From the NCBI RefSeq assembly GCF_023566055.1, contig NZ_JALIQP010000002.1, positions 1 to 64,000 on the forward strand: a stretch of DNA of 64,000 nucleotides, read 5' to 3'. A program made the position numbers and the translations under genes. Position 1 is the first letter of the stretch. Every line of letters starts with the position of its first letter. The DNA comes from Halosolutus amylolyticus. GTDB taxonomy: Archaea > Halobacteriota > Halobacteria > Halobacteriales > Natrialbaceae. Below, in pieces: positions 1 to 64,000 of this stretch. The notes under the pieces were generated by a model. It did no database searches and had not been told where the DNA came from. It saw nothing but the letters and a program-made list of their open reading frames with translations.

Positions 1-1
1 G

Positions 2-802
2 GCGGGGCAGTCCGGCCAGCGCAAAACGCTGGCTCAGACGCTTCAGACACCACTACAACTACGATCGACCGAATCAAGCACTCAATGGCCGAACGCCAGC
101 CGAGGAGGTGCTGAACTAGACAGTGCCGACGCACACTTAGAGCCTGACGAGTACGAGTCACGCGCACACCAGGCGTATCAGCGATCGGAGAACCGCGCGG
201 CCATCGACGCGTTCTTAGACCCCGACGACGGTGACGGCATTCGTCACGCGCGACAGTCGGTTGTGACCGAGAAGTGGCTCGAAAGCGCCCACGACGAGCT
301 AGGGCTGCACGGCTACGCGGACAACGTTCTGCGAACTGAGGACGGGCTCCACGTGATCGATTACAAGCGGAACGTCCACGGCGTCCTCACGTCGTACACG
401 GCGAAATACCTGGCTGACCATTTGAACGGTGAGGCACACGAACCAGGTCGAGTCAAGAACGCGTTCCAGACGGCGACGTATATCGAGGGCGTCAAACAAT
501 CGGATCTTTACGAGGACGGGATGGACGTTCGCTTCAGTTTCTACGGGCTGCTCCACAGTACGGACGTCGAGAGTACACCGGACGGGTACGAGGTCGTGGT
601 GAGCGGTCGGTCGCGGGAAACGACCAGCGTGTACGACGAACACTACGAGACGATCTGGTCGCTCATCGAGACCGCACACGAAGGCATCACGAACGAAGCG
701 TACTCTCCAGACCCGTTCGAACCGATCAACGAGGAGGCCTGTCCGGACTGTGACTACCAGGCGATGTGTCCGGAGTATCTCGCCGAGGAGGTGCACCGAT
801 GA
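2..802 (+). CDS. Cas4/Dna2-like PD-(D/E)XK nuclease, C-terminal part (5' end outside window)
   Basis: The reading frame is open from base 2 to the TGA at 800-802, so the gene begins left of the window; an internal GTG at 263 is unlikely to be the true start because coding-like sequence continues upstream of it. The visible part contains the nuclease core HVIDYK, with an upstream G-Y-A-D acidic position, as in the PD-(D/E)XK fold. It ends with a CPDCDYQAMC cluster (C-x2-C-x5-C), which in Cas4/Dna2/AddB proteins supplies three of four ligands of a 4Fe-4S cluster; the fourth Cys would be N-terminal and is not visible. The stop overlaps the start of the helicase gene (ATGA), so the two are translationally coupled. 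Probably an exonuclease that processes DNA ends together with that helicase. Not evidence for CRISPR: no array or other cas gene is in view. Confidence 0.8.
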   Translation, partial: AGQSGQRKTLAQTLQTPLQLRSTESSTQWPNASRGGAELDSADAHLEPDEYESRAHQAYQRSENRAAIDAFLDPDDGDGIRHARQSVVTEKWLESAHDELGLHGYADNVLRTEDGLHVIDYKRNVHGVLTSYTAKYLADHLNGEAHEPGRVKNAFQTATYIEGVKQSDLYEDGMDVRFSFYGLLHSTDVESTPDGYEVVVSGRSRETTSVYDEHYETIWSLIETAHEGITNEAYSPDPFEPINEEACPDCDYQAMCPEYLAEEVHR

Positions 803-3800
803 CTGCCGACGGTCCCGAGTGGCTCCCGACCGCCGAGGACGATGTCGAGCCGGAACCCCAGCAGGCAGCCATCATCGAATCGGATGCGTATCCGATGCGC
901 GTCCTCGCCGGCGCCGGGACCGGGAAGACGTTCACGATGGTCCGGAAAATCGAGCACCTGATCGACGAGGACGGTGTATCACCGGATCGGATTCTCGCAC
1001 TCACGTTCACGAACAATGCTGCCGGCTCCATGCGGGAGAAACTCAACGCAAAACTCGGCACCGCCGGGTACGACATCGACGCGTACACGTACCACTCGAT
1101 CTGTAACGAGTTGCTGACCGACTACGCGTACGAGGCTGGGATCGATCCGGATTTCGACGTCGTCAGCGAGGTCGAGAAGTACGCGATCGTGCTGGACGTT
1201 CTCGACGACATCGAGTATCGGTGGGTGAAGCCCAACGTGTACGGCCCCGACTCGTATGGGAGCGGTGCAGCGTCCAAACTCCTCTCGTTCATCGGGACGA
1301 TGAAACGCAGCGGTATCCAGCCCGCCGAAATCGATGAATTCCTCGGGCCTGCCGAGCGGCTGTACGATCTCGCCAATCTTCCGGAGCGGATCGAAGCGAT
1401 CGCAAGCGAACATCTCGGCGGACGGTCAGTATCGACGGTTCTCGATGGACTGCCGGACGTTCGAGGTGAGCTCGTCGCTGAACGCGACGCACTCGGCGAG
1501 ACGGATGTCGAAATAGCCGTCGCGGAGTTCCTCGATCGGTTGATCGCGCTGTGTAACGGGCTTATCGACACGTTCGAAGCCCACGAGGACGGCAACCGAT
1601 CACTGCCCGACGCTGCACACAAACTCCCGAAGTACTTGTTGGGCGGGTACAGCAGCGGCGCACCGTCCGGGATTCCGGCGCTGGATCTGGAGTTACCCGA
1701 CCACCTCGATGCGTTTCTCGATGATTGCCTGACGGCACGGGATCTCGTCGCGGGGTACGCAGCGTACGAACGGGAACTCGACGAGCGAAACCTCCTCGAC
1801 TTCGACGGGCTCGTCGTCAACACTGTCGGGTTACTCAACAGCGATGCGGGGTACGAGATCGCAGACAAGTGGGAGTACGTATTCTGTGACGAGTTCCAGG
1901 ATACGGATCGTCTCCAGTTCGAACTGGTCGACTCGCTCGTCTCGAACGGCCAGTTGTTCGTCGTCGGTGACGACGATCAGGCGATTTACGAGTGGCGCGG
2001 CGCTCGCGTGTCGAACATTACGACCGAACTGACCGACGAGTACGGCCCAACGCTCACCGATAAGCCGCTGGAAGAGAACTTCCGGTCGCGGCAACCGATT
2101 CTCGACCTTGCGAACGACCTGCTCACCCGGTTGGAAGGCCGCGGGAACGAGAAAACCCTGACGCGCGTTGACGAACCCGAGTATGACGGCGACACGGTCG
2201 CCGTCGTCGACGAAGCAGACGATGACGAGGCACGGGCCCAGCAACTGGTGACCGTCACGCAGAACCTGCTGAGCGGCGCGGGTGACGAACTCGATACCGC
2301 GTACGATCCCGGGGATATCGCGCTGCTCGTCAGGAAAACCGCTCACGCCGAACCCGTTCTGAACACGTTCGATCAGGCAGGCATTCCGTACCAGGTCGCT
2401 GGCGACCTCTCGACGGACTCGATCGGCGTCGAGACCGTCGTCGCCTACCTGAAAGCGCTCGCACGACCGAAAGAAGACGAAGTGAGTTGGAATCGCGTGC
2501 TGACGATGCGGTACCGGCTGACCGACGCGGATCTTCGTCGGCTCAACGAGTACGACGACGATGACGGGTGTTTGCTGGCGGAACTCCGCGACGCTCCGCT
2601 GTCGGAGTTCGATGAACCGGAGCGCGTCCGCGAAGCCCGCACTCACGTGACGGAGTTACTGGAACTACGGGACAGGTCGTCACTGTCACACCTGTACAGC
2701 GAACTCAAGGACATCACCAACATCGAGTGGTATCTGAGCGAGCAGGAACGACGTGACCTATCTCAACTCGACGAAGTCGTCAGTCAGTACGGACAGGACG
2801 CCGTGCAACCGCCGTTGACGACCGAGTTCATCGACTCGCTGCAACACTACGAGTCACTGTTCTCCGAGAGCGGTGCGTCACCGACCGATCAACCCGAATT
2901 GGCAGACGATGCGGTTAACGTCATGACGGTCCACAAGAGCAAGGGTCTGGACTTCCCGGTCGTCCTCATGCCGCGGTTGACGGCCGACGAGTGGGAACCG
3001 AGTTCCCGCACGTACGACGCCCTCGAAGCGGGCCTCACTAACGGCGCGACTGCCGTCTTCGATGACGACTTCGTCGCACGCGATGCCAGGGAAGCCCGCC
3101 GCCTGCTTCACGTCGGCATTACCCGTGCCGAGGACGTCCTCGTCCTGCAGGGCGGCCGCGACGATGACGACGCTGATCCGTCCGATCCCCATCCGATTAC
3201 GGAATCGGTCGAGGCGATTCTTCCGGACCGCCTTCCCTGGCGACCGGAGCGCAGCCAGTTGCCTGTCTGGCGCGATATTCAGGCCTGCCTTCCGCCGGAT
3301 GCAACCAACTGGACAGAAACATTAGCCAGCGATCTCATCGGTCAAATCGGTGGGACTGTGCAATATGAGGACGACGTCCTCTCGACAGAGACAGCTCGTG
3401 ATCGCGTTCTCGATCTCGCTTCTGCGTCGCTCAACGGCAGCCTCGATCCAACGGGTGAACAGGTACGGATTCGGGTGGAAATGCTTACGGGGCCGAGGAC
3501 GCCGGCTCCGTCCCTCTCGCATAGCTACACGTCGCTACAAACCTACGAAACCTGTCCGAGACAGCACTACCTCGACTACGTCGTTAACGCGTTCCCTGAC
3601 TACAGTCCTGCCGAGAATCACGAGAGCGACGGCGTCTCACAACAAGAAATCGGGATCCTGTTCCACGATACAGCGGAACAAGCCGCCGAAAACGGCGTAC
3701 AGGAACGAGCTGGCTGGTACGAGATCTGCGAGCGACTCGCCAGCCAACAACGAGCTGAAGACGCGCTTCCCCCGGCGAAACGATGTATCGACCGGTATTT

Positions 3801-4266
3801 CGACTTACCGTTAAGCGACTACGAGATCATCGACGCCGAACGCGAGTTCGAAATCGATATCGACGGGCACGAACTCGTCGGCTTCATCGATGCCGTGTAT
3901 CGAACGCCGGACGACGAATTGCTCGTTATCGACTACAAGGCGACTGAGAGACACCGCGATCTCGACGACGACAAGCAACTCCCGATCTACCTGCTGGCAT
4001 GTCGTGATCTGTACGACGAGCCAGTAACGCAAGCAGGGTACGCGTATGTCGGCGACATCGGACCAAAGGTCGAAACCCGCTCGTTCAACGAGTCGGAACT
4101 CGAAGCCGTCGAAGAGGATATCATGGCTGCGATGAACCGGATTGCCGAGTTCTCGTTTACTGAGTACTCTACCGGTGACCACTGCCAGTGGTGCCAGCAT
4201 CACCATCTACCGTGTGCACCCGATTTGCTATCCGACATTTCAGAGACACAGATCACCAACAAATAG
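799..4266 (+). CDS. UvrD/RecB-like superfamily 1 helicase fused to a PD-(D/E)XK nuclease with Fe-S cysteines
   Basis: About 1155 residues starting at the ATG that overlaps the upstream stop. An in-frame start at 766 would lie deep in the upstream gene and is less likely. SF1A helicase motifs are all visible: Walker A LAGAGTGKT (about 36-44), Walker B FCDEFQDTD (about 362), motif III GDDDQAIYEWRG (about 390), motif V TVHKSKGLDFPVV (about 710) and motif VI HVGITRAED (about 771). The last 250 residues add a RecB/AddB-type nuclease: CPRQHYLDY (about 919), then GFIDAV and LLVIDYKA (about 1025-1047), then CQWCQHHHLPC near the C terminus, giving the four Cys of a likely 4Fe-4S nuclease. Known relatives unwind and resect double-stranded ends. 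Lying on an integrated element beside integrases, it may serve element recombination or anti-phage defence; which is not decided by sequence. Confidence 0.88.
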   Translation: MTADGPEWLPTAEDDVEPEPQQAAIIESDAYPMRVLAGAGTGKTFTMVRKIEHLIDEDGVSPDRILALTFTNNAAGSMREKLNAKLGTAGYDIDAYTYHSICNELLTDYAYEAGIDPDFDVVSEVEKYAIVLDVLDDIEYRWVKPNVYGPDSYGSGAASKLLSFIGTMKRSGIQPAEIDEFLGPAERLYDLANLPERIEAIASEHLGGRSVSTVLDGLPDVRGELVAERDALGETDVEIAVAEFLDRLIALCNGLIDTFEAHEDGNRSLPDAAHKLPKYLLGGYSSGAPSGIPALDLELPDHLDAFLDDCLTARDLVAGYAAYERELDERNLLDFDGLVVNTVGLLNSDAGYEIADKWEYVFCDEFQDTDRLQFELVDSLVSNGQLFVVGDDDQAIYEWRGARVSNITTELTDEYGPTLTDKPLEENFRSRQPILDLANDLLTRLEGRGNEKTLTRVDEPEYDGDTVAVVDEADDDEARAQQLVTVTQNLLSGAGDELDTAYDPGDIALLVRKTAHAEPVLNTFDQAGIPYQVAGDLSTDSIGVETVVAYLKALARPKEDEVSWNRVLTMRYRLTDADLRRLNEYDDDDGCLLAELRDAPLSEFDEPERVREARTHVTELLELRDRSSLSHLYSELKDITNIEWYLSEQERRDLSQLDEVVSQYGQDAVQPPLTTEFIDSLQHYESLFSESGASPTDQPELADDAVNVMTVHKSKGLDFPVVLMPRLTADEWEPSSRTYDALEAGLTNGATAVFDDDFVARDAREARRLLHVGITRAEDVLVLQGGRDDDDADPSDPHPITESVEAILPDRLPWRPERSQLPVWRDIQACLPPDATNWTETLASDLIGQIGGTVQYEDDVLSTETARDRVLDLASASLNGSLDPTGEQVRIRVEMLTGPRTPAPSLSHSYTSLQTYETCPRQHYLDYVVNAFPDYSPAENHESDGVSQQEIGILFHDTAEQAAENGVQERAGWYEICERLASQQRAEDALPPAKRCIDRYFDLPLSDYEIIDAEREFEIDIDGHELVGFIDAVYRTPDDELLVIDYKATERHRDLDDDKQLPIYLLACRDLYDEPVTQAGYAYVGDIGPKVETRSFNESELEAVEEDIMAAMNRIAEFSFTEYSTGDHCQWCQHHHLPCAPDLLSDISETQITNK

Positions 4267-4636
4267 TACCTGGAAAGACGAAGTGATGGGCTGATCCAAC
4301 GACGAGTTTCGCGGAAATCCGCGAGTTTTCTCAAGCAGGGGGAACCTGCTCACGTCACGGGATTACGAAAAGTTCGTTACAAGATCGGCGGAACAGCTGG
4401 CTGTCGCGCGCCAAGCCGACTATATTCCATCCATGAGAATCCAACAATAACTGGTTCGGAACTCTTCCAATGCCGAACGATAACGAACCCAGAAACGCCA
4501 AAACCGGCAGACGGAGACCGATTTCGTTACTCTTCTCTTCTCCGAAATCGGCTGGCAGAGAAGGAGGGTGACAACCCGAGGGTACCTATATAACCGGTGA
4601 ATAGTCTGCCTTGTCGAACACGAGAGAAGAGACGAC
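4267..4636 (+). other. Intergenic region between helicase-nuclease and recombinase
   Basis: A 370-base stretch with no convincing gene on either strand; base composition is more AT-rich than the chromosomal part of the window. The only recognisable element is the TATA box near its right end, listed separately. Confidence 0.5.
4587..4593 (+). promoter_or_regulatory. TATA box for recombinase gene at 4637
   Basis: TATATAA, the best archaeal TATA element in this gap. A transcript would be expected to start near 4615 and to reach the ATG at 4637 after a short leader. Confidence 0.55.
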
Positions 4637-5746
4637 ATGAGACTACGACCAATGGAAAAACGGGTCCGCGTGTATCTGGCCCCGCATGAATACGAGACCT
4701 ATTTGGACCACTGTGAGCGTCGAACGAGACTCGGTTCACGGATCATCGGTGAGTCGTCACCCCGAATCGGGAAAACGGTAGAACTCAGACGGAACGATTT
4801 CTTCGTTCCGGACGATCCGAATGTGAACATCGCGTTCGTAAGGTTACGTGAAACGAAAGACACCACCGAAGGAGAAAATGCACTCGGTGGAAAGACACGG
4901 ATCTCGTGGGTCCCCTGGGACTTATACGAAGAAGTACAGCAGTACTGTGAGGACAATGGCATCGGGGGCGACGATAAGATCTTCGACATAACCAGTAAAC
5001 GGTTAGGAGACCTAATCAAAGAAGCAGCTGAGGCCACAGCAATCGCGACAGGTAACGAAGACTACAGGCACATCACGTCCCACGACTTCCGGGCGTTCTA
5101 CGCGACGAACATGGTGCGACGACTCGGCGTTGATATCGAGACGGTGATGGAGATGGGAAGTTGGGGGAGCCGGAAAGCGATCGAACCGTACCTTGCGAGC
5201 CCCTTGCCTCGGGATCTGCAGAACGATCTGGCACGCGCGGGGGTGCTGGAGCGAGATGTGCCTGTCCCGCCACAACTAGACGAGTTTGGAGAGATCTTGG
5301 CCCGGCTCGAAAAGATCGAACGCGCCCTTGATCTCGATCGAGTAGTTGACGACGTGAGAGACTTGACTACAAGCGAGGTACGTGCGCTGAAACACCACGT
5401 TGAGGAAGCGGAGACTAAGTCCGACCAGCGGGAGTTCGAAGCGACCCGATCGCTGAACGAGTTCGTGAATTCGGTTACGCTGATCGGCGCAGCTACGGTC
5501 TGGAGTGGACTAGCTCTAGACCGAACGGTGACTCGAATCACACGGGAGTACAACGCGATGAATGCGACGACGGCAGCGTTGACACCAGTCGCCGGCTCCA
5601 GTGCCTACACGATTGGTTTGCTGGCAGTCATCCTTCCGCTAATGGTCATGTCGGGCACGATCATTTCGCTCGACGTAATTGCAGCGGCGACGGGAGGCGT
5701 GCTCGGATCGACCCAGTTCGAATTCCAGGGCTCGATCGAGAAGTAA
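4637..5746 (+). CDS. Tyrosine recombinase catalytic domain with C-terminal coiled coil and membrane helices
   Basis: 369 residues; a second ATG at 4652 is also possible. The first half reads as a tyrosine recombinase catalytic domain: an Arg in LGSRIIGES as the likely first catalytic Arg, a Lys in RETKDT in the beta-hairpin position, the H-x-x-R box SHDFRAF, a Trp in EMGSWGS and the nucleophile Tyr in IEPYL. The usual N-terminal core-binding SAM-like domain is missing, so the protein opens directly into the catalytic part. After residue 210 there is a charged, probably coiled-coil stretch (LARLEKIERALDL) and then hydrophobic segments, the clearest about residues 315-345 (YTIGLLAVILPLMVMSG). 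A recombinase tethered to the membrane would be unusual. It stands alone, between the helicase gene and the first integrase. Confidence 0.8.
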   Translation: MRLRPMEKRVRVYLAPHEYETYLDHCERRTRLGSRIIGESSPRIGKTVELRRNDFFVPDDPNVNIAFVRLRETKDTTEGENALGGKTRISWVPWDLYEEVQQYCEDNGIGGDDKIFDITSKRLGDLIKEAAEATAIATGNEDYRHITSHDFRAFYATNMVRRLGVDIETVMEMGSWGSRKAIEPYLASPLPRDLQNDLARAGVLERDVPVPPQLDEFGEILARLEKIERALDLDRVVDDVRDLTTSEVRALKHHVEEAETKSDQREFEATRSLNEFVNSVTLIGAATVWSGLALDRTVTRITREYNAMNATTAALTPVAGSSAYTIGLLAVILPLMVMSGTIISLDVIAAATGGVLGSTQFEFQGSIEK

Positions 5747-6057
5747 CGGTTCGAAACCAGAGTAGCCGATCAGCGAGCCTTAGGCAGCACCCCCACTTTG
5801 AGGTAAGTTCGAGATCAAGAGCAGTAGTCACCGATCAGAGGGATTTGTCGATCATGCGTTCAGCATCGACGACTGCGACCGGTCCGTAATTCGCGCAGAC
5901 CAGGGTGGGCGTCACCTGAGTGAATCCAAGTTGCCTGGTGGGCAATCAACAGGTAGGTTTTATTAACCGTCAGCCCCAGTATCTACTCACACGGCCGAGA
6001 ACCCGCGTTTCAAAGGATCGGGTTGCTCCGAAATTCGGTCTTTGCCTCCCAGGGGCG

Positions 6058-6071
6058 TATTGCCCTCTCGA
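6058..6071 (+). other. Att-like core: 14-bp copy of tRNA-Glu anticodon arm
   Basis: TATTGCCCTCTCGA here is identical to the sense strand of the tRNA-Glu(CTC) gene across its anticodon stem-loop (9059-9072 on the minus strand). No acceptor, D or T arm accompanies it, so it is not a tRNA gene. It lies 170 bases upstream of an integrase gene, and its tRNA copy lies upstream of the second integrase in the same orientation relative to that gene; the two copies are therefore inverted with respect to each other. Confidence 0.6.
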
Positions 6072-6201
6072 CGCTATAACCACGTTCGAGTGGTCAGTTC
6101 GTCGACGATCGCGACTCCGAGTCAGAGTTTCATCGCTTAACTCGATTCGGCGGCGGGCCCTGTCGTCGATATCTTCTATGCAGTGTGCTGAGGGCAAGTG
6201 C

Positions 6202-6207
6202 TTTTAA
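6202..6207 (+). promoter_or_regulatory. TATA box for integrase gene at 6240
   Basis: TTTTAA centred about 35 bases before the ATG, consistent with a very short leader of about 10 nt. Confidence 0.55.
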
Positions 6208-6239
6208 GTGAGGGCTGAATACGCCGTTTCACGAGACTC

Positions 6240-7598
6240 ATGAGTTCAGAACGCTCACACGTAGAAATAACCGGGAAGATGCAGGAGGTAGCTGGAAAAC
6301 AGGCTGCCCAAGTCCAAGCAGCGTACGATAAGTTCTACGACTGGATGCTTCGAGAAGGGAAGAAACCACGTGAAGGGACCCCGTTACAGGAATCCACGGC
6401 GAGAAATTACGTTCAACGACTCGACCAGGCACACCGGCACGTAATTCGCACGCTCAACCCCGAAGACAACGCGACGATTCGACCCGAACACGCCGACGCG
6501 TACCTCGAGCTGCTCAGAGACGACGAAATCAAGAAAGATGATGGGGATGAGTACGGGAACTCGGCCAAACGGAAATTCGAAGAGACGCTGCTGAAATACT
6601 TCCAGTGGCGATTCTACGACGGGTCACTGGCCGACGAGTGGGAGAAACCGATCAACTTCTCAGACGACACCGGAGAGGATGCGTACCGGTTCACCTACGC
6701 GGAACTCGGGAAGCTATTCGAGGTGACCACGTCCTACGGGGCGCTCCCATCGTACGGTGACGTCTCCGAAGCCGAACGCGACGAATACAACACGGTCATC
6801 GCGCAGCGTCTCAGTATCCCCAAAGATGAACTCACACAGGAAGACTGGCTGCGCGCGGATTACACCACGAAGAATCGCTCACTCGTCATGGTCGGGCACG
6901 ACGCTGGACTGACACCGAAAGAAGTCGCAAATGCGGAACGAAGCTGGTACGATCCGAAGCGCAAAATCCTGAAAATCCCCACGGAAAAAGCGTGCAAACA
7001 ACGCAAGAAAGAAGAAGCCGCGCTCAGCGACGAGGCTGCTGACGCACTCGAGCGGTGGTTCGAACTCCGTCAACGCCTCTCAGTGTATGACGGCACGGAG
7101 AAACTCTGGCTGAACCTGAACGGGACCCCGTACACGTCGGGGAGTCTGTGTCGCCTGCTGAGAACGCTCTGCGAAGAGGCAGGCATCGAGACCGAGGGGA
7201 AACCGATCAAGTGGTACAGTTTACGCTACACGATGGGGAGGAACGTAACCGAGGAAGGCGAGCTGTCGGAGGCGAACGATCAACTGCGACACTCCACCAC
7301 CAAGGCGACCAAAGGATACGACAAAACACCGGTGGAAAAACTCCAGAAGCGAGTCACCGCAACGCACGAGAAGGCAGCCGCTGCAGCCGCCGATCCCGAC
7401 TACGACCCGTTCGATGAATCGATCGATCACAGCCAAACTGCGACGCAGCGAGAATCCGTCGATATAACCGCGACGGTCGCTGCCGATCCGATCACGAAAA
7501 CGCGCGGTGGGAACATCCACGCCGACGTCGTGATCCCGGACACGACCGAAGCCCGCGCGAAACTCGCTCGGATGCTCCTCTCTGAAGAGACGGAGTAA
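6240..7598 (+). CDS. Tyrosine-type integrase, possibly lacking the first catalytic arginine
   Basis: 452 residues with the two-domain integrase layout: an N-terminal SAM-like core-binding region (about 20-140, with YVQRLDQAHRHV and the HADAYLELL block) and a C-terminal catalytic domain. The second Arg box reads WYSLRYT (the usual His is Tyr, as in the paralogue at 7674), LRH follows, and the nucleophile Tyr is in KGYDKTPVEK. At the first Arg position, where the paralogue has AALRPIEV, this protein has AGLTPKEV, so the catalytic Arg appears replaced by Thr. That may make it inactive or dependent on a neighbour. A C-terminal extension of about 80 residues begins with an Ala-rich stretch. Convergent with integrase 7674-8804, with 75 bases between the stops. 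Confidence 0.85.
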   Translation: MSSERSHVEITGKMQEVAGKQAAQVQAAYDKFYDWMLREGKKPREGTPLQESTARNYVQRLDQAHRHVIRTLNPEDNATIRPEHADAYLELLRDDEIKKDDGDEYGNSAKRKFEETLLKYFQWRFYDGSLADEWEKPINFSDDTGEDAYRFTYAELGKLFEVTTSYGALPSYGDVSEAERDEYNTVIAQRLSIPKDELTQEDWLRADYTTKNRSLVMVGHDAGLTPKEVANAERSWYDPKRKILKIPTEKACKQRKKEEAALSDEAADALERWFELRQRLSVYDGTEKLWLNLNGTPYTSGSLCRLLRTLCEEAGIETEGKPIKWYSLRYTMGRNVTEEGELSEANDQLRHSTTKATKGYDKTPVEKLQKRVTATHEKAAAAAADPDYDPFDESIDHSQTATQRESVDITATVAADPITKTRGGNIHADVVIPDTTEARAKLARMLLSEETE

Positions 7599-7673
7599 CC
7601 GAGACGGCGCCGGAATTGAAGCAGGGCCTGACGGATCGACGGTTCGCGCGGCGAAAAAGACGGAGGCGCTTCG

Positions 7674-8804
7674 CTACCCTATTCGCTCGAGCGCGTCTTT
7701 CCGGTCTTCGACCGGGACCTGATCGTATCGCATCGTGGATTTCGGGTCACGGTGGCGGAGTTGCGTCTGTGCAGCGGCTAGATCCTCTTCCCGAACCATG
7801 TACGTCCCCGTCGAGTGCCGGATCGTATACCAGCTCATTTGTCGATCTTCGATGTCGATATCGGCGAGCTCGCAGAGCCGGTGCAGCACCGACCGGAGCG
7901 ACGCTGACTGGTACGGGTTCGACTCACGCGTCAACCACAGCGCGTCCGTCCCGTCGTACTTCGCTATCGACCGGCGCTGATCGAGCCACCGGTCCAACAT
8001 CTCGACGGTCTGGTCTTTGAGCCCGACGACCCAGTTCTCACTGTTCTTGGCGGCGTCTTCGCGTGGAATCCTGAGCACGCCGTTCTCGATGTCGACCCAC
8101 GACGTGCGCGCTCGCTCGACCTCGATCGGGCGGAGCGCAGCGTCGAGACTCGTCCACGTGAGCGTCGGGATCTTCCAGGAGTTCGCGCGCTCCCAGTCGT
8201 CCCGCGTGAGCTCCGATTTCGGCTTCTCGAAGCGCTGTGCGAGGTACGTCTTCCATCGCTCGCGTTTCTCACCGGAGACGCTGTCGACGTTCGGGACGCT
8301 CCCGTACTCGAGTGCTGCCTCGCGGATCTTCGATCGTTCTTCCCGCGTCAGGTAGTCGCGTGGCGTGGTCGTCTGATTCGACCTGGAGAACGTGATCGTC
8401 GGTTCCCACTGCTCGGCACCGCGCTTGTGGTGGCGCCACTTGTACAGCATCATCAGCGCTTTTCGGCACGCCGATTTGTGCGAGTTCGACGTCTCCTGCC
8501 GTGCGAGGTACTCGAGGTACGCGTCGGCGTGTTCGTGCGTGAGGTCCGTCGTGTACCTGCTTTCTTCCCGCCAGACCCAGCGGTAGTACTGGTCCATGCG
8601 GCTCGCTCGGTTCTTCACGGTCGAGTGTGCGTACCCATCGGCGCGTTTCGGGTTCTTGCCGAACGCCAGCAGCCACTCGAGACAGTGTTCGCGCTCGGTC
8701 CGGTAATCGATCACCTGTCGCTCGTTCAGCTGTTCAGCGGAGGGTTCTGGGACGACCGAGATCTCCGCTAACGGACCGGGAGCGGCGTCGCTATCGTCGG
8801 TCAT
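7674..8804 (-). CDS. Tyrosine-type integrase adjacent to tRNA-Glu
   Basis: 376 residues. The N-terminal core-binding domain (about 35-135) includes the block EHADAYLEYL, shared with the integrase at 6240. In the catalytic domain the first Arg is present in AALRPIEV, the second box is WYTIRHST, then LRHRDPKS and the nucleophile Tyr in MRYDQVPVED. It therefore has the residues expected for activity, with Tyr in place of the box-II His. Its start lies 220 bases from the 3' end of the tRNA-Glu gene, the standard arrangement for an element integrated in a tRNA. The ATG overlaps the sequence CGGTCATTGCC, which recurs in the tRNA gene. This is the likeliest integrase of the element on the left. Confidence 0.9.
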   Translation of the reverse strand: MTDDSDAAPGPLAEISVVPEPSAEQLNERQVIDYRTEREHCLEWLLAFGKNPKRADGYAHSTVKNRASRMDQYYRWVWREESRYTTDLTHEHADAYLEYLARQETSNSHKSACRKALMMLYKWRHHKRGAEQWEPTITFSRSNQTTTPRDYLTREERSKIREAALEYGSVPNVDSVSGEKRERWKTYLAQRFEKPKSELTRDDWERANSWKIPTLTWTSLDAALRPIEVERARTSWVDIENGVLRIPREDAAKNSENWVVGLKDQTVEMLDRWLDQRRSIAKYDGTDALWLTRESNPYQSASLRSVLHRLCELADIDIEDRQMSWYTIRHSTGTYMVREEDLAAAQTQLRHRDPKSTMRYDQVPVEDRKDALERIG

Positions 8805-8959
8805 TGCCCCACCTCCGAACAGGGGCCCGTTGATTGCCCACGAATTTTCGCCGATCGCCGGACGGCGCCGAAAATTTCCCGTCGAGTTTCATTGCCCTTA
8901 ATTTCAGGCGAATCGCAAGAGGGAGACGGGTTCGGTACTCCACTTGAATCGAATTGCCC
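8803..8959 (+). repeat. Four dispersed copies of heptamer ATTGCCC between integrase and tRNA-Glu
   Basis: ATTGCCC occurs at 8803, 8833, 8891 and 8953, all in the same orientation. Related sequence is in the adjacent tRNA anticodon stem and upstream of the other integrase. The arrangement resembles arm-type binding sites for an integrase, but this is inferred from position and repetition only. Confidence 0.5.
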
Positions 8960-9024
8960 AACATCATGGTCGTGTAGCGTACTCGTTCACGACCGAAAAC
9001 CGCAGGAAGGAATCGGGGTAGGAG

Positions 9025-9099
9025 TGCTCCGACGGGGATTCGAACCCCGGTCATTGCCTCGAGAGGGCAATATGATTGGCCGGACTACACTATCGGAGC
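9025..9099 (-). tRNA. tRNA-Glu(CTC): tRNA-Glu (anticodon CTC)
   Basis: 75 nt on the minus strand. Acceptor GCTCCGA pairs with TCGGAGC and the discriminator is A. The anticodon stem TTGCC/GGCAA encloses loop CTCTCGA, giving anticodon CTC, and the T arm is CGGGG-TTCGAAT-CCCCG. CCA is not encoded. Its 3' end faces an integrase gene, so it is the probable integration site of the element at the left of the window. Confidence 0.96.
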
Positions 9100-9136
9100 G
9101 GCCTGCGTCTGCATTTCTTCGTAGCGCGGACCGATG

Positions 9137-9141
9137 TTTAA
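9137..9141 (-). promoter_or_regulatory. TATA-like box of tRNA-Glu
   Basis: TTAAA on the minus strand, about 38-42 bases upstream of the tRNA 5' end. Confidence 0.45.
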
Positions 9142-9201
9142 GCATTCCGTTTCATTTCGAGAGTGTCGGACGATGACACGCACTACAATCGGCCGATCGG
9201 C

Positions 9202-10464
9202 TCACTCCTCGAACGGTGACTTCGTCGCCTCGGGTTCGAATCCCTGGAGACTGATGATGTTCTCGCGGCCAACGCGGAGTTTACTGATGGTTCCCTCCTC
9301 TTCCATGTCCGACAGAAGCATACTGACCTTGGACTTCGACCAGCCGGTCTCCTCGACGATGTTGACCTGTTTCATCCGGCCGCCGTTCTCGCGGATGAGT
9401 GTGACGACGCGATCCTCGTCGGTGAGCAGTTCCTCCTCGGGAAGTCCACCGTCGTCCGCGTCGTCGAGGTCTCCGGCCTCCGCCGTCGATCGATCCCCGG
9501 CGGCGTCCGGCGGTGGGGCCGATTCGAGCGACTCGGTGGTTGCCGCGGTCGCCTCGTCGTCGGACCGATCGGATCGGCGATACCAGACGACGGCACCGCC
9601 GATCCCCGCCAGGATCGCGAGAACGACCAGTGGCCACAGGAGGTCACTGGCCGCGCCCGTCACCGTCGAGACGGGGTCGTCCGAATCGGGACCGGTGATG
9701 TCGGGATCGTCGTAGACGACGCGGGGATGGCCGGCGAGGAACTCGCGGTCGCCGTTCCAGACCACCTCGTCGGCATCCGCCAGTTCGGGGGAGGTATACT
9801 GCGCGTCGTCCGGCGCGACGGACTCGAAGACGAGGTCGCCGCCCGGCCGGAACACGATCGACTGATCGGAGTCGATGATGAGCCCATCGAAGACGTCACC
9901 GGCAGTCACCGACCCGCCGTCGACGTCCGCGAAGCCCTCCCAGGTGAACGACTGTTCGACGACGCCGATCTCCGGCTCTCTACTCGGGTCCAGATTCGTT
10001 TCCTGGTCGATGTACGCGGTCGCCGTAAAATCGCGGGCCGCCATCTCCCGCCCCGTGGTATTGGAACCTTTCGCCGCCAGTGCGCGTGCCTGGCTCTCGA
10101 AGAGATCGGTCACACCGGAGTCGTTCGATTCGAAATCCTCGATGATCGCCTCGAACGCCTCCCGGTCGTCGCTGGATTCGTTGAGATCCATCTCGTGGCG
10201 GTGGGTCCACGTCGCGGAACCGTTCTCGTAGACGGTGACGACGAACGTGGTCCTGTCGAAGGTGGCACTGTTGATACCGTCTGACTGGAGCGCGGCCGGA
10301 GCAACGCCGGTCGACGACGAGGCGCCGCTGGAGAGCGATGCGGTTGCGCTCGTCGGTTCCTGGACCGACGCCGTTACCCCGACCACCGCGAGCGGTCCAC
10401 CGATGCCGGCGACAGCGACGACCACAGCGAGGACGACGAGTCCCACGGAGCCCGGCCGGTTCAT
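9202..10464 (-). CDS. Membrane protein with extracytoplasmic domain and C-terminal winged helix
   Basis: 420 residues. An N-terminal hydrophobic segment (about 8-28) is a signal peptide or anchor. It is followed by a roughly 220-residue extracytoplasmic domain, a second membrane helix (LLWPLVVLAILAGIGG, about 273-295), an acidic linker and a winged-helix DNA-binding domain (VNIVEETGWSKSKVSMLLSD and IISLQGF). This layout is typical of haloarchaeal one-component membrane regulators of the DUF7345/DUF7343 type, as I recall them; ligand and targets are unknown. The start is supported by a TATA-like element about 27 bases upstream, implying a leaderless transcript. It is divergent from the hydrolase gene at 10662. 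Confidence 0.8.
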   Translation of the reverse strand: MNRPGSVGLVVLAVVVAVAGIGGPLAVVGVTASVQEPTSATASLSSGASSSTGVAPAALQSDGINSATFDRTTFVVTVYENGSATWTHRHEMDLNESSDDREAFEAIIEDFESNDSGVTDLFESQARALAAKGSNTTGREMAARDFTATAYIDQETNLDPSREPEIGVVEQSFTWEGFADVDGGSVTAGDVFDGLIIDSDQSIVFRPGGDLVFESVAPDDAQYTSPELADADEVVWNGDREFLAGHPRVVYDDPDITGPDSDDPVSTVTGAASDLLWPLVVLAILAGIGGAVVWYRRSDRSDDEATAATTESLESAPPPDAAGDRSTAEAGDLDDADDGGLPEEELLTDEDRVVTLIRENGGRMKQVNIVEETGWSKSKVSMLLSDMEEEGTISKLRVGRENIISLQGFEPEATKSPFEE

Positions 10465-10487
10465 TCGTCTACCACTACGTGCCGAAG

Positions 10488-10495
10488 CTAAAAAT
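10488..10495 (-). promoter_or_regulatory. TATA box for gene ending at 9202
   Basis: ATTTTTAG on the minus strand, centred about 27 bases before the ATG at 10464. This suggests transcription starts at the start codon. Confidence 0.5.
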
Positions 10496-10661
10496 CCTTG
10501 TGAATAGGGAGTTCGAACCGCAATCCGGCGCGTAACGGCTCTCGTCCCGCTAGAAGCAGAGGTTTGCAGACGACACCGGTCGTTCTATCAGCGTCGGATA
10601 CTGTTCGTCAGCCCCGAATCGTGTCGATACGCACAAACGGGTCGACACCCTACCGGCGGCC

Positions 10662-11240
10662 ATGATCGCCAATCTCGCACAGGGAGTGCAGGCCTTCACG
10701 AGTAACGTCTTTCTCGTCCCCGGCGACCGAACCGTCCTCGTCGATCCGGGCGCGAACTTCGACGTCGTCCCGGCGATCCGATCGCGCGTCGACGACCTCA
10801 ACGCGGTCGTGCTCACGCACACCCACCCGGATCACGTCGGGAATCTCGGGGACGTGAAGGCGGCGTTCGACGTCGACGCGTGGGGGTGCGATCCGTCGAT
10901 CGACGGCGTCGACCACGCCATCGCGGACGAGGAGCGGGTCCAGCTGGGCGATCACGAGTACGTCGCGTTGCACACGCCCGGCCACAAGGACGATCATCTC
11001 TGTTTCTACGCGGCCGACCCCGGCGTGCTCTTCGCCGGCGATCTGGTCTTCCAGAACGGGAGCTTCGGCCGGACGGATCTCGAGGAGGGCGATCGCGGGA
11101 CGCTGATCGAGAGCATCGATCGGGTCCTCGAGTGGATCGACGAGGACCTCGCGGAGATGCACACCGGTCACGGGCCGAGCGTGACCAACCGGCCGTACGA
11201 CCACGTCGAACTGTCGGCCCGGATGGCGCGCCAGGCGTAG
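10662..11240 (+). CDS. Metallo-beta-lactamase-fold hydrolase
   Basis: 192 residues, the length of a minimal MBL-fold hydrolase. The metal-binding signature is complete: THTHPDH (H-x-H-x-D-H, about 48-54), the next His in HTPGHKDDH (about 105), the bridging Asp in FAGD (about 127) and the last His in MHTGHGP (about 168). The N terminus (VFLVPGDRTVLVDPG) is the usual first strand pair. Glyoxalase II and related thioesterases share this architecture, but the substrate cannot be assigned. It is monocistronic, divergent from the membrane regulator and convergent with the ATPase gene at 11266. Confidence 0.88.
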   Translation: MIANLAQGVQAFTSNVFLVPGDRTVLVDPGANFDVVPAIRSRVDDLNAVVLTHTHPDHVGNLGDVKAAFDVDAWGCDPSIDGVDHAIADEERVQLGDHEYVALHTPGHKDDHLCFYAADPGVLFAGDLVFQNGSFGRTDLEEGDRGTLIESIDRVLEWIDEDLAEMHTGHGPSVTNRPYDHVELSARMARQA

Positions 11241-11265
11241 GTTCTGGAGTCCAACGCCGACCGCG

Positions 11266-12096
11266 CTAGACCCGCTTCGCGGCGTCCAGCAACGCGTCGT
11301 AGGCGGGCGCGTAGGCGTCCGCGATCCGCGCGGGATCCGATCTGGCGTCGCCGGGAAGGGGCGGTAACGGGACGCGATCGACGGGGTCCAGGTAGTCGAG
11401 CACGGCCGGGACGCGCTTCTCGAGCGTCCCGTCTTTCGGACTCGAACTGGTGATCTCGCAGGCGCGACAGTAGCGATCGCCGGGGTAGATTCGCGCGCGA
11501 CCGGGTTCGACGGCCGCGACGGCGGCGATCGACGCGGGATCGACCGACGAGAGCGGCTGGGCGATGTCGCTGTAGGACTCGACGACCGCGACGTTCGCCC
11601 CCTCGACGTCGGCGGCGAGGGTCTCGAACGCCGGCACGTACTCCCGTTCGACGATCGCGTTGAGTTCGTCGACCGTCTCGACGGGGATCGCGTCCGCGAC
11701 CGGAAGTGCGTCGCCGACCGCGTCCGGCAGGTCGACGGTGGCGTTACGGACGAACGTCGGGTCGTCGGCTGCGCGACCGATCCGATCGACGAGGAACTCG
11801 CGGTCCGAGCGGCCGAGCAGACCGCTGCCGCCGTTCGGCGAGGGTCGCCACAGCCGGTGGACCGGGTTGAGGCGTTCGGGGTCTCGATCGCGCCCTTCCG
11901 CGCTCGCGAGACGGGCCGCGTCCTTGCCGTAGAGGCGGCCGTCCGCGATCGCTGACCGGCAGTCGTCGTGGTCGAACCAGTAGTCGTTGCCGGCGCGGGG
12001 TTTGTAGCCGACCGCTCCGGTTCGTTCGAGCAGGCCGACCGAGAACGTCGTCTTGCCGGCGTCGACGCGATCGGCACCGACGACGAGGAGGATCAT
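11266..12096 (-). CDS. P-loop ATPase/GTPase (COG5623-like, Clp1-related)
   Basis: 276 residues. The P-loop GADRVDAGKTT is at residues 7-17, followed by KPRAGNDYWFDHDDC and several conserved motifs of a haloarchaeal nucleotide-binding family that I associate with COG5623. A CRACEI pair of cysteines lies near residue 212. Known annotations of the family are only ATPase or Clp1/GlmU-like; the cellular role is unclear. Its start overlaps the stop of the upstream DUF5827-type gene by 4 bases (ATGA), so the two are co-translated. Confidence 0.78.
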   Translation of the reverse strand: MILLVVGADRVDAGKTTFSVGLLERTGAVGYKPRAGNDYWFDHDDCRSAIADGRLYGKDAARLASAEGRDRDPERLNPVHRLWRPSPNGGSGLLGRSDREFLVDRIGRAADDPTFVRNATVDLPDAVGDALPVADAIPVETVDELNAIVEREYVPAFETLAADVEGANVAVVESYSDIAQPLSSVDPASIAAVAAVEPGRARIYPGDRYCRACEITSSSPKDGTLEKRVPAVLDYLDPVDRVPLPPLPGDARSDPARIADAYAPAYDALLDAAKRV

Positions 12097-12359
12097 TCTT
12101 TCAGGCCGTAGTAGCCGGGTTCGTCGTCGGATCGCGGCTCGGCGACCACGAGGTCGTCGGCGTTGGTCATGATCCAGGGGATCGCCCAGTCGAGCAGGAT
12201 GTCCTCGGTCCCTTCGTCGATCTCCGCGTCGGGATCGAGCCCCTGCAGGAGGCGGGCGATCTCGTAGACCGTGTACATCTGGTCGGACTCGAGCAACTCC
12301 GCGGGCGTGTAGAAGTCACACGGCGGCAACTGGTCGAACTCGGATTTCGGAACCGGCAT
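12093..12359 (-). CDS. DUF5827-type small acidic protein
   Basis: 88 residues from the ATG at 12359 (MPVPKSEF); a start at 12386 would add nine residues without family support. The sequence, with CDFYTPAELLESDQMYTVYE and an acidic middle, matches what I recall of DUF5827, a haloarchaeal family of unknown function. It has no membrane segment or signal. Overlap with the ATPase gene suggests that the two proteins work together. Confidence 0.75.
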   Translation of the reverse strand: MPVPKSEFDQLPPCDFYTPAELLESDQMYTVYEIARLLQGLDPDAEIDEGTEDILLDWAIPWIMTNADDLVVAEPRSDDEPGYYGLKE

Positions 12360-12390
12360 GGGCGGTATTACTAGCGCCTGACTCAAGACC

Positions 12391-15300
12391 TCACCGATCC
12401 AGATCCCTCGCGAGGACCTCGATCGGGTGGGGCGGCCGCTCGTACTCCTCGAAGTCGCCGATCTGGGTCCGACAGGAGGTACCGGGTGCGACGACGGTCT
12501 CGCCGTCGCTGTCCGAAAGCTGGTCGACGAGCAGGGAGCCGATCGCCCGCGAGAGGTCGTAGTGATCCGCCTCGTAGCCGAAACTGCCGGCCATCCCGCA
12601 ACAGCCCGAGTCGACCGGATCGACCGCGTAGCCGGCGCGCCGGAGCACGCCGACCGCGTGGTGGTCGGTCCGGCGGGCCTTCTGGTGGCAGTGCCCGTGA
12701 TAGGTGAGTCGATCGGTCCGCGCGTCTACCGGGAGGTCCTCCTCGGCCCGATTCAGGTCGAGGTACTCGAAGACGTCGTAGGCGTTCGCCGCGAGCGCCT
12801 CGACCCGATCGTCCCCGAGCAACGAGCGGTACTCGTCGACGACCATCGAGGCGTCGGAGGGTTCGACGAAACAGACCGACCAGCCGTCTTCCAGGTAGGG
12901 GGAGAGGTCGTCGAGCAACTCGCGGGCGTCCGCCGCCGCCCGATCGAGCAAGCCCTGGGAGTAGGCGGCCCGGCCGGTCGGGCCGAGGTCGGGAACCACG
13001 ACGCGAACGTTCGCGGCCTCGAGGACCCTGACGGCCGCTTTCCCCACCTCCGGATGGGAGTAGTTCGTGTCCGTATCTGGAAAGAGCACGACCCGATCGG
13101 TCGCGTCGGCGGCACGCACCTGCGGCCCCCGGTCCCTGAACCACTCCACCAGCGACTCCCGCCGGAAGGTCGGGAGCGATCGATCGGGAGCGATCCCCGC
13201 CGTGCGCTCGAGGATCGTCCGCGCGCCCGGCAGGTCGGGCAGTCGGTTCGCGACCGGGGCCAGCACGCTCCCTGCAGCGGCGAGGCGATCGATGTTCGCG
13301 AACAGCCGTTCCCGCGCGCTGACGCCCTCGCGATCGTGGTACTGGTGTTTCACCTCGACTTTGAGTTTCGCGAGGTCGACCCCCGTCGGGCAGTCGCTCT
13401 GACAGCCCTTGCAGCCGATACAGAGGTCGAGCACCTCGGACTGGAACCGCTCGCTGTAGAGTTCGTCGGGATCGATTTCGCCGCTGATCGCCGCCCGGAG
13501 GAGGTTCGCCCGCCCGCGGGTCGTCGCGATCTCCTCCTCGGTAGCCCGGTAGGTCGGACACATCACGTCGCTTCCGGTCTGGCGACAGGTCCCACAGCCG
13601 TTACAGAGTTCCACGAGGTGGGAGAAGCCGCCGTCGTCATCGAAGTCGAGCGTCGTCCGCGGCTCGAGCGACGCGTAGTCGGGGCCGTACCGCAGGTGCT
13701 CGCGGATGTCGGTGGGATCCTCCTCGCGGTAGACGACCTTGCCGGGGTTCATCCGCCAGTCCGGGTCGAACGCCGACTTGAGTTCCTTGAACGCCGCCCA
13801 GAGGTCGGGGCCGTACAGCTTCGGATTGAACTCTGTCCGCGCCAGCCCGTCCCCGTGTTCGCCGGAGAACGCGCCGTTGTGTTCTACGACGAGGTCCGTG
13901 ACGTCGTCGGCGATCGATCGCATCGTCTCGACGTCCGCGTCGGTCTTCAGGTTCAGGATGGGCCGGATGTGGAGCGTCCCGACCCCGGCGTGGGCGAAGT
14001 ACGCGGCCGTCGTGTCGTGATCCTCGAGTATCTCCTGGAAGCCCGCGACGTACTCGGCCAGTTCCGCGGGCGGGACCGAGGCGTCCTCGACGAAGGGGTA
14101 CGGTTTCGGATCGCCCTCCATGCTCATCAGCAGGGGGATGGCGGCCTTCCGGAGCTTCCAGAGTCGATCCTGTTTCTCGGGACTGAACGCCTCGATCGAC
14201 TCGAACGCCGTCCCCGCGTCGACGAGTTCGTCCGTCGCCAGATCGATCGCGTCGGGGAGGTCGTCGACGACTTCGTCGTCGAACTCGAGCATCAGCGCCG
14301 CGGCGGTGCCGTCGGGGATCGGCTCCGCGTACTCGGCGTACTCCTGCGAGTCGGCCGCGAGACGGAACACCTCGCTGTCCATGAGTTCGACCGCGCTGGC
14401 GTCGAGCGCGAGCGCCCCGGGGACCGCCGCGAGGGCCTCGAGCAGGTCGTCGTAACAGCAGACGACCAGCGCGGTCTCCTCGGGCCGAGTCACGAGCGAC
14501 AGCGTCGCTTCGACGACGACGCCGAGGGTGCCCTCGGCCCCGACGAGGAGTTTCGAGAGGTTGATGATCCGATTCCCCTCCTCGCGGGCTTCGCCCGCTC
14601 GGTCTTCCGAGGCGGCGCCAGCCGCCTCGCTCTCCCCGTCCTCTCGAATTACCTTCTGCAAGTTGTAACCGCTCACGCACCGCTTGAGATCCGGATACCG
14701 CTCCTCGATCTCGTCGGCGTTGTCCTCGACGATCGCCCGGACCGTTCGGTAGATCGCCGCCTCGCGATCGTCCTTCGAGACGATCCGGTCCCACTCCGGG
14801 CTGTCGAGAACGACGTCGCGGGTCCGGATCAGCGAGCCGTCCGCGAGGACGACCTCGCACTCCTCGACGTAGGCGTCGGTGATCCCGTAGCGGACCGAGT
14901 GGGCACCCGTCGAGTTGTTCCCGATGCCGCCGCCGATCGTTGCCCGGTTCGAGGAGGCTGGGTCGGGGGCGAATCGAAGGCCGTACGGTTCGAGCGCGTC
15001 GTCGAGGTCGTCCTGCACGACGCCCGGCTGGACGATCGCTCGCCGCCCGTCGGGGTCGATCTGGCGGATCTCGTCCATGTGTCGCGAGCAGTCGAGGACG
15101 ACGCAGCCGGGTCCGACGGCCTGACCGGCCAGCGAGGAACCCGCCCCGCGGGGCAACACCGGGACGCCGTGGTCGGCCGCGACCCGGACCGCGGCTCGCA
15201 CGTCGTCCGTATCCCGCGGAAAGACGACGCCGGCAGGCTGTGCCCCGTAGATGCTTCCGTCGGTCGCGTAGAGGACCCGCGTGTACTCGTCGAACCGGAC

Positions 15301-15501
15301 GTCGCCGCGACAGGCGTCGTCCAGCGCACGCGCCAGCGAGGCCGCCGCTTCGGGTCCCTCCCGATCGGCCGCTTCGCTCCGTGACCTGCCCGGTTCGACC
15401 GTCACGTCGGGGTGTCCGATCTCACTGCCTCCGACGCCCCGGGAGTCGACGCCCCGGGAGTCGACGCCACTGTCGTCGCTGTCGCTATCCTCGACCGCCA
15501 T
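12391..15501 (-). CDS. FAD-binding and 4Fe-4S D-lactate/glycolate-type dehydrogenase
   Basis: About 1036 residues from the ATG at 15501; a TATA-like element at 15528 fits a leaderless start there. Domains in order: an acidic N terminus with three near-identical GVDSR units; a PCMH-type FAD-binding domain (about 80-290, including PRGAGSSLAGQAVG and GGGIGNNSTGAHSVRYG); an FAD-linked oxidase C-terminal domain; two 4Fe-4S motifs (CNGCGTCRQTGSDVMCPTYR and CIGCKGCQSDCPTG, about 640-740); and CCG domains ending with GHCHQKA and SGCCGMAGSFGYE. This fused Dld/GlpC architecture oxidises D-2-hydroxy acids such as D-lactate and passes electrons to the quinone pool. A 24-residue loop near residue 290, encoded by two DNA hairpins, interrupts the FAD domain. 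Confidence 0.9.
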   Translation of the reverse strand: MAVEDSDSDDSGVDSRGVDSRGVGGSEIGHPDVTVEPGRSRSEAADREGPEAAASLARALDDACRGDVRFDEYTRVLYATDGSIYGAQPAGVVFPRDTDDVRAAVRVAADHGVPVLPRGAGSSLAGQAVGPGCVVLDCSRHMDEIRQIDPDGRRAIVQPGVVQDDLDDALEPYGLRFAPDPASSNRATIGGGIGNNSTGAHSVRYGITDAYVEECEVVLADGSLIRTRDVVLDSPEWDRIVSKDDREAAIYRTVRAIVEDNADEIEERYPDLKRCVSGYNLQKVIREDGESEAAGAASEDRAGEAREEGNRIINLSKLLVGAEGTLGVVVEATLSLVTRPEETALVVCCYDDLLEALAAVPGALALDASAVELMDSEVFRLAADSQEYAEYAEPIPDGTAAALMLEFDDEVVDDLPDAIDLATDELVDAGTAFESIEAFSPEKQDRLWKLRKAAIPLLMSMEGDPKPYPFVEDASVPPAELAEYVAGFQEILEDHDTTAAYFAHAGVGTLHIRPILNLKTDADVETMRSIADDVTDLVVEHNGAFSGEHGDGLARTEFNPKLYGPDLWAAFKELKSAFDPDWRMNPGKVVYREEDPTDIREHLRYGPDYASLEPRTTLDFDDDGGFSHLVELCNGCGTCRQTGSDVMCPTYRATEEEIATTRGRANLLRAAISGEIDPDELYSERFQSEVLDLCIGCKGCQSDCPTGVDLAKLKVEVKHQYHDREGVSARERLFANIDRLAAAGSVLAPVANRLPDLPGARTILERTAGIAPDRSLPTFRRESLVEWFRDRGPQVRAADATDRVVLFPDTDTNYSHPEVGKAAVRVLEAANVRVVVPDLGPTGRAAYSQGLLDRAAADARELLDDLSPYLEDGWSVCFVEPSDASMVVDEYRSLLGDDRVEALAANAYDVFEYLDLNRAEEDLPVDARTDRLTYHGHCHQKARRTDHHAVGVLRRAGYAVDPVDSGCCGMAGSFGYEADHYDLSRAIGSLLVDQLSDSDGETVVAPGTSCRTQIGDFEEYERPPHPIEVLARDLDR
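14584..14628 (-). repeat. Paired DNA hairpins inserted in frame in the dehydrogenase gene
   Basis: Two adjacent palindromes, GCGGGC-TTC-GCCCGC (14584-14598) and GAGGCGGC-GCCA-GCCGCCTC (14609-14628), encode an Ala/Glu/Gly/Arg-rich surface loop between conserved blocks of the FAD domain. They look like a REP-type palindromic unit that kept the reading frame. Confidence 0.55.
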
Positions 15502-15527
15502 ACACGGCCCCAATCGTCCCGTGTGTA

Positions 15528-15534
15528 GTTAAAC
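15528..15534 (-). promoter_or_regulatory. TATA box for dehydrogenase gene
   Basis: GTTTAAC on the minus strand, about 27-33 bases upstream of the ATG at 15501; supports that start. Confidence 0.5.
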
Positions 15535-15673
15535 TATGGTACCGGTTCACAGTGGCCGAACGGGGATTGCGGCTCCGCCGCGAAACTGAGCTACCCATCC
15601 GGGACGGCCCACTCGCTACTCGGCGATCGGTTTCAAAAAAGTCGGGATCGACTGGCTCGGCGCGTAGCGCAAC

Positions 15674-16276
15674 TTACTCGAAGTGGTCGAGGCACTTCTG
15701 GTACTCTTCTTCGGCCTTCTCCCAGTTGACGACGTCGAAGAAGGCGTCGATGAAGCTCCCGCGGTCCGGACCGTAGTCGTAGTAGTAGGAGTGCTCCCAG
15801 ACGTCCAGCGCGAGCACCGGGTGCGAGCCCCAGAGCGCGCCCTGGTCGTGCTTGTCGACCGCGATATTGCGCAGCTGCTTTGCGACCGGGTCGTATACCA
15901 GCAGCGCCCAGCCACCGGCGGCACCGGCAGCGGCCTCGAACTCGCCCTTCCAGCCCTCGTAGGAGCCGAAGTCCTCCTCGATGCGGTCGGCGAGGTCGCC
16001 CTCGGGTTCGCCGCCGCCGTCGGGAGACATGTTCTCCCAGAACAGCGTGTGGAGATAGTGGCCACAGCCGTTGTGGGTGACGTTCGAGAGCGCGCCGGGC
16101 GTCGAGCCGAAGTCGCCCGATTCGCGGTTCTCGGCGAGGGTCTCCTCGGCCGAATTGAGGCCGTTGACGTACCCCTGGTGGTGCGTGTCGTGGTGCCAGG
16201 TCAGCACCTGCTCGGAAAGCGCCGGTTCCAGTGCGTCGTAATCGTACGGTAGTGGTGGAAGTTCGTGATCAGTCAT
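15674..16276 (-). CDS. sod: Superoxide dismutase (Mn/Fe family)
   Basis: 200 residues from the ATG at 16276 (MTDHELPPLPYDYDALEP). The in-frame extension to 16342 has no family support, and a GGTGAG Shine-Dalgarno-like sequence precedes this ATG. The four metal ligands are visible: His in LTWHHDTHHQ, His in GCGHYLHTLFW, Asp in LALDVWEHSY and His three residues later. Haloarchaeal enzymes of this family usually use Mn. It removes superoxide in the cytoplasm. Monocistronic, with a TTAA-containing TATA element at 16314-16322. Confidence 0.96.
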   Translation of the reverse strand: MTDHELPPLPYDYDALEPALSEQVLTWHHDTHHQGYVNGLNSAEETLAENRESGDFGSTPGALSNVTHNGCGHYLHTLFWENMSPDGGGEPEGDLADRIEEDFGSYEGWKGEFEAAAGAAGGWALLVYDPVAKQLRNIAVDKHDQGALWGSHPVLALDVWEHSYYYDYGPDRGSFIDAFFDVVNWEKAEEEYQKCLDHFE

Positions 16277-16313
16277 GGATCTCACCTGTGAATCTGTATC
16301 GGTAGCTCCCCTG

Positions 16314-16322
16314 TTAAGTTTT
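16314..16322 (-). promoter_or_regulatory. TATA box of sod
   Basis: AAAACTTAA on the minus strand, about 40 bases upstream of the ATG; leaves a leader of roughly 15 nt with a GGTGAG ribosome-binding-like sequence. Confidence 0.5.
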
Positions 16323-16470
16323 GAGGAGTGAAACGATATCACACCTCACAAACCGTCGGCTACCGTGGTTTTCGTCGTACCCCTCCAGTGGTATCACCAC
16401 GGACCACGTGTTAAACCTTTCAGCGACGGCGACCCCGCGCGCCTCTCGGTCCCGTCGACGGTAGGTGAGT

Positions 16471-16845
16471 CTAGGACCGTTCTTTGTGCTGTGCGTGCTC
16501 GAGCCACTCCTCGAGCGACGGCTGGGTCCAGTACCGAACCGTCTCGCTGCGGCGATCGTGTTCGACGATCCCCGCGTCTTCCAGTTTCGGTAGGTGAACG
16601 TGCTGAAGTTCCGTCCGGATCAGGTTGCGCTCCTCGTCCGCGTCGCGGTCCGCCCTCCCGGACTCGTGCTCGCGTGCGGCGACCGTGTCCGTCAGTTCGT
16701 CGACCGTGGCGACGCCGTCCGGCCGATCGTTGAGATGGTACAGCACTTCCCGCCGATGCCGGTTCGAGAGTATATCGAAGATCAGATCTAGCGACGGCGT
16801 CGCCTCGACCGCGAGTGACGTCGGCTCGCCCTCCGTTTCACGCAT
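16471..16845 (-). CDS. Winged-helix regulator, DUF7344-type
   Basis: 124 residues. A winged-helix domain covers residues 20-100: LDLIFDILSNRHRREVLYHL opens it, TVDELTDTVAAREHES forms the middle, and LIRTELQHVHLPKLEDAGIV contains the recognition helix and wing. The RYWTQPSLEEWL end is typical of the very abundant haloarchaeal DUF7344 transcription-factor family. No ligand-binding domain is attached and its target is unknown. It is followed by sod on the same strand, but the 194-base gap with a sod promoter argues against an operon. Confidence 0.85.
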   Translation of the reverse strand: MRETEGEPTSLAVEATPSLDLIFDILSNRHRREVLYHLNDRPDGVATVDELTDTVAAREHESGRADRDADEERNLIRTELQHVHLPKLEDAGIVEHDRRSETVRYWTQPSLEEWLEHAQHKERS

Positions 16846-17006
16846 CCACGAACCACCTACCGTAAGTTACCATTCGAAACCACCAGCGGACCCTACTGCA
16901 GCCGACACATTAGATGTTACGTCTCTCTAGAACTAAACGTATATTATTTATTATATCTATAAAATAGTAAAAAACTCCCTCAGTAGCTATCGTGCTGGTT
17001 CGGTGG
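16846..17006 (-). promoter_or_regulatory. AT-rich intergenic region
   Basis: A run from about 16931 to 16975 is almost pure A/T, far below the GC of the surroundings. It lies between the sensor kinase stop and the winged-helix regulator start and probably carries the regulator's promoter. No single TATA box can be singled out. Confidence 0.4.
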
Positions 17007-18704
17007 TCACTCGATCGACTCGGTCGTTGCCGCGTGGAGTGCGATTTCGACGATCGTCCCCCGCGGAGATCGGTCGGCGATGTCGAGCGTTCCGCCCGAC
17101 ACCCGGACGAGCCACGTGACCAGCCACAGTCCGAGCCCACTGGTGTGTTCGAGCGCGGTCTCCTGACCCGTCTCGAGGACCTCCCGCTCGTGGTCCGGGA
17201 TCCCCGGACCGTCGTCACTCACGCGAAGAATCGTCTCCGCCTGGCCGCGCTCGACGGTCACGGTGACGTCGGGTGCGGGCCGATCGGCGTGCTCGAACGC
17301 GTTGCTGAGCAGTTCCTCGAGGGCGAGTTCGAACGACTCGTGGGCGACGACCGGGGCCCGATCGGGGAGCGTCGTCGAGATCGGATCGCCGTCACGGCTC
17401 GCACGAACGTCCACGACCGTTTGCTCGACCACCGACACGAGGTCGATCGTCTGCCGATTCGCGCTCGCCTCGCCCATCGTTCGTTCGGCGAGTCGCGATC
17501 GTTCGCTCAGGGTCGCGAGGTTCTCGGCGGCGGCCTCGATCTGCTCGACGTGCTCGTGCTGGTCCGACGGAAGGGTCTCGCGCAGGATCGAACTGTGGCC
17601 GAGCATGAGGTTCGTATCGTGACGGACGTTGTGTCGCAACACGCGATTGAGGACGTCGAGTTGCTGTTCCCGGAGTGCCTGTTCGGTGACGTCGTGCAAC
17701 AGCAGGAGTCGACCGACGATGTGGGCCCCTCGTTCGATATCGCTGACCTCGACGTCGTAGTGGCGGGTTCCCGACGCCGTCCCCATCACGACCGATCGAT
17801 CGACGTCGTCGTCGGAATCCAGTATCGCCGCGAGCGGTTCGGCGACCTCCTCGAGACGGGTCCCCCGGGAGAGTTCGCGATCGGTACACTCGGTCGCTCG
17901 TGCGTTGTACTCGACGATCCGCCGGCGCGTGTCGACGACGATCACGCCGCTTTCCATCTCCGCGAGGACGGTCCGACTGGCGACGAGCGGCGACACCGGA
18001 ACGACCTCGAAGAGGTCCCGTTCGAACAGCGCCCAGCCGAAACAGACCATCGAGACGGAAAACGCGACCGGCGTTGGATCGACGCCCGGAATCGGGCCGT
18101 CGTAGAGCAGTTGCCAGCCTCCGGCGAGAGAGGGGGCGAACACGCCCAGCAACAGCGCCGTCGTGCGACCGCGATAGAGCCCCTGGGAGGTGCCGAGCAA
18201 CGCGAGCAAGACCGCCGCACCGGCGAGCACGAGGAGAAAACTGTAGCCGATCGCGAGGTAGTAGGGAAGTTCGAACGCGACCCCCCACGTCGGATAGCCG
18301 GTGCCGATCGCGAACGCCGACGGATCGCCGTCCCGAACGAGTCCGTGGAACGGGTTCGTCCAGACCAGGACCTGCACGACCAGGGGGACGACACACAGCG
18401 CGGCGATCGATCGGCGCGTGACGTACTGGTGCTGACCGGCGTACCTGAGTGCGAACACGAGCCACGCGACCGGGGCGAACATGATCCCGATCCACTCCAC
18501 GTTGACCCAGATCCAGAAGCCCTCGAACGTCGCACTCGCGAGCCGAAACGCGTGCGCCGCCGTCCAGACGCCCATCAGACCGGCGAGGGCGGCGAACGCA
18601 CCGGCACCGGGCAGTTCCTGTCGCCGGTAGCCGTACCAGGCGATCGCCGTCGCACCGCCCGACAGCGCGACGAGCGCCAGCGGCAGGAACCGTATCTCGG
18701 TCAT
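17007..18704 (-). CDS. Sensor histidine kinase with N-terminal 7TM domain and PAS
   Basis: 565 residues. The first 220 residues contain about seven hydrophobic helices and match the 7TM histidine-kinase N-terminal region (WIWVNVEWIGIMFAPVAWLV). A PAS-like domain follows (about 230-330), then the phospho-acceptor box VLRHNVRHDTNLMLG and an HATPase domain with LSNAFEHAD (N box), VSDDGPGIP (G1) and TSGLGLWLV (G2). It senses an unknown membrane or extracellular signal. No response regulator is adjacent, as is common for haloarchaeal orphan kinases. Confidence 0.9.
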   Translation of the reverse strand: MTEIRFLPLALVALSGGATAIAWYGYRRQELPGAGAFAALAGLMGVWTAAHAFRLASATFEGFWIWVNVEWIGIMFAPVAWLVFALRYAGQHQYVTRRSIAALCVVPLVVQVLVWTNPFHGLVRDGDPSAFAIGTGYPTWGVAFELPYYLAIGYSFLLVLAGAAVLLALLGTSQGLYRGRTTALLLGVFAPSLAGGWQLLYDGPIPGVDPTPVAFSVSMVCFGWALFERDLFEVVPVSPLVASRTVLAEMESGVIVVDTRRRIVEYNARATECTDRELSRGTRLEEVAEPLAAILDSDDDVDRSVVMGTASGTRHYDVEVSDIERGAHIVGRLLLLHDVTEQALREQQLDVLNRVLRHNVRHDTNLMLGHSSILRETLPSDQHEHVEQIEAAAENLATLSERSRLAERTMGEASANRQTIDLVSVVEQTVVDVRASRDGDPISTTLPDRAPVVAHESFELALEELLSNAFEHADRPAPDVTVTVERGQAETILRVSDDGPGIPDHEREVLETGQETALEHTSGLGLWLVTWLVRVSGGTLDIADRSPRGTIVEIALHAATTESIE

Positions 18705-18751
18705 CGTTCGCCCCCCATCCGGTCGGGATAGACAGGCATCCCACTTGAACT

Positions 18752-18773
18752 ACTGGTTTGTTCGACAACCAGT
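18752..18773. promoter_or_regulatory. Inverted repeat upstream of sensor kinase
   Basis: ACTGGTT and AACCAGT separated by 8 bases, 48 bases upstream of the kinase start. It could be an operator or part of a terminator-like hairpin after ndk; there is no further evidence. Confidence 0.3.
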
Positions 18774-18877
18774 TCCCACGACGGCAGGAACGGCCACGGG
18801 CGGCGCGGTGAGACGGTACGCGATCGGCTACGCCGGTGGTGAAACTGCAAAACAGACGCGACGGTCGACGTGGGTGG

Positions 18878-19342
18878 CTACTCGTAGAGCCACTCGGCGT
18901 CGTGCTGATCGTAGTCGATCAGCTCGTCTTCGTCGAAGTGGATCGCGATTTCGCGTTCGTTCGCGCCCTCGTCCTCGTGATCGGCGGCGTGGACGACGTT
19001 CCGACCGAGATCGAGCGCGTAGTCGCCCCGGATCGTGCCGGGGGCGGCCTCGAGCGGATCGGTCTCACCGATCATCTGGCGGACCTGTCGGGTCGCGTCC
19101 TGGCCCTCCCAGACCATCGGGACGACCGGTCCCGAGGTGATGAAGTCCACGAGGTCGTCGTAGAACGGCTTGTCCTCGTGTTCGCTGTAGTGTTCTTCGG
19201 CCCGTTCGCGGGGCATGGTCTCGACCTTGATGCCGACGAGTTTGAGCCCGCGGTCCTCGAGTCGGGAGACGACCTCGCCCACGAGGCCGCGCGCGAAGGC
19301 GTCGGGCTTGACCATCACGAAGGTACGCTCGTGATCGCTCAT
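18878..19342 (-). CDS. ndk: Nucleoside diphosphate kinase
   Basis: 154 residues, normal for the family. The phosphate-binding start [13 protein letters not shown] is intact, the catalytic His is in NVVHAADH (about 118), and the Kpn-loop region and the GTIRGDY motif are present. It equilibrates NDPs and NTPs in the cytoplasm. Last gene of rpl7ae-rps28e-rpl24e-ndk: its start overlaps the rpl24e stop (ATGA), so it is expressed with ribosomal proteins, as in many archaea. Confidence 0.97.
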
Positions 19343-19749
19343 TGTTCGGCTTCCTCGGCCTCTTCGGCTTCCTCGGCCTCTTCGGCCTCCTCAGCGTCTT
19401 CGGCCTCTTCGACCTCTTCAGTTTCGTCGACGGTTTCGTCCCCGGCGGGTACGTCTTCGTCGTCCTCGACGTCCTCGGTCTCCGCTTCGAGATCCTCGTC
19501 TTCGCCGGCCTCGACCTGCTCGGTCCCGTCGGCCTCCTCGTCTGCGGGGGTGTCGGTCTGGGCCGGACCCTTGCCGCGACGACCTTCCTCGGTCCACTCG
19601 AGGTCGCGCGGTTCGCGACCGAGCTTGTAGTTTTTCTCCGCCTTGGAGTCGACGAAGTGGAGCACGGAGCCGTCGTTCTTGACGTACATGATACCCGTGC
19701 CGGGTTCGATCTCTTCGCCCGTGTAGTCACAGGTTCGTTTCTCGACCAT
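19339..19749 (-). CDS. rpl24e: 50S ribosomal protein L24e with long acidic tail
   Basis: 136 residues from the ATG at 19749, which overlaps the rps28e stop by one base. Residues 1-60 are the L24e zinc-binding domain: [20 protein letters not shown] opens it, and the rest includes [13 protein letters not shown] and the [14 protein letters not shown] end. Only one zinc-ligand-like Cys is visible, which is common in haloarchaeal L24e. L24e is normally about 60-70 residues; here some 70 extra residues follow, almost all Glu, Asp and Ala, ending in repeated EEA. The tail overlaps the ndk start. It may be a disordered acidic extension adapted to high salt. Confidence 0.93.
19342..19416 (-). repeat. 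Trinucleotide-phased repeat encoding EEA units
   Basis: The end of rpl24e is a run of GAG-GAA-GCC-type 9-base units encoding Glu-Glu-Ala, at least six nearly identical in DNA. This indicates recent slippage expansion. Confidence 0.7.
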
Positions 19750-19973
19750 TATTGCCCTCCGATGGAGTCGGCCTCGCGGGCGGTCTCGCGAAGCTGGAGT
19801 ACGTCGCCCTCGCGGACCGGCCCGAGGCAGTTTCGGGTGATGATGCGTCCCTGGTTCTCGCCCTCCTTGATTCGGCACTTGACCTGCATGGCCTCGCCGT
19901 GCATGCCGGTCTTGCCGACGATCTCGATGACCTCGGCGGGCGTGGAGCCGCTTTCTTCCTCTTCAGCACTCAT
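19749..19973 (-). CDS. rps28e: 30S ribosomal protein S28e
   Basis: 74 residues, usual size. The core [20 protein letters not shown] and the conserved end LRETAREAD identify S28e, an archaeal/eukaryotic small-subunit protein near the decoding region. Its stop overlaps the rpl24e start by one base and it follows rpl7ae by 11 bases, so it is co-transcribed. Confidence 0.97.
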
Positions 19974-19984
19974 CTCTAATCACC

Positions 19985-20347
19985 TCAGTCGAGGTCCTCG
20001 ACCTTGTCGGCGATGTCCTCGACGTCGCCGTCGGCCTCGCCGGCGTCGACGATCGCCGCGGCGGCCGAGCCGACCTCGAGGCCGGCGGCGTGGCCGACGT
20101 CGTCCTGGGTCTCGATGAAAACGACGGGGATGCCCTTCTCCTCCGCGAGGTCGGGAAGGTGCATGACGATCTCTTCGGGGGAGACGTCCTCGGCGACGTA
20201 GACGAGATCGGCGTTGCCGCGCTCGATCGCTTTCGTCGTTTCGTTGGTTCCTTTCTTTACGCGTCCGGTGTCTCGAGCGACCTCGAGCGCCTCGAGGGCG
20301 TCGTCTGCGAGGTCGGCTGGGATGTCGGTTGTGACGTAGACTGACAT
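19985..20347 (-). CDS. rpl7ae: 50S ribosomal protein L7Ae
   Basis: 120 residues from the ATG at 20347; the open frame further upstream is the leader and is not protein-like. The kink-turn-binding signature [20 protein letters not shown] is intact, as is [20 protein letters not shown]7Ae is both a ribosomal protein and the core k-turn protein of C/D and H/ACA RNPs and RNase P in archaea. First gene of the operon with rps28e, rpl24e and ndk, preceded by a long structured leader. Confidence 0.97.
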
Positions 20348-20502
20348 TGGTTGTTCACCTCTCCTACACGTGGGCTCGCGCTCCCCTGCCGTCCGGGGGC
20401 TGGGCCCCGGGCCGAGTTCGACCCGGCGGAAGTCCTGTGAGGCTAGGAGCATCATCAACCCCGCGTAGGGTGTACTACGCAGTAGCGTTGCCCCCCTTAA
20501 AA
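20348..20502 (-). promoter_or_regulatory. Promoter and structured 5' leader of rpl7ae operon
   Basis: TTTTAA on the minus strand at 20497-20502 is the TATA box; a start near 20475 gives a leader of about 125 nt. A palindrome GCGTAG-N6-CTACGC (20463-20480) covers the expected start site. Within the leader are a box-C-like TGATGAT (20451-20457) and an 8-bp GC-rich hairpin (20407-20426). Leaders of archaeal L7Ae genes can be bound by L7Ae itself, which makes autoregulation plausible here. Confidence 0.5.
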
Positions 20503-20607
20503 GCGTGTTCAAACGGCCGAGGCCGTGAGACACCTCCGCACGGGCCGCAGTCGCGCCGACGACAGGTTGGGCGTCCGAACGGACGCTCCTCGTGGCGTTC
20601 CGGTGCC

Positions 20608-20612
20608 TATTA
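20608..20612 (+). promoter_or_regulatory. TATA-like box of tmcA
   Basis: TATTA centred 28 bases before the ATG at 20638; fits a leaderless transcript and supports that start. Confidence 0.45.
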
Positions 20613-20637
20613 CTCTCGAGCCAACCGATCGGGTCAC

Positions 20638-22938
20638 ATGGAGGCCGACGTCGTCGATCTCACCCGCAGGCTCCGCACGGAAGCGACGCGGACCGACGAG
20701 CGCCGACTCCTGGTGCTCGCGGGCGATCGCGAGCGGGGCTACGACGTCCTCGACGCCGTCCTCGACGACCTCTCGGTCCCGATCACGCGGACGACGCTCG
20801 TCGGCCCGGACGATCGACTTCGCTGCGAACAGGTCCCCCAGTCGAACGCCGGTGATCTCCTCGGGACGACGCGGGACGCCGTGGCGATCGACGCCCACGC
20901 GGAACTCCGTCCGAACGCCGTCGGCAAACTCGTCGGCACCGTCGACGGCGGCGGCCTACTCGTCCTCCTGACGCCGCCGCTCGAGGTGTGGCCCGATCGG
21001 CGCGACGGGTTCGACGAGTCGCTAGCCGTCCCACCGTTTTCGCTGTCGGACGTGACCGGGCGGTTCCGCCGCCGTCTCGTCGAGACGCTCCGGGAACACC
21101 GTGGCATCGCGATCGTCGACTGCGACGCCGGCGCGATCGAGGACGACGGACTCACCCACCCGGCACCTCGCCTGACCGCCGAAACGGAGTCGCCGATCGT
21201 GTCCGACGACCACCTATTTCCGGCGGCAACCTACGAGGCCTGCCTCACGGCCGACCAGGCCGAGGCCGTCGCCGCGTTCGAGTCCCTCGCGAGCGCCGAC
21301 TCCGCGGAGCCCGACCGCGGGGAGCCGCGGGCCGTCGTGCTCGAGGCCGATCGGGGCCGCGGCAAGTCGAGCGCGGCAGGACTCGCGGCGGGGGCGTTCG
21401 CCGCCGACGGCCAGGACGTGCTCGTCACCGCCCCGCAGTTCCGGAACGCGCGGGAGGTGTTCGATCGCGCGGGCGAACTCGCCGAGACGCTCGGCGTCGC
21501 GACGGCCGTCGAATCGACGCTGGTAGAGACGGACGCCGGGGGTCGCGTCCGGTTCCGTGATCCCGACGAGGCCGTCGATCGACTCTCGAGCGTCGACGTC
21601 GTCGTCGTCGACGAGGCGGCCGCGCTCCCGGTCGCGAGGCTCGAGTCGCTGCTCGACGCCGATCGGGTCGCGTTCGCGACGACGATCCACGGCTACGAGG
21701 GCGCGGGCCGGGGCTTCTCCGTCCGGTTTCGCGATCGACTCGCCGAGAGCGACCACGCGGTCACCGACTGCACGATGTCGGAGCCGATCCGCTACGCCGC
21801 GGGGGACCCGATCGAGGTCTGGGCGTTTCGCGCCCTGCTCCTCGACGCCCGGCCGCCCGTAGAACCGCTCGTCGCGGACGCGAAACCGGATTCGGGCGCG
21901 ATCGAGTACCGGCGGCTCGACCCCGACGCACTCCTCGCCGACGAGACCCTGCTGCGGGAGGCGTTCGGCCTGCTCGTGCTCGCTCACTACCGGACCGAGC
22001 CCAACGACCTCGCGCGACTGCTCGACGCCCCGAACCTCGAGGCGCGGGCACTGGTCCACGACGGGCACGTCGTCAGCGTCGCCCTGCTGGCCCGCGAGGG
22101 GACCCTCGCGAGCGAGACGCGATCGGCGATGTACGAGGGCGGGCGGGTCCGCGGGAACATGCTCCCGGACGTGCTCACGAGCCAGTTGCGCGACGAAGCG
22201 GCGGGCGACTCCGCGGGACTCCGGGTCGTCCGCATCGCGACCCACCACGCCGCCCGATCGCGGGGCCTGGGTTCGCGCCTGCTCGCGGAGATCCGGACCG
22301 AGTACGGCGAGGACGTCGACTGGCTCGGGACCGGTTTCGGCGCGACGCCGGGGCTCCTGCGGTTCTGGCACGAGAACGGCTACGGGGCGATCCATCTCTC
22401 GACGACGCGCAACGACGCCAGCGGGGAGTACTCCGCGCTCATGCTCGCGCCCACGAGCGACGAGGGACGAGCGCTCCGCGATCGCCACGCCGACTGGTTC
22501 GCCCGGCGATTCGCCGCGGTCTGTTCCGATTCGCTCGACGACCTGGACCCGGACGTAGCCCGCGCGGCGTTGCGAAGCGTCGATCCCGACGCGGCCCCGC
22601 CGATCGACCTGACCGATCACGAGTGGCGGGTCGTCGCCGGTGCCGCCTACGGCCCCGGACTCTTCGACGTGGATCCCGGCCCGTTCCGATCGCTGGTCGT
22701 CAGGTGCCTGGTCGAGGACCCGGCCGCGATCGATCTGACGGACCGCGAGGAGCGACTGCTCGTCCTCCGGGTGCTGCAGGCTCGCGAGTGGTCGACGGTA
22801 GCCGATCGCCTCGACTATCCCTCGTCCGGGCAGTGCATGCGCGCCCTCGGCGACGCGTTCTGTCCCCTCGTCGATCACTACGGCGGGGACTCAGCGCTCG
22901 CGGTCCGCGATCGGTTTCTCGACTCTAGTAGCAACTGA
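20638..22938 (+). CDS. tmcA: tRNA(Met) cytidine acetyltransferase TmcA
   Basis: 766 residues from the ATG at 20638. The layout is that of TmcA/Nat10: an N-terminal domain, an RNA-helicase-like ATPase with Walker [18 protein letters not shown] (about 235) and Walker [11 protein letters not shown] (about 321), a GNAT domain with [17 protein letters not shown] (about 531) and a C-terminal RNA-binding tail. The enzyme makes N4-acetylcytidine at the wobble position of elongator tRNA-Met using acetyl-CoA and ATP; in archaea related proteins can also acetylate other RNAs. The last codons (Ser-Ser-Asn-stop) come from the terminal inverted repeat of a MITE, so the original C terminus has probably been replaced. 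Confidence 0.95.
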
Positions 22939-23077
22939 AACGACTCATACGGTTTACTGTAAGTCAGTTCCGGCGCAACCGCCGCCCGGATCGCGGTTGC
23001 GCCGGTAAATCGTTACAGCAATCCGTATCACACACTGATCTCCGATCAGGAGTTTATTGACTTTCAGTTGCTACTAG
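22925..23077. mobile_element. MITE with 16-bp perfect terminal inverted repeats, disrupted by a second element
   Basis: The ends CTAGTAGCAACTGAAA and its exact complement TTTCAGTTGCTACTAG bound a 153-bp unit with no coding capacity. Outer sequence shared with the copy at 59115-59198 includes GAAACGAYTC, ACACACTGATC and the TTGACTTTCAGT-type end. The unit lies between convergent tmcA and an SDR gene and provides the stop codon of each. An 82-bp block absent from the other copy is inserted inside it. Confidence 0.8.
22947..23028. mobile_element. Second MITE-like element nested in the first
   Basis: An 82-bp block with imperfect terminal inverted repeats (ATACGG...CCGTAT, extended by TACTGTAA and TTACAGCA). 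It contains an internal 13-bp perfect stem: CCGGCGCAACCGC at 22970-22982 and its complement at 22993-23005. It is absent at the same position in the related element at 59115-59198, which is the evidence that it was inserted. Confidence 0.65.
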
Positions 23078-23811
23078 GAAAACGCGCGCCGGATGACGAA
23101 CTCGGGTAATAGGTCGAGGAGCCACGCGACCAGTCGCCAGCGACGGGTGACGTACGCGTGCTTGCGCTCGTTCTCGATCGCACGGGAGATCTGACGGGCG
23201 GCCGTCTCGGGCGAACACTCCCAGAACGTGCCCATCGAGAGGTCGGTGTCGACGAACCCCGGTTCGATGGTGGTGATCGCCACGTCCGACTCGGCACCGC
23301 GCTGGCGGGCCCGTAGCCCCTCGAGGTAGGTCGAGACGAACGCTTTCGAGGCGTTGTACGCCGGCGTCGCGCCGTTCCCGAAGTGGGCGGCGACCGACGA
23401 AACCCCGACGAGGTGGCCGTCACGGTCCCGCGCGTGGTCCGGATTCGCCTCGAAGTACTCCATCGCGGCCGTCGCGATCGCGGCGAACCCGCGGACGTTG
23501 ACGTCGATCGTCCGGCGTTCCCGCTCCCAGCGCAGTTGATAGTTCGCGTACCCGACCCCGGCACTGAGAACGACGACGTCGACCGACGGCATCGCCGCGG
23601 CGAGTTCGAAAAACCCCTCGCGGGCGTCCGCGGTATCGGTCACGTCCATCGTCGCGACGTAGGCCTGCGTCGGTAACTCGGCCCCGATCGCTTTCAGTCG
23701 CTCCGTCCGTCGCGCCGTCAGGCCGATCTCGTAGCCCCGATCGGCGAGTTCCCGGGCAAGCGCTTCGCCGATCCCCGAGGACGCACCGACGATGATGGCA
23801 CCACGTGTCAT
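23074..23811 (-). CDS. Short-chain dehydrogenase/reductase (SDR)
   Basis: 245 residues from the ATG at 23811. Classical SDR motifs: nucleotide-binding GASSGIGEALA (about 8-18), VVLSAGVGYAN in the NAG position (about 82), catalytic Ser in VGVSSVAAHFG (about 137), Tyr and Lys in YNASKAF (about 150-154), and IEPGFVDT. The Arg at ARRTER favours NADP(H). The substrate is unknown. The stop codon TAG lies inside the MITE inverted repeat, so the C terminus (RRAFS) may have been reset by the insertion. Confidence 0.92.
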   Translation of the reverse strand: MTRGAIIVGASSGIGEALARELADRGYEIGLTARRTERLKAIGAELPTQAYVATMDVTDTADAREGFFELAAAMPSVDVVVLSAGVGYANYQLRWERERRTIDVNVRGFAAIATAAMEYFEANPDHARDRDGHLVGVSSVAAHFGNGATPAYNASKAFVSTYLEGLRARQRGAESDVAITTIEPGFVDTDLSMGTFWECSPETAARQISRAIENERKHAYVTRRWRLVAWLLDLLPEFVIRRAFS

Positions 23812-23970
23812 GGGTAGACGTTCAATCCGGACACCATAATGGTGCCGAGTCGACGCCCCGGCCGGAGTGCTCACACTCGCGACAGCCGTCCTGTCGACGG
23901 CGGCGGTATCGATTCCGGTGAGAATCGACAGGGGGTATTTGACAGTCGCTCTGGAAGTACGTCCAACCGG

Positions 23971-25769
23971 ATGGCCACGCTGACGACTGGGACGGTGCTG
24001 GTCTTCCTGATCATCTTCGTCGCGCTGGTGTTGTTCGTCACCGAACCGGTCCCGATCGACGTCACGGCGATCGGGATCATGGTCAGTCTGATGGTCCTCG
24101 GCCCGTGGACGGGCGTCTCACCGAGCGACGGCGTGGCCGGATTCTCGAACCCCGCGACGATCACGATCCTCGCGATGATGATCCTGAGCGAGGGGGTGCG
24201 CCGGACCGGCCTCATTCAGCGTCTCCAGCAGACCGTCGCCGCCTACACCGGGACGAGCGAACACAAGCAACTCGGCGCGACGATCGGCATCGTCGGGCCG
24301 CTGTCGGGGTTGATCAACAACACGGCGGCGGTCGCCGTGCTGGTGCCGATGGTCAACGACCTCGCCCACGAGAACGGGACCTCCCCGTCGAAACTCCTCT
24401 TGCCCCTGTCGTACGCGTCGATGTTCGGCGGCATGCTCACGCTCATCGGCACCTCCACCAACCTCGTCGCGAGCAGTCTCTCCGCCCAGTACATCGATCG
24501 GCCCTTCTCGATGTTCGAGTTCACCCGGCTCGGCGTCGTCGTGTTCGTCGTCGGCTCGATATACCTGCTCACGATCGGCTACTGGCTCACCCCAGCGCGT
24601 GTCACGCCCCGGAGCGAGCGAGCGACGACGGCGAAAGAGGAGTACCTCACGGAACTGGTCGTTCGCGAGGAGTCGCCGGTGATCGCACGACGATCCGGGA
24701 TGCCCTCGAGGAGGTCGACTTCGAGGCCGAGGTCACCCAGCTGATCCGGAACGATCGGTACATGTCCAACCCCTCGCTGTCGACGGCCGTCCAGAGCGGC
24801 GACGTCTACACGGTCCGGCTCACCGACGACGCGCTCCAGACGTTGCTCGACGTCGACGGCGTCGACCTCGTTCCCGGCGTGACGACCGAAGCCGACCTCG
24901 AGACGCTCGCGCCGGAACAGACGCTCGTCGAGATCGTCCTCACGGCGGGTTCCGACCTGATCGGCGAGACGATCGACTCGGCCCGCTTTTCCGACAGCTA
25001 CCGGGCTCGCGTGCTCGCCGTTCGCCGCGGCGGCAGGATCACCCACGAACGGCTCTCCGAATTCCGGTTCCGGCCGGGAGACGCGCTCCTCATCGAGTCC
25101 GAGTCCGAGACGGTCGATCGCCTCGCGGACGACCCGAACGTCATCGCCGCCGGTGATCTCGCGCTCCAGCAGTTCCGACGCTCGAAACTGCCGATCGCGG
25201 TCGGCGTCGTACTCGCCGTGGTGGGGCTGGCCGCGATCGGCCTGTTACCGATCATGGTCTCCGCGCTGGCCGGCGTCGTCACGATGCTCGCGACCGGCGT
25301 CGTCAAACCGGCCGAAGCGTACGAGGCCGTCCAGTGGGACGTCATCTTCCTGCTGGCCGGCGTTATCCCCCTGGGGAACGCGATGGCCGAGACCGGCGGC
25401 GCGGACGTCGTCGGCGCGATCGTCGTCTCGAGCGCCGACGTGTTGCCGGCGATCGGCGTCCTCGGCCTGTTCTACCTGCTGACCGCCATGATGACGAACG
25501 TCGTCAGCAACCAGGCGAGCGTCGTGTTGCTCGTCCCGGTCGCCGTCGACGTCGCCGCGCGGCTGAACGCCAACGCATTCGCGTTCGTCCTCGCGGTGAC
25601 CTTCGCCGCCAGCACGGCGTTCATGACGCCCGTCGGCTACCAGACCAACCTCTTCGTCTACGGGCCGGGGAAGTACCAGTTCCAGGATTTCGTCCGCGTC
25701 GGTGGCCCGCTCCAGTTCCTGCTCGCGGTCGTGACGACCGTCGGCATCGCCTTCTTCTGGGGTGTGTGA
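23971..25769 (+). pseudogene. SLC13/DASS-type permease with RCK_C domains, split by a frameshift
   Basis: The N-terminal part starts at the ATG at 23971 and shows membrane helices and the SLC13 motif IGTSTNLVASSL. Homologous-looking sequence continues in another frame from about 24685: TIRDALEEVDFEAEVTQLIR, then two RCK_C/TrkA_C-like segments, then more helices with TNVVSNQASVVLLVPVAV and FMTPVGYQTNLFV, ending at 25769. In the first frame reading continues into Arg/Ser-rich nonsense to 24744. A single missing base near 24682-24690 explains this; the full product would be about 600 residues, normal for the family. Either a genuine recent pseudogene or a sequencing error. Such permeases are Na+-coupled dicarboxylate or sulfate carriers. 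Confidence 0.8.
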
Positions 25770-25840
25770 TCGCCGGGACCGGTCGCCGACCTGCCGCAGC
25801 CAGCGGTACGTCTTTGACCCGAGCACCCGTCGACAATCGT

Positions 25841-26326
25841 ATGGTCGACGCGGTGACGATCCTCGCGATCGCGTTGCTGGCTGGTGCAATCGTCGGGGCG
25901 GCCGTCCCGATGGTTCCGAGCGGCCTCCTCTCGCTGGCCGGACTCGGCCTCTACTGGTGGGGCTCCGGATTCACCGACCTCGGGGTTCTCGCCTTCGTCG
26001 TCCTCGTCTCGATCGCCGTCCTCACTGCGCTCGTCGAGTTCTTCGGCGGCTCGATCGCCGCGAAAGCCGGCGGCGCCTCGTGGGGAACGACCGCCGCCGC
26101 CGCGGTCGCCGGGCTCGTCCTCATGATCGTCACGGGCCCGCTGGGGCTGGTCGTCGGCCTCTTCGGGACCGTCTTCGCGCTCGAATTCGTCCGAAACGGG
26201 GAACTCGAGGGGAGCACGCGATCGGCCGCCTACACGACCGTCGGCGTCTTCGCGTCGACGGCGGTGCAGGTCCTGCTGACGGCGTCGATCCTCCTCGGCT
26301 TCCTCGTGGCCGTCTTCCTGTTCTGA
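25841..26326 (+). CDS. DUF456-type membrane protein
   Basis: 161 residues from the ATG at 25841. Four or five hydrophobic helices contain the small-residue-rich turns typical of DUF456 (GAAVPMVPSGLLSLAGLGLY and TGPLGLVVGLFGTVFALEF). The function of the family is unknown. It starts 71 bases after the split transporter on the same strand, but no functional link is evident. Confidence 0.8.
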   Translation: MVDAVTILAIALLAGAIVGAAVPMVPSGLLSLAGLGLYWWGSGFTDLGVLAFVVLVSIAVLTALVEFFGGSIAAKAGGASWGTTAAAAVAGLVLMIVTGPLGLVVGLFGTVFALEFVRNGELEGSTRSAAYTTVGVFASTAVQVLLTASILLGFLVAVFLF

Positions 26327-26374
26327 TCGGCGACGGGGAAACACTCAAGCCGTGGGCATCGTTCACACGAATGA

Positions 26375-26539
26375 ATGGAGTGTTCCGAAGCGGACTGCGA
26401 TCGACCCGCCGCCGTCGAGTTGCACATCCCGTGGGCCGAGAACCGGTACGTCTGTGCCGCCCACGCCCGCGTGCTCGGCCGTCAGGACGGCGTCGTCGCG
26501 GACCCGGTACCCGATCGGGCCGACGACCTGCTCGAGTGA
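26375..26539 (+). CDS. Small zinc-finger-like protein, 54 residues
   Basis: An ATG at 26375 gives MECSEADCDRPAAVELHIPW, then ENRYVCAAHARVLGRQDGVV and an acidic end. It has a C-x4-C near the N terminus and a C-x2-H further on, a plausible single zinc site. Third codon positions are almost all G or C, as in real haloarchaeal genes. I recall similar small proteins in other haloarchaea, without known function. Confidence 0.65.
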   Translation: MECSEADCDRPAAVELHIPWAENRYVCAAHARVLGRQDGVVADPVPDRADDLLE

Positions 26540-26654
26540 GCCGGCGATCGGCGATTGTATACCGGAACTGAAATACACTAAAAGCACACATTCGGTGATT
26601 TAGACGGCCCTCTTTCCAGAAGATCTATGGTCGGACGGTCGGTTTCACCTGGGG

Positions 26655-27548
26655 ATGACACATTCTCGACGAACCATCCTCCAGCGCACGGGTCTCGCCG
26701 GCACGGCGATCGTCGGCGGAGCGACCGGGACCGTCGGGGCGTCCGACGACGCCCGGGTCGACGGAACGATCACGGACTTCGGCAGCCCCGTCGCGGGCGC
26801 GACCGTGACGTTCGACGGCGAGGGCGCGGGGTCGGAGGGGGAACTCACGACCGAGTCCGACGAAGACGGCTCGTTCTCCCGGACGCTCTCGCCAGGCACG
26901 TACACGATGACGGTGGCCGCCGACGGCTACGCCGAGGAAACCCGATCGGTCGCGGTCGAGTCCGGCGACGCGGTCACCGTGACCGTCCAGCTCGATCGCT
27001 CCTGGGGTCCGGGCGAGGGCGAACTCGAACTGGACGTCACGCGCCGCGGCGGCGGGCGGACGATCCCCAGTTACGTGACGGTCTACGGCGACGAGGTGTA
27101 CGGGGAATACGCACCGCGCGGCTCGATCCCGGACCCCGACCAGCACGGCCGGGGCTTCGTCGTGAGTGAGGGCTGGTGGGAGATCCGCGTCTCGAACGTG
27201 GACGGCTACAGCGACGGGTACGCGGCGGTCTACGTCCCGGCGGACGAAACCGTCCGCCCGTGGGTCCAGCTTTCTGCGGGCGAGGAGACGATCGCCCGCA
27301 TGGGAACGATCGCGGGGCGGATCCTCGGCGGATCGAGCGTCCCGATCGCCGACGCGACGGTCACCGTCGATGGCGAGCCGATCCCGATCGCGGCTGACGG
27401 AACGTTCGAAACGGACGTCGCCCATGGCCGTCACGAGGTCGAAGCGAGCGCGCCGGGCTACGAGCCCAGGCGCAGAACGGTCGAGGCCAGGTTCGGCCGG
27501 ACGACGACGCTGCCGGTACGATTCGCGACCGATTCGAACGAGTCGTAG
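26655..27548 (+). CDS. Tat-exported protein with carboxypeptidase-regulatory-like domains
   Basis: 297 residues. A Tat signal (SRRTILQRTGLAGTAIVGG) is followed by an Ala-type cleavage region. Two beta-sandwich units of the carboxypeptidase-regulatory-like type are visible: residues 35-110 (VDGTITDFGSPVAGATVTFD and PGTYTMTVAADGYAEET) and about 215-290 (GRILGGSSVPIADATVTVDG and HGRHEVEASAPGYEPRR). The middle is a further beta-rich segment. Such domains are adhesion or structural modules on exported proteins. No lipobox is seen, so it is probably secreted or loosely surface-associated. Confidence 0.78.
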   Translation: MTHSRRTILQRTGLAGTAIVGGATGTVGASDDARVDGTITDFGSPVAGATVTFDGEGAGSEGELTTESDEDGSFSRTLSPGTYTMTVAADGYAEETRSVAVESGDAVTVTVQLDRSWGPGEGELELDVTRRGGGRTIPSYVTVYGDEVYGEYAPRGSIPDPDQHGRGFVVSEGWWEIRVSNVDGYSDGYAAVYVPADETVRPWVQLSAGEETIARMGTIAGRILGGSSVPIADATVTVDGEPIPIAADGTFETDVAHGRHEVEASAPGYEPRRRTVEARFGRTTTLPVRFATDSNES

Positions 27549-27563
27549 AGAGCGGGAGATCGC

Positions 27564-29282
27564 TCAGGGGTGGGTGTAGTAGACGACCGTCTCTTCGTCG
27601 TCGTGTCGGTCTATTCTCGCGAAGCCGACGCGTTCGAACTGGACGACCTCGTCGCCTTCGAGGTCGGCGACGCCGGGTTCCGCGCGGCCGGTCACGTCGC
27701 CGTCGGGCGTGCGCATCCGGACGGGGACGCTCTCGGTCGCCGGGACCCAGTGGACGACGTCGACGTCGCCCTCGCGGACCACGTCGATGTCCTCGCCGGT
27801 GTACTGGAGGACGTCCCGGGTGTACTGGAAGCAACCCAGCCCCTTGAGCCAGACGCGCTCCTCGCGCTGAGGGAGGTCCCCGGACTCGAGCAAGACCGCA
27901 TCGTCGACGGGTATCTCGCGGACGCCGCGGTCCTCGTGGTCGGGGTGAAGCGGCGGGTTCGCCTCCGCGGGGGGACTGCCGCCGAGCGGGACCTGGGTGC
28001 CGTCGCGGACGAGGAACCGCCGATCGCTCTCGTCGTCGATCAGTTCACGGTTGTTCGCGTAGATCGAACTCATCGCGAGGTCGACGTTCGACGTCGAGGT
28101 CCCCAGTTCGACCATCGCTTCCGTGATCGCCTCACCGCGGATCCCGCGGCGCTCGAGGCTCGCCAGCGTCGGCGCCCGGGGATCGTCCCAGCCGTCGAGT
28201 TCGCCGTCGTCGATCAGTTCCTTGATCGACGAGGTGCTCATCGGGACGTCGTAGGCGTCGACCTGCACGTGGCCCCAGTGGATCACCTCGGGGTACTCCC
28301 AGTCGAAGTAGTCGTAGACGAACCGCTGTTTCTTCGCGGAGTCCTGCAGGTCGATCCCCCTGATGATGTGGGTGATGCCGATCAGGTGATCGTCGATCCC
28401 CGACTGGAAGTCGAGCATCGGCCAGCAGCGGTACTCGCTGGCCTCCTCGCGCGGGTGCGGCGTGTCGATCATCCGGAACGCGACGAAGTCCCGGAGCGCG
28501 GGGTTCTTGTGCTCGATATCGGTCTTGACCCGCAACACCATCTCTCCGCTGTCGTACTCGCCCTGGACCATCCGCTCGAACTCCGCCATGACGTCCTCGG
28601 GGTCGGCGTCGCGGTGTGGACACGATTCGCCGGCATTTTTCAGTTCGCTGAACTCCTCGGCCGGGCACGAGCAGGTGTAGGCCCCGCCCAGTTCGATCAG
28701 TTCGCGGGCGTGGTCGTAGTAGGTCTCGACCCGATCGCTGGCCCGGTAGACTGCGTCGGGCTCGAACCCGAGGTAGTCGACGGCGTCGAGTATCTGGTCG
28801 TACGCGTCGAGGTCCGGCCGCTTCGTCTCGGGATCGGTGTCGTCGAACCGGACGCAGAACCAGCCGTCGTACCGTTCCTTGTAGGTACCGATGACGGCGG
28901 GCATCCGGGCGTGGCCGACGTGCCAGGGCCCGTTCGGGTTCGGCGCACACCGCATCCGGATCTCGTCGTACTCGTCCGCGTTCGGCAGGTCGGGAAGGTC
29001 GTGCTCGTCTTCCTCGTCCTCGGCCTCGATCTCGGCCAGTTCCTCGGGGGCGAGTTCCTCGAGGCGATCGCGTTTCGCGTCGTAGTCGAGGTCGTTGACC
29101 CGACCCACGACGCCGCCGACGACGCCGGGAATCTCGTCGCCGTGTTCGCGGAAGTCGGGATTGTCGCCCATCAGCGGCCCCATGATGGCACCGACGTCGG
29201 CGTCGCTCTCGTGTTTGACCGCGTTCAACAGCGCGTGCTTCTCGGCCTCGCGTTCGACACGCTCGCGTAACTCGTCGTCCAT
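27564..29282 (-). CDS. gltX: Glutamyl-tRNA synthetase
   Basis: 572 residues, archaeal/eukaryotic type. An archaeal N-terminal extension is followed by the Rossmann core with the HIGH-type motif HVGHAR (about 120) and FDDTDPETKRP, and the KMSKS-type loop MSTSSIKE (about 347). The C-terminal half is the beta-barrel anticodon-binding domain characteristic of the archaeal enzyme. Archaeal GluRS charges tRNA-Glu, and usually tRNA-Gln for later transamidation. Convergent with the carboxypeptidase-like-domain gene, 15 bases apart. Confidence 0.97.
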   Translation of the reverse strand: MDDELRERVEREAEKHALLNAVKHESDADVGAIMGPLMGDNPDFREHGDEIPGVVGGVVGRVNDLDYDAKRDRLEELAPEELAEIEAEDEEDEHDLPDLPNADEYDEIRMRCAPNPNGPWHVGHARMPAVIGTYKERYDGWFCVRFDDTDPETKRPDLDAYDQILDAVDYLGFEPDAVYRASDRVETYYDHARELIELGGAYTCSCPAEEFSELKNAGESCPHRDADPEDVMAEFERMVQGEYDSGEMVLRVKTDIEHKNPALRDFVAFRMIDTPHPREEASEYRCWPMLDFQSGIDDHLIGITHIIRGIDLQDSAKKQRFVYDYFDWEYPEVIHWGHVQVDAYDVPMSTSSIKELIDDGELDGWDDPRAPTLASLERRGIRGEAITEAMVELGTSTSNVDLAMSSIYANNRELIDDESDRRFLVRDGTQVPLGGSPPAEANPPLHPDHEDRGVREIPVDDAVLLESGDLPQREERVWLKGLGCFQYTRDVLQYTGEDIDVVREGDVDVVHWVPATESVPVRMRTPDGDVTGRAEPGVADLEGDEVVQFERVGFARIDRHDDEETVVYYTHP

Positions 29283-29340
29283 TATCGATCGGTAAACGGG
29301 CCCTGCCCAAAACAGCCGCGATGTCGGTCGCGCAAACCCG

Positions 29341-30027
29341 TCAGTCCCCGCTTTCGTCGTCTGCCCCGGCGAGGTCGTCCCCCCCGCTTGCGTTCCCGCC
29401 CTCGAGATCGTCCCCGTATACCTTCGAGTTCATGATATTGTTCCAGAGCGTGACCTGGTCCATATCGATCCCGTTGCCGGCAGTGTCGTTCCCTGCCGTC
29501 TCATCCTCGTCAGCCCCGTCGTCCTCCCTGGCCGCGTCGTCCGTCTCGTTCGGATTCGACCCGTCGGTGTCGTATCGGCGAATCCACTCCGTGTCGATCC
29601 CCCACCCGTAAGCCTGGCCGTCGAAGGGGTTCGTGATCTCGCAGGTCAGGAACGAAATCTCCGAGCCGCGTTCGATCAGCGCCTGTTTGTACACCTGGTA
29701 GACGATCATGATCTCCTCGTCGGACTCCTCGACCGTCTCCGCGTCCGATCGGTAGAGAAGCACCAGTTCGTCGCCGTCACCCTGCTCGTCGCGAACGAGC
29801 GTGTCCACGTCGATCCCGTTCTCCTCGAGGAAGTGGTAGAACTCGCCGGGCGTCCCCTCCCGGGGTTCGCTCGGCTCTTCGGGGTCGATCTCGTACCGGG
29901 AGGGTGAGGAGCCGAGTACCGAGCCGAGACAGCCGGCGGTCGCGATCGTTCCGACGGCGGCTACGCCGCCCAGGAACCGGCGGCGGGTCGGGCTGCCAGC
30001 GGGGATGCGAGGGGAGTCGTCCGTCAT
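29341..30027 (-). CDS. Tat-exported lipoprotein of unknown function
   Basis: 228 residues from the ATG at 30027. SPTRRRFLGGV and the lipobox ATAGC (Cys 33) mark a Tat-translocated lipoprotein. The mature part begins with acidic linker sequence, contains a compact domain with FYHFLEENGIDVDTLVRDEQ and VLLYRSDAE, and ends in a Gly/Asp/Ala-rich, probably disordered stretch. I do not recognise the domain. It lies between gltX and idsA on the same strand. Confidence 0.72.
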   Translation of the reverse strand: MTDDSPRIPAGSPTRRRFLGGVAAVGTIATAGCLGSVLGSSPSRYEIDPEEPSEPREGTPGEFYHFLEENGIDVDTLVRDEQGDGDELVLLYRSDAETVEESDEEIMIVYQVYKQALIERGSEISFLTCEITNPFDGQAYGWGIDTEWIRRYDTDGSNPNETDDAAREDDGADEDETAGNDTAGNGIDMDQVTLWNNIMNSKVYGDDLEGGNASGGDDLAGADDESGD

Positions 30028-30171
30028 GGCACTCACTCGTGATAGCACCCGCAAAAAGTCCCGGTCGATATCGAGCGGTGAGTCGCGACCCGCATCGTCG
30101 GTAGCGGCGATCGGCCAGCATCGACGGTGTCAGCCGCGCCGATCGACCGCGATCGACTGACTTCGGCGCCG

Positions 30172-31230
30172 TCAGTACCCGCGCTCGATCAGGTAGTCCG
30201 CGAGGTCGCACAACTGGGCGCAAGCCTCGTTGTCCGGCAACACGTCGAGCCGGCCTTTCCCCTGGCGGACCAGGTCGCGAGCCGTCTCGTTCGCGTACGA
30301 GATCGAGCCGGCGGTCTCGAGTTCGGCGACGGCGTCGTCGATCTCGGACTCGGTGACGGCGTCCACGTCGGTCGTGTCGACCAGGTCCTCCACGTCGAGG
30401 CCGTGCTCGCGAGCGTGGACCGTGATCAGCGTCTGCTTGTTCTCGACGAGGTCGCTACCGCGCTGTTTCCCGAGTTTCTCGCTCGGGACCGTCAGGTCCA
30501 GGACGTCGTCCTGGATCTGGAACGCGCGGCCGATGTCGAGTCCGTAGCCGTAGAGGGCGTCGATCGTCTCGTCGTCGGCCCCCAGCAGGACTGCGGGGAG
30601 ACACGCGGAGGCGGCGTACAGCACCGCCGTCTTCTGTTCGACCATCTCGAGGTACTCTTCGGGCGAGACGTCCTCGCGCTCCTCGAAGGTCACGTCGAGC
30701 GACTGCCCCTCACAGATCTCCGTACAGGTCCTCGCGAGGACCCCGAGCGCCTCGACGACCCGATCGGGCTCCGCGCCGGTCTCGAGCATGATCTCGAAGG
30801 CCTTCGAGTAGAGGGTGTCACCTGCGAGGATCGCGGTCTCCAGGTCGTATTCCTTGTGGACCGCGGGGACGCCCCGACGAAGGTCGTCGTCGTCCATGAT
30901 GTCGTCGTGGATCAGCGTGAACGACTGGATGACCTCGACGCTGACGGCCGCCGCCATGACGTCGATCGTGGACGCCGCGTCCCCGGCGACCGGCGGGAAC
31001 GAACGGTAATCCCGGCTCATCGGCTCGACGTCGGCGAGCGCCTCGGCGGTCGTCAACAGGACCGCCGGCCGGAGTCGCTTGCCGCCGGCGTCGAGCAGGT
31101 AGCGCGATGCCTCGTAGAGCCGTTCCGGCCGCTGGATCGGGAGTTCGTCCGGAATCGCGTCGTTGACCTGCTCGCGGCGTTTCCGGACCGCCTCGAGTAC
31201 CGCTTCTTCTCGTGCCTCGGGGCTCGTCAT
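30172..31230 (-). CDS. idsA: Geranylgeranyl diphosphate synthase-type polyprenyl synthetase
   Basis: 352 residues from the ATG at 31230, one base after the rnj stop; an ATG at 31242 would overlap rnj. The first Asp-rich motif LIHDDIMDDDDLRRG and the second FQIQDDVLDL are intact, as is GKRLRPAVLL. The enzyme condenses IPP with allylic diphosphates to make the C20 chain of archaeal membrane lipids. It is directly downstream of rnj, the order known from other haloarchaea. Confidence 0.94.
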   Translation of the reverse strand: MTSPEAREEAVLEAVRKRREQVNDAIPDELPIQRPERLYEASRYLLDAGGKRLRPAVLLTTAEALADVEPMSRDYRSFPPVAGDAASTIDVMAAAVSVEVIQSFTLIHDDIMDDDDLRRGVPAVHKEYDLETAILAGDTLYSKAFEIMLETGAEPDRVVEALGVLARTCTEICEGQSLDVTFEEREDVSPEEYLEMVEQKTAVLYAASACLPAVLLGADDETIDALYGYGLDIGRAFQIQDDVLDLTVPSEKLGKQRGSDLVENKQTLITVHAREHGLDVEDLVDTTDVDAVTESEIDDAVAELETAGSISYANETARDLVRQGKGRLDVLPDNEACAQLCDLADYLIERGY

Positions 31231-31231
31231 A

Positions 31232-32584
31232 TCAGTCGACAAGCTGGATGAGGTTCCCGTTGCGCGTGACGTGGAGGTCCCGGCCGAGCTTGTACCCCTC
31301 GCTCTCGCAGAGGTTGACGTAGCTCGAGTAGCCGCTCATGTCCTGGTGGGCGGGAATGACGTGCTGAGGCTGGAGCGCGTCCAGCATCTCGTAGTGGCCC
31401 TCCTGGTTGAGGTGGCCCGAGACGTGGATGTCGTCGTAGACGCGAGCGCCCTGCATGCCCAGCAGCTTCTCTGCCTGGTAGCGCTGACCCTCGTTGGTCG
31501 GCTCCGGAATGACCCGCGCCGAGAAGACGACCTTGTCGCCGTCGTCCAGTTCGTAGGGGGTCTCGCCGCGGGCCATCCGCGTGAGCATCGCCCGGGGCTC
31601 GCCCTGGTGGCCGGTGACGACGGGCAGGAAGTTCTCCTTGCCCTCGTTCATGATCCGCTTGAACGTCCGGTCGACGGACTTGCGGTGGCCGAACATCCCG
31701 AGATCCTCGGGGAAGTCGATGAAGTCGAGTCGCTCGGCGGTCCCGGAGTACTTCTCCATCGAGCGGCCCAGCAGGACGGGCTGGCGGCCGATGTCCTTGG
31801 CGAACTCGACGAGGCTCGTCACGCGGGCGATGTGACTCGAGAACGTCGTGGCGACGATGCCGCCGTCGTAGTCCTCCATGCTGTAGAGGACGTCGCGGAG
31901 GTGTTCGCGGGCGACGTTTTCGGAGGGTGTCCGGCCCTTCTTGTTCGCGTTCGTACAGTCCTCGATGTAACAGAGGACGCCGTTGCCCTCGCGCCCGATC
32001 TCGCGGAACCGCTTCATGTCGATCGGGTCGCCGATGACGGGCGTGTGGTCCATGCGCTTGTCCAGCCCGTAGACGACTGCGCCTTCGGGCGTGTGCAGGA
32101 CCGGGTTGATCGCGTCGATGATCGAGTGAGTGACGTTGACGAACTCGAGTTCGACCTGCCCGGAGTCGCCGATCGACATCGTCTCGCCGGCGTCCATCTT
32201 GATGAGGTCGTTCTCGACGCCGAACTTCTGCTCGCCCTCGATCTGCTGTTTGACGAGTTCGATCGTGAAGGGGGTGGCGACGACCGGTGCGTTGTACCGG
32301 TGGGCCAGCTTGGAGATGGCGCCGATGTGGTCCAGGTGGCCGTGGGTCGGCACGATGGCCTGAACGTCGCCCTCGAGATCGGACATGATCCGGTCGTCGG
32401 GGATCGCGCCCATGTCGATCAGGTCGAGACTGTGCATCCGCTCGGTTTCGACGTTGTCGTGGATCAGAACCTGCGAGAGGTTCAGTCCCATGTCGAAGAT
32501 GACGACGTCGTCACCGGCGCGGACGGCAGTCATCTGCCGTCCGACTTCCTCGTAACCGCCAATCGTTGCAATTTCGATTTCCAT
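31232..32584 (-). CDS. rnj: Ribonuclease J (beta-CASP)
   Basis: 450 residues, the archaeal RNase J length. The metallo-beta-lactamase signature [10 protein letters not shown] is at about residue 78 and [12 protein letters not shown] marks the beta-CASP region; [10 protein letters not shown] and VIPAHQDM supply the last metal-binding His residues. It is a 5'-3' exoribonuclease in mRNA turnover and probably rRNA maturation. Operon with idsA, one base apart. Confidence 0.96.
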
Positions 32585-32927
32585 GGTCGTTGTACTGAAA
32601 GCCGCGTATGGACTCTCATCGAAACGGTCCGCGGACTCCCGGTTGTGCGGCCCCGGCGTCTTTCAGCGCGTTGGCCATCCCGCTATGCGCTCGTGGCGGC
32701 GATCGCCGCCGATCGGCCCACGGCACCGCCGTGAGCCGCGAACGCACTTGCCCGCGGGTTTCGCTAGTGGCCACTACACGCCCGGGTGTTAAAAACGCAG
32801 TGGGTTGACCACGCCTCGACCGAATACCGTCACGCCGTCGAACGGCGAGCGTAGACGGCCCCCTCGACCGGCAGTTTCCTTCGCACATCCATAAATATTA
32901 ATTACAGTGGGGTAATAGTACATTGGC
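32585..32927. other. Divergent intergenic region between rnj and exported hydrolase
   Basis: 343 bases without a supported gene. On the minus strand TTTTTAA (32789-32795) is a candidate TATA box for rnj-idsA, which implies a leader of about 180 nt. On the plus strand the TATA box at 32891-32900 serves the hydrolase gene. The remainder shows nothing recognisable. Confidence 0.5.
32891..32900 (+). promoter_or_regulatory. TATA box of exported hydrolase gene
   Basis: ATAAATATTA, centred about 33 bases before the ATG at 32928; strong and well placed. Confidence 0.6.
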
Positions 32928-33836
32928 ATGCCACATCACACCACAGAATCGGAGTCGACATCGACGACACCCTCACGACGGACCGTCCTTCGAGGAACCG
33001 GCGCGCTGCTCGTCGGCACCGGTACGATCGCGGCGGCGAGTGCGCCCGTTTCGGCGGGGAAGAAAGACAGTTGCGACGACCCGCCGCTGTCCTATCCGCG
33101 GGTAACGACCCGCGGTCACTTCGACACGACGTGGTACGGGAGCGTCGTCCTGACCGACGGCAATACGGCCACCAACTTCGAGTACGCCGGAGACGGGATT
33201 CCGGGCGTTCACACCGATCCCGAGGACGAACTCCTGATTCACGCCCACGGCTGGAACAACGACCTGGAGGGCGGCGTCTGCTCGGTCAGCGAGGCCGGCG
33301 AGACGTTCGCGGCCGAAGGATACGACTTCCCCGTCGTCGGCTACAGCTGGGACGCGGATTTCGGCTGGTACAACGCGACCGAAATCGCCGAACGGAACGG
33401 CGCGAAACTGGCAGCCTTCCTGAGCGGGTACGCGGACGCGAATCCCGACGTCACGCTCCGCGTGTGCAGTCACTCGCTCGGTGCGCGAGTCGCTCTCAGC
33501 GCCCTGCAATCGCTCGACGCCTGGGGCCGGTCCGACGTCGTCGAATCGACGGTTCTGCTCGGCGGTGCAGCCGACGAGGACGCCGTCTCGATGGAAGGGC
33601 AGTACGGATCGAACATCGAAGCCGCGACCGGACGACTGGACAACTTCTGGATGGAAGACGACGACGTCCTCGACTGGGCGTACAGCACCGCCGAGTGGGG
33701 AACCGCCGTCGGGGCCGCCGGCGTCGACGGAACGCCGCCGGTGAACTACACCGACCACAACGTCGATTACGTCCCGGACCACTTCAGCCACTACAAAGAA
33801 GACGGCTGTCTCCACGAGGTCGTCGACACGTTCTGA
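32928..33836 (+). CDS. Tat-exported alpha/beta hydrolase
   Basis: 302 residues. The Tat signal SRRTVLRGTGALLVGTG precedes an Ala-rich cleavage region ending near ASAPVSAG. The mature protein has an alpha/beta-hydrolase outline: LLIHAHGWNND for the oxyanion strand, then the nucleophile elbow in CSHSLGARVAL (Ser-His-Ser-Leu-Gly). A late Asp in VDGTPP and a His in DHFSHY are candidates for the rest of the triad. Probably a secreted esterase or lipase-like enzyme; substrate unknown. It is on the opposite strand between ipk and rnj, genes that are neighbours in other haloarchaea as I recall. Confidence 0.8.
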   Translation: MPHHTTESESTSTTPSRRTVLRGTGALLVGTGTIAAASAPVSAGKKDSCDDPPLSYPRVTTRGHFDTTWYGSVVLTDGNTATNFEYAGDGIPGVHTDPEDELLIHAHGWNNDLEGGVCSVSEAGETFAAEGYDFPVVGYSWDADFGWYNATEIAERNGAKLAAFLSGYADANPDVTLRVCSHSLGARVALSALQSLDAWGRSDVVESTVLLGGAADEDAVSMEGQYGSNIEAATGRLDNFWMEDDDVLDWAYSTAEWGTAVGAAGVDGTPPVNYTDHNVDYVPDHFSHYKEDGCLHEVVDTF

Positions 33837-33894
33837 CCGGGTGGAGCCGTGTACGGGATCCGGAGACCCAGGTCGCTGGTGTCCCGGGCGAGGC

Positions 33895-34647
33895 CTACCC
33901 GATCGTCGTCCCCGGATCCGCTCCGGCGAGGAAGCCGTCGAGATCCTCGAGCCCGAAGATCGACGCCTCGGCCTCCAGTTCGAGCAGCGCCCGGACCTTC
34001 GCGGCCATCCCGCCGGTGACGTCCGTCGAATCGCTCTCCCCGAGCACGTCCGCCACGTCGTCGTACGACCCGATCCGATCGATCACGGCGTCCTCGTCGT
34101 CGAGGACCCCCGGCACCGTCGAACAGAGGCCGATCCGATCGGCCCCGAGATCGCGTGCGAGTGCCGCCACGAGTTCGTCCCCGCTGACGATCGTCACCCC
34201 CTCACCCGCGTGGGCGATCACGTCGCCGTGTAAAACGGGGACGAACCCCTCCGCGAGCAACGTCTCGACCTGACCGGTCGGGAGCGTCAGTTCGCTCTCG
34301 CCGTCACGGTGGCCCCCCGAGAACGGATGGACGGGAACGGCCGCGACGTCGCGCTCGTGCAGTCGCGAGAGGACGAACCTGTTGAGCGTCGTCATCGCGC
34401 CGTGGATGTCGAGCACGGCACCCGCGTCGTGGGTTCCGCCCGTCGTGCTGACGCCGTGCTCGCTCGCGTTGTGGTGGCCGAAACTCCCGCCGCCGTGGAC
34501 GATCACGAGTCCGTCTGCGAGCGCGTCGCCACCCGCATCGAGCGCGGCCGCGATCGCGTCCGCCGCTCGAGCGAGTGCCGCACCGTCGAGGGTCTCCGCC
34601 CGATCCTTGTCCGTGACGACGCTTCCGCCGAGTTTCAGGACGATCAT
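33895..34647 (-). CDS. ipk: Isopentenyl phosphate kinase
   Basis: 250 residues, amino-acid-kinase fold. KLGGSVVTDKD at the N terminus, VIVHGGGSFGHH with the His that distinguishes isopentenyl phosphate kinases, and DVTGGMAAKV near the C terminus are all present. It phosphorylates isopentenyl phosphate to IPP in the archaeal mevalonate pathway. Its start overlaps the mvk stop (ATGA); this gene pair supplies idsA with precursor. Confidence 0.95.
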   Translation of the reverse strand: MIVLKLGGSVVTDKDRAETLDGAALARAADAIAAALDAGGDALADGLVIVHGGGSFGHHNASEHGVSTTGGTHDAGAVLDIHGAMTTLNRFVLSRLHERDVAAVPVHPFSGGHRDGESELTLPTGQVETLLAEGFVPVLHGDVIAHAGEGVTIVSGDELVAALARDLGADRIGLCSTVPGVLDDEDAVIDRIGSYDDVADVLGESDSTDVTGGMAAKVRALLELEAEASIFGLEDLDGFLAGADPGTTIG

Positions 34648-35630
34648 TCGAGTCGCTTCACCCCTTCCTCCGCGAGTTCGGCGCGGAACGCTTCCTCACA
34701 GCCCGGCGTAAAGGAGAGGGCCGTCTCGGTCTCGTCGGTCGGGTCCAGGGCGACGATACAGCCGCCGCCGCCCGCACCGGTCAGTTTCGCCCCGTAGGCC
34801 TCCGCGTCGCGGGCCGCCCAGACCATCGCGTCGAGTGATCGCGACGAGACGCCGAGCGCCGCCAGGAGGCCGTGGTTGAAGTCCATCAATCGCCCGAGTT
34901 CTTCGATATCGCCGTCCGCGAGCGCCTGTTCGCCGTTCCGGACGACGTCGCCGATCGCCTCGACCGTGTCCGCCGCGAACTCGTACTCCTCGCGCAGGCC
35001 GCGCACGCCCGCCACCAGTTCGCCCGTATCGCCCGCGCCGCCGTCGAACCCGATCACGATCGGCAGGTCGGGGGCCTCGATCGAGCGGCAGTCGTCGCCC
35101 TCGACCCTGACCGCGCCGCCGGTAGCCGAACAGAACGTGTCCGCACGCGAGGCCTGGCCGTCCTGGACCGCATACTCCGTCTGGAAGGCGCGCTCGGCGA
35201 GTTCGTCGGTGTCGAGCGTGACGCCGAGTTCCCGCGTGGCCGCGTCGATCGCAGCCACGACGACGGCCGCCGAGGAGCCGAGCCCTGCACCCAGGGGAAT
35301 GTCGCTCTCGATCGTCACGTCGAAGCCGACGTCCGCCTCGCCGGTGACCTCGCGTACCTGTTCGATCGCGCCGTCGACGTACCCCATGGCCGCGCTGACG
35401 AGCGACTGGGGGACGTCGACGTCCGGTTGATCGTCCGGGTTCGCGCCGTACTCGACCGTAAAGCCGTTCAGGCTGAGATCTTCCGAGTTGACGCGTAACT
35501 TCCCGTCGTCGCGTCGTCTGGCGTCGACCCGGGCCCGCCGCTCGATCGCACACGGCACCGCGGGTTCGCCGTAGACGACTGCGTGCTCCCCGAAGAGGTA
35601 TACCTTGCCGGGGGCGCTCGAACGTGTCAT
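34644..35630 (-). CDS. mvk: Mevalonate kinase
   Basis: 328 residues, GHMP kinase family. The substrate-binding start APGKVYLFGEHAVVYGEPAV, the ATP-binding PLGAGLGSSAAVVVAA (about 115) and the C-terminal KLTGAGGGGC are intact. It converts mevalonate to 5-phosphomevalonate at the head of isoprenoid lipid synthesis. Operon with ipk. Confidence 0.96.
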   Translation of the reverse strand: MTRSSAPGKVYLFGEHAVVYGEPAVPCAIERRARVDARRRDDGKLRVNSEDLSLNGFTVEYGANPDDQPDVDVPQSLVSAAMGYVDGAIEQVREVTGEADVGFDVTIESDIPLGAGLGSSAAVVVAAIDAATRELGVTLDTDELAERAFQTEYAVQDGQASRADTFCSATGGAVRVEGDDCRSIEAPDLPIVIGFDGGAGDTGELVAGVRGLREEYEFAADTVEAIGDVVRNGEQALADGDIEELGRLMDFNHGLLAALGVSSRSLDAMVWAARDAEAYGAKLTGAGGGGCIVALDPTDETETALSFTPGCEEAFRAELAEEGVKRLE

Positions 35631-35755
35631 GCCCGGCCGTTCGCACGACGATGGTTAATAGCTGTCTGTCTCTCCGATCGACCGCTCCCGGCCCGGGTCG
35701 GCCGTTTCTCCCGCGGTGACTGGACTTATGTCCGCGTCGTCCGAATCCGGGGACG

Positions 35756-36679
35756 ATGTCACTGGTCTTGCCGAGCGAACTCGTCGTCGAGCGGTTCCTG
35801 CCGGCCGTCCGGGGGATGCTCGCCCGTCGGCTCGCCGATCGCGGCCTCACCCAGCAGGAGATCGCCGCCCACCTCGGCGTCACCCAGGCCGCCGTCAGCA
35901 AGTACGTAAGCGGCGATCCCGAGGGAGACGATCGCTTTCGCGAGGATCCCGAGACGGTCGCGACCGTCGATCGGATCGCCGACGGCCTCGCGAGCGGCGA
36001 GCTGGACGGCTACGACGCGCTCGCCGAACTGGTCGCGCTCGTCCGCCAGCTGGAGGATCGGGGTCCGGTCTGCGAACTCCACGAGGAAGAGATGCCCGAA
36101 CTCAGGGGGCTGGGCTGTGACCTCTGCGTCCGCGGCCTCGACCCGGACGTCCGCGCCGAACGCGACGTGCTCGCGTCCGTCCGCACGGCTGCGCGATCGC
36201 TCGCCTCGATCCCCGGCATGGCCGACTACGTCCCGAACGTCGGCACCAACGTCGGCACGTGCCTGCCCGACCCGCGCGACGAGACCGACGTCGCCGCGAT
36301 CCCCGGCCGGATCTACGCGATCGGCGGGCGGATCGAGATTCCCGCCAACCCCGAGTTCGGCGCCTCGAAACACGTCGCCACCGCGATCCTGGCCGCCACC
36401 GACGCCGACCCGGCCGTTCGGGGTGCGACGAACGTCGAAACCGACGACGCGATTCTCGACGCCGCCCGATCGTACGGGATCGAACCCCTCGAGTTCGACG
36501 CCGACTACGACGATCGGGGCGCACACCTTCGATCGCGGTTCGACGATCGGGGCGACGTTCCGCGAGTGGCCTACCACCGCGGGGCGTTTGGTATCGAACC
36601 CGCGACGTACGTCTACGGCGAAACGGCACTCGACGCCGTCGAGACGCTCGGGGACCTGCTCGAGGAAGCTTCCCGGTAG
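35756..36679 (+). CDS. ThiR-like regulator: helix-turn-helix plus ThiN domain
   Basis: 307 residues. The N terminus has a helix-turn-helix (GLTQQEIAAHLGVTQAAVSK, about 27-46). A Cys-containing segment (CELHEEEMPELRGLGCDLC) follows, and the C-terminal 170 residues match the ThiN thiamine-phosphate synthase domain (NPEFGASKHVATAIL and VAYHRGAFGIEPATYVYG). In archaea this fusion is the thiamine-biosynthesis repressor ThiR, where ThiN senses thiamine phosphate. A TATA-like ACTTATG about 28 bases upstream supports leaderless initiation. No thi gene is in the window. Confidence 0.85.
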   Translation: MSLVLPSELVVERFLPAVRGMLARRLADRGLTQQEIAAHLGVTQAAVSKYVSGDPEGDDRFREDPETVATVDRIADGLASGELDGYDALAELVALVRQLEDRGPVCELHEEEMPELRGLGCDLCVRGLDPDVRAERDVLASVRTAARSLASIPGMADYVPNVGTNVGTCLPDPRDETDVAAIPGRIYAIGGRIEIPANPEFGASKHVATAILAATDADPAVRGATNVETDDAILDAARSYGIEPLEFDADYDDRGAHLRSRFDDRGDVPRVAYHRGAFGIEPATYVYGETALDAVETLGDLLEEASR

Positions 36680-36722
36680 TAACGGACATCTGATCGCTCC
36701 GCGTGAACGCGGCGGGGGAGTA

Positions 36723-37346
36723 TCACTCCCGCCCGTAGTAAATCGATTCGTCCTCGGCGGTGGATAGTTCCTGACGGATGACGTCTGCGGACTCGAGTGC
36801 GGCTTCTTTCTCCACGATGATCTCGTCGTCGAGAAGCGCTCGAGCATCCTCGAACCAGTCGAACAGTGCTTCCTCGAACGCCCGTTTGACGTCCGGGAGC
36901 GAGCTATGCGCGTAGACGTTGACTCGACCCCCGCCCCGAACGAGCTTCGAACGGGTTTCGACGAGGCCGGCGTCGTCCATGTGGTGGAGTAGCTGGCGGA
37001 CGTACCCTTCGGAGTAGTCGAAGACGCTGGCGATTTCGGTGACAGTCATCTCCCCCTCCTCCATGAGCGCGATACAGATCGCGATCTCCGTGTCCGAAAT
37101 TCCGAATACGTGCGCGAGCAGCGTCGGCAGGTCGGGTGATTCGGTCGGTCGCTGTCGCTCGACGGGGACCATGGACGATCCGCAACACTGCATCGGCTCG
37201 GCCCCGAACCCGACGCTCTCACATCGTTCACAGGCGTACGCGGTGAACGTCGCCGTTCCATCGGAGTTCGTGGTGGTATCCGACGTTCCGGCGCGCGCCC
37301 GATCGACCGGTTCCTCTTCTACCACGCTCTCGTCCGTACTTGCCAT
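36723..37346 (-). CDS. Zinc-ribbon plus winged-helix (TrmB-like) regulator
   Basis: 207 residues from the ATG at 37346; the codon before it is GTG. After a variable acidic start there is a small zinc ribbon (YACERCESVGFGAEPMQCC, about 38-56) and then a winged helix (TEIAICIALMEEGEMTVTEI and FDYSEGYVRQLLHHMDDAGL, about 85-145), ending in a helical tail rich in Glu. The helix-turn-helix resembles TrmB-type regulators. It is divergent from the CuA/propeller operon across a 369-base AT-rich gap, so it is the likely local regulator of that operon, perhaps sensing redox or copper; that is inference. Confidence 0.78.
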   Translation of the reverse strand: MASTDESVVEEEPVDRARAGTSDTTTNSDGTATFTAYACERCESVGFGAEPMQCCGSSMVPVERQRPTESPDLPTLLAHVFGISDTEIAICIALMEEGEMTVTEIASVFDYSEGYVRQLLHHMDDAGLVETRSKLVRGGGRVNVYAHSSLPDVKRAFEEALFDWFEDARALLDDEIIVEKEAALESADVIRQELSTAEDESIYYGRE

Positions 37347-37715
37347 CACACCTGCACTAGCGGACGCGCCGCGGTAGGGGTGTCTGCGTATTATTCAGGC
37401 ATTCAAGTACCCGGTGGCGAGAGCGATTGGATCGAGACGACGCTCCACGGTCCGGCACCACGGGAGCGAGCGGCCGATCGACCGCGCAGATATCGCATAT
37501 TGAAACACACATGAATCATGCCCTACAGAATTAGTTATATAGTGGGCTATTTGAAACGCATAAGTATTTCGCGTCCAAAGGTAACCGATCTCCGGACGGT
37601 ACGGCATTGATATAGAGCTATCAGCCAGCGTATATAATTCGGGGGGCTTCTCCTTCGGTGTCGGGATTCAGAGCAACCGCCTTCCACTACCCCGGCCGAT
37701 ATTCGACTGCACAGC
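37347..37715. promoter_or_regulatory. AT-rich divergent control region between zinc-ribbon regulator and CuA operon
   Basis: 369 bases with no gene. It is clearly more AT-rich than its flanks and holds several TATA-like sequences, including TTATATA at about 37535-37541 and GTATATAA at about 37629-37637. A partial repeat (ATATTGAAAC, ATTTGAAACG) occurs at about 37498 and 37549. The expected promoters for both genes and binding sites for the regulator lie here, but I cannot define a single operator. Confidence 0.45.
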
Positions 37716-38213
37716 ATGAAAGTACGTCGTCGAAAATTGTTGCTGATCTGTGCAGGGACGGTCCCTGCCACAGCCGGGTGTATGGGCGATGGTGAAAGTG
37801 ATACCGGGGACGGCGAAGACACCGAATCGGATAACTCCCCAACGGGGGACGATAGCGAGTCAGACGGATCGAGTGATAGCGACTCCGACGTCGATCCGGA
37901 CGACGTCGACAGGACCATCGAAGTCGAAGGGTGGTCCTTTGGCTGGGATCCGAGCGAGATCGAAGTCGCACGCGGCGAGACGATCGAACTCGTCGTTTCG
38001 GTCGAAGATGACGGTATCGGCGACGGGCATGGGCTGGCGATTCCTGCCTTCGACGTCGGCATCGCGCCGATTTACCCGGACCAGTCGGAGTCGGCAGTCT
38101 TCGTCGCCGACGAGGTGGGCGAGTTCCAGATGCTGTGCTCGGTTCAGTGCAGCCAACCTGGGGCAGGTACCGGACACGAACAGATGATCGGTTCGTTTAT
38201 AGTAACTGAATGA
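37716..38213 (+). CDS. CuA-type cupredoxin lipoprotein
   Basis: 165 residues. The N terminus KVRRRKLLLICAG and the ATAGC lipobox (Cys 22) mark an exported lipoprotein; an Asp/Ser/Glu-rich linker of about 45 residues follows. The remaining 100 residues are a single cupredoxin domain like cytochrome oxidase subunit II or the NosZ C-terminal domain. Candidate CuA ligands are His 105 in GDGHGLAIPAF, Cys 141 and Cys 145 in CSVQC, His 154 and Met 157 in GHEQM. Standard CuA spacing is C-x3-C-x3-H-x2-M; here eight residues separate the second Cys from His, so the loop is five longer. No membrane helices of a true oxidase subunit. Coupled by ATGA overlap to the beta-propeller gene, its presumed electron partner. 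Confidence 0.82.
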   Translation: MKVRRRKLLLICAGTVPATAGCMGDGESDTGDGEDTESDNSPTGDDSESDGSSDSDSDVDPDDVDRTIEVEGWSFGWDPSEIEVARGETIELVVSVEDDGIGDGHGLAIPAFDVGIAPIYPDQSESAVFVADEVGEFQMLCSVQCSQPGAGTGHEQMIGSFIVTE

Positions 38214-39643
38214 CAATGACTAACAGAACAGACGGCGTTTCGAGACGGAAGTTCATCCTGGCCACCGGTGCAGTGTCGGTTGCTGGGCTGGCAGGGTGTA
38301 GTGAAACCGAAGAACAGGACGCCGCTATCCAGAAGGTCGAAGCCTCCGATCCCGAGACCGACGAGTCGGTCGTCGATCCGGACGGGTGGGCGACGAAGTA
38401 TTCGGAGCGACAGCAAGTTCACCTGACGGACGAACTGGATTCGTCGGGCGATCCCGCCTGGGACCAGTCGGAACACCCGCACGTGTACGTGACGTCGAAC
38501 GGCCCCGGGTACTCGGGACAGCTGTCCAGCGTAGATCTTCCCGGGATTTCGATCGTCGACGCCGATACCCACGAGGAAGTCGTCAGCAAGCAGTTCGACC
38601 TGGGGATCGACGAACCGTTCGAGCCACACGGATGTGCCGTCTCCCCCGACGGTAAGTGGATCTATTCCCTCACCGGTGGGGGCGGTTTCAGCACTGGGAC
38701 CGGTCGATTGATGATCGTCAACGCGGAGACGCTGAAGATCGACAAGATCCTGACGACGGCCGGGATGCCACACCACGTCAAGACGTTCGAACTGTACGAC
38801 GGGAGGCCTGTCGTCCTCGCGTATACGTTCAACTGGTACAACGCCGAGCCGATGCGGGAGTCGACGACCGGCATGATCGTCATGGATCCCGCCGACGATC
38901 ACCGCGTCATCGGCGGCATCGACGGGGAAATGCTCCAGGAACACCCCTATCTCGCGTTCCCACACCCCGACGGTCGGCACCTGTTGATCAGTTGCCCGGA
39001 TGGGAAACACGAGCACGTCGACGGACTGTGGGCCGTCGTCGAGATGGAAAACTGGACCGCCGTCGACTTCTTCCCCGGCGGCCTCGGTCCGATCTACGGC
39101 GCTTTCACCGTCGACGGCCGACACGCATACCTCGGTGCCAGTTACGAGGATACCGTCTTCAAGTACGACGCCGCGGCCAACGAAGTGGTCGACGAGTCCA
39201 ACAGCGGTACGTTCGGCCTCTATGGCGTCACGCTCAGCCCGGACGAGAATTCGTTGTACACGGTTGGCAAGGGCGAAGGTTCCCACAACGTCGGCAAAAC
39301 CCTCGGAAAGGTCGACACGACTTCGATGAACGCCGTGGACGAGTTCGACTACGGCGTGACCCGCGGTGACCACGCGCTGGTCAACCCATTCCAGCCAAGC
39401 GAACTGTGGATCAGCGGGAACGCCAGCTTCAACGACGTCGTCTGGGACATGGAAACCGACCAGCGCGTCGAGAACATCGAGAAGTCCGGCAGTTCCCACA
39501 ACGGTGCGTTCGTCGACTACGAAACGGACGACGAGTGGAAGGTCGTATTCGACCAGGCGGGGTGGCACGGCTGGGCTCGTGACGAACAGATGGACCGCGT
39601 CGGAGCCGACGAAGTCGTCGAGTGGGGCAGCGAAGACGTCTAA
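38210..39643 (+). CDS. Histidine-rich beta-propeller Tat lipoprotein (NosZ/cd1-like fold)
   Basis: 477 residues; a second ATG at 38216 is possible. SRRKFILATGAVSVAGLAGC is a Tat lipoprotein signal (Cys 30). The rest is built of repeated beta-propeller units with SPDGKWIYSL, HPDGRHLLIS, VDGRHAYLGA and SPDENSLYTV. His residues recur in the loops of successive blades: EPHG (140), MPHH (188-189), HPYLAFPH (245-252), GSHN (359), GDHA (388), SSHN (430) and WHGW (453). This is the type of pattern that binds copper in nitrous oxide reductase or heme in cd1-type propellers. No cytochrome c motif CxxCH is present. The catalytic metal and reaction are unknown. Middle of a four-gene operon. Confidence 0.78.
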   Translation: MTMTNRTDGVSRRKFILATGAVSVAGLAGCSETEEQDAAIQKVEASDPETDESVVDPDGWATKYSERQQVHLTDELDSSGDPAWDQSEHPHVYVTSNGPGYSGQLSSVDLPGISIVDADTHEEVVSKQFDLGIDEPFEPHGCAVSPDGKWIYSLTGGGGFSTGTGRLMIVNAETLKIDKILTTAGMPHHVKTFELYDGRPVVLAYTFNWYNAEPMRESTTGMIVMDPADDHRVIGGIDGEMLQEHPYLAFPHPDGRHLLISCPDGKHEHVDGLWAVVEMENWTAVDFFPGGLGPIYGAFTVDGRHAYLGASYEDTVFKYDAAANEVVDESNSGTFGLYGVTLSPDENSLYTVGKGEGSHNVGKTLGKVDTTSMNAVDEFDYGVTRGDHALVNPFQPSELWISGNASFNDVVWDMETDQRVENIEKSGSSHNGAFVDYETDDEWKVVFDQAGWHGWARDEQMDRVGADEVVEWGSEDV

Positions 39644-39670
39644 GTCACCCTCGGCCAGCTACGCCAACAC

Positions 39671-40279
39671 ATGACCCCCATTACCCGCCCGATCGATCGG
39701 GCACAACTGCTGAAAGCGGTTGGAACTCTCGTCCTCGCCGTAGCGATCAGCTTCTCCTGGCTCAGCGTCGGGTACGTCCTCGACGGACCGCCCGATCTCG
39801 AGCGGGACGAAGACGCGATCCAAGACGCGCTCACGCGAACGAGCGACGGAGACATCGAGGTCACCGCCGTGTGGGCGGTAGAGGAGTACTTCGCCGTTCA
39901 GGACGTCGAACCGGCGGACATCGGAGTCGATCCGGAGACGCACCACGTCTTCGTGATCTACCTCGACACGCACACGAAAGAACTCCCGTCGGTCGACTGG
40001 ACCGAGCAGGCCGTGTTACGTGTCGACGGGGAGGAGTACCGGCCGATCGACGGGGAGCGACTCTCGGGCGGGTACCACCACTCTACGGAAACCGTCTCGT
40101 TTCCGAAAGAGCGCGGCGGGGATCAGGTGATTCCGGACGACGCCGCGGAGGTTTCCGTCCAGATCCGGGAGGATGCACTACGCGAGAGTCGGGATCGCGA
40201 GCTCTCGTGGTCGAATCCGCCGCTGGAACGAGAAAGCGCCGAAGACGAAGCGAACGAAAATAACGAGGTGAAACCATGA
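39671..40279 (+). CDS. Membrane-anchored protein of the CuA/propeller operon
   Basis: 202 residues. One N-terminal membrane helix (about 13-37, LLKAVGTLVLAVAISFSWLS) is followed by an extracytoplasmic domain of about 165 residues with THHVFVIYLDTHTKE and GGYHHSTETVSFPKE. It has several His residues but no Cys. I do not recognise the family. It begins 27 bases after the propeller gene and overlaps the CcdA-like gene by ATGA, so it belongs to the same transcript and is probably an assembly or electron-transfer partner. Confidence 0.7.
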   Translation: MTPITRPIDRAQLLKAVGTLVLAVAISFSWLSVGYVLDGPPDLERDEDAIQDALTRTSDGDIEVTAVWAVEEYFAVQDVEPADIGVDPETHHVFVIYLDTHTKELPSVDWTEQAVLRVDGEEYRPIDGERLSGGYHHSTETVSFPKERGGDQVIPDDAAEVSVQIREDALRESRDRELSWSNPPLERESAEDEANENNEVKP

Positions 40280-41034
40280 TCGACTTCCTATCGCTGGTGG
40301 CGGTCGCGCTGGGCCTGCTCGCAGTAACGATGACCCCCTGTCTGATCCAGTTGGTCTTCGTATATTTCGCGGCAGTCTCCGGCGTCTCCGTCGCCGAGGC
40401 AAACCGCGGTGCGTTGACCGAGAGCAAGTTACGGGCCCATCGTCTCACCGTCATCAAGTTGACGCTGGCATTCGTCGTCGGCTTCACGATCGTGTTCACG
40501 ACCGCGGGTGGACTGGTCGGACTGTACGGAGAGGCGGTTCAGGACTTCCCGCTGTGGGGTGCTGACTCCACCCTCGGCGAACGGATCTTCGGCGTGGGAT
40601 TCGTCATCCTGGGGCTCTGGATGGCAAACGTCTCCCGGGCTCCGGTCGCGTGCAAGATCCCATTCCCGTCGTTCGACCGCGACCCGCAGAACACGAGCGT
40701 TCTGGGGATGTTCTCGATCGGGTTCCTGTACATGTTCGGCTGCGCGACGTGCTTCAGCGGCGCGATCTTCGCCGGCCTTCTCGCCGTGCTCGGTACGACG
40801 GCCGCACCCCTCGAGGGTGCGCTCGTCATGTTGCTATTTAGCCTGGGCATCGGCGTTCCGTTGTTGGTCGCTGCGACGCTGCTGACGGACGTCTTCCCCT
40901 ATCTCGCGCGCTTCCAGCGTGTCGGTCGGATCGTCTCCCTGGTCGCCAGCCTCTTCATCGTCGGAATGGGGATCGTGGCGATATCGGGGAACTTCCACGT
41001 GCTCTCGGATCTGATCGCGACCGTCCTGCTCTGA
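40276..41034 (+). CDS. CcdA/DsbD-like integral membrane protein
   Basis: 252 residues, about six membrane helices. Paired cysteines in membrane-helix positions resemble CcdA/DsbD: MTPC in the first helix (Cys 22) and FGCATCFSG (Cys 156 and 159) in a later one. An additional Cys lies in PVACKIPF (126). CcdA proteins carry reducing equivalents across the membrane to keep extracytoplasmic thiols reduced, needed for CuA or heme insertion. Last gene of the operon with the CuA lipoprotein, which suggests maturation of the CuA Cys pair. Confidence 0.78.
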   Translation: MIDFLSLVAVALGLLAVTMTPCLIQLVFVYFAAVSGVSVAEANRGALTESKLRAHRLTVIKLTLAFVVGFTIVFTTAGGLVGLYGEAVQDFPLWGADSTLGERIFGVGFVILGLWMANVSRAPVACKIPFPSFDRDPQNTSVLGMFSIGFLYMFGCATCFSGAIFAGLLAVLGTTAAPLEGALVMLLFSLGIGVPLLVAATLLTDVFPYLARFQRVGRIVSLVASLFIVGMGIVAISGNFHVLSDLIATVLL

Positions 41035-41045
41035 CAAACTCGCGT

Positions 41046-41258
41046 TTGACCGACGACCACCACCGCATCTACGAACGACACGCGACGACGCGTTCTCCCT
41101 TCTCCAGTCTCGTGGCCCTCGAGGTCGCCGTAACGGACCGTCTCGACGATCGGACACTACTCGACGGTGACACGCACCAACTGACGGTCACCGGCTTGGA
41201 AGTCGAGCCGTCGATGGCCATGGTCACGACCGAGGTGGAGTCCGAGGTCGTCGTATGA
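41046..41258 (+). CDS. Possible 70-residue protein or gene fragment
   Basis: An open frame beginning with TTG, 11 bases after the CcdA-like stop; G/C at third positions is high, as in real genes. The sequence (RIYERHATTRSPFSSL, ALEVAVTDRLDD and LTVTGLEVEPSM) has no recognisable domain. It may be a short last gene of the operon or the remains of a longer one. Confidence 0.35.
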   Translation: MTDDHHRIYERHATTRSPFSSLVALEVAVTDRLDDRTLLDGDTHQLTVTGLEVEPSMAMVTTEVESEVVV

Positions 41259-41437
41259 ACCCCTGCCATCGGACTCCACGCCCCGACGATCGAGATCGCC
41301 GAACTTCTGGAATTCGCGGTCGGCCCCGACTCGACTTCATCGCCGCCCGGCGCATCCAGCATGACACTCTCGTCCTCTGTGCGTTCGCGATCGCGATCAG
41401 CTATCTCGGCTGGGAATCCATCGGGGACCGGCCTTGA
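41255..41437 (+). pseudogene. Possible decayed gene remnant
   Basis: Coding-like peptide segments appear in different frames: GLHAPTIEIAELLEFAVGPD in one, then DTLVLCAFAIAISYLG, membrane-like, in another. No intact protein joins them. This looks like a frameshifted fragment, but the evidence is weak. Confidence 0.25.
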
Positions 41438-41496
41438 CGGCACGGTTCCGCCGCCCCATCATTCATCCATTCTCGCCAGTAATTCATACTACGGAG

Positions 41497-41504
41497 AATA
41501 TTTA
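41497..41504 (+). promoter_or_regulatory. TATA box of PQQ-propeller lipoprotein gene
   Basis: AATATTTA about 27-34 bases before the ATG at 41531, consistent with a nearly leaderless transcript. Confidence 0.55.
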
Positions 41505-41530
41505 GTTGAAGATATCGAACGGGGGAGACA

Positions 41531-42763
41531 ATGACCGATCGGATGCCACGGACGCGGCGACGATGGCTCGGTACCTGTGCGAGCCTCGCAGGTGCGACTG
41601 CACTTGCGGGCTGTTTCGGGAGCGACGAGGACGGAACTGGCGATGGTGGGAACGATGAGGATGATGGTGGTGACAGCACGGACGCTGACGAGGAGACACT
41701 TGGCGGTGACTGGCCGATGTACGGCGTCGATCTGCAGAATACGGCTCATCACCCGGATGCGAACGGACCCGAGGGTGACGAAGTCACCGCACGCGCGGTA
41801 ACTGATACAGAGGAAACGGGGATTTACCCGGTTACGATCGCCGATGGAATGTTGTACGGAAATAGTGGCGGCAAAAAGATCTACGCACTCGATCTCGAGA
41901 CGGAAGAGATCGAATGGGAAGGTGACGTCAGCGGTTCGACAGCCGTCCGTGATGGGCGGGTGTACGGTCCCATTAGTGACGAAACGCTGTACGCCTACGA
42001 TGTCGACAGTGGAGACCAGTGGGAATCAGAACAGCACGACGAGATCGATGCCTTCGTCACACACCCGCTCCCGACAGCGGACGGCATTCTCATTGCCTCG
42101 GACGACGCGATCTGGGGGTTCGATTCGGATACAGGCGACTACACGCACATTATCGACACCCCGCTTACTAACCTCACCACCGATTGGCCCGCGTTCGCAG
42201 ACGACACGCTGTACATCGGCCGATCGGACGGGTTGCACGCGATTAACGTTGCGACTCCAGAAATCGAGTGGACGTTCCAGCCCGAAGATGAAGGAGGTTT
42301 GACCAATAGTAATCCTGCCATTAGTGACGGCACGGTCTATACGATAAAATTCACCTCGTGGAACGAGAAACAATTACTTGCGATCGACGCAGACTCCGGC
42401 GAGGAAGAGTGGGCGACCGAGATAGATATCGATGGAGTAAGTCCGGCCGTGGCCGACGGAACCGTTTACCTCGCTGGCTCCGAATCCCTCGTGGCCGTCA
42501 ATGCCGATTCGGGAACCGTAGAATGGGAACGGGGGGACGATATCGCCCTCGAACCGTACGACGTGGTCGTGGCAAACGGGATCTGTTATGTCACAACCTC
42601 GTTTCGAATCTGGGCACGCGATGCTGGGACCGGTGACCTCGTCTGGGAGTACCAGCGACCCGACGAAAGCGACATCCGATTCTCGGCATCGCCGACGGTA
42701 TTCGATGAGACGGTCTACGTCCCGTCCAGCGATGATACCCTGTACGCGATCGAAGAGGCCTGA
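41531..42763 (+). CDS. PQQ-binding-like beta-propeller Tat lipoprotein
   Basis: 410 residues. RRRWLGTCASLAGATALAGC is a Tat lipoprotein signal (Cys 28), followed by a Gly/Asp/Glu linker. From residue 55 there are repeated PQQ-type blades (YALDLETEEIEWEGDV, LYAYDVDSGDQWESEQ, LLAIDADSGEEEWATEI and IWARDAGTGDLVWEYQ). Such haloarchaeal proteins are usually annotated PQQ-like or BamB-like; many lack bound PQQ and may act as binding or scaffold proteins. It has its own promoter and follows the CuA operon by 500 bases, so it is probably separate from it. Confidence 0.85.
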   Translation: MTDRMPRTRRRWLGTCASLAGATALAGCFGSDEDGTGDGGNDEDDGGDSTDADEETLGGDWPMYGVDLQNTAHHPDANGPEGDEVTARAVTDTEETGIYPVTIADGMLYGNSGGKKIYALDLETEEIEWEGDVSGSTAVRDGRVYGPISDETLYAYDVDSGDQWESEQHDEIDAFVTHPLPTADGILIASDDAIWGFDSDTGDYTHIIDTPLTNLTTDWPAFADDTLYIGRSDGLHAINVATPEIEWTFQPEDEGGLTNSNPAISDGTVYTIKFTSWNEKQLLAIDADSGEEEWATEIDIDGVSPAVADGTVYLAGSESLVAVNADSGTVEWERGDDIALEPYDVVVANGICYVTTSFRIWARDAGTGDLVWEYQRPDESDIRFSASPTVFDETVYVPSSDDTLYAIEEA

Positions 42764-42881
42764 TTTGAGAGGGGGTCCATTCGCTGGAGGAGTAACTCCC
42801 AGACAGGTGTCGACAAGGATCTCTCCTACTTGGTCGCAGAAATAATCGGTCCGGGATCGAATGAGAAGCGTAGCGGTGGCG

Positions 42882-45800
42882 TTACAGACAATTCTCCTCG
42901 GGTTCGGGATCGTCTTCACCGAACTCGGGCCCAGTCTCGTTCCAGAGCGGTGAACACATTTCTCCTGGAGCGCCAGCCATCGTGTTATCGCCGACACCGG
43001 GAGCACCCTGTGGCAGGAACTGCGGCGCGGGCACGACGACGAGGATCGTCTGGTTGGTCTCGTACGTGATCGGATCGGTCGATCCCAGCTGGACCTCGTC
43101 CCCGTCGGGGGTCTCCAGCATGACGTCTTTGTCCTCGCGGACGTACGTCGTCGAGTCGGTCACCGACGGATCGCTGCTGGTCGCCTCTACCTCGAAGCGG
43201 GCGTACTCGCCCTCGACATCGATGTGCCAGACGTCGACCTGCAGGTAGAACAGCGGCGGCCACGGGATCAATGGGAAGCCCGGGAGATTGACTTCGTTCT
43301 CGTAGGCGGCACCCATCGGTGCGAAGTCCACGTCCTCGTCGATATCTAGCGGACCATCGCCCTCGGCCCGAACCGCAGGTACCTCGGTCTGGTTGACCGC
43401 AACCTGTGACGAGTGGTAAGTCGGCGAGCCATCGACATCGATGTGGACGTCGTTCAGTACCTCCGGCGTGTCGACTTCGGCACCGCCTTCGTCCTGCAGC
43501 ATCTCCTCGCCAGATCCAAGCATCTCGTCCAGTAAGTCCATCGGACCGCCGATAATCTCGTTTGCCGAATCCAAAAACTCACCAAGGAGACTATCTATTA
43601 GATTTCCACCGCCCGTAGTCACGTTTTCGTGATGAGTCGCCAGTTCATCGATATACTTATATATATTATCGAAGTACAGTTGTCGAGCCTCCATCTTGGC
43701 GGCGCCCGGGGCGTTGTCAAAGTCATCGCTTTCGTTCACGTACTCGTCTTCCATCTCTTTGACATTATCGGACATCTCGCGTATTGGGCTCTCGTCGGCC
43801 GTCAGCATCTCAATGACTTCGGCCTCGACCGGTTCGATCTCTGTCACGGTCTCGTTATGAACTTCGATTAGATCCTCCCAGACGATATAGCTGTGAAGAC
43901 TCCCGTCGCTCCGGGGCGATAACTGGATCTCTTCGTCGAAGTTACGATCGTAATTGATCGCGTCTTCGAAGTCGCTTACCGATTCGACATCGGCCGCTCT
44001 CGGCCGGATCCAGCTTTCGAATTCCGAATCGCTGTCGAAGTCACGCCCGAAGTACACTTCAGTTACCTCGTCAGAAGCGTCTTCCCAGTTGGTCGGGCTT
44101 CCCACGTATGGATCCGGAGAGCCACCCCGGTCGAGAACGTGTTCGACGCTGCTTGGATTGATTTCCAGATCAGGTGCGAACTCTCCATCCAGTTCGAATG
44201 CCGTCGTGTAATTCGTATTCCTTGACTCGTACTTGACGACGTCCGGTGATGAGTTCGTATTCGTGTTGTTCCACCTCCTCTTCGTCGTATACCGCATCTC
44301 TACCTCGATTTCGACCGAAACGAGCGATCGATCGAGACTTGAATCGCCGTCATCAGCGGTCGTCTTGTCGATACTGGCATCTACACGTTCCCGCCACGTG
44401 TAGTACTCCGGATCCATTTCGGTCAAATTGTCGACGTCGTACTCATCCGGATCGAGGTAGGGTGTCGGTGGATGGGTGCCGCCATCACTACTCGGATAGC
44501 TGTGGACGCTTCCGAGTTTCCCGTTTACCGTATACACATCGTCAATAGCGGTATCTGTATTGTCCATATTAACGGCTTCTTCCCGTAGAGTTTCGAGGGA
44601 ATCTAGCAAATTGGACAGTTCGTCAATTTTGTCGTCTAGATCACCAATATCAGTTCGATCGTTTTCGGCGTCATCGTAATAGTCCTCGAGGTACTCTTCG
44701 TTAAATCGCTCCGTCTCATTTAGCTCCTCCCTCATTTCCCTCTCGAGGCCATCCTGATCGAGACTCGTTTCCATTTCGTACATGGACATATCCGCAAACG
44801 GATGCCCCTGGATCGTCCCGTTCTTGTCGATATTTCCGAGCATTCCCGTGATGATCTCCTCGATCGTGGGCATCTCCGGTAACTCGCCGTCCGGAGAGAG
44901 AATGCCTTCTGCACAGAGGTCCTCGACGCTACTGACGTTCTCGTCAGGATGGAGATCGTCTGCAATCGAGTCGAAATCGTACTTGTCACCCACGTCGAAC
45001 GCGCTGTCCGAGAGATCGTAGGCCATACACAGGAACGGCCCCGCCATCACGCGGTTCCCGTAATCGTCCTGCGTGCCGAAGACCTCCTGCTGGGCCGTAA
45101 ATCGCGCGTCGTTGGCCATGACCTCGGTGTGATCGTTCGGCGTGACGTTGTCGAATGCCCGATCTTCGACGTCACCCAGCAACCGATCGTAGTAGGCTTT
45201 CCCCCAGACGAGCGGCCACATGCGTTTGGCGAGGTCGTAACCGTAGCCCTCGCGATCCTGCACGCTCTCGATCATCCCCTTGTTCAGGTGGTCCTCGTAC
45301 TCGTCGACGCGATCGTGAAGTTCCATCATGGTCGTCCCCACAGCCACGGTGACATCGCGCGTCGTCGACGTCTCGACCTCGCCGTCCTCGTCGCGAACGG
45401 TGAACTCGATATCCTGGATCGTCACCTCCATCACGCCGTCGTCTTCCTCGAGGTCGACGTATTTGATCGCCGACTCCAGGTCGCTCTCGTCGGACCAGTC
45501 GTCGACCTCGGGCACCGATACCTCGACGGTCCGGCCCTGGCCGACGTCCTGTTCGCGCCCGTCGAGGGCCGCGGTGACCTCGGCGAGGATCGTGAGTTTC
45601 GTCTGGTCCTCGAACGCCTCGTCGTCGTCGATCGCGCCGTTCACGTCGCCATCGACGGTCGTCAGCGGCGATCGAACGACCTTGTCGGTCGCTCGGACGG
45701 TCGCGTGGCGGATCTGGCTGGTCGCGTACGCCTCGCCGCGATCGACGGCCATCTCGGTGCCGAGGTCGATCTCCGGGTCGCTTCTCGTCTCGAGCGTGGC

Positions 45801-45908
45801 GACGATCAACACGCTGCTGACGAGCAGCAAGACGCCGATAATTGCGAACGGGATCCGTGCTCTGTCGTCGTCTGCGATCGAAATCGTACGGGGTGAATTG
45901 CGTGTCAT
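42882..45908 (-). CDS. Large pilin-operon surface protein (DUF7286-like)
   Basis: 1008 residues from the ATG at 45908, overlapping the upstream stop (ATGA). The N terminus has a pilin-like hydrophobic helix (RIPFAIIGVLLLVSSVLIVA) after a short basic segment. The rest is a very acidic extracellular protein with long helical or coiled-coil stretches (LDDKIDELSNLLDSLETLRE and similar), a Gly/Met-rich region and a Pro-rich C terminus (LPGFPLIPWPPLFYLQVDVW). I associate it with DUF7286, one of several haloarchaeal families that accompany type IV pilus-like genes; this is from memory. Last gene of a four-gene operon of such proteins. Confidence 0.7.
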   Translation of the reverse strand: MTRNSPRTISIADDDRARIPFAIIGVLLLVSSVLIVATLETRSDPEIDLGTEMAVDRGEAYATSQIRHATVRATDKVVRSPLTTVDGDVNGAIDDDEAFEDQTKLTILAEVTAALDGREQDVGQGRTVEVSVPEVDDWSDESDLESAIKYVDLEEDDGVMEVTIQDIEFTVRDEDGEVETSTTRDVTVAVGTTMMELHDRVDEYEDHLNKGMIESVQDREGYGYDLAKRMWPLVWGKAYYDRLLGDVEDRAFDNVTPNDHTEVMANDARFTAQQEVFGTQDDYGNRVMAGPFLCMAYDLSDSAFDVGDKYDFDSIADDLHPDENVSSVEDLCAEGILSPDGELPEMPTIEEIITGMLGNIDKNGTIQGHPFADMSMYEMETSLDQDGLEREMREELNETERFNEEYLEDYYDDAENDRTDIGDLDDKIDELSNLLDSLETLREEAVNMDNTDTAIDDVYTVNGKLGSVHSYPSSDGGTHPPTPYLDPDEYDVDNLTEMDPEYYTWRERVDASIDKTTADDGDSSLDRSLVSVEIEVEMRYTTKRRWNNTNTNSSPDVVKYESRNTNYTTAFELDGEFAPDLEINPSSVEHVLDRGGSPDPYVGSPTNWEDASDEVTEVYFGRDFDSDSEFESWIRPRAADVESVSDFEDAINYDRNFDEEIQLSPRSDGSLHSYIVWEDLIEVHNETVTEIEPVEAEVIEMLTADESPIREMSDNVKEMEDEYVNESDDFDNAPGAAKMEARQLYFDNIYKYIDELATHHENVTTGGGNLIDSLLGEFLDSANEIIGGPMDLLDEMLGSGEEMLQDEGGAEVDTPEVLNDVHIDVDGSPTYHSSQVAVNQTEVPAVRAEGDGPLDIDEDVDFAPMGAAYENEVNLPGFPLIPWPPLFYLQVDVWHIDVEGEYARFEVEATSSDPSVTDSTTYVREDKDVMLETPDGDEVQLGSTDPITYETNQTILVVVPAPQFLPQGAPGVGDNTMAGAPGEMCSPLWNETGPEFGEDDPEPEENCL

Positions 45909-47074
45909 TCGTGCCAGGTCTGGACCGTGATCGTTACGTCGTCGTTCGACAGTGCCTCGACGACCGCCTCGGCTCGCTTCCTGTCGCGCTCCTCGCCGTC
46001 GTACTCCGCGTCGATGTCCGCGAACTCGTCCTCGAACGCGCGGGGAATGTCCGCCGCGATCCACGCGGCGAGCGCGTCGGCGTCGGTGACGTCGTACCCG
46101 CCGTCCTGGCCGATGAGGACCTTGTGATTCGCCTCCTCGGCCCGCGCCTCGGATCGGACCAGCGGGGGATGGGTGTCCGGGCTTCGGAACGAGAAGTCAC
46201 CGATGGCGTCGACCGTCGACTGGTAGTGGTACACCTTGAGCTCGCGATCGATCCCCTGGTCCTCGAGTGCGTACTGGGACTCTTCGGGCGGGAAGAGGCC
46301 CTCGACGATCGGTTCGCCGATCACCGTACCCGCGGCGGCGTAGGACTTGTTGTCCGACCCCTTCAGTCCGGGAACGTCCGACGAATCGTCGACCCCCGGC
46401 AGGAAGTCGGCCATCTCGTCGATCCAGTCGTCCCACCAGTCGTCGGCGTCCATCCAGTTCGACTCGAGTTCCTCCCCGTCTACCTCCGGAAAGCCACTGG
46501 AGACCGTCGTCGTCGTACTGGAGACGTCCGCGGTCGGCGGTGGACGCTCGCCGGCGGTCGCCGTCCCGTTGATGGCCGCTCCTTCGTAGGGCTCCCACTC
46601 GGCGACGATGTAGAAGTTCCGTTCGGCACCGAGCAGATTGTGTCGAATCGCCCAGTCGACGGCCTCTTCGTACTCTTCGCCGTAGGCTAACACTGGTTCG
46701 CCACCGATCTGGTGGTTCGCGATCGCGGCGTCGGCCAGCAGGCCGAGCGGTGAGCCGTGATCGGTTCGCGTGTACGTGGTGGCGTCCGTCACGACCGGTT
46801 CGGAGAAGTCGCCCGCGTCACGGACGCCCTCGAGGCTGTACGTGACGGTGATCGTCGATTCGCTCAGCGTCTCCGTCGTGTGAGCGGCCGACTGTGCATC
46901 GTGCTCGTCGGTCGCGACCACCGACGCACCCCCGTCCGTTTCGCGGATCGTGGTATCGTCGCCGGCGTCGTCGAGATACAACCCGACGATCATGACGCTC
47001 GCGGAGACGAGCAGCAGGGCCATGGCCACGTCGACCACGGTGCTGACACCGCGGTCGGAGTCGCGCCCTCGCAT
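45905..47074 (-). CDS. Pilin-like exported protein (DUF7284-like)
   Basis: 389 residues. RGVSTVVDVAMALLLVSASV after a short charged leader resembles the class III signal and helix of archaeal pilins. The extracellular part is acidic, with a Pro/Thr/Ser-rich linker (about 170-185) and no enzymatic motif. It overlaps the following gene by 4 bases and starts 2 bases after the preceding stop, so all are one operon. Probably a structural or accessory component of a surface filament. Confidence 0.7.
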   Translation of the reverse strand: MRGRDSDRGVSTVVDVAMALLLVSASVMIVGLYLDDAGDDTTIRETDGGASVVATDEHDAQSAAHTTETLSESTITVTYSLEGVRDAGDFSEPVVTDATTYTRTDHGSPLGLLADAAIANHQIGGEPVLAYGEEYEEAVDWAIRHNLLGAERNFYIVAEWEPYEGAAINGTATAGERPPPTADVSSTTTTVSSGFPEVDGEELESNWMDADDWWDDWIDEMADFLPGVDDSSDVPGLKGSDNKSYAAAGTVIGEPIVEGLFPPEESQYALEDQGIDRELKVYHYQSTVDAIGDFSFRSPDTHPPLVRSEARAEEANHKVLIGQDGGYDVTDADALAAWIAADIPRAFEDEFADIDAEYDGEERDRKRAEAVVEALSNDDVTITVQTWHE

Positions 47075-47076
47075 GC

Positions 47077-47592
47077 TTACCAGACCTCCACGTGAAGCGT
47101 TCCGCCGCGCACGTCGGCTGGCTCGACCTCGATCGAGATCGGTCGGGTTGCGATCCCGGTATCGTCCGGTTCACCCGCCTCCCGCGGCGGGCCGAAGTCC
47201 GCCTCGCTCGACGTGATCTGTTGGTCACCGAGGCTGTCCCCGTCCGAGTCGAAATGCGCCGCGGCGAAGACGGTCGGTTCGCCGTCGTCGTACGCCCAGA
47301 TCTCTATATAGACGTTCTTACCGTACGGTAACGACTCGCGGTCGATGGCATCGCGCATCTTCGCGTCCGTGTCGGACTCGTACTCGTAGGCGGGGAAGAC
47401 GCCGCGATCCTCGTCTTCGATGTCCTTCCAGACGAGATCGATCGTCGTCTCCTCGACTCCCCGATCCGTTCCTCCGGGAAGGGCGTTACCCGCGTACACG
47501 GCGTATACGCCGACGCCGACGACGACCGCCATCACGGCGATCAGGGCTGCGATCGGTTCGGTCTGCGCTCTAGACGGTAACGATCGTGACAT
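47077..47592 (-). CDS. Pilin-like exported protein (DUF7285-like)
   Basis: 171 residues from the ATG at 47592 (MSRSLPSRAQTEP); the frame extends upstream but into the preceding gene. RAQTEP followed by IAALIAVMAVVVGVGVYAVY is a clear class III (prepilin-type) signal with hydrophobic helix. The domain after it is a compact beta-rich acidic domain. It overlaps the end of the upstream gene by 23 bases, indicating tight coupling. Confidence 0.72.
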   Translation of the reverse strand: MSRSLPSRAQTEPIAALIAVMAVVVGVGVYAVYAGNALPGGTDRGVEETTIDLVWKDIEDEDRGVFPAYEYESDTDAKMRDAIDRESLPYGKNVYIEIWAYDDGEPTVFAAAHFDSDGDSLGDQQITSSEADFGPPREAGEPDDTGIATRPISIEVEPADVRGGTLHVEVW

Positions 47593-48481
47593 GGTACTCA
47601 CCAGTAGAATCCCTGTATTCGACGAACGGTGCGTCGTCGTCGAGATCCGCACTGCGTTCGACTTCGTTGTCCCAGGTCAGCGTCGTCCCCACGTTCAGAC
47701 CGGTTCCGCCCCACGATCCGTCCTCGTACTCCACCGAAAAGTCGAGCGGCGGATCACCCGCAAAGTTCGCCTTTGGCGAGGAAATATCCGAGATAACGAT
47801 CGATCCACTGCCGGTCGAAAACGTTCGCGACTTCTCGTAGTGTAGGTCGGTCCCCGTCGTGTAGGAACCCTCCAGTTCGAGTTCGATGGATCTACCGTCG
47901 ATCCCGTCGTACGAGAGCGTGACTTCCCTGATGTTTCCGAATCGTGACGTTTCCGTCACTTCGAGCTCTGCCGACTCGTGCTCGTTCTCGACCTCGTCTA
48001 CGTTCGGATCGATACTGATCTGGCGAACGACGAGTTCGCCGCTCGCGACCATCGGTTCGCCGCTATTTTTCTGGTATTCGTCCTCGAGGTCCGAGAGAAA
48101 CGTCTCGAAGGCGTGAGTGTCTCCGTCGTCCAACTCCGTCTCGTACTCGTCTTCGAACTCCGCGCCGTGAGTGATGTTTATCAGTCGATCGGTTTCGTTG
48201 ACCGGGACCACGACTCCGTACGCCGTACTGGCGCGATCGGTGCCGTGCTCGTTCTCGAGTTCGATCGTCGGGCCGTCGATACGGATCGTATCAGCCTCGT
48301 ACTTCCAGGTGGCGCTGGCCTCGGTGGAACTTCCCGACACCCGCTCGATCGTGTTCGCCGCCTGGGTCGCGTCCGGTGGCGGCCCCGTCGGTAGACTCAG
48401 TACGACGCCAGCCAGCGCGGCGCTGACGATGGATACCGCCAGAAAGACGTACCACGCATCGGCAGGTGCCTCCCAGTCCAT
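47570..48481 (-). CDS. Exported pilin-operon protein (DUF7283-like)
   Basis: 303 residues. The N terminus DAWYVFLAVSIVSAALAGVV is a signal/anchor of prepilin character, followed by PTGPPPDATQAANTIERV and an acidic beta-rich extracellular domain. First gene of the operon 48481-42882. In clusters I recall, relatives are next to a TadA-like ATPase and TadC membrane protein; neither is present here. Confidence 0.7.
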   Translation of the reverse strand: MDWEAPADAWYVFLAVSIVSAALAGVVLSLPTGPPPDATQAANTIERVSGSSTEASATWKYEADTIRIDGPTIELENEHGTDRASTAYGVVVPVNETDRLINITHGAEFEDEYETELDDGDTHAFETFLSDLEDEYQKNSGEPMVASGELVVRQISIDPNVDEVENEHESAELEVTETSRFGNIREVTLSYDGIDGRSIELELEGSYTTGTDLHYEKSRTFSTGSGSIVISDISSPKANFAGDPPLDFSVEYEDGSWGGTGLNVGTTLTWDNEVERSADLDDDAPFVEYRDSTGEYHVTIVTV

Positions 48482-48627
48482 GGCCCGATTGGCCTCCCCT
48501 TCGTATTTAAATTCAGACGTCGAACGTCAGTGAATAGCATCACTCGCTGGCGTGCCCGATCGTCCTCGCACCGACGTCGGGTGGCTATCGCTCGGTGACG
48601 ACACGAGTCCATCTAGAGGCTCACCCG

Positions 48628-48756
48628 TCAGAACGCGACGATCGCAAGTAGTCGGTAGGCGATACCGATCGCGAACAGCGCGATCAGTGCCAGCGTCGAG
48701 AGGACGACCGCCGGCGGCAGCGTCTCCTGCTCGAACTCGAAGAGCCGATGGATCAT
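48628..48756 (-). CDS. 42-residue single-pass membrane protein
   Basis: ATG at 48756 and TGA at 48628-48630. The product starts MIHRLFEFEQETLPPAVVL, continues into a hydrophobic helix (TLALIALFAIGIAYRLLAIV) and stops. High G/C at third positions supports coding. It lies between rps2 and the pilin-like operon on the same strand. Nothing indicates its function. Confidence 0.5.
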   Translation of the reverse strand: MIHRLFEFEQETLPPAVVLSTLALIALFAIGIAYRLLAIVAF

Positions 48757-48912
48757 ATCGGCACTTTCGGCGGTCTTTACCTAATTCTGTCGCTCCGCGG
48801 GTTCGGCGCGGGCGGGACTGGGCAGTCAGGTACAGGCCGTCGATCGGCCTGCGACGGCCGCGTGGCTCGGGGGCGAGTCGACGGAAAAATCACGCTCCGG
48901 ATTCGAATCCGC

Positions 48913-49692
48913 TCAGACCATGCTCTCGAAGTCCTCGAGCGAGTAGGACGGCTCCGCGCCGCGTCGGTCGAGGACTTCGTTGGCGAGCAGCCAGTAGACG
49001 ACCGAGAGGGCCTTGCGACCCTTGTTGTTCGTCGGAACGACGAGGTCGACGTTGCTGGTCTGGTTGTTCGAGTCACACATCGCGATGACCGGGATGCCGA
49101 CCGTGATGGCCTCCTTGACGGCCTGGGCGTCGCCGATCGGGTCGGTGACGACGAGGACGTCGGGTTCGATGTAGCCGTCGTACTTCGGGTTCGTGAGCGT
49201 GCCGGGGATGAAGCGGCCGGTGCGGGCGCGAGCGCCCACGGCTTCGGCGAACTTCTCCGCCGGGAACCGTCCGTACTGGCGGCTCGAGGTGACGAGGATC
49301 TGTTCGGGGTCGTAGTTCGCGAGGAAGTCCGCGGCCGTGCGGATGCGGCCGTCGGTCTTCGAGACGTCGAGCACGTAGAGACCGTCGGTCCGGACGCGGT
49401 GGATGAACCGCTCCATGTCCTCGGTCTTCTGCTGGGTGCCGATGTGGGCACCGGCGCCGAGGTAGTCCTCGACGGGGATCAGCAGGTCCGCCTCCTCGTC
49501 CGACATCACGTCGTCGTCGAGTGCGGGGCCCTCGTCTTCCGGTTCAGCGTCGGCCTCGTCGGCCTCGGCTGGCTGTTCGTCTACTGGCTCGACGTCCGCG
49601 TCGGCGGCGGGGCCAGCCCCTTCGGCTGGCTCCTCGTCGATCTCCTCCTCGGCGGCGTCGAGCCCTTCCTGGGATGGGTCGTTGTCTGTCAT
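48913..49692 (-). CDS. rps2: 30S ribosomal protein S2
   Basis: 259 residues. An acidic Glu/Asp/Ala-rich N-terminal extension of about 70 residues, usual in haloarchaea, precedes the S2 core ([42 protein letters not shown] and [12 protein letters not shown]). Overlaps the eno stop by ATGA and is the last gene of the ribosomal/RNAP operon here. Confidence 0.97.
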
Positions 49693-50900
49693 GTCGCGTC
49701 GTCTGCGATTCGTACGAGCTCGTTGAGCTTGGCGGTTCGCTCGCCGCCGACCGCGCCCGTCTTGATAAACGGCGCGTCGGTCGCGACGGCGAGGTGTGCG
49801 ATCGTCGTATCCTCGGTCTCGCCCGAGCGGTGGGAGACGACCGAGTCGTAGCCGTTCTTCGTCGCGAGTTCGATCGCGTCGAAGGCGTCGGTCAGCGTCC
49901 CGATCTGGTTCGGCTTGATCAGGATGCTGTTGGCCGCGCCGAGATCGATCCCCTCGACGAGCCGATCGGTGTTGGTGACGAACAGGTCGTCACCGCAGAT
50001 CAGGGTCCGATCGCCGACCCGATCGGTGAGGTCGGCGAAGGCGTCGTAATCGTTCTCGTCGAGCGGGTCCTCGACGTAGACGAGGTCGTACTCGTCGACG
50101 AGGTCGGCGATGTAGTCGATCTGTTCGTCCGTGTCGCGACTGGTGCCGGCCGACTCGTACTCGTAGGTTTCCGAGTCGGCGTCGTACATCTCGGCGGCCG
50201 CGACGTCGAGTCCGAAGCCGATCTCGAAGCCGACCTCGTCGGCGACCATCGAGACCGCCTCGTCGACGATCTCGAACGCCTCGCCGTCGTCGATCGACGG
50301 CGCCCACGCGCCTTCGTCACCCTTGCCGGCGGGTTCGTCGCGTTCCTCGAGCAGGTCGGCGACTGCGGCGTGGACGGCGGCGTTGGCGAAGACGGCGTCC
50401 TCGACGCTCGGTGCGCCGACGGGCGCGGCGAGGAACTCCTGGATGTCGGTCGCGTCGGCGGCGTGTTCGCCGCCGCCCACGACGTTCCCCAGCGGGATCG
50501 GGAAGTTCTCGCCGCGGAAGGTTCCGCCGAGGTGCTGGAACAGCGGCGCGCCGAGCACGTCGGCACCCGCTTTTGCGGCGGCCATCGAGATGGCGACCGC
50601 GCTGTTGGCGCCGATCTCGGAGAAGTCGTCGGTGCCGTCCGCGGCATGCAGGATGGCGTCGACTTCGCGCTGGTTTCCGGCGTAGGCCTCGCCGACGAGA
50701 CGGGGGACGGCGTGTTCGCGGGCCGCGGCGATCGCCTCGGTCGGCGGCCGCTCGACGGCCTCGTACTCGCCCGTGCTAGCACCGCTCGGTGCCGCGGCAC
50801 GGCCGAACCCGCCGCTCTCGGTCAGCACGTCGGCCTCGACGGTCGGGTTCCCCCGCGAGTCGAGGATGCGCCGGAGTCGGACGTCGGTGATGAGCGTCAT
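49689..50900 (-). CDS. eno: Enolase
   Basis: 403 residues from the ATG at 50900. Enolase signatures are clear: [22 protein letters not shown], the metal ligands in [25 protein letters not shown] and [10 protein letters not shown], the catalytic Lys in [10 protein letters not shown], and [18 protein letters not shown]. It interconverts 2-phosphoglycerate and phosphoenolpyruvate. It lies between rpoK and rps2 with 4-base overlaps on both sides. Confidence 0.97.
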
Positions 50901-51082
50901 TTTCGATCGTAGCCCCGCTTGACGGTAAAGGGCAACACGCCGGCGTCGTACTCTTCTGCGGCGATCAGGATCGGCTCCGTCTGGTCCGTCTCGATCAAGA
51001 CGGGTGCCCCGTAGGACACCTGCAGCGCTCGCGCGCCGAGGATGCGTGCTTTCTCGTATCGGTTGTGTCGTTCCTGTTGCAT
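50897..51082 (-). CDS. rpoK: RNA polymerase subunit Rpo6 (K)
   Basis: 61 residues from the ATG at 51082. [20 protein letters not shown] is the diagnostic RpoK/RPB6 core. It stabilises polymerase assembly. It begins 2 bases after the rpoN stop. Confidence 0.96.
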
Positions 51083-51084
51083 GG

Positions 51085-51279
51085 TTACTGGTACGGAGCG
51101 ACGACGTCGACGAGGTCGGTGTGGGAGACGAGCATGCGCCGACAGCAGTAGCGATCGACGCCGAGTTCGTCGAGGACCTTCTCGGGGTCCTCGTCGCCCT
51201 CGTTCGCTCGCTCGTCGAACTCCTCCCAGTGTTCGCCGACGACAGTGCCACAGGTGAAACACCGGACCGGTACCATCAT
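51085..51279 (-). CDS. rpoN: RNA polymerase subunit Rpo10 (N)
   Basis: 64 residues; start at 51279 or the adjacent ATG at 51276. [13 protein letters not shown] and the CCRRM box supply the four-Cys zinc site of Rpo10/RPB10. Essential for polymerase assembly with Rpo3. Confidence 0.96.
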
Positions 51280-51291
51280 GATTGGATCACC

Positions 51292-51690
51292 TTAGCGGTA
51301 GGACTTCTGGTAGCGTGCCCGAGCGCCCGGGCCGCCCCACTTCTTCGGTTCGGACTGGCGGACGTCGTTGACCAGGAGCGATCGATCGAACTCCATGAAC
51401 GCGTCACGGAGTTCGGCGTCGTTCGTGTGCTGGACGATCCCGCGAGCGATGGCGGTGCGGACGGCGTCTGCCTGACCGCTAATGCCGCCACCTTCGACAT
51501 GGACGTCGATGTCCATCTCGCTGCGCAGGTCCTCGCCGGCGATGCGGAACGGCTCGAGCATCTTGAGACGCGACATCTCAGGCTCGACCAGTTCGACCGG
51601 CTTGGAGTTGATTCGAACGCGACCCTCGCCCTCGTGGACGGTCGCGCGAGCGACGGCGGTCTTTTTCTTGCCACTCGTGTTGGTTACCAT
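51292..51690 (-). CDS. rps9: 30S ribosomal protein S9
   Basis: 132 residues. [20 protein letters not shown] at the start and the conserved C-terminal [13 protein letters not shown], which reaches the P-site tRNA, identify S9. Its start overlaps the rpl13 stop by 7 bases. Confidence 0.97.
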
Positions 51691-52133
51691 GTGACGTTAG
51701 CACCGAGTTGTTCGGAGACTTCGCCCAGGTGGACGAAGCGGATGTTCGACAGGCGATCCAGCGACGTATCGTCGAGGATCTCGGCCTCGTGCTCGTCGTC
51801 GTCTTCGTAGGGGTTGCCGACGTAGACGCGGACGTTGTCGAACGCCTCGCGGCCGCGTGGCTTCTTGTGGGGCAACATCCCGCGGACGGACCGCTTGAAG
51901 ATGGTGTCCGGCCGACGCGGGTAGTTCGGCCCCCTGTCGGAGCCGAGCTGGAGCCGCGTGCGGTAGGTGTCGAAGACGTCTTCCTTGTCGCCGGTGATGA
52001 CGGCGTCTTCGGCGTTGACGATCGCGACGCGGTCGCCGTCGAGGGCGCGCTGGGCGACCTCGCTGGCGACGCGGCCGAGGATACAGTCGCGGGCGTCGAC
52101 GACGACGTCCGCGTCGAACTCTGCGATACTCAT
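51684..52133 (-). CDS. rpl13: 50S ribosomal protein L13
   Basis: 149 residues. [20 protein letters not shown] and [20 protein letters not shown] are L13 signatures. Overlaps rpl18e by ATGA. Confidence 0.97.
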
Positions 52134-52483
52134 CGAATCACCCGTACGTTGGATCCGTCTGGGTTCTCTTCGAGCGCCTGCTCGAGCGGTACTGGGTCAC
52201 CGACCTGATCGATCTTCGTCTCGGCCGAGGAACTGAAGTCGACGGCCGCGACGGTGACGTTCTTCTGTAGTGCGCCGGAGCCCAGCACTTTGCCGGGGAC
52301 GACGACTGTCTCTTCTTCGCGTGCGTACCGCTCGATGCGGCCCAGGTTCACCTCTGCGTGGGTGCGCCGGGGCTTCTCGAGTCGATCCGCAACGTCTCGC
52401 CAGACGTCGGCGTCCGTCTCGCGGGACGTCGACTTCAGCTCGGCGATAAGATCGGTGAGCCTCGGATTGGTCTTGCTACTCAT
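52130..52483 (-). CDS. rpl18e: 50S ribosomal protein L18e
   Basis: 117 residues, L15/L18e fold with [24 protein letters not shown] and [13 protein letters not shown]. It follows tRNA-Leu and precedes rpl13. Confidence 0.97.
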
Positions 52484-52570
52484 TGGTTTCCTCCAAATAC
52501 TGCGAAACTGCGATCGTTCGGCGACGCGACGTCGCGTCGCTGAGCGAACTGATCTGTTGCAAGAAGTGGA

Positions 52571-52655
52571 TGCAGGGAGCAGGATTTGAACCTGCGGACT
52601 CCTACGAGACAGCGCCCTGAACGCTGCGCCGTTGGCCAGACTTGGCTATCCCTGC
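52571..52655 (-). tRNA. tRNA-Leu(CAG): tRNA-Leu (anticodon CAG)
   Basis: 85 nt, type II. Acceptor GCAGGGA/TCCCTGC, discriminator A, anticodon stem CAGCG/CGCTG with loop TTCAGGG giving CAG, a long variable arm, and T arm GCAGG-TTCAAAT-CCTGC. It lies between rpoD and rpl18e inside the operon and is presumably excised from the transcript. Confidence 0.96.
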
Positions 52656-52785
52656 TCGCACTTCCGTCTACCCACTGCCCCTTCAAACCCCTTTCGATTC
52701 GGCGTGCCGACGCGTCGCCAGTCTCGTCGCTCGCGGCGCTGGCGAGTGGGGCGTCGGTCGCGTGGGATCGGGGGCGTGGACTCAT

Positions 52786-53535
52786 CTATAGCTGTACTGC
52801 GTCTTCGAGGTCACTCGCGCGCGCCTCGATCGTGTCGGCGGCTCGCGTGACCAGTTCCTCGACGTCGAAGGAGCCGTCCGTCTCCACGTGGAAGACGAAG
52901 GCGTTCGGCACGTCTTCGACCCGGAGCTCCTTGCCCGGATAGCGGTTCGAGAGGTCGTGATCGAACTCGCTCGTCGGCACGAGTTCGCCGTCGTCTTCGA
53001 CGACGCCACGGACGATCTGGGGCTCCTCGTCCTCGAACTCGGGCAGGTCGCCGACGACCTCCACGCGCTGGAGGTGCCGGTAGCCGACCGCGACGCCGCC
53101 CTGGTGTTTGGCGTGGTCCTTGCCACGATCGAGCACGGCGTCCGCCTCGGCCTCGAGCCGCTGGTCATCCTTGAGGTCGATGATCGGGATGTTCTCGTCA
53201 GCGGGCCGAACGAGGTCGTCGCTCGAGACGAGATCGCCCGAATAGGCGGTGGCCGGCCCTTCGACGTCGATCGAGAGCGTGACCGTGTCGTCCTCGCCGA
53301 ACTCGCCGACCGGCGGGGTCGTCAGCGGGACGAGTCCCAGCCGCAGGGCGAGTTGCTCGTCGAACATGACCGACGAGTTCTCGACGAACCGGACGGTGTC
53401 GATCGCCATCGTGGGCACGTCGGCGACCATCGCGCGACGGATGCCGTTGGCGAACGCGGGCGTCACGCCCCGGACGAGGAATCGGGCTTCGCGATCCTCG
53501 CGTTCGACGAACTCGACGTCGTACTCTTCTGTCAT
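52786..53535 (-). CDS. rpoD: RNA polymerase subunit Rpo3 (D)
   Basis: 249 residues. [20 protein letters not shown] is the RPB3/alpha assembly motif; [15 protein letters not shown] follows. No Fe-S ferredoxin-like insertion cysteines are seen, so this is the form without the cluster. It nucleates polymerase assembly with Rpo10 and Rpo11. Confidence 0.96.
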
Positions 53536-53538
53536 GGT

Positions 53539-53928
53539 CTAGTAGCCGCCCTTGCCTTTCGGAGCGCGCGATCCGTCGTGCGGGATCGGCGTGACGTCTT
53601 CGATGCGACCGATCTCGATGCCCGATCGGGCGAGTGCGCGGATCGTCGCCTGCGCACCCGGTCCGGGGGACTTCTGGAGGTTCCCGCCGGGGCCGCGAAC
53701 GCGGACGTGGAGGCCGGTGATCCCGGCCGCCTTGACTTCCTCGGCGACGGACTCGGCCATCTGCATGGCCGCGTACGGCGACGCCTCGTCGCGGTTCTGC
53801 TTGACCGCCGTCCCGCCGGAGGACTTGGCGATCGTCTCCGCACCCGTGAGGTCGGTCACGGTCATGACGGTGTTGTTGAACGATGCGTGCACGTGGGCGA
53901 TGCCCCACTTTTCGTCGTCCTGGCTCAT
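53539..53928 (-). CDS. rps11: 30S ribosomal protein S11
   Basis: 129 residues. [20 protein letters not shown] and the C-terminal [20 protein letters not shown] are typical. It is 3 bases from both neighbours. Confidence 0.97.
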
Positions 53929-53931
53929 GGT

Positions 53932-54453
53932 TTACTGACCCTCCGCGCGTTCGGGGTGAAGTTCGTCCGCGAGCGGACTGTTCTCGTCGAACGCCACGAG
54001 GTCCTCCTCGTCGACGTCGACGACGTACGAGGGAATCCGGTGGCGCTGGTCACCGACCACGACGTGGCCGTGGGTGATGAACTGGCGCGCCTGCTGGGTG
54101 GTGTTGGCGAGCCCCTTGCGGTAGACGACCGTCTGGAGCCGGCGCTCGAGGACGTCCTCGATCTCCAGCGAGAGGACGTCGCCGAGTTCGTCACCCTCGT
54201 CGAGGACGCCGACGCGCTTGAGCCGTCCGAGGAACTCCTCAGAGCGGCGGACGACGGTTTCGTCGCCCTGGGCCTGGCCGAGCAGGTCCCGGGCCTCGCG
54301 CCGGTAGGAGCGAAGCTCGGACTGTGCCCGCCAGAGTTCTTCCTTGTTCTTCAGGCCGTAGCGATCGAGCAGGGAGTGTTCGGTCGCGATGCGTTCTCCC
54401 TGGTAGGGGTGGTTCGGCGTCTCGTACTGCTTGGTGTCAGTGCCCAGTGGCAT
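53932..54453 (-). CDS. rps4: 30S ribosomal protein S4
   Basis: 173 residues, archaeal S9e/S4 type. An S4 RNA-binding domain ([37 protein letters not shown]) follows a helical N terminus. Its start overlaps the rps13 stop by one base. Confidence 0.97.
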
Positions 54454-54971
54454 TATTCACCCTCACCCTCTTCGGCGGCTTCTTCGGCCTGTTCTTCGCG
54501 GATCTCTTCGACGTTGACTCCGATGGTGCCCTCCGTACGACCGGTGGACTTGGTTCGCTGGCCGCGGACCTTCTGGCCGCGCTTGTGGCGAACGCCCCGG
54601 TAGGAGTCGATCATCTTCATCCGGTTGATGTCGTGCTGTCGGGTCAACTGGAGGTCGTTACCGATCTCGTGGGTCGTCTCGCCGCTGTAGAAGTCGGACT
54701 GGCGGTTGTTGAGCCAGTCGGGGACTTCGTCGGCGTAGTTCTCTACGAGTTCGACGACCTCGTCGATGACGTCGTCGTCGAGTCGACCGAACGTCGCCGT
54801 CCGATCGACGCCCGCTTCCTCGGCGATGATCCGGGCGGTCCGACGACCGATTCCGTTCATCTCCGAGAGCGAGCGCTCGACGGATTTCGTCCCGTCGAGG
54901 TCGGTTTGACCGATGCGGACGAAGTACTGAAGGTCTTCGTCCTCTTGCTCTTGAGGTGCTTCCTCGCTCAT
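54453..54971 (-). CDS. rps13: 30S ribosomal protein S13
   Basis: 172 residues from the ATG at 54971 ([20 protein letters not shown]). The helix-two-turn-helix core [19 protein letters not shown] and the C-terminal [20 protein letters not shown] bind 16S rRNA and the subunit bridge. First gene of the ribosomal/RNA polymerase operon; an acidic tail is typical of haloarchaea. Confidence 0.97.
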
Positions 54972-55116
54972 GTGTGATGGATGTATGTCTGGTCTGCGCG
55001 CGTTGCAAGCGACTGGCGAAATCGCCAGTCCGTACCGCCGGCCGACCCGGTTCACGCACCGATCGTAGCCGATCGGTCGTTCACTGGGGGCCGTCCGACA
55101 GTCTGGTGTATCCGAC

Positions 55117-55198
55117 GTCGTGGCGGGGATTCGAACCCCGGAGGCTTGACGCCACATGGTTAGCAACCATGCGCCTTGGGCCGCTTGGCTACCACGAC
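55117..55198 (-). tRNA. tRNA-Ser(GCT): tRNA-Ser (anticodon GCT)
   Basis: 82 nt, type II. Acceptor GTCGTGG/CCACGAC, discriminator G, anticodon stem CATGG/CCATG with loop TTGCTAA giving GCT, a long variable arm and T arm CGGGG-TTCGAAT-CCCCG. It is upstream of rps13 on the same strand. Confidence 0.96.
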
Positions 55199-55338
55199 AC
55201 CGTGGTGCTATCATCGCCCTCCCGGACTCGGGGACTGCATCCCCTACACGTATCGCACCTGAACGTACCGCCGACGGGTACTTAAGCGCAACGAAAGGTG
55301 GCGACGACGGGGACGGATAGCATTCCGTGATCGACGCT

Positions 55339-56331
55339 TCAATCGGCCAGCGTCTCGACCTCGAGGTACTTCTCGTTCAGTTCCCACTCGCCGTCGTCGT
55401 TCCGGATCATGTACTCGCCGTAGTAGGGGACCCGGTTCGCGACCACCTCGCGGAACGCTGCCCGGATCTCGGGTCTGGTCATCTCGCCCATCGGTTGGAG
55501 GTCGTCGTTGCGGTTGAGACAGCCCTTCAGGTATCCCTCGTGGGTGACCCGGACGCGGTGGCAGTTCGCGCAGAACGTGGGGTTCTCGACGGGGTCGACG
55601 ATCTCGACCATTCCCCCCTCGTCGTTCGCGGTCCCGCCGACCCAGTAGCGCCTGCGATCGTGCATCTCGCGGTGTTCGATCTCGACGGCCTGCTCGGCCA
55701 GCCAGTCGTGGACTCGCCCGATGTCGATGTTCCACTCGGGCTTGCCCGTTAGCTCTGGCATGTACTCGATCAGCTGGAGCTGGAGGCCGTCGTTTTCGGC
55801 GACGTGGTCGACCATCTCCGGCACGTAGCCCGCGGTGTGCTCGAAGACGACCATGTTGAGTTTGACCGGATCGAGTCCGGCCTCGAGCGCCGCTTCGACC
55901 CCCTCGAGGACCGTCTCGTATGCGCCGCTTTTGGTGATTTCGGCGAAGTCTTGCGGGTCGAGCGCGTCCTGGGAGACGTTGACCCGCTCGAGACCGGCGT
56001 CGACCAGCGCCTCGGCGCGGCCGGGGAGAAAGGTACCGTTCGTCGTCAGCGAGACTTCCATCGAATCGGGCGTGCGCTCGATGATCTCCTCCAGGTCCTG
56101 CCGGAGCATCGGTTCGCCGCCGGTGAACTTCACCGCGTCGACACCGAACTCGGCGGCGACTTCCAGAAAGCGAACGACGTCGTCCGTCGACATCTCGTCG
56201 TCCTGGGGATCCATCGGTCCCCTGGTGTCGCCGAGCCCCTCGTTGTGGCAGTAGACGCAGTCGAAGTTACACCGATCGGTGAGCGAGACCCGCACCCCAG
56301 TAACCTCGCGCCCGAACTCGTCGGTGAGCAT
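55339..56331 (-). CDS. moaA: GTP 3',8-cyclase MoaA
   Basis: 330 residues from the ATG at 56331. A CTTAAG element centred 27 bases upstream supports this start over the longer frame. The radical-SAM motif CNFDCVYC is near residue 19, [10 protein letters not shown] follows, and the C-terminal 4Fe-4S ligands are in [12 protein letters not shown] and KGC. It makes the first molybdopterin precursor from GTP. No other moa gene is adjacent. Confidence 0.96.
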
Positions 56332-56355
56332 GTCACCCAGTTGCAGACGGAACTG

Positions 56356-56361
56356 CTTAAG
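56356..56361 (-). promoter_or_regulatory. TATA-like box of moaA
   Basis: CTTAAG, centred 27 bases upstream of the ATG at 56331; indicates a leaderless transcript. Confidence 0.5.
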
Positions 56362-56514
56362 TGCGCCGGGCATCCGGCCCCGATGTAACCAAATTCAGTT
56401 TCGCCCGGATCGGACCGCCGATCGATCGGTCGTCCGATCGGCAGATCCGCGACAGTGGTGAACGACGGTCGAACGCATCCATCACTCTTGACGCTGGCCG
56501 TCGTGGAGAGTGCC

Positions 56515-57189
56515 ATGAGCACGATCGCCGAACTCGCGGTCCCCGCCGAGGAGTTCGCGCTACGGCGGACGCTCGAGGCGACGGACGCGCTCACCGTCGA
56601 GATCGAACGGGTCGTCGCGCACGATCCCGACTCCGTCATGCCGTGCGTCTGGTTCGGCGGGGACGAGTCGACGCTCGCGACGGTCGACGACGCGCTCGCG
56701 GACGATCCGACGGTGGACGAGGCCGAACTGCTCACGGGGTCCGGCGGCGAACGCCTGTACCGGATGCACTGGGTCGACGACGTCACCGTCATGTTGCACA
56801 TGTTGACCGAAGAACGGGCCACAGTCCTCGACGCGACCGTCGAAGACACGCAGTGGCGGTTTCGCGTCCTCTTCCCCGAACGTGACGCACTCTCCCGGAC
56901 CTACGGGTTCGCGACCGATCGGGGGTTGACGATCGAGGTGCGGAAGATCCACCGGCTCGAGGAGGCCCACGGGACCCGCCACGGACTCACCGACGCCCAG
57001 TACGAGGCGCTGGCCACGGCCCTCGATCGCGGCTACTACGAGATCCCGCGGGCGATGGACATGGAGACGCTCTCGGACGAACTCGGGGTGTCCCACCAGG
57101 CGCTCTCCGAACGGCTCCGGAGGGGCCACCGGACGCTCGTCGCGGAGGTAGTCGACAGTGCCGATCGCGCCGGGAACGGCCCACGGTAG
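56515..57189 (+). CDS. Bat-type helix-turn-helix regulator (HTH-10)
   Basis: 224 residues from the ATG at 56515. The N-terminal 150 residues form a small sensor-like domain of the kind found in bacterio-opsin-activator relatives. The C terminus is the HTH-10 domain: LTDAQYEALATALDRGYYEI followed by TLSDELGVSHQALSERLRRG. Target unknown. It is divergent from moaA. Confidence 0.88.
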   Translation: MSTIAELAVPAEEFALRRTLEATDALTVEIERVVAHDPDSVMPCVWFGGDESTLATVDDALADDPTVDEAELLTGSGGERLYRMHWVDDVTVMLHMLTEERATVLDATVEDTQWRFRVLFPERDALSRTYGFATDRGLTIEVRKIHRLEEAHGTRHGLTDAQYEALATALDRGYYEIPRAMDMETLSDELGVSHQALSERLRRGHRTLVAEVVDSADRAGNGPR

Positions 57190-57236
57190 TCGCGACAGGC
57201 GGAACACCTACCCGGATCAGGCCCGAACCGGGCCGT

Positions 57237-57449
57237 ATGGACGACGATATGCTCGCCGATCAGCGCCGACTCGTCGAACTCATCGAGGCGGAAGGCTGGG
57301 ACGTGACGGACCTCGAACTCTCGGCGTACGACAGCCCCTGGGCCGACGAGGACGACCCGGAGGCGACCGTGACGATCACGGCACGGCGGCCCTACGAGTC
57401 CGATAGCGACGACGAGGACGACGAGGACAATCCGTTCCGGCTGAAGTGA
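57237..57449 (+). CDS. Small acidic protein of unknown function
   Basis: 70 residues: a helical start (LADQRRLVELIEAEGWDVTD), a beta strand pair (ATVTITARRPY) and an Asp/Glu-rich end. Coding-like third positions and position 47 bases after the Bat-type gene make it credible; I know similar short haloarchaeal proteins without assigned function. Confidence 0.7.
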   Translation: MDDDMLADQRRLVELIEAEGWDVTDLELSAYDSPWADEDDPEATVTITARRPYESDSDDEDDEDNPFRLK

Positions 57450-57503
57450 GAGCGGCCGATCGACGGGCCGATCGTCGGGATCAGTCCGTGACGGTACAGC
57501 GGA

Positions 57504-58970
57504 TCAGCCCTTGATGTTACAGACGGGGAACGTCCGCGCGACCTTGTCGCCGATGCCGAGTTCGTCGGAGACCCGGACGACCTCGTCGACGTCCTTGTAG
57601 ACGCCGGGGGCCTCTTCGGCGACGGTCGCCCCGGACTGGGCCTTCACGTAGATCTGATCCTGATCCCGGAGTTGCTGTTGCACATCGCCGCCCCAGTACT
57701 CGTTTTTCGCCTGCGTGCGACTCATCAGTCGCCCCGCGCCGTGTGCGGTCGAGCCGAAGGTGAGGTCCATGGAGTTCTCGCCGCCCCGGAGGACGTAGCT
57801 TCCCGTCCCCATGCTGCCGGGGATGATCACGGGCTGGCCCACGTCGCGGTACGCGTTCGGCACCTCGGGGTGGCCCGCGGGGAACGCCCGCGTGGCCCCC
57901 TTCCGGTGGACGTAGAGTTCGCGTTCCTCCCCGTCTACCGTATGCGTTTCTTTCTTCGCGATGTTGTGGGCCACGTCGTACAGGAGCTGCATGTCCATCG
58001 ACTCCCAGGACCGATCGAACACCCGTTCGAACACCTGCCGCGTCCGGTGCATGATCAGCTGGCGGTTGACCCACGCGAAGTTGATCGCGGCGTTCATCGC
58101 GCCGTAGTAGTCCTCGGCGAGCTGGGATCCGGCCGGTGCCGCGGCCAGTTCCTTGTCGGGGAGCCGGTCCAGCAGCCCCTGGTGTTGCTGTTCGATCTTT
58201 CGCAGGTAGTCGTTACAGGTCTGGTGGCCGAGTCCGCGCGAGCCGCAGTGGATGAGGACGACGATCTGGTCCTCCTCGAGGCCGAACGCCGCGCCCACCT
58301 CGTCGTCGAAGACGTCGGTGACGCGCTGGACCTCGAGGAAGTGGTTCCCCGAGCCGAGCGAGCCGATCTGGTTCTTGCCCCGATCCTTGGCCTTCTGGCT
58401 CACCTTCGAGGGATCGGCACCCTCGCGCATCCCCTCGTCCTCGCAGTGGAGCAGGTCGTCTTCGACGGCGTGGCCGTTCTCGAGCGCCCAGTCGACTCCC
58501 CTGGCGAGGATTTCGTCGACGGTGTCGACCCCGGATTCGACGACGCCGCCGCCGCCGAGTCCCGACGGGATGTTCGCGAACAGCGAGTCGACGAGTTCCT
58601 CCTCCCGGCCCTTCAGGTCGTCGTACGTGAGGTTCGTCCGCATCATCCGGACGCCGCAATTGATGTCGTACCCGACCGCTCCGGGCGAAATACAGCCGTT
58701 CTCGGCGTCCAGTGCACCTACTCCGCCGACCGGGAAGCCGTATCCCTGATGGCCGTCGGGCATACAGATCGCGTGGTTCGTGATGCCGGGCAGATGGGTC
58801 GTGTTCTTGATCTGCTCCAGCGTCTTGTCCTCCTTGATCTCCTCTAAGAGCGCCTCGCTCGCCAGAACCCGGGCCGGCGTTCGCATGTCTCCTTCTCGCG
58901 GGATCTCCCAGACGTACTCGCGTACCTGTTCGAGCGTGATGCCGTCCGCGTCGAACGTGGTCTCGGTCAT
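57504..58970 (-). CDS. rtcB: RNA ligase RtcB
   Basis: 488 residues from the ATG at 58970, normal for an intein-free RtcB. Metal- and guanylate-binding motifs are present: AVGYDINCGVRM (Asp and Cys ligands), GSGNHFLEVQ, VLIHCGSRGLGHQ, the central His in DVAHNIAKKE, and FGSTAHGAGRLMSRTQAK with the guanylated His. It joins 2',3'-cyclic phosphate and 5'-OH ends, completing tRNA intron splicing. Its activator archease is 1.4 kb upstream, separated by a MITE and a DoxX-type gene. Confidence 0.97.
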   Translation of the reverse strand: MTETTFDADGITLEQVREYVWEIPREGDMRTPARVLASEALLEEIKEDKTLEQIKNTTHLPGITNHAICMPDGHQGYGFPVGGVGALDAENGCISPGAVGYDINCGVRMMRTNLTYDDLKGREEELVDSLFANIPSGLGGGGVVESGVDTVDEILARGVDWALENGHAVEDDLLHCEDEGMREGADPSKVSQKAKDRGKNQIGSLGSGNHFLEVQRVTDVFDDEVGAAFGLEEDQIVVLIHCGSRGLGHQTCNDYLRKIEQQHQGLLDRLPDKELAAAPAGSQLAEDYYGAMNAAINFAWVNRQLIMHRTRQVFERVFDRSWESMDMQLLYDVAHNIAKKETHTVDGEERELYVHRKGATRAFPAGHPEVPNAYRDVGQPVIIPGSMGTGSYVLRGGENSMDLTFGSTAHGAGRLMSRTQAKNEYWGGDVQQQLRDQDQIYVKAQSGATVAEEAPGVYKDVDEVVRVSDELGIGDKVARTFPVCNIKG

Positions 58971-59114
58971 ACGTGACCATCCGTCGCCGACGATGAAAGG
59001 TGTTCGTCTCTCCGGTCGATGCTGCGACCCGAAATCGCGGCGATCGCAGGACGTGATCGCCGGATACCACAGGTCGAAATCTCCAGGCCACTGCGGGAGA
59101 CGGCCGAGTGCCGC

Positions 59115-59198
59115 TGTAGTAGCCACCGAAACGATTCACACACTGATCGCAAAGCCGTCCTTCGATCAGGTGTGCAGTGACTTTCAGTGGCTACTACA
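59115..59198. mobile_element. MITE, 84 bp, related to the element at 22925
   Basis: Terminal inverted repeats TGTAGTAGCCACCGAAA and TTTCAGTGGCTACTACA match at 16 of 17 positions. Inside there is a second inverted repeat (CACACTGATCG and CGATCAGGTGTG). Sequence similarity to the outer part of the 22925-23077 element is plain, and it lacks the nested block. The last codons of the neighbouring DoxX-type gene, including TGA, lie in its right repeat. Confidence 0.78.
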
Positions 59199-60308
59199 AT
59201 CCTCGTCGGCAGTGGCGCTGGTCCGATCGCCCGCTGGCACGTCCGTCGGCGTTCGTCCGTCGCGTGCCAGGCGTCTGTCGACGGCGTACGGACCGCTCCC
59301 GGTGATAAGTAACACCGAGGCCATCCCGAAGAGGCCCACGTGAGCGAGGACTGGATCGTCGGGAAGCGCGAACAGCGTCAGCGAGAACATCCCGATCGCG
59401 ACCGTGGCGCTCGCGCGGGTGAAGAACCCGACGACGAGCGCGAGCCCCAGCGCCACTTCCGCCAGTCCCGCGCCGAGTACCCACAGTTCCGCACTCGCCG
59501 GCACGACCGCGGTCAGGTCGTACCGATCGACGACCGAGAGGGCGATCCCGGGCCGCATGAGCTTCTGGCCCAGACCCAGGTAAACGAACGTCGCCCCGAG
59601 CCCGAACCGGACGACTACCGGCAGGAGGGCGGTGTACTCCCCGATCCACTCCTGAAACGTACGCGCGCGATCGTAGATCGGGTCGACGCGAGCGTACATT
59701 GCACCCGGGGTGCCGGCGATCCGCTGGAGAACGTGGTCGGCACTCGGTCGCCCACCCCCGATCAGTGCGATCGCGGCGAGCCCGCCGACGAACTCGAACT
59801 GTAACAGGAGCGTCGGTCGGATCGCGACCCCGACGAGGTAGGCGACGAGTGCAAGGAGTGCGACGAGACGCGTGGCGAGGCCGAACAACAGCCCAAAACC
59901 GAGCCCGACCTGCAGCAATCGCAGATTCACCTCGATTTCGGGACTGATAAAGTACCCGCCGAAGCCGGCCCCGATCAGCGGGATCCCAAGAGAGATCCGC
60001 AGGAGCCAGGGTACGTACGGCTCGTACTCGCCCATCGCCGATCGGAAGGCGGCGACGTCTCGCCCGAACGGGCGAACGGCGAGATACGTCGCGACGACCG
60101 CGAGGACGACCACCCCGCCCAGGATCAGGGGTCCGACGACGAGGGGATCGGTGAGCGCGTCCGCGAGGAACTCCGCCGCGTCGACTTCCCGTTCGTCGTC
60201 GACGACGTACTCCTCGTGGGCACTGACCGTCCCGACGCCGAGACCGAGCAGGGCCGTCCCGAGAACGAGACGCCACCGGACCCGATCGATCGTGGGGATC
60301 ACTGGCAC
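59184..60308 (-). CDS. DoxX-family membrane protein
   Basis: About 374 residues from a GTG at 60308 (MPVIPTIDRVRWRLVLG); no ATG fits. About nine membrane helices, with DoxX-type segments in the second half: VRFGLGATFVYLGLGQKLMR and GAGLAEVALGLALVVGFFTR, followed by DDPVLAHVGLFGMASVLLIT. DoxX proteins are linked to quinone-dependent oxidation in some archaea, but the role here is open. The final residues Cys-Ser-Ser-His-stop are encoded by the MITE end, so the original C terminus may be altered. Confidence 0.82.
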   Translation of the reverse strand: MPVIPTIDRVRWRLVLGTALLGLGVGTVSAHEEYVVDDEREVDAAEFLADALTDPLVVGPLILGGVVVLAVVATYLAVRPFGRDVAAFRSAMGEYEPYVPWLLRISLGIPLIGAGFGGYFISPEIEVNLRLLQVGLGFGLLFGLATRLVALLALVAYLVGVAIRPTLLLQFEFVGGLAAIALIGGGRPSADHVLQRIAGTPGAMYARVDPIYDRARTFQEWIGEYTALLPVVVRFGLGATFVYLGLGQKLMRPGIALSVVDRYDLTAVVPASAELWVLGAGLAEVALGLALVVGFFTRASATVAIGMFSLTLFALPDDPVLAHVGLFGMASVLLITGSGPYAVDRRLARDGRTPTDVPAGDRTSATADEDCSSH

Positions 60309-60382
60309 AGATACGCCCCCTAGCGTGAAAACGCACTGGGCTACATACGTCGCGTACGGGCTTCGGTCCGGCCGCCGACGGA

Positions 60383-60871
60383 TCAAACGTCGAACACGAC
60401 GTACGCCTCCCACCCGTCGTCGACCCGCTCGAGGCACATCTCGGAGTAGGTCACCGCCTTCACCTCGCGTGCGTCGATCGCGGATAGCGGAACGCCGCGG
60501 GCGCTGGCCTCGAGCGACCACGCCTCGGCGTCGAAGTCGCTGGCGTCCGACCGCTCCGCTGACCCGGAACGGGTGTCCGCCTCCGATCCCGCCCCGTCGG
60601 CCGGCCCGGCGATCGATTCGACCCGATTGTCGACCGGGAGTTCGCCCCGGACGTCCCGGAGGTAGACCAGTTCGTCGAGGTAGTCGAACAGCAGTGCCTC
60701 GCGGCTCTCGGCGGAAACCGACAGCGTGAATCGATCGCCGGTCTCGGCCGGGACGTCGTCACACATCGCGGCGGCGAGTCCGTCCGCGACCGCCGCGAAG
60801 ACGGCCGCGGGCGTCTCTCCGGTCGCCGCAACTCCGACGTCGGCCGTGTGATCGCGCAGTTCGAACCCCAT
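60383..60871 (-). CDS. Archease (RtcB activator)
   Basis: 162 residues. FELRDHTADVGVAATGETPA with the conserved Asp, LLFDYLDELVYLRDV, and VTYSEMCLER near the C terminus are archease motifs. A Ser/Ala/Asp-rich loop of about 25 residues interrupts the middle. Archease speeds RtcB guanylation and allows multiple turnover; the two genes are often adjacent, here separated by DoxX. Confidence 0.93.
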   Translation of the reverse strand: MGFELRDHTADVGVAATGETPAAVFAAVADGLAAAMCDDVPAETGDRFTLSVSAESREALLFDYLDELVYLRDVRGELPVDNRVESIAGPADGAGSEADTRSGSAERSDASDFDAEAWSLEASARGVPLSAIDAREVKAVTYSEMCLERVDDGWEAYVVFDV

Positions 60872-61034
60872 CGTGAGGGGTGTTCACCGGCTGGCGTCGT
60901 ATGCCCGTCGGTTCGCCGCTGTTCCGGCCGGTGATCGCTCGACGGTTCCGGAGATCGTCGACGGCCCCGAGAGCGGCCCGAACCCGCGAACCTCGTCTCC
61001 GTCTGACGTTCCCGAGCCGGTGCTGCCGGTGGAA

Positions 61035-61040
61035 TTATAT
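61035..61040 (+). promoter_or_regulatory. TATA box of GNAT gene
   Basis: TTATAT centred about 27 bases before the GTG at 61065, favouring that codon as a leaderless start. Confidence 0.5.
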
Positions 61041-61064
61041 TGGGGACGCTGGTAGGGTGTGGTA

Positions 61065-61541
61065 GTGAGCGTCAACATCGACAGCCGCGTCGTCACGCCG
61101 GGGAGTGACGACTTCGTCGACGAAGCCTGGAAGCTGAAAGAGCGGATCAATCGGCGGGAGGGAGTACTCAAGCAGCGGTACGATTTCTTCACCGACGCGT
61201 ATCGTCGATCGACGGTCCACTGTTACGTCCAGGACGGCGACCTCGTCGGGTTCGCCGCCGTTCGACGCGACGGCTACATCCTGTTCCTGGCGGTCTCGCC
61301 GGACTGCCGCGGCGAGGGGATCGGGAAGCGACTCGTCGCTCGCGTCGCCGAGGATCACGACACGATCACGTGCCACGCCCGGACGAGCAACGAGAACGCC
61401 CTCCAGTTCTACGAACACCTCGGGTTCGAGATCAAACGCCGCATCGACGGCTACTACGAGGACGGCGGCGACGCCTACTACCTGAAACTCGGCTCCGACG
61501 TCGGCATCGCCGATCGGATTTCGGACCTGATGCGTCGCTAA
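61065..61541 (+). CDS. GNAT-family N-acetyltransferase
   Basis: 158 residues from GTG 61065; GTG 61059 is possible. The acetyl-CoA pyrophosphate loop CRGEGIGKRLVARV is preceded by ILFLAVSPD, and the C-terminal ENALQFYEHLGFEIKRRIDG is typical of GNAT enzymes. Substrate unknown, perhaps a protein N-terminus or small amine. Convergent with the metal regulator at 61636. Confidence 0.9.
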   Translation: MSVNIDSRVVTPGSDDFVDEAWKLKERINRREGVLKQRYDFFTDAYRRSTVHCYVQDGDLVGFAAVRRDGYILFLAVSPDCRGEGIGKRLVARVAEDHDTITCHARTSNENALQFYEHLGFEIKRRIDGYYEDGGDAYYLKLGSDVGIADRISDLMRR

Positions 61542-61591
61542 GCGCGGTTCTGCGTGTCGACTGTACCCACATAGCTTCGGCTCTGGTTCGC

Positions 61592-61664
61592 GCGTCGGAC
61601 GACGCTCTAGTTCCTGTCGTCACGTCGGACGACGCCTACTCCTCGTCGTCGCGTCGGACGACGC
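61592..61664. repeat. Three palindromic copies of a 14-bp sequence in 30-bp phase
   Basis: GCGTCGGACGACGC occurs at 61592 and 61651 and with one mismatch at 61622. Each is an exact or near-exact palindrome (GCGTCG/CGACGC). The spacing of 30 and 29 bases and the similar flanks suggest tandem duplication; the third copy encodes the end of the regulator gene. Confidence 0.55.
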
Positions 61665-62172
61665 CCGCCACGAAGGCCCGCCGAAACACCGTCGACAGCA
61701 GGTAGGTCCGGTACTTCTGGTTGCGACAGTGCTCGCAGGGAGCCATCTCGCCGACGATCCGATCGATCGTCTCCCCGTGCTCGGACTCGAGCGTCCCCAC
61801 GAGGTCCGCGACCTCGGGCGCGATCGCGTCGGCCATCCCCGCGACGTCGGCCCGCGCGTCTTCGGGGAGCGCGTACGAGAGGACGATCGTGTTCGCGCGG
61901 TAGTACTTCGTCGTGGCGCCGTTGCGTTCCTCGAGTCGGGCGACCTCGACGAGGCCCGCGTCGCGGAGTTCGTTGACGTGGTGGCGCACCGTGTTGCGCG
62001 TCCGATCGTACCCTCGCTCCGCGAGTTCCGCGTCGATGTCGGCCACGGAGTGTTCTGCCTCCGCGAGCATGTCGAGGATCATCGCCCGGACGGGTTCGTC
62101 GACGGCGCTCGAGACGTTCGTGTCCCTGACCGCGATGTCTTCGACCGTGACGTCCGACGTGAATTCGGCCAT
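61636..62172 (-). CDS. Winged-helix regulator of metal-resistance genes
   Basis: 178 residues from the ATG at 62172. An ArsR-like winged helix (VRAMILDMLAEAEHSVADID, RNTVRHHVNELRDAGLVEVA) is followed by a helical region and the C-terminal CEHC pair in APCEHCRNQKYRTYL, a possible metal-sensing site. It is divergent from the HMA chaperone and P1B ATPase genes, with an inverted repeat between them. Presumably controls them; metal not known. Confidence 0.85.
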   Translation of the reverse strand: MAEFTSDVTVEDIAVRDTNVSSAVDEPVRAMILDMLAEAEHSVADIDAELAERGYDRTRNTVRHHVNELRDAGLVEVARLEERNGATTKYYRANTIVLSYALPEDARADVAGMADAIAPEVADLVGTLESEHGETIDRIVGEMAPCEHCRNQKYRTYLLSTVFRRAFVAGVVRRDDEE

Positions 62173-62297
62173 TGAATGGCGAGGGTAGGCGGCCGATCCG
62201 TAAAAGTCGTTCAGCCGAACGACGCCGGTCGGTCGAAGGATCGCCCCCTCACAATCGGGGGATCGCAGTCCGTACCGACGCACCCCCTAGACGAGTC

Positions 62298-62314
62298 GTT
62301 TCACCGGTGGAAAC
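62298..62314. promoter_or_regulatory. Candidate operator of metal-resistance genes
   Basis: GTTTCACC and GGTGGAAAC form a near-perfect inverted repeat in the divergent region between the regulator start (62172) and the chaperone start (62390), 36 bases before the chaperone's TATA box. Confidence 0.45.
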
Positions 62315-62349
62315 GCCTGTGATGGTATTCGAACAGGTCATTTGAGTGA

Positions 62350-62357
62350 TATATTTA
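62350..62357 (+). promoter_or_regulatory. TATA box of HMA chaperone/ATPase operon
   Basis: TATATTTA about 33-40 bases before the ATG at 62390; consistent with a leader of about 10 nt. Confidence 0.6.
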
Positions 62358-62389
62358 TGTGGTGGTTTCGTAGGGGTACTCGAAGGGAA

Positions 62390-62605
62390 ATGACGCAGAT
62401 CACCGAATACCGTGTGACCGACTTCGACTGCCCGACCTGTGCGAGCAACGTCGAACGATCGCTCTCGAAGACCGACGGCGTCGATCGCGTCGAGGTTCAC
62501 TACACGACGGGCCGCGTCGAGATCGAGTACGACGAGGCCGCCGTCGACCCCGAGACGTTCGAACGAACGATCGCGAACCAGGGGTACAGCCCACAGCCCA
62601 GGTGA
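62390..62605 (+). CDS. Heavy-metal-associated (HMA) domain chaperone
   Basis: 71 residues, one ferredoxin-like HMA domain. The metal-binding loop reads DFDCPTCASNVERSL (CxxC preceded by Asp), closer to the DCxxC of zinc/cadmium ATPases than to the MxCxxC of copper chaperones, so the metal is uncertain. Six bases before the ATPase gene, to which it presumably delivers or from which it receives metal. Confidence 0.93.
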   Translation: MTQITEYRVTDFDCPTCASNVERSLSKTDGVDRVEVHYTTGRVEIEYDEAAVDPETFERTIANQGYSPQPR

Positions 62606-62611
62606 TCGGAC

Positions 62612-64000
62612 GTGAACCTCGAGCGATACGTCCGAAAACACCGGCAACCGATCGTCGTCGCCGCCAGCGGCCTGCTCTTCGCGGTGGGCTGGAGCCTCGG
62701 CTACGTCCACGACGTCGAACGGGCGAGCGCCGCGCTGATGATCCTCGCGGCGGTCGTCGGCGGCTACGACGTCGCGAAGAAGGCGTACTACACCCTCCGG
62801 AGCGGCACCGTCGGGATCAACACCCTCGTCACGCTGGCCGCGATCGGGGCGATCGCCATCGGCGAGTACTGGGAAGCGGCAGCCGTCGTCTTCCTGTTCT
62901 CGCTGGGCAACTATCTCGAGGCGCGGACGATGGGCAAGACCCGCAACGCCCTCCAGGAATTGCTCGAGATGACGCCGGAGACGGCGATCGTTCGGCGCGA
63001 GGGTGAGGACGTGGAAGTGCCCGCAATGGAAGTCGAAACGGGCGAAACCGTCATCGTCAAACCCGGCGCGAGGGTCCCCGTCGACGGCGAGGTCACCGAG
63101 GGTGAAAGCAGCGAGGGATCGGAGATCCCTCGAGCGAACGGGGAACCCGTGAGCGCGATCGACCAGTCCCCCGTCACGGGCGAGAGTGCCCCCGTCCCCA
63201 AGTCGGCGGGCGACGAGGTTTACGCCGGGACGATCAACCAGGAGGGCGCACTCGAGGTCGTCGCGACCGGCACGGGCACCGATACGACGCTCGAACGGAT
63301 CATCCGCCGCGTCGAGGAGGCCCAGGAGGCGAAAGCGCCGACGGAGACGATCATCGAGCGCTTCGCGAGGTACTACACGCCCGCGATCGTCGTGCTGGCG
63401 GCCGGGACGTACGCGGTCTCCGGGAACGCGATCGTCGCGCTGACTCTGCTGGTCATCGGCTGTCCCGGCGCGCTGGTCATCGGCCCGCCGGTCAGCATCG
63501 TGAGCGCGATCGGCAACGCGGCGCGATCGGGCGTCCTGATGAAAGGCGGCGAGCACCTCGAGACCGCGGGCAAGATCGACCTCGTCGCGTTCGACAAGAC
63601 GGGAACCCTGACGAAAGGCGAGACGACCGTCGCATCCGTCGAGGGGTTCGGCGTCGACGCCGACGCGGTGCTTCGCGACGCGGCGATCGCCGAGAAGAAG
63701 AGCGAACACCACCTCGCGGACGCGATCCTTGCGGCCGTCCGGGGCGACGACGACGGCTCCAGCGCGGCCCACCTGACCGACGGCGGAGCGATCACCGAAC
63801 GGCCGGGAGACGACGCGAGCGTCGCGTCGCCGACGATCCCCGATCCCGACGCGTTCGAGGTCGTCCCCGGGAAAGGCGTCGTCGCGAGCCACGACGATCG
63901 TCGGATCGTCGTCGGCAACCGCGCGCTCCTCGCCGAACGCGGGATCGAAGTCCCGGCCCCGATAGCGGACCACGTTCGCGAGCGCGAGGCGGCCGGCGAG
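62612..64000 (+). CDS. P1B-type heavy-metal ATPase (3' end outside window)
   Basis: At least 463 residues from the GTG at 62612; the frame is open to the window edge. N-terminal helices (IVVAASGLLFAVGWSLGY and onward) are followed by the actuator domain with SPVTGESAPVPK, the membrane motif VIGCPGALVIGPP, and the phosphorylation site AFDKTGTLTKGE. In P1B ATPases the membrane motif is usually CPC, SPC or TPC; here it is CPG, so one transport-site Cys is missing. A Ser/Glu-rich insert (EGESSEGSEIPRANGEP) widens the actuator domain. It exports a transition metal using ATP. Confidence 0.92.
   Translation, partial: MNLERYVRKHRQPIVVAASGLLFAVGWSLGYVHDVERASAALMILAAVVGGYDVAKKAYYTLRSGTVGINTLVTLAAIGAIAIGEYWEAAAVVFLFSLGNYLEARTMGKTRNALQELLEMTPETAIVRREGEDVEVPAMEVETGETVIVKPGARVPVDGEVTEGESSEGSEIPRANGEPVSAIDQSPVTGESAPVPKSAGDEVYAGTINQEGALEVVATGTGTDTTLERIIRRVEEAQEAKAPTETIIERFARYYTPAIVVLAAGTYAVSGNAIVALTLLVIGCPGALVIGPPVSIVSAIGNAARSGVLMKGGEHLETAGKIDLVAFDKTGTLTKGETTVASVEGFGVDADAVLRDAAIAEKKSEHHLADAILAAVRGDDDGSSAAHLTDGGAITERPGDDASVASPTIPDPDAFEVVPGKGVVASHDDRRIVVGNRALLAERGIEVPAPIADHVREREAAGE

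Follow-up and report, generated by a model that had tools for sequence, protein, structure and literature searches.

A four-gene island of Halosolutus amylolyticus predicted to encode a membrane-tethered, probably copper-dependent propeller oxidoreductase

Gene layout and predicted products

The window analysed here is a stretch of 64,000 nucleotides of the H. amylolyticus genome (contig NZ_JALIQP010000002.1, positions 1 to 64,000). Between positions 37716 and 41034 it carries four forward-strand genes, P1 to P4, which an earlier note had grouped on the strength of two ATGA overlaps and a 27-base gap; the open reading frames and their junctions match that description, with ATGA overlaps at P1/P2 and P3/P4 and the 27-nt gap at P2/P3. 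P1 (37716..38213) is a CuA-type cupredoxin lipoprotein (lipobox TAGC22) and the proposed electron carrier. The CuA-like ligand set noticed earlier is complete, with all five ligands (H105, C141, C145, H154 and M157, that is, two histidines, two cysteines as C-x3-C and one methionine) present in an alignment with the CuA domain of Thermus COX2 (E 3e-5). CuA sites usually have the spacing C-x3-C-x3-H-x2-M; that of P1 is C-x3-C-x8-H-x2-M, with five extra residues between C145 and H154. P1 also matches models of nitrous oxide reductase (NosZ) and of L-NosZ (E 1e-5 to 2e-6; 24 bits and 27 bits, respectively), through their CuA ends only.

P2 (38210..39643) is a Tat-type lipoprotein (signals SRRKF and LAGC30) modelled as a seven-bladed propeller, and is the proposed catalytic subunit. 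P3 (39671..40279) consists of one N-terminal transmembrane helix and an extracytoplasmic domain modelled as an Ig-like sandwich (pLDDT 82.5), with three histidines (H101, H136 and H137) that are invariant among its homologues; its fold matches are weak and Ig-like (3fjv, Z 9.3; DUF4426, Z 8.1; CrdA, a copper protein, Z 7.5) and were set aside as evidence of function. P4 (40276..41034) is a membrane protein of the CcdA/DsbD type, scoring 47.6 bits (E 1.7e-12) against PF02683 (DsbD_TM), for which the curated cut-off is 27.1. As in CcdA and DsbD, one cysteine lies in the first helix and another in a later helix: the paired membrane cysteines seen earlier correspond to C22 and C159, which are invariant in the alignment, but the pairing is not the whole picture, as P4 differs from CcdA and DsbD in having two further invariant cysteines, C126 and C156.

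A divergent gene (36723..37349, reverse strand) encodes a regulator with a cysteine-rich, zinc-ribbon-like N-terminus and a TrmB-type helix-turn-helix domain (PF01978, E 6.9e-8, above the cut-off), and is part of the island. Its control of P1-P4 is plausible because the congeners that lack the regulator also lack P1-P4. Relatives of the regulator are found in varied gene contexts, which indicate no pathway.

The P2 family and its conserved residues

A scan of genome contigs with the single P2 sequence gave no match. Relatives were found by a second scan, covering 84,980 species and steered towards a PHG...SPDG motif by aligning P2 with artificial scrambled decoys, which were kept out of all later alignments; a tblastn comparison with the genuine P2 sequence confirmed the matches, and loci beyond L082 proved to be generic YncE-like proteins and were dropped. 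The approximately 43 homologues recovered, mostly full length and approximately 30-40% identical to P2, belong almost entirely to metagenome-assembled genomes of uncultured bacteria (Woeseiaceae and other Gammaproteobacteria, Rhodobacteraceae, Chloroflexota, Trueperaceae, Acidobacteriota, Actinomycetota and others). The curated libraries searched contain no model of this family, the best matches being generic propellers below cut-off, and no description of the P1-P4 gene group was found in the open-access literature. The P2 family is undescribed.

Five histidines (H140, H188, H189, H388 and H430) and Y338 are invariant among 40 aligned P2-type proteins; H89 is nearly so, H359 is present in 34 of 39, and most of the remaining histidines of P2 vary. 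Six divergent cytochrome-propeller fusions retrieved by profile search retain the five histidines, Y338, K354, G355 and E356, and lack H89, H359 and N360. The residues invariant across 44 core and six divergent proteins include the five histidines, Tyr338, Lys354 and Glu356, and the seven conserved histidines envisaged in the earlier note are reduced to five. Histidines are invariant more often than expected (5 of 18, compared with 29 invariant columns among all 433; P 0.004 by the hypergeometric test), a figure to be read with the fact that H140 belongs to the motif by which most loci were fetched; for these loci the motif search itself partly accounts for the conservation of P139-H140-G141 and S145-P146-D147-G148. 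H140 is also retained in the paralogues from the profile search, which were fetched without the motif.

The AlphaFold2 (AF2) model of P2 (pLDDT 88.9, pTM 0.91) has seven innermost strands, in keeping with the Tat lipoprotein propeller first recognised; of the histidines placed in many of its blades, the invariant ones occupy four of seven. In strand order, the invariant histidines and the tyrosine map to the starts of innermost strands, and K354 and E356 map to the loop that joins the second strand of one blade to its third. Starts of innermost strands and second-third strand loops lie on the same face of propellers, and the model thus suggests that all of these residues may share one face of P2. 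The VIA fold ranking is headed by YVTN and lactonase propellers (Z 30-33), and more residues (306-324) are aligned with NosZ (Z 27-30) and with thiocyanate dehydrogenase (TcDH; Z 27-28) than with the YVTN and lactonase folds. Generic non-metal propellers equal or outscore the metal enzymes as matches to the P2 fold.

The folds of NirN, lactonase and gluconolactonase are likewise close to that of P2, and some of its relatives weakly match the Cytochrom_D1 and SMP-30/gluconolactonase models. Both observations would accord with a propeller enzyme using another cofactor or chemistry (haem d1-like, Ca2+ or lactonase), in which the five histidines are catalytic without copper. However, these matches are either below the curated cut-offs or generic, lactonases have no need of a redox partner, and an HH pair with three further histidines in the company of CuA, cupredoxins and SCO1 (see below) fits copper better; we consider this explanation distinctly improbable.

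Bacterial partners and lateral acquisition

Among the 35 P2-type bacterial loci with enough sequence, 29 encode a haem c motif directly downstream of the propeller or fused to its C-terminus, followed in several loci by a cupredoxin-like domain; the surroundings of the bacterial propeller homologues yielded no CuA motif. P3 and P4 form a single fused open reading frame in bacteria (matches down to 8e-18 for P3 and 6e-57 for P4), a further difference from CcdA and DsbD, since P4 is there joined to the three-histidine domain; this P3P4 gene lies in the same locus as the propeller in 17 of the 35 cases and elsewhere in the genome in some others. Gammaproteobacterial clusters also carry a YncE-like propeller and SCO1/SenC, SCO1 being present in part of the clusters. 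Respiratory genes of the Rieske or NrfD/Fe-S type occur close to some homologues (loci L077 and L079). Within the Rhodobacteraceae (189 genomes), strong P3P4 matches occur in two genomes and P2 in those same two only (Fisher P 6e-5, which is nominal, the 189 genomes being related). One Rhodobacteraceae genome contains eight close and seven divergent P2-like genes together with six P3P4 genes; LysR regulators adjoin three of its clusters and a porin adjoins one, which suggests substrate-specific catabolism.

The SCO1, cupredoxins and CcdA-like protein around the gene also speak for the idea that P1-P4 constitute a copper-handling system, with P2 binding metal as a chaperone or sensor and supplying copper to other redox proteins. 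Propeller metallochaperones are known: AztD is an eight-bladed zinc chaperone, encoded in a zinc ABC operon, that holds zinc in its central pore by three histidines (PMC6689063). Unlike AztD, P2 has seven blades and the four genes include no ABC gene; moreover, the invariant tyrosine, lysine and glutamate beside the histidines point to catalysis, the direct fusions with haem c point to electron flow, and a chaperone does not fit a genome that carries some 15 copies together with LysR regulators. We therefore regard a chaperone or sensor as improbable.

The flank to the left of the island, which includes an HTH-ThiN regulator gene, is common to both congeners (85-87% identity), but the divergent regulator and P1-P4 are missing from both. 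GC content is approximately 0.69-0.71 in the left flank and then falls to 0.57-0.63. In the P2 tree, the archaeal protein forms a long branch within a fully supported clade of 16, its clade-mates being gammaproteobacterial, Chloroflexota, Trueperaceae and Fraserbacteria proteins. The absence from congeners, the fall in GC and the P2 tree speak for lateral acquisition of the island, from a donor that was presumably bacterial. Neither the P2 sequence nor the family profile had a match beyond the source genome among 391 Halobacteria genomes, P4 had none among 292 and no P1 orthologue was found among 145; a tblastn search of plasmids returned generic YncE and CcdA matches and nothing else. A weak P3 match inside a CheB gene was put down to chance. 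Conservation of the gene group, on which the earlier interpretation depended, holds in bacteria, where P3 and P4 travel with P2 and a cytochrome c occupies the slot of CuA, and does not extend to the other Halobacteria sampled as far as P2 is concerned.

Comparison with known copper enzymes and proposed function

To our knowledge, only a few propeller enzymes carry copper, namely NosZ, TcDH and, according to a proposal, methanethiol oxidase. NosZ resembles the island in combining a CuA domain with a seven-bladed histidine propeller, and this shared list of parts, together with the Z scores of the NosZ propeller (28-30), the matches of P1 to NosZ models at their CuA ends and the respiratory genes near some homologues (those of L077 and L079), is what recommends a terminal reductase, either a nitrous oxide reductase in two parts or another. 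In this reading P1 would pass electrons from the respiratory chain to a copper cluster in P2, and the cluster would reduce N2O or another oxide of nitrogen, sulfur or a halogen. The island also differs from NosZ. NosZ is one chain with the propeller first, whereas P1 and P2 are two proteins with the CuA gene first; the conserved residues of P2 differ; P3 and P4 are present in the island; and none of the four genes encodes a nosDFYL-like product. P2 scores 11.8 bits against TIGR04246, compared with a NosZ cut-off of 625 (TIGR04244/TIGR04246), and 24 bits against L-NosZ (NF052460, clade III), compared with a cut-off of 700; membership of either group was rejected on these scores. Weak L-NosZ matches are found in 17 of 40 relatives of P2. 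Alignment with NosZ by hhalign is weak (probability 58%), and that of P2 alone with archaeal NosZ gave no match; the five invariant histidines of P2 stand against seven CuZ histidines of NosZ in an alignment that is remote and of unsure register. The position of P2 that resembles the GPLH ligand of NosZ is tyrosine in P2 and glycine or tryptophan in its relatives, not a conserved histidine, and a canonical NosZ is encoded elsewhere in the same genome (C1:1021017). The NosZ-like function suggested in the earlier note is not supported by these results. Its alternative of a new reductase survives as a new kind of enzyme, but one less likely to be a reductase than a dehydrogenase, because the partners in bacteria are cytochromes c rather than CuA proteins and because copies lie beside LysR regulators and a porin. 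On present evidence we consider a split or terminal reductase unlikely.

The broader description of a split, membrane-tethered metalloredox system is supported, with CuA and propeller on different proteins and propeller histidines conserved, and TcDH offers a parallel. The propeller of TcDH holds three copper ions, and its electron acceptor is a mono-haem cytochrome (PMC9456337). Like the Tat-type P2, TcDH is exported by the Tat system, and its cytochrome c is encoded nearby (PMC9456337, PMC6504805, PMC5328954), as are the mono-haem cytochromes of the P2 family. The seven-bladed propeller of P2 aligns with TcDH (PDB 5F75, 8Q9X) over 321-324 residues (Z 27-28), and the comparison with 8yu5 (Z 27.7, rmsd 2.9, 322 residues, 13% identity) is one in which generic propellers score as high. 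Both proteins have histidines plus lysine and glutamate at the known or proposed active site, which in TcDH comprises K103, H135, H136, H206, E288, D314, H381, H437, H482 and H528 (PMC6504805). However, P2 is only 13-14% identical to TcDH, and has five histidines, Y338, K354 and E356 in contrast to seven histidines, K103, E288 and D314; the accessory genes of TcDH are copCD or Cus and ABC genes rather than P3-P4 and SCO1; and the proposed electron partner of P2 in the archaeon is a CuA protein. Methanethiol oxidase (SBP56/MtoX) has a proposed four-histidine copper site and is linked to SCO1/SenC and a gene for the haem protein MauG (PMC5739008). The proposed copper site held by histidines, the linked SCO1/SenC and the nearby haem protein gene recall the P2 clusters, which differ in having P3-P4 and CuA or cytochrome partners; no MauG was seen. 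P2 was rejected as a member of SBP56, as it has no such Pfam match at E values up to 1, nor does this family appear among those of 40 relatives.

We consider it an evenly balanced proposition that the island encodes a membrane-tethered, extracytoplasmic oxidoreductase that belongs to an undescribed family, probably depends on copper and is probably a dehydrogenase, and in which CuA replaces cytochrome c. The invariant residues of P2 would hold a mononuclear or multinuclear copper site at one end of the channel through the propeller. P2 would most probably oxidise a small soluble substrate; its electron acceptor would be a cytochrome c in the bacterial systems and the CuA site of P1 in the archaeal one, from which the electrons would reach the respiratory chain. 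The three-histidine domain of P3 and the CcdA-like P4, with SCO1 in some bacteria, may load copper and maintain the cysteine thiols of CuA or of the apocytochrome in the reduced state. Such an enzyme would act in a manner like that of TcDH or methanethiol oxidase and belong to neither family. More tentatively, the copper-propeller dehydrogenases to which P2 would belong may form a large family, so far without a name, that shares a five-His/Tyr/Lys/Glu site and relies for maturation on its own P3-P4 module of a three-histidine domain and a four-cysteine CcdA. This family would be spread over approximately ten bacterial phyla, with amplification to approximately 15 copies in one alphaproteobacterium and with CuA swapped in for cytochrome c in the archaeal member.

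The case that the P2 family are copper enzymes built on a propeller is strong and testable, and the archaeal version has a different electron carrier. Copper enzymology would be broadened by one more propeller family that brings accessory genes of its own, and a function could be given to genes now called YncE-like in uncultured bacteria of sediment and groundwater. The archaeal copy would be a natural swap of cytochrome c for CuA, making the role of a CuA lipoprotein as electron partner directly testable.

Flanks of the island

On the left, the island adjoins a gene for an HTH regulator with a ThiN domain (35756-36679, + strand; ThiN E-value 1.4e-47), which is 85-87% identical to its counterparts in both congeners and delimits the insertion on its left side. 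On the right, a PQQ_2/BamB-like propeller lipoprotein (41531-42763, + strand) is encoded 500 nt downstream of P4, the CcdA/DsbD_TM-like gene; a match to its N-terminal quarter alone occurs in one of the two congeners, close to the shared left flank, and this gene may or may not be a member of the island. Farther right lie two long acidic frames of 1060 and 389 aa (42882-47074, - strand), in the first of which GC content falls to about 0.51; both look membrane-anchored or secreted.

Cysteines of P4 and neighbours of P2 homologues

The P4 family (window positions 40276-41034; alignment A7) has four invariant cysteines (C22, C126, C156 and C159), including two beyond the CcdA pair that could be metal ligands.

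Recurrent cupredoxins with an EHHYH/EYHYR motif are encoded near homologues of the propeller lipoprotein P2 (L055:2885-3634, L057:3505-4116, L064:8596-9204 and L071:9480-10109); some retain a C..H..M end and others have lost the cysteine, and therefore copper binding looks variable among them. The P2 homologues of an actinobacterial and a Chloroflexota MAG (L077:3753-5287 and L079:8300-10737) adjoin respiratory genes: those for a three-haem cytochrome c accompanied by a Rieske protein, and those for NrfD paired with a 4Fe-4S protein. Proteins of about 600 aa that form a divergent group (L141-L143; L144:989-2821) fuse an N-terminal haem c domain to a P2-like propeller; at L141, three such genes stand in tandem after a fused P3-P4 gene and a YncE-like gene, close to LysR and porin genes.

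Canonical NosZ in the same genome

The genome also encodes, outside the window, a full-length canonical NosZ (G000 C1:1021017-1021940, G000 being this genome), a 656-aa frame with the motifs DTHH, EPHD and CAFFCSALHLEM; therefore, the island is not needed for N2O reduction.
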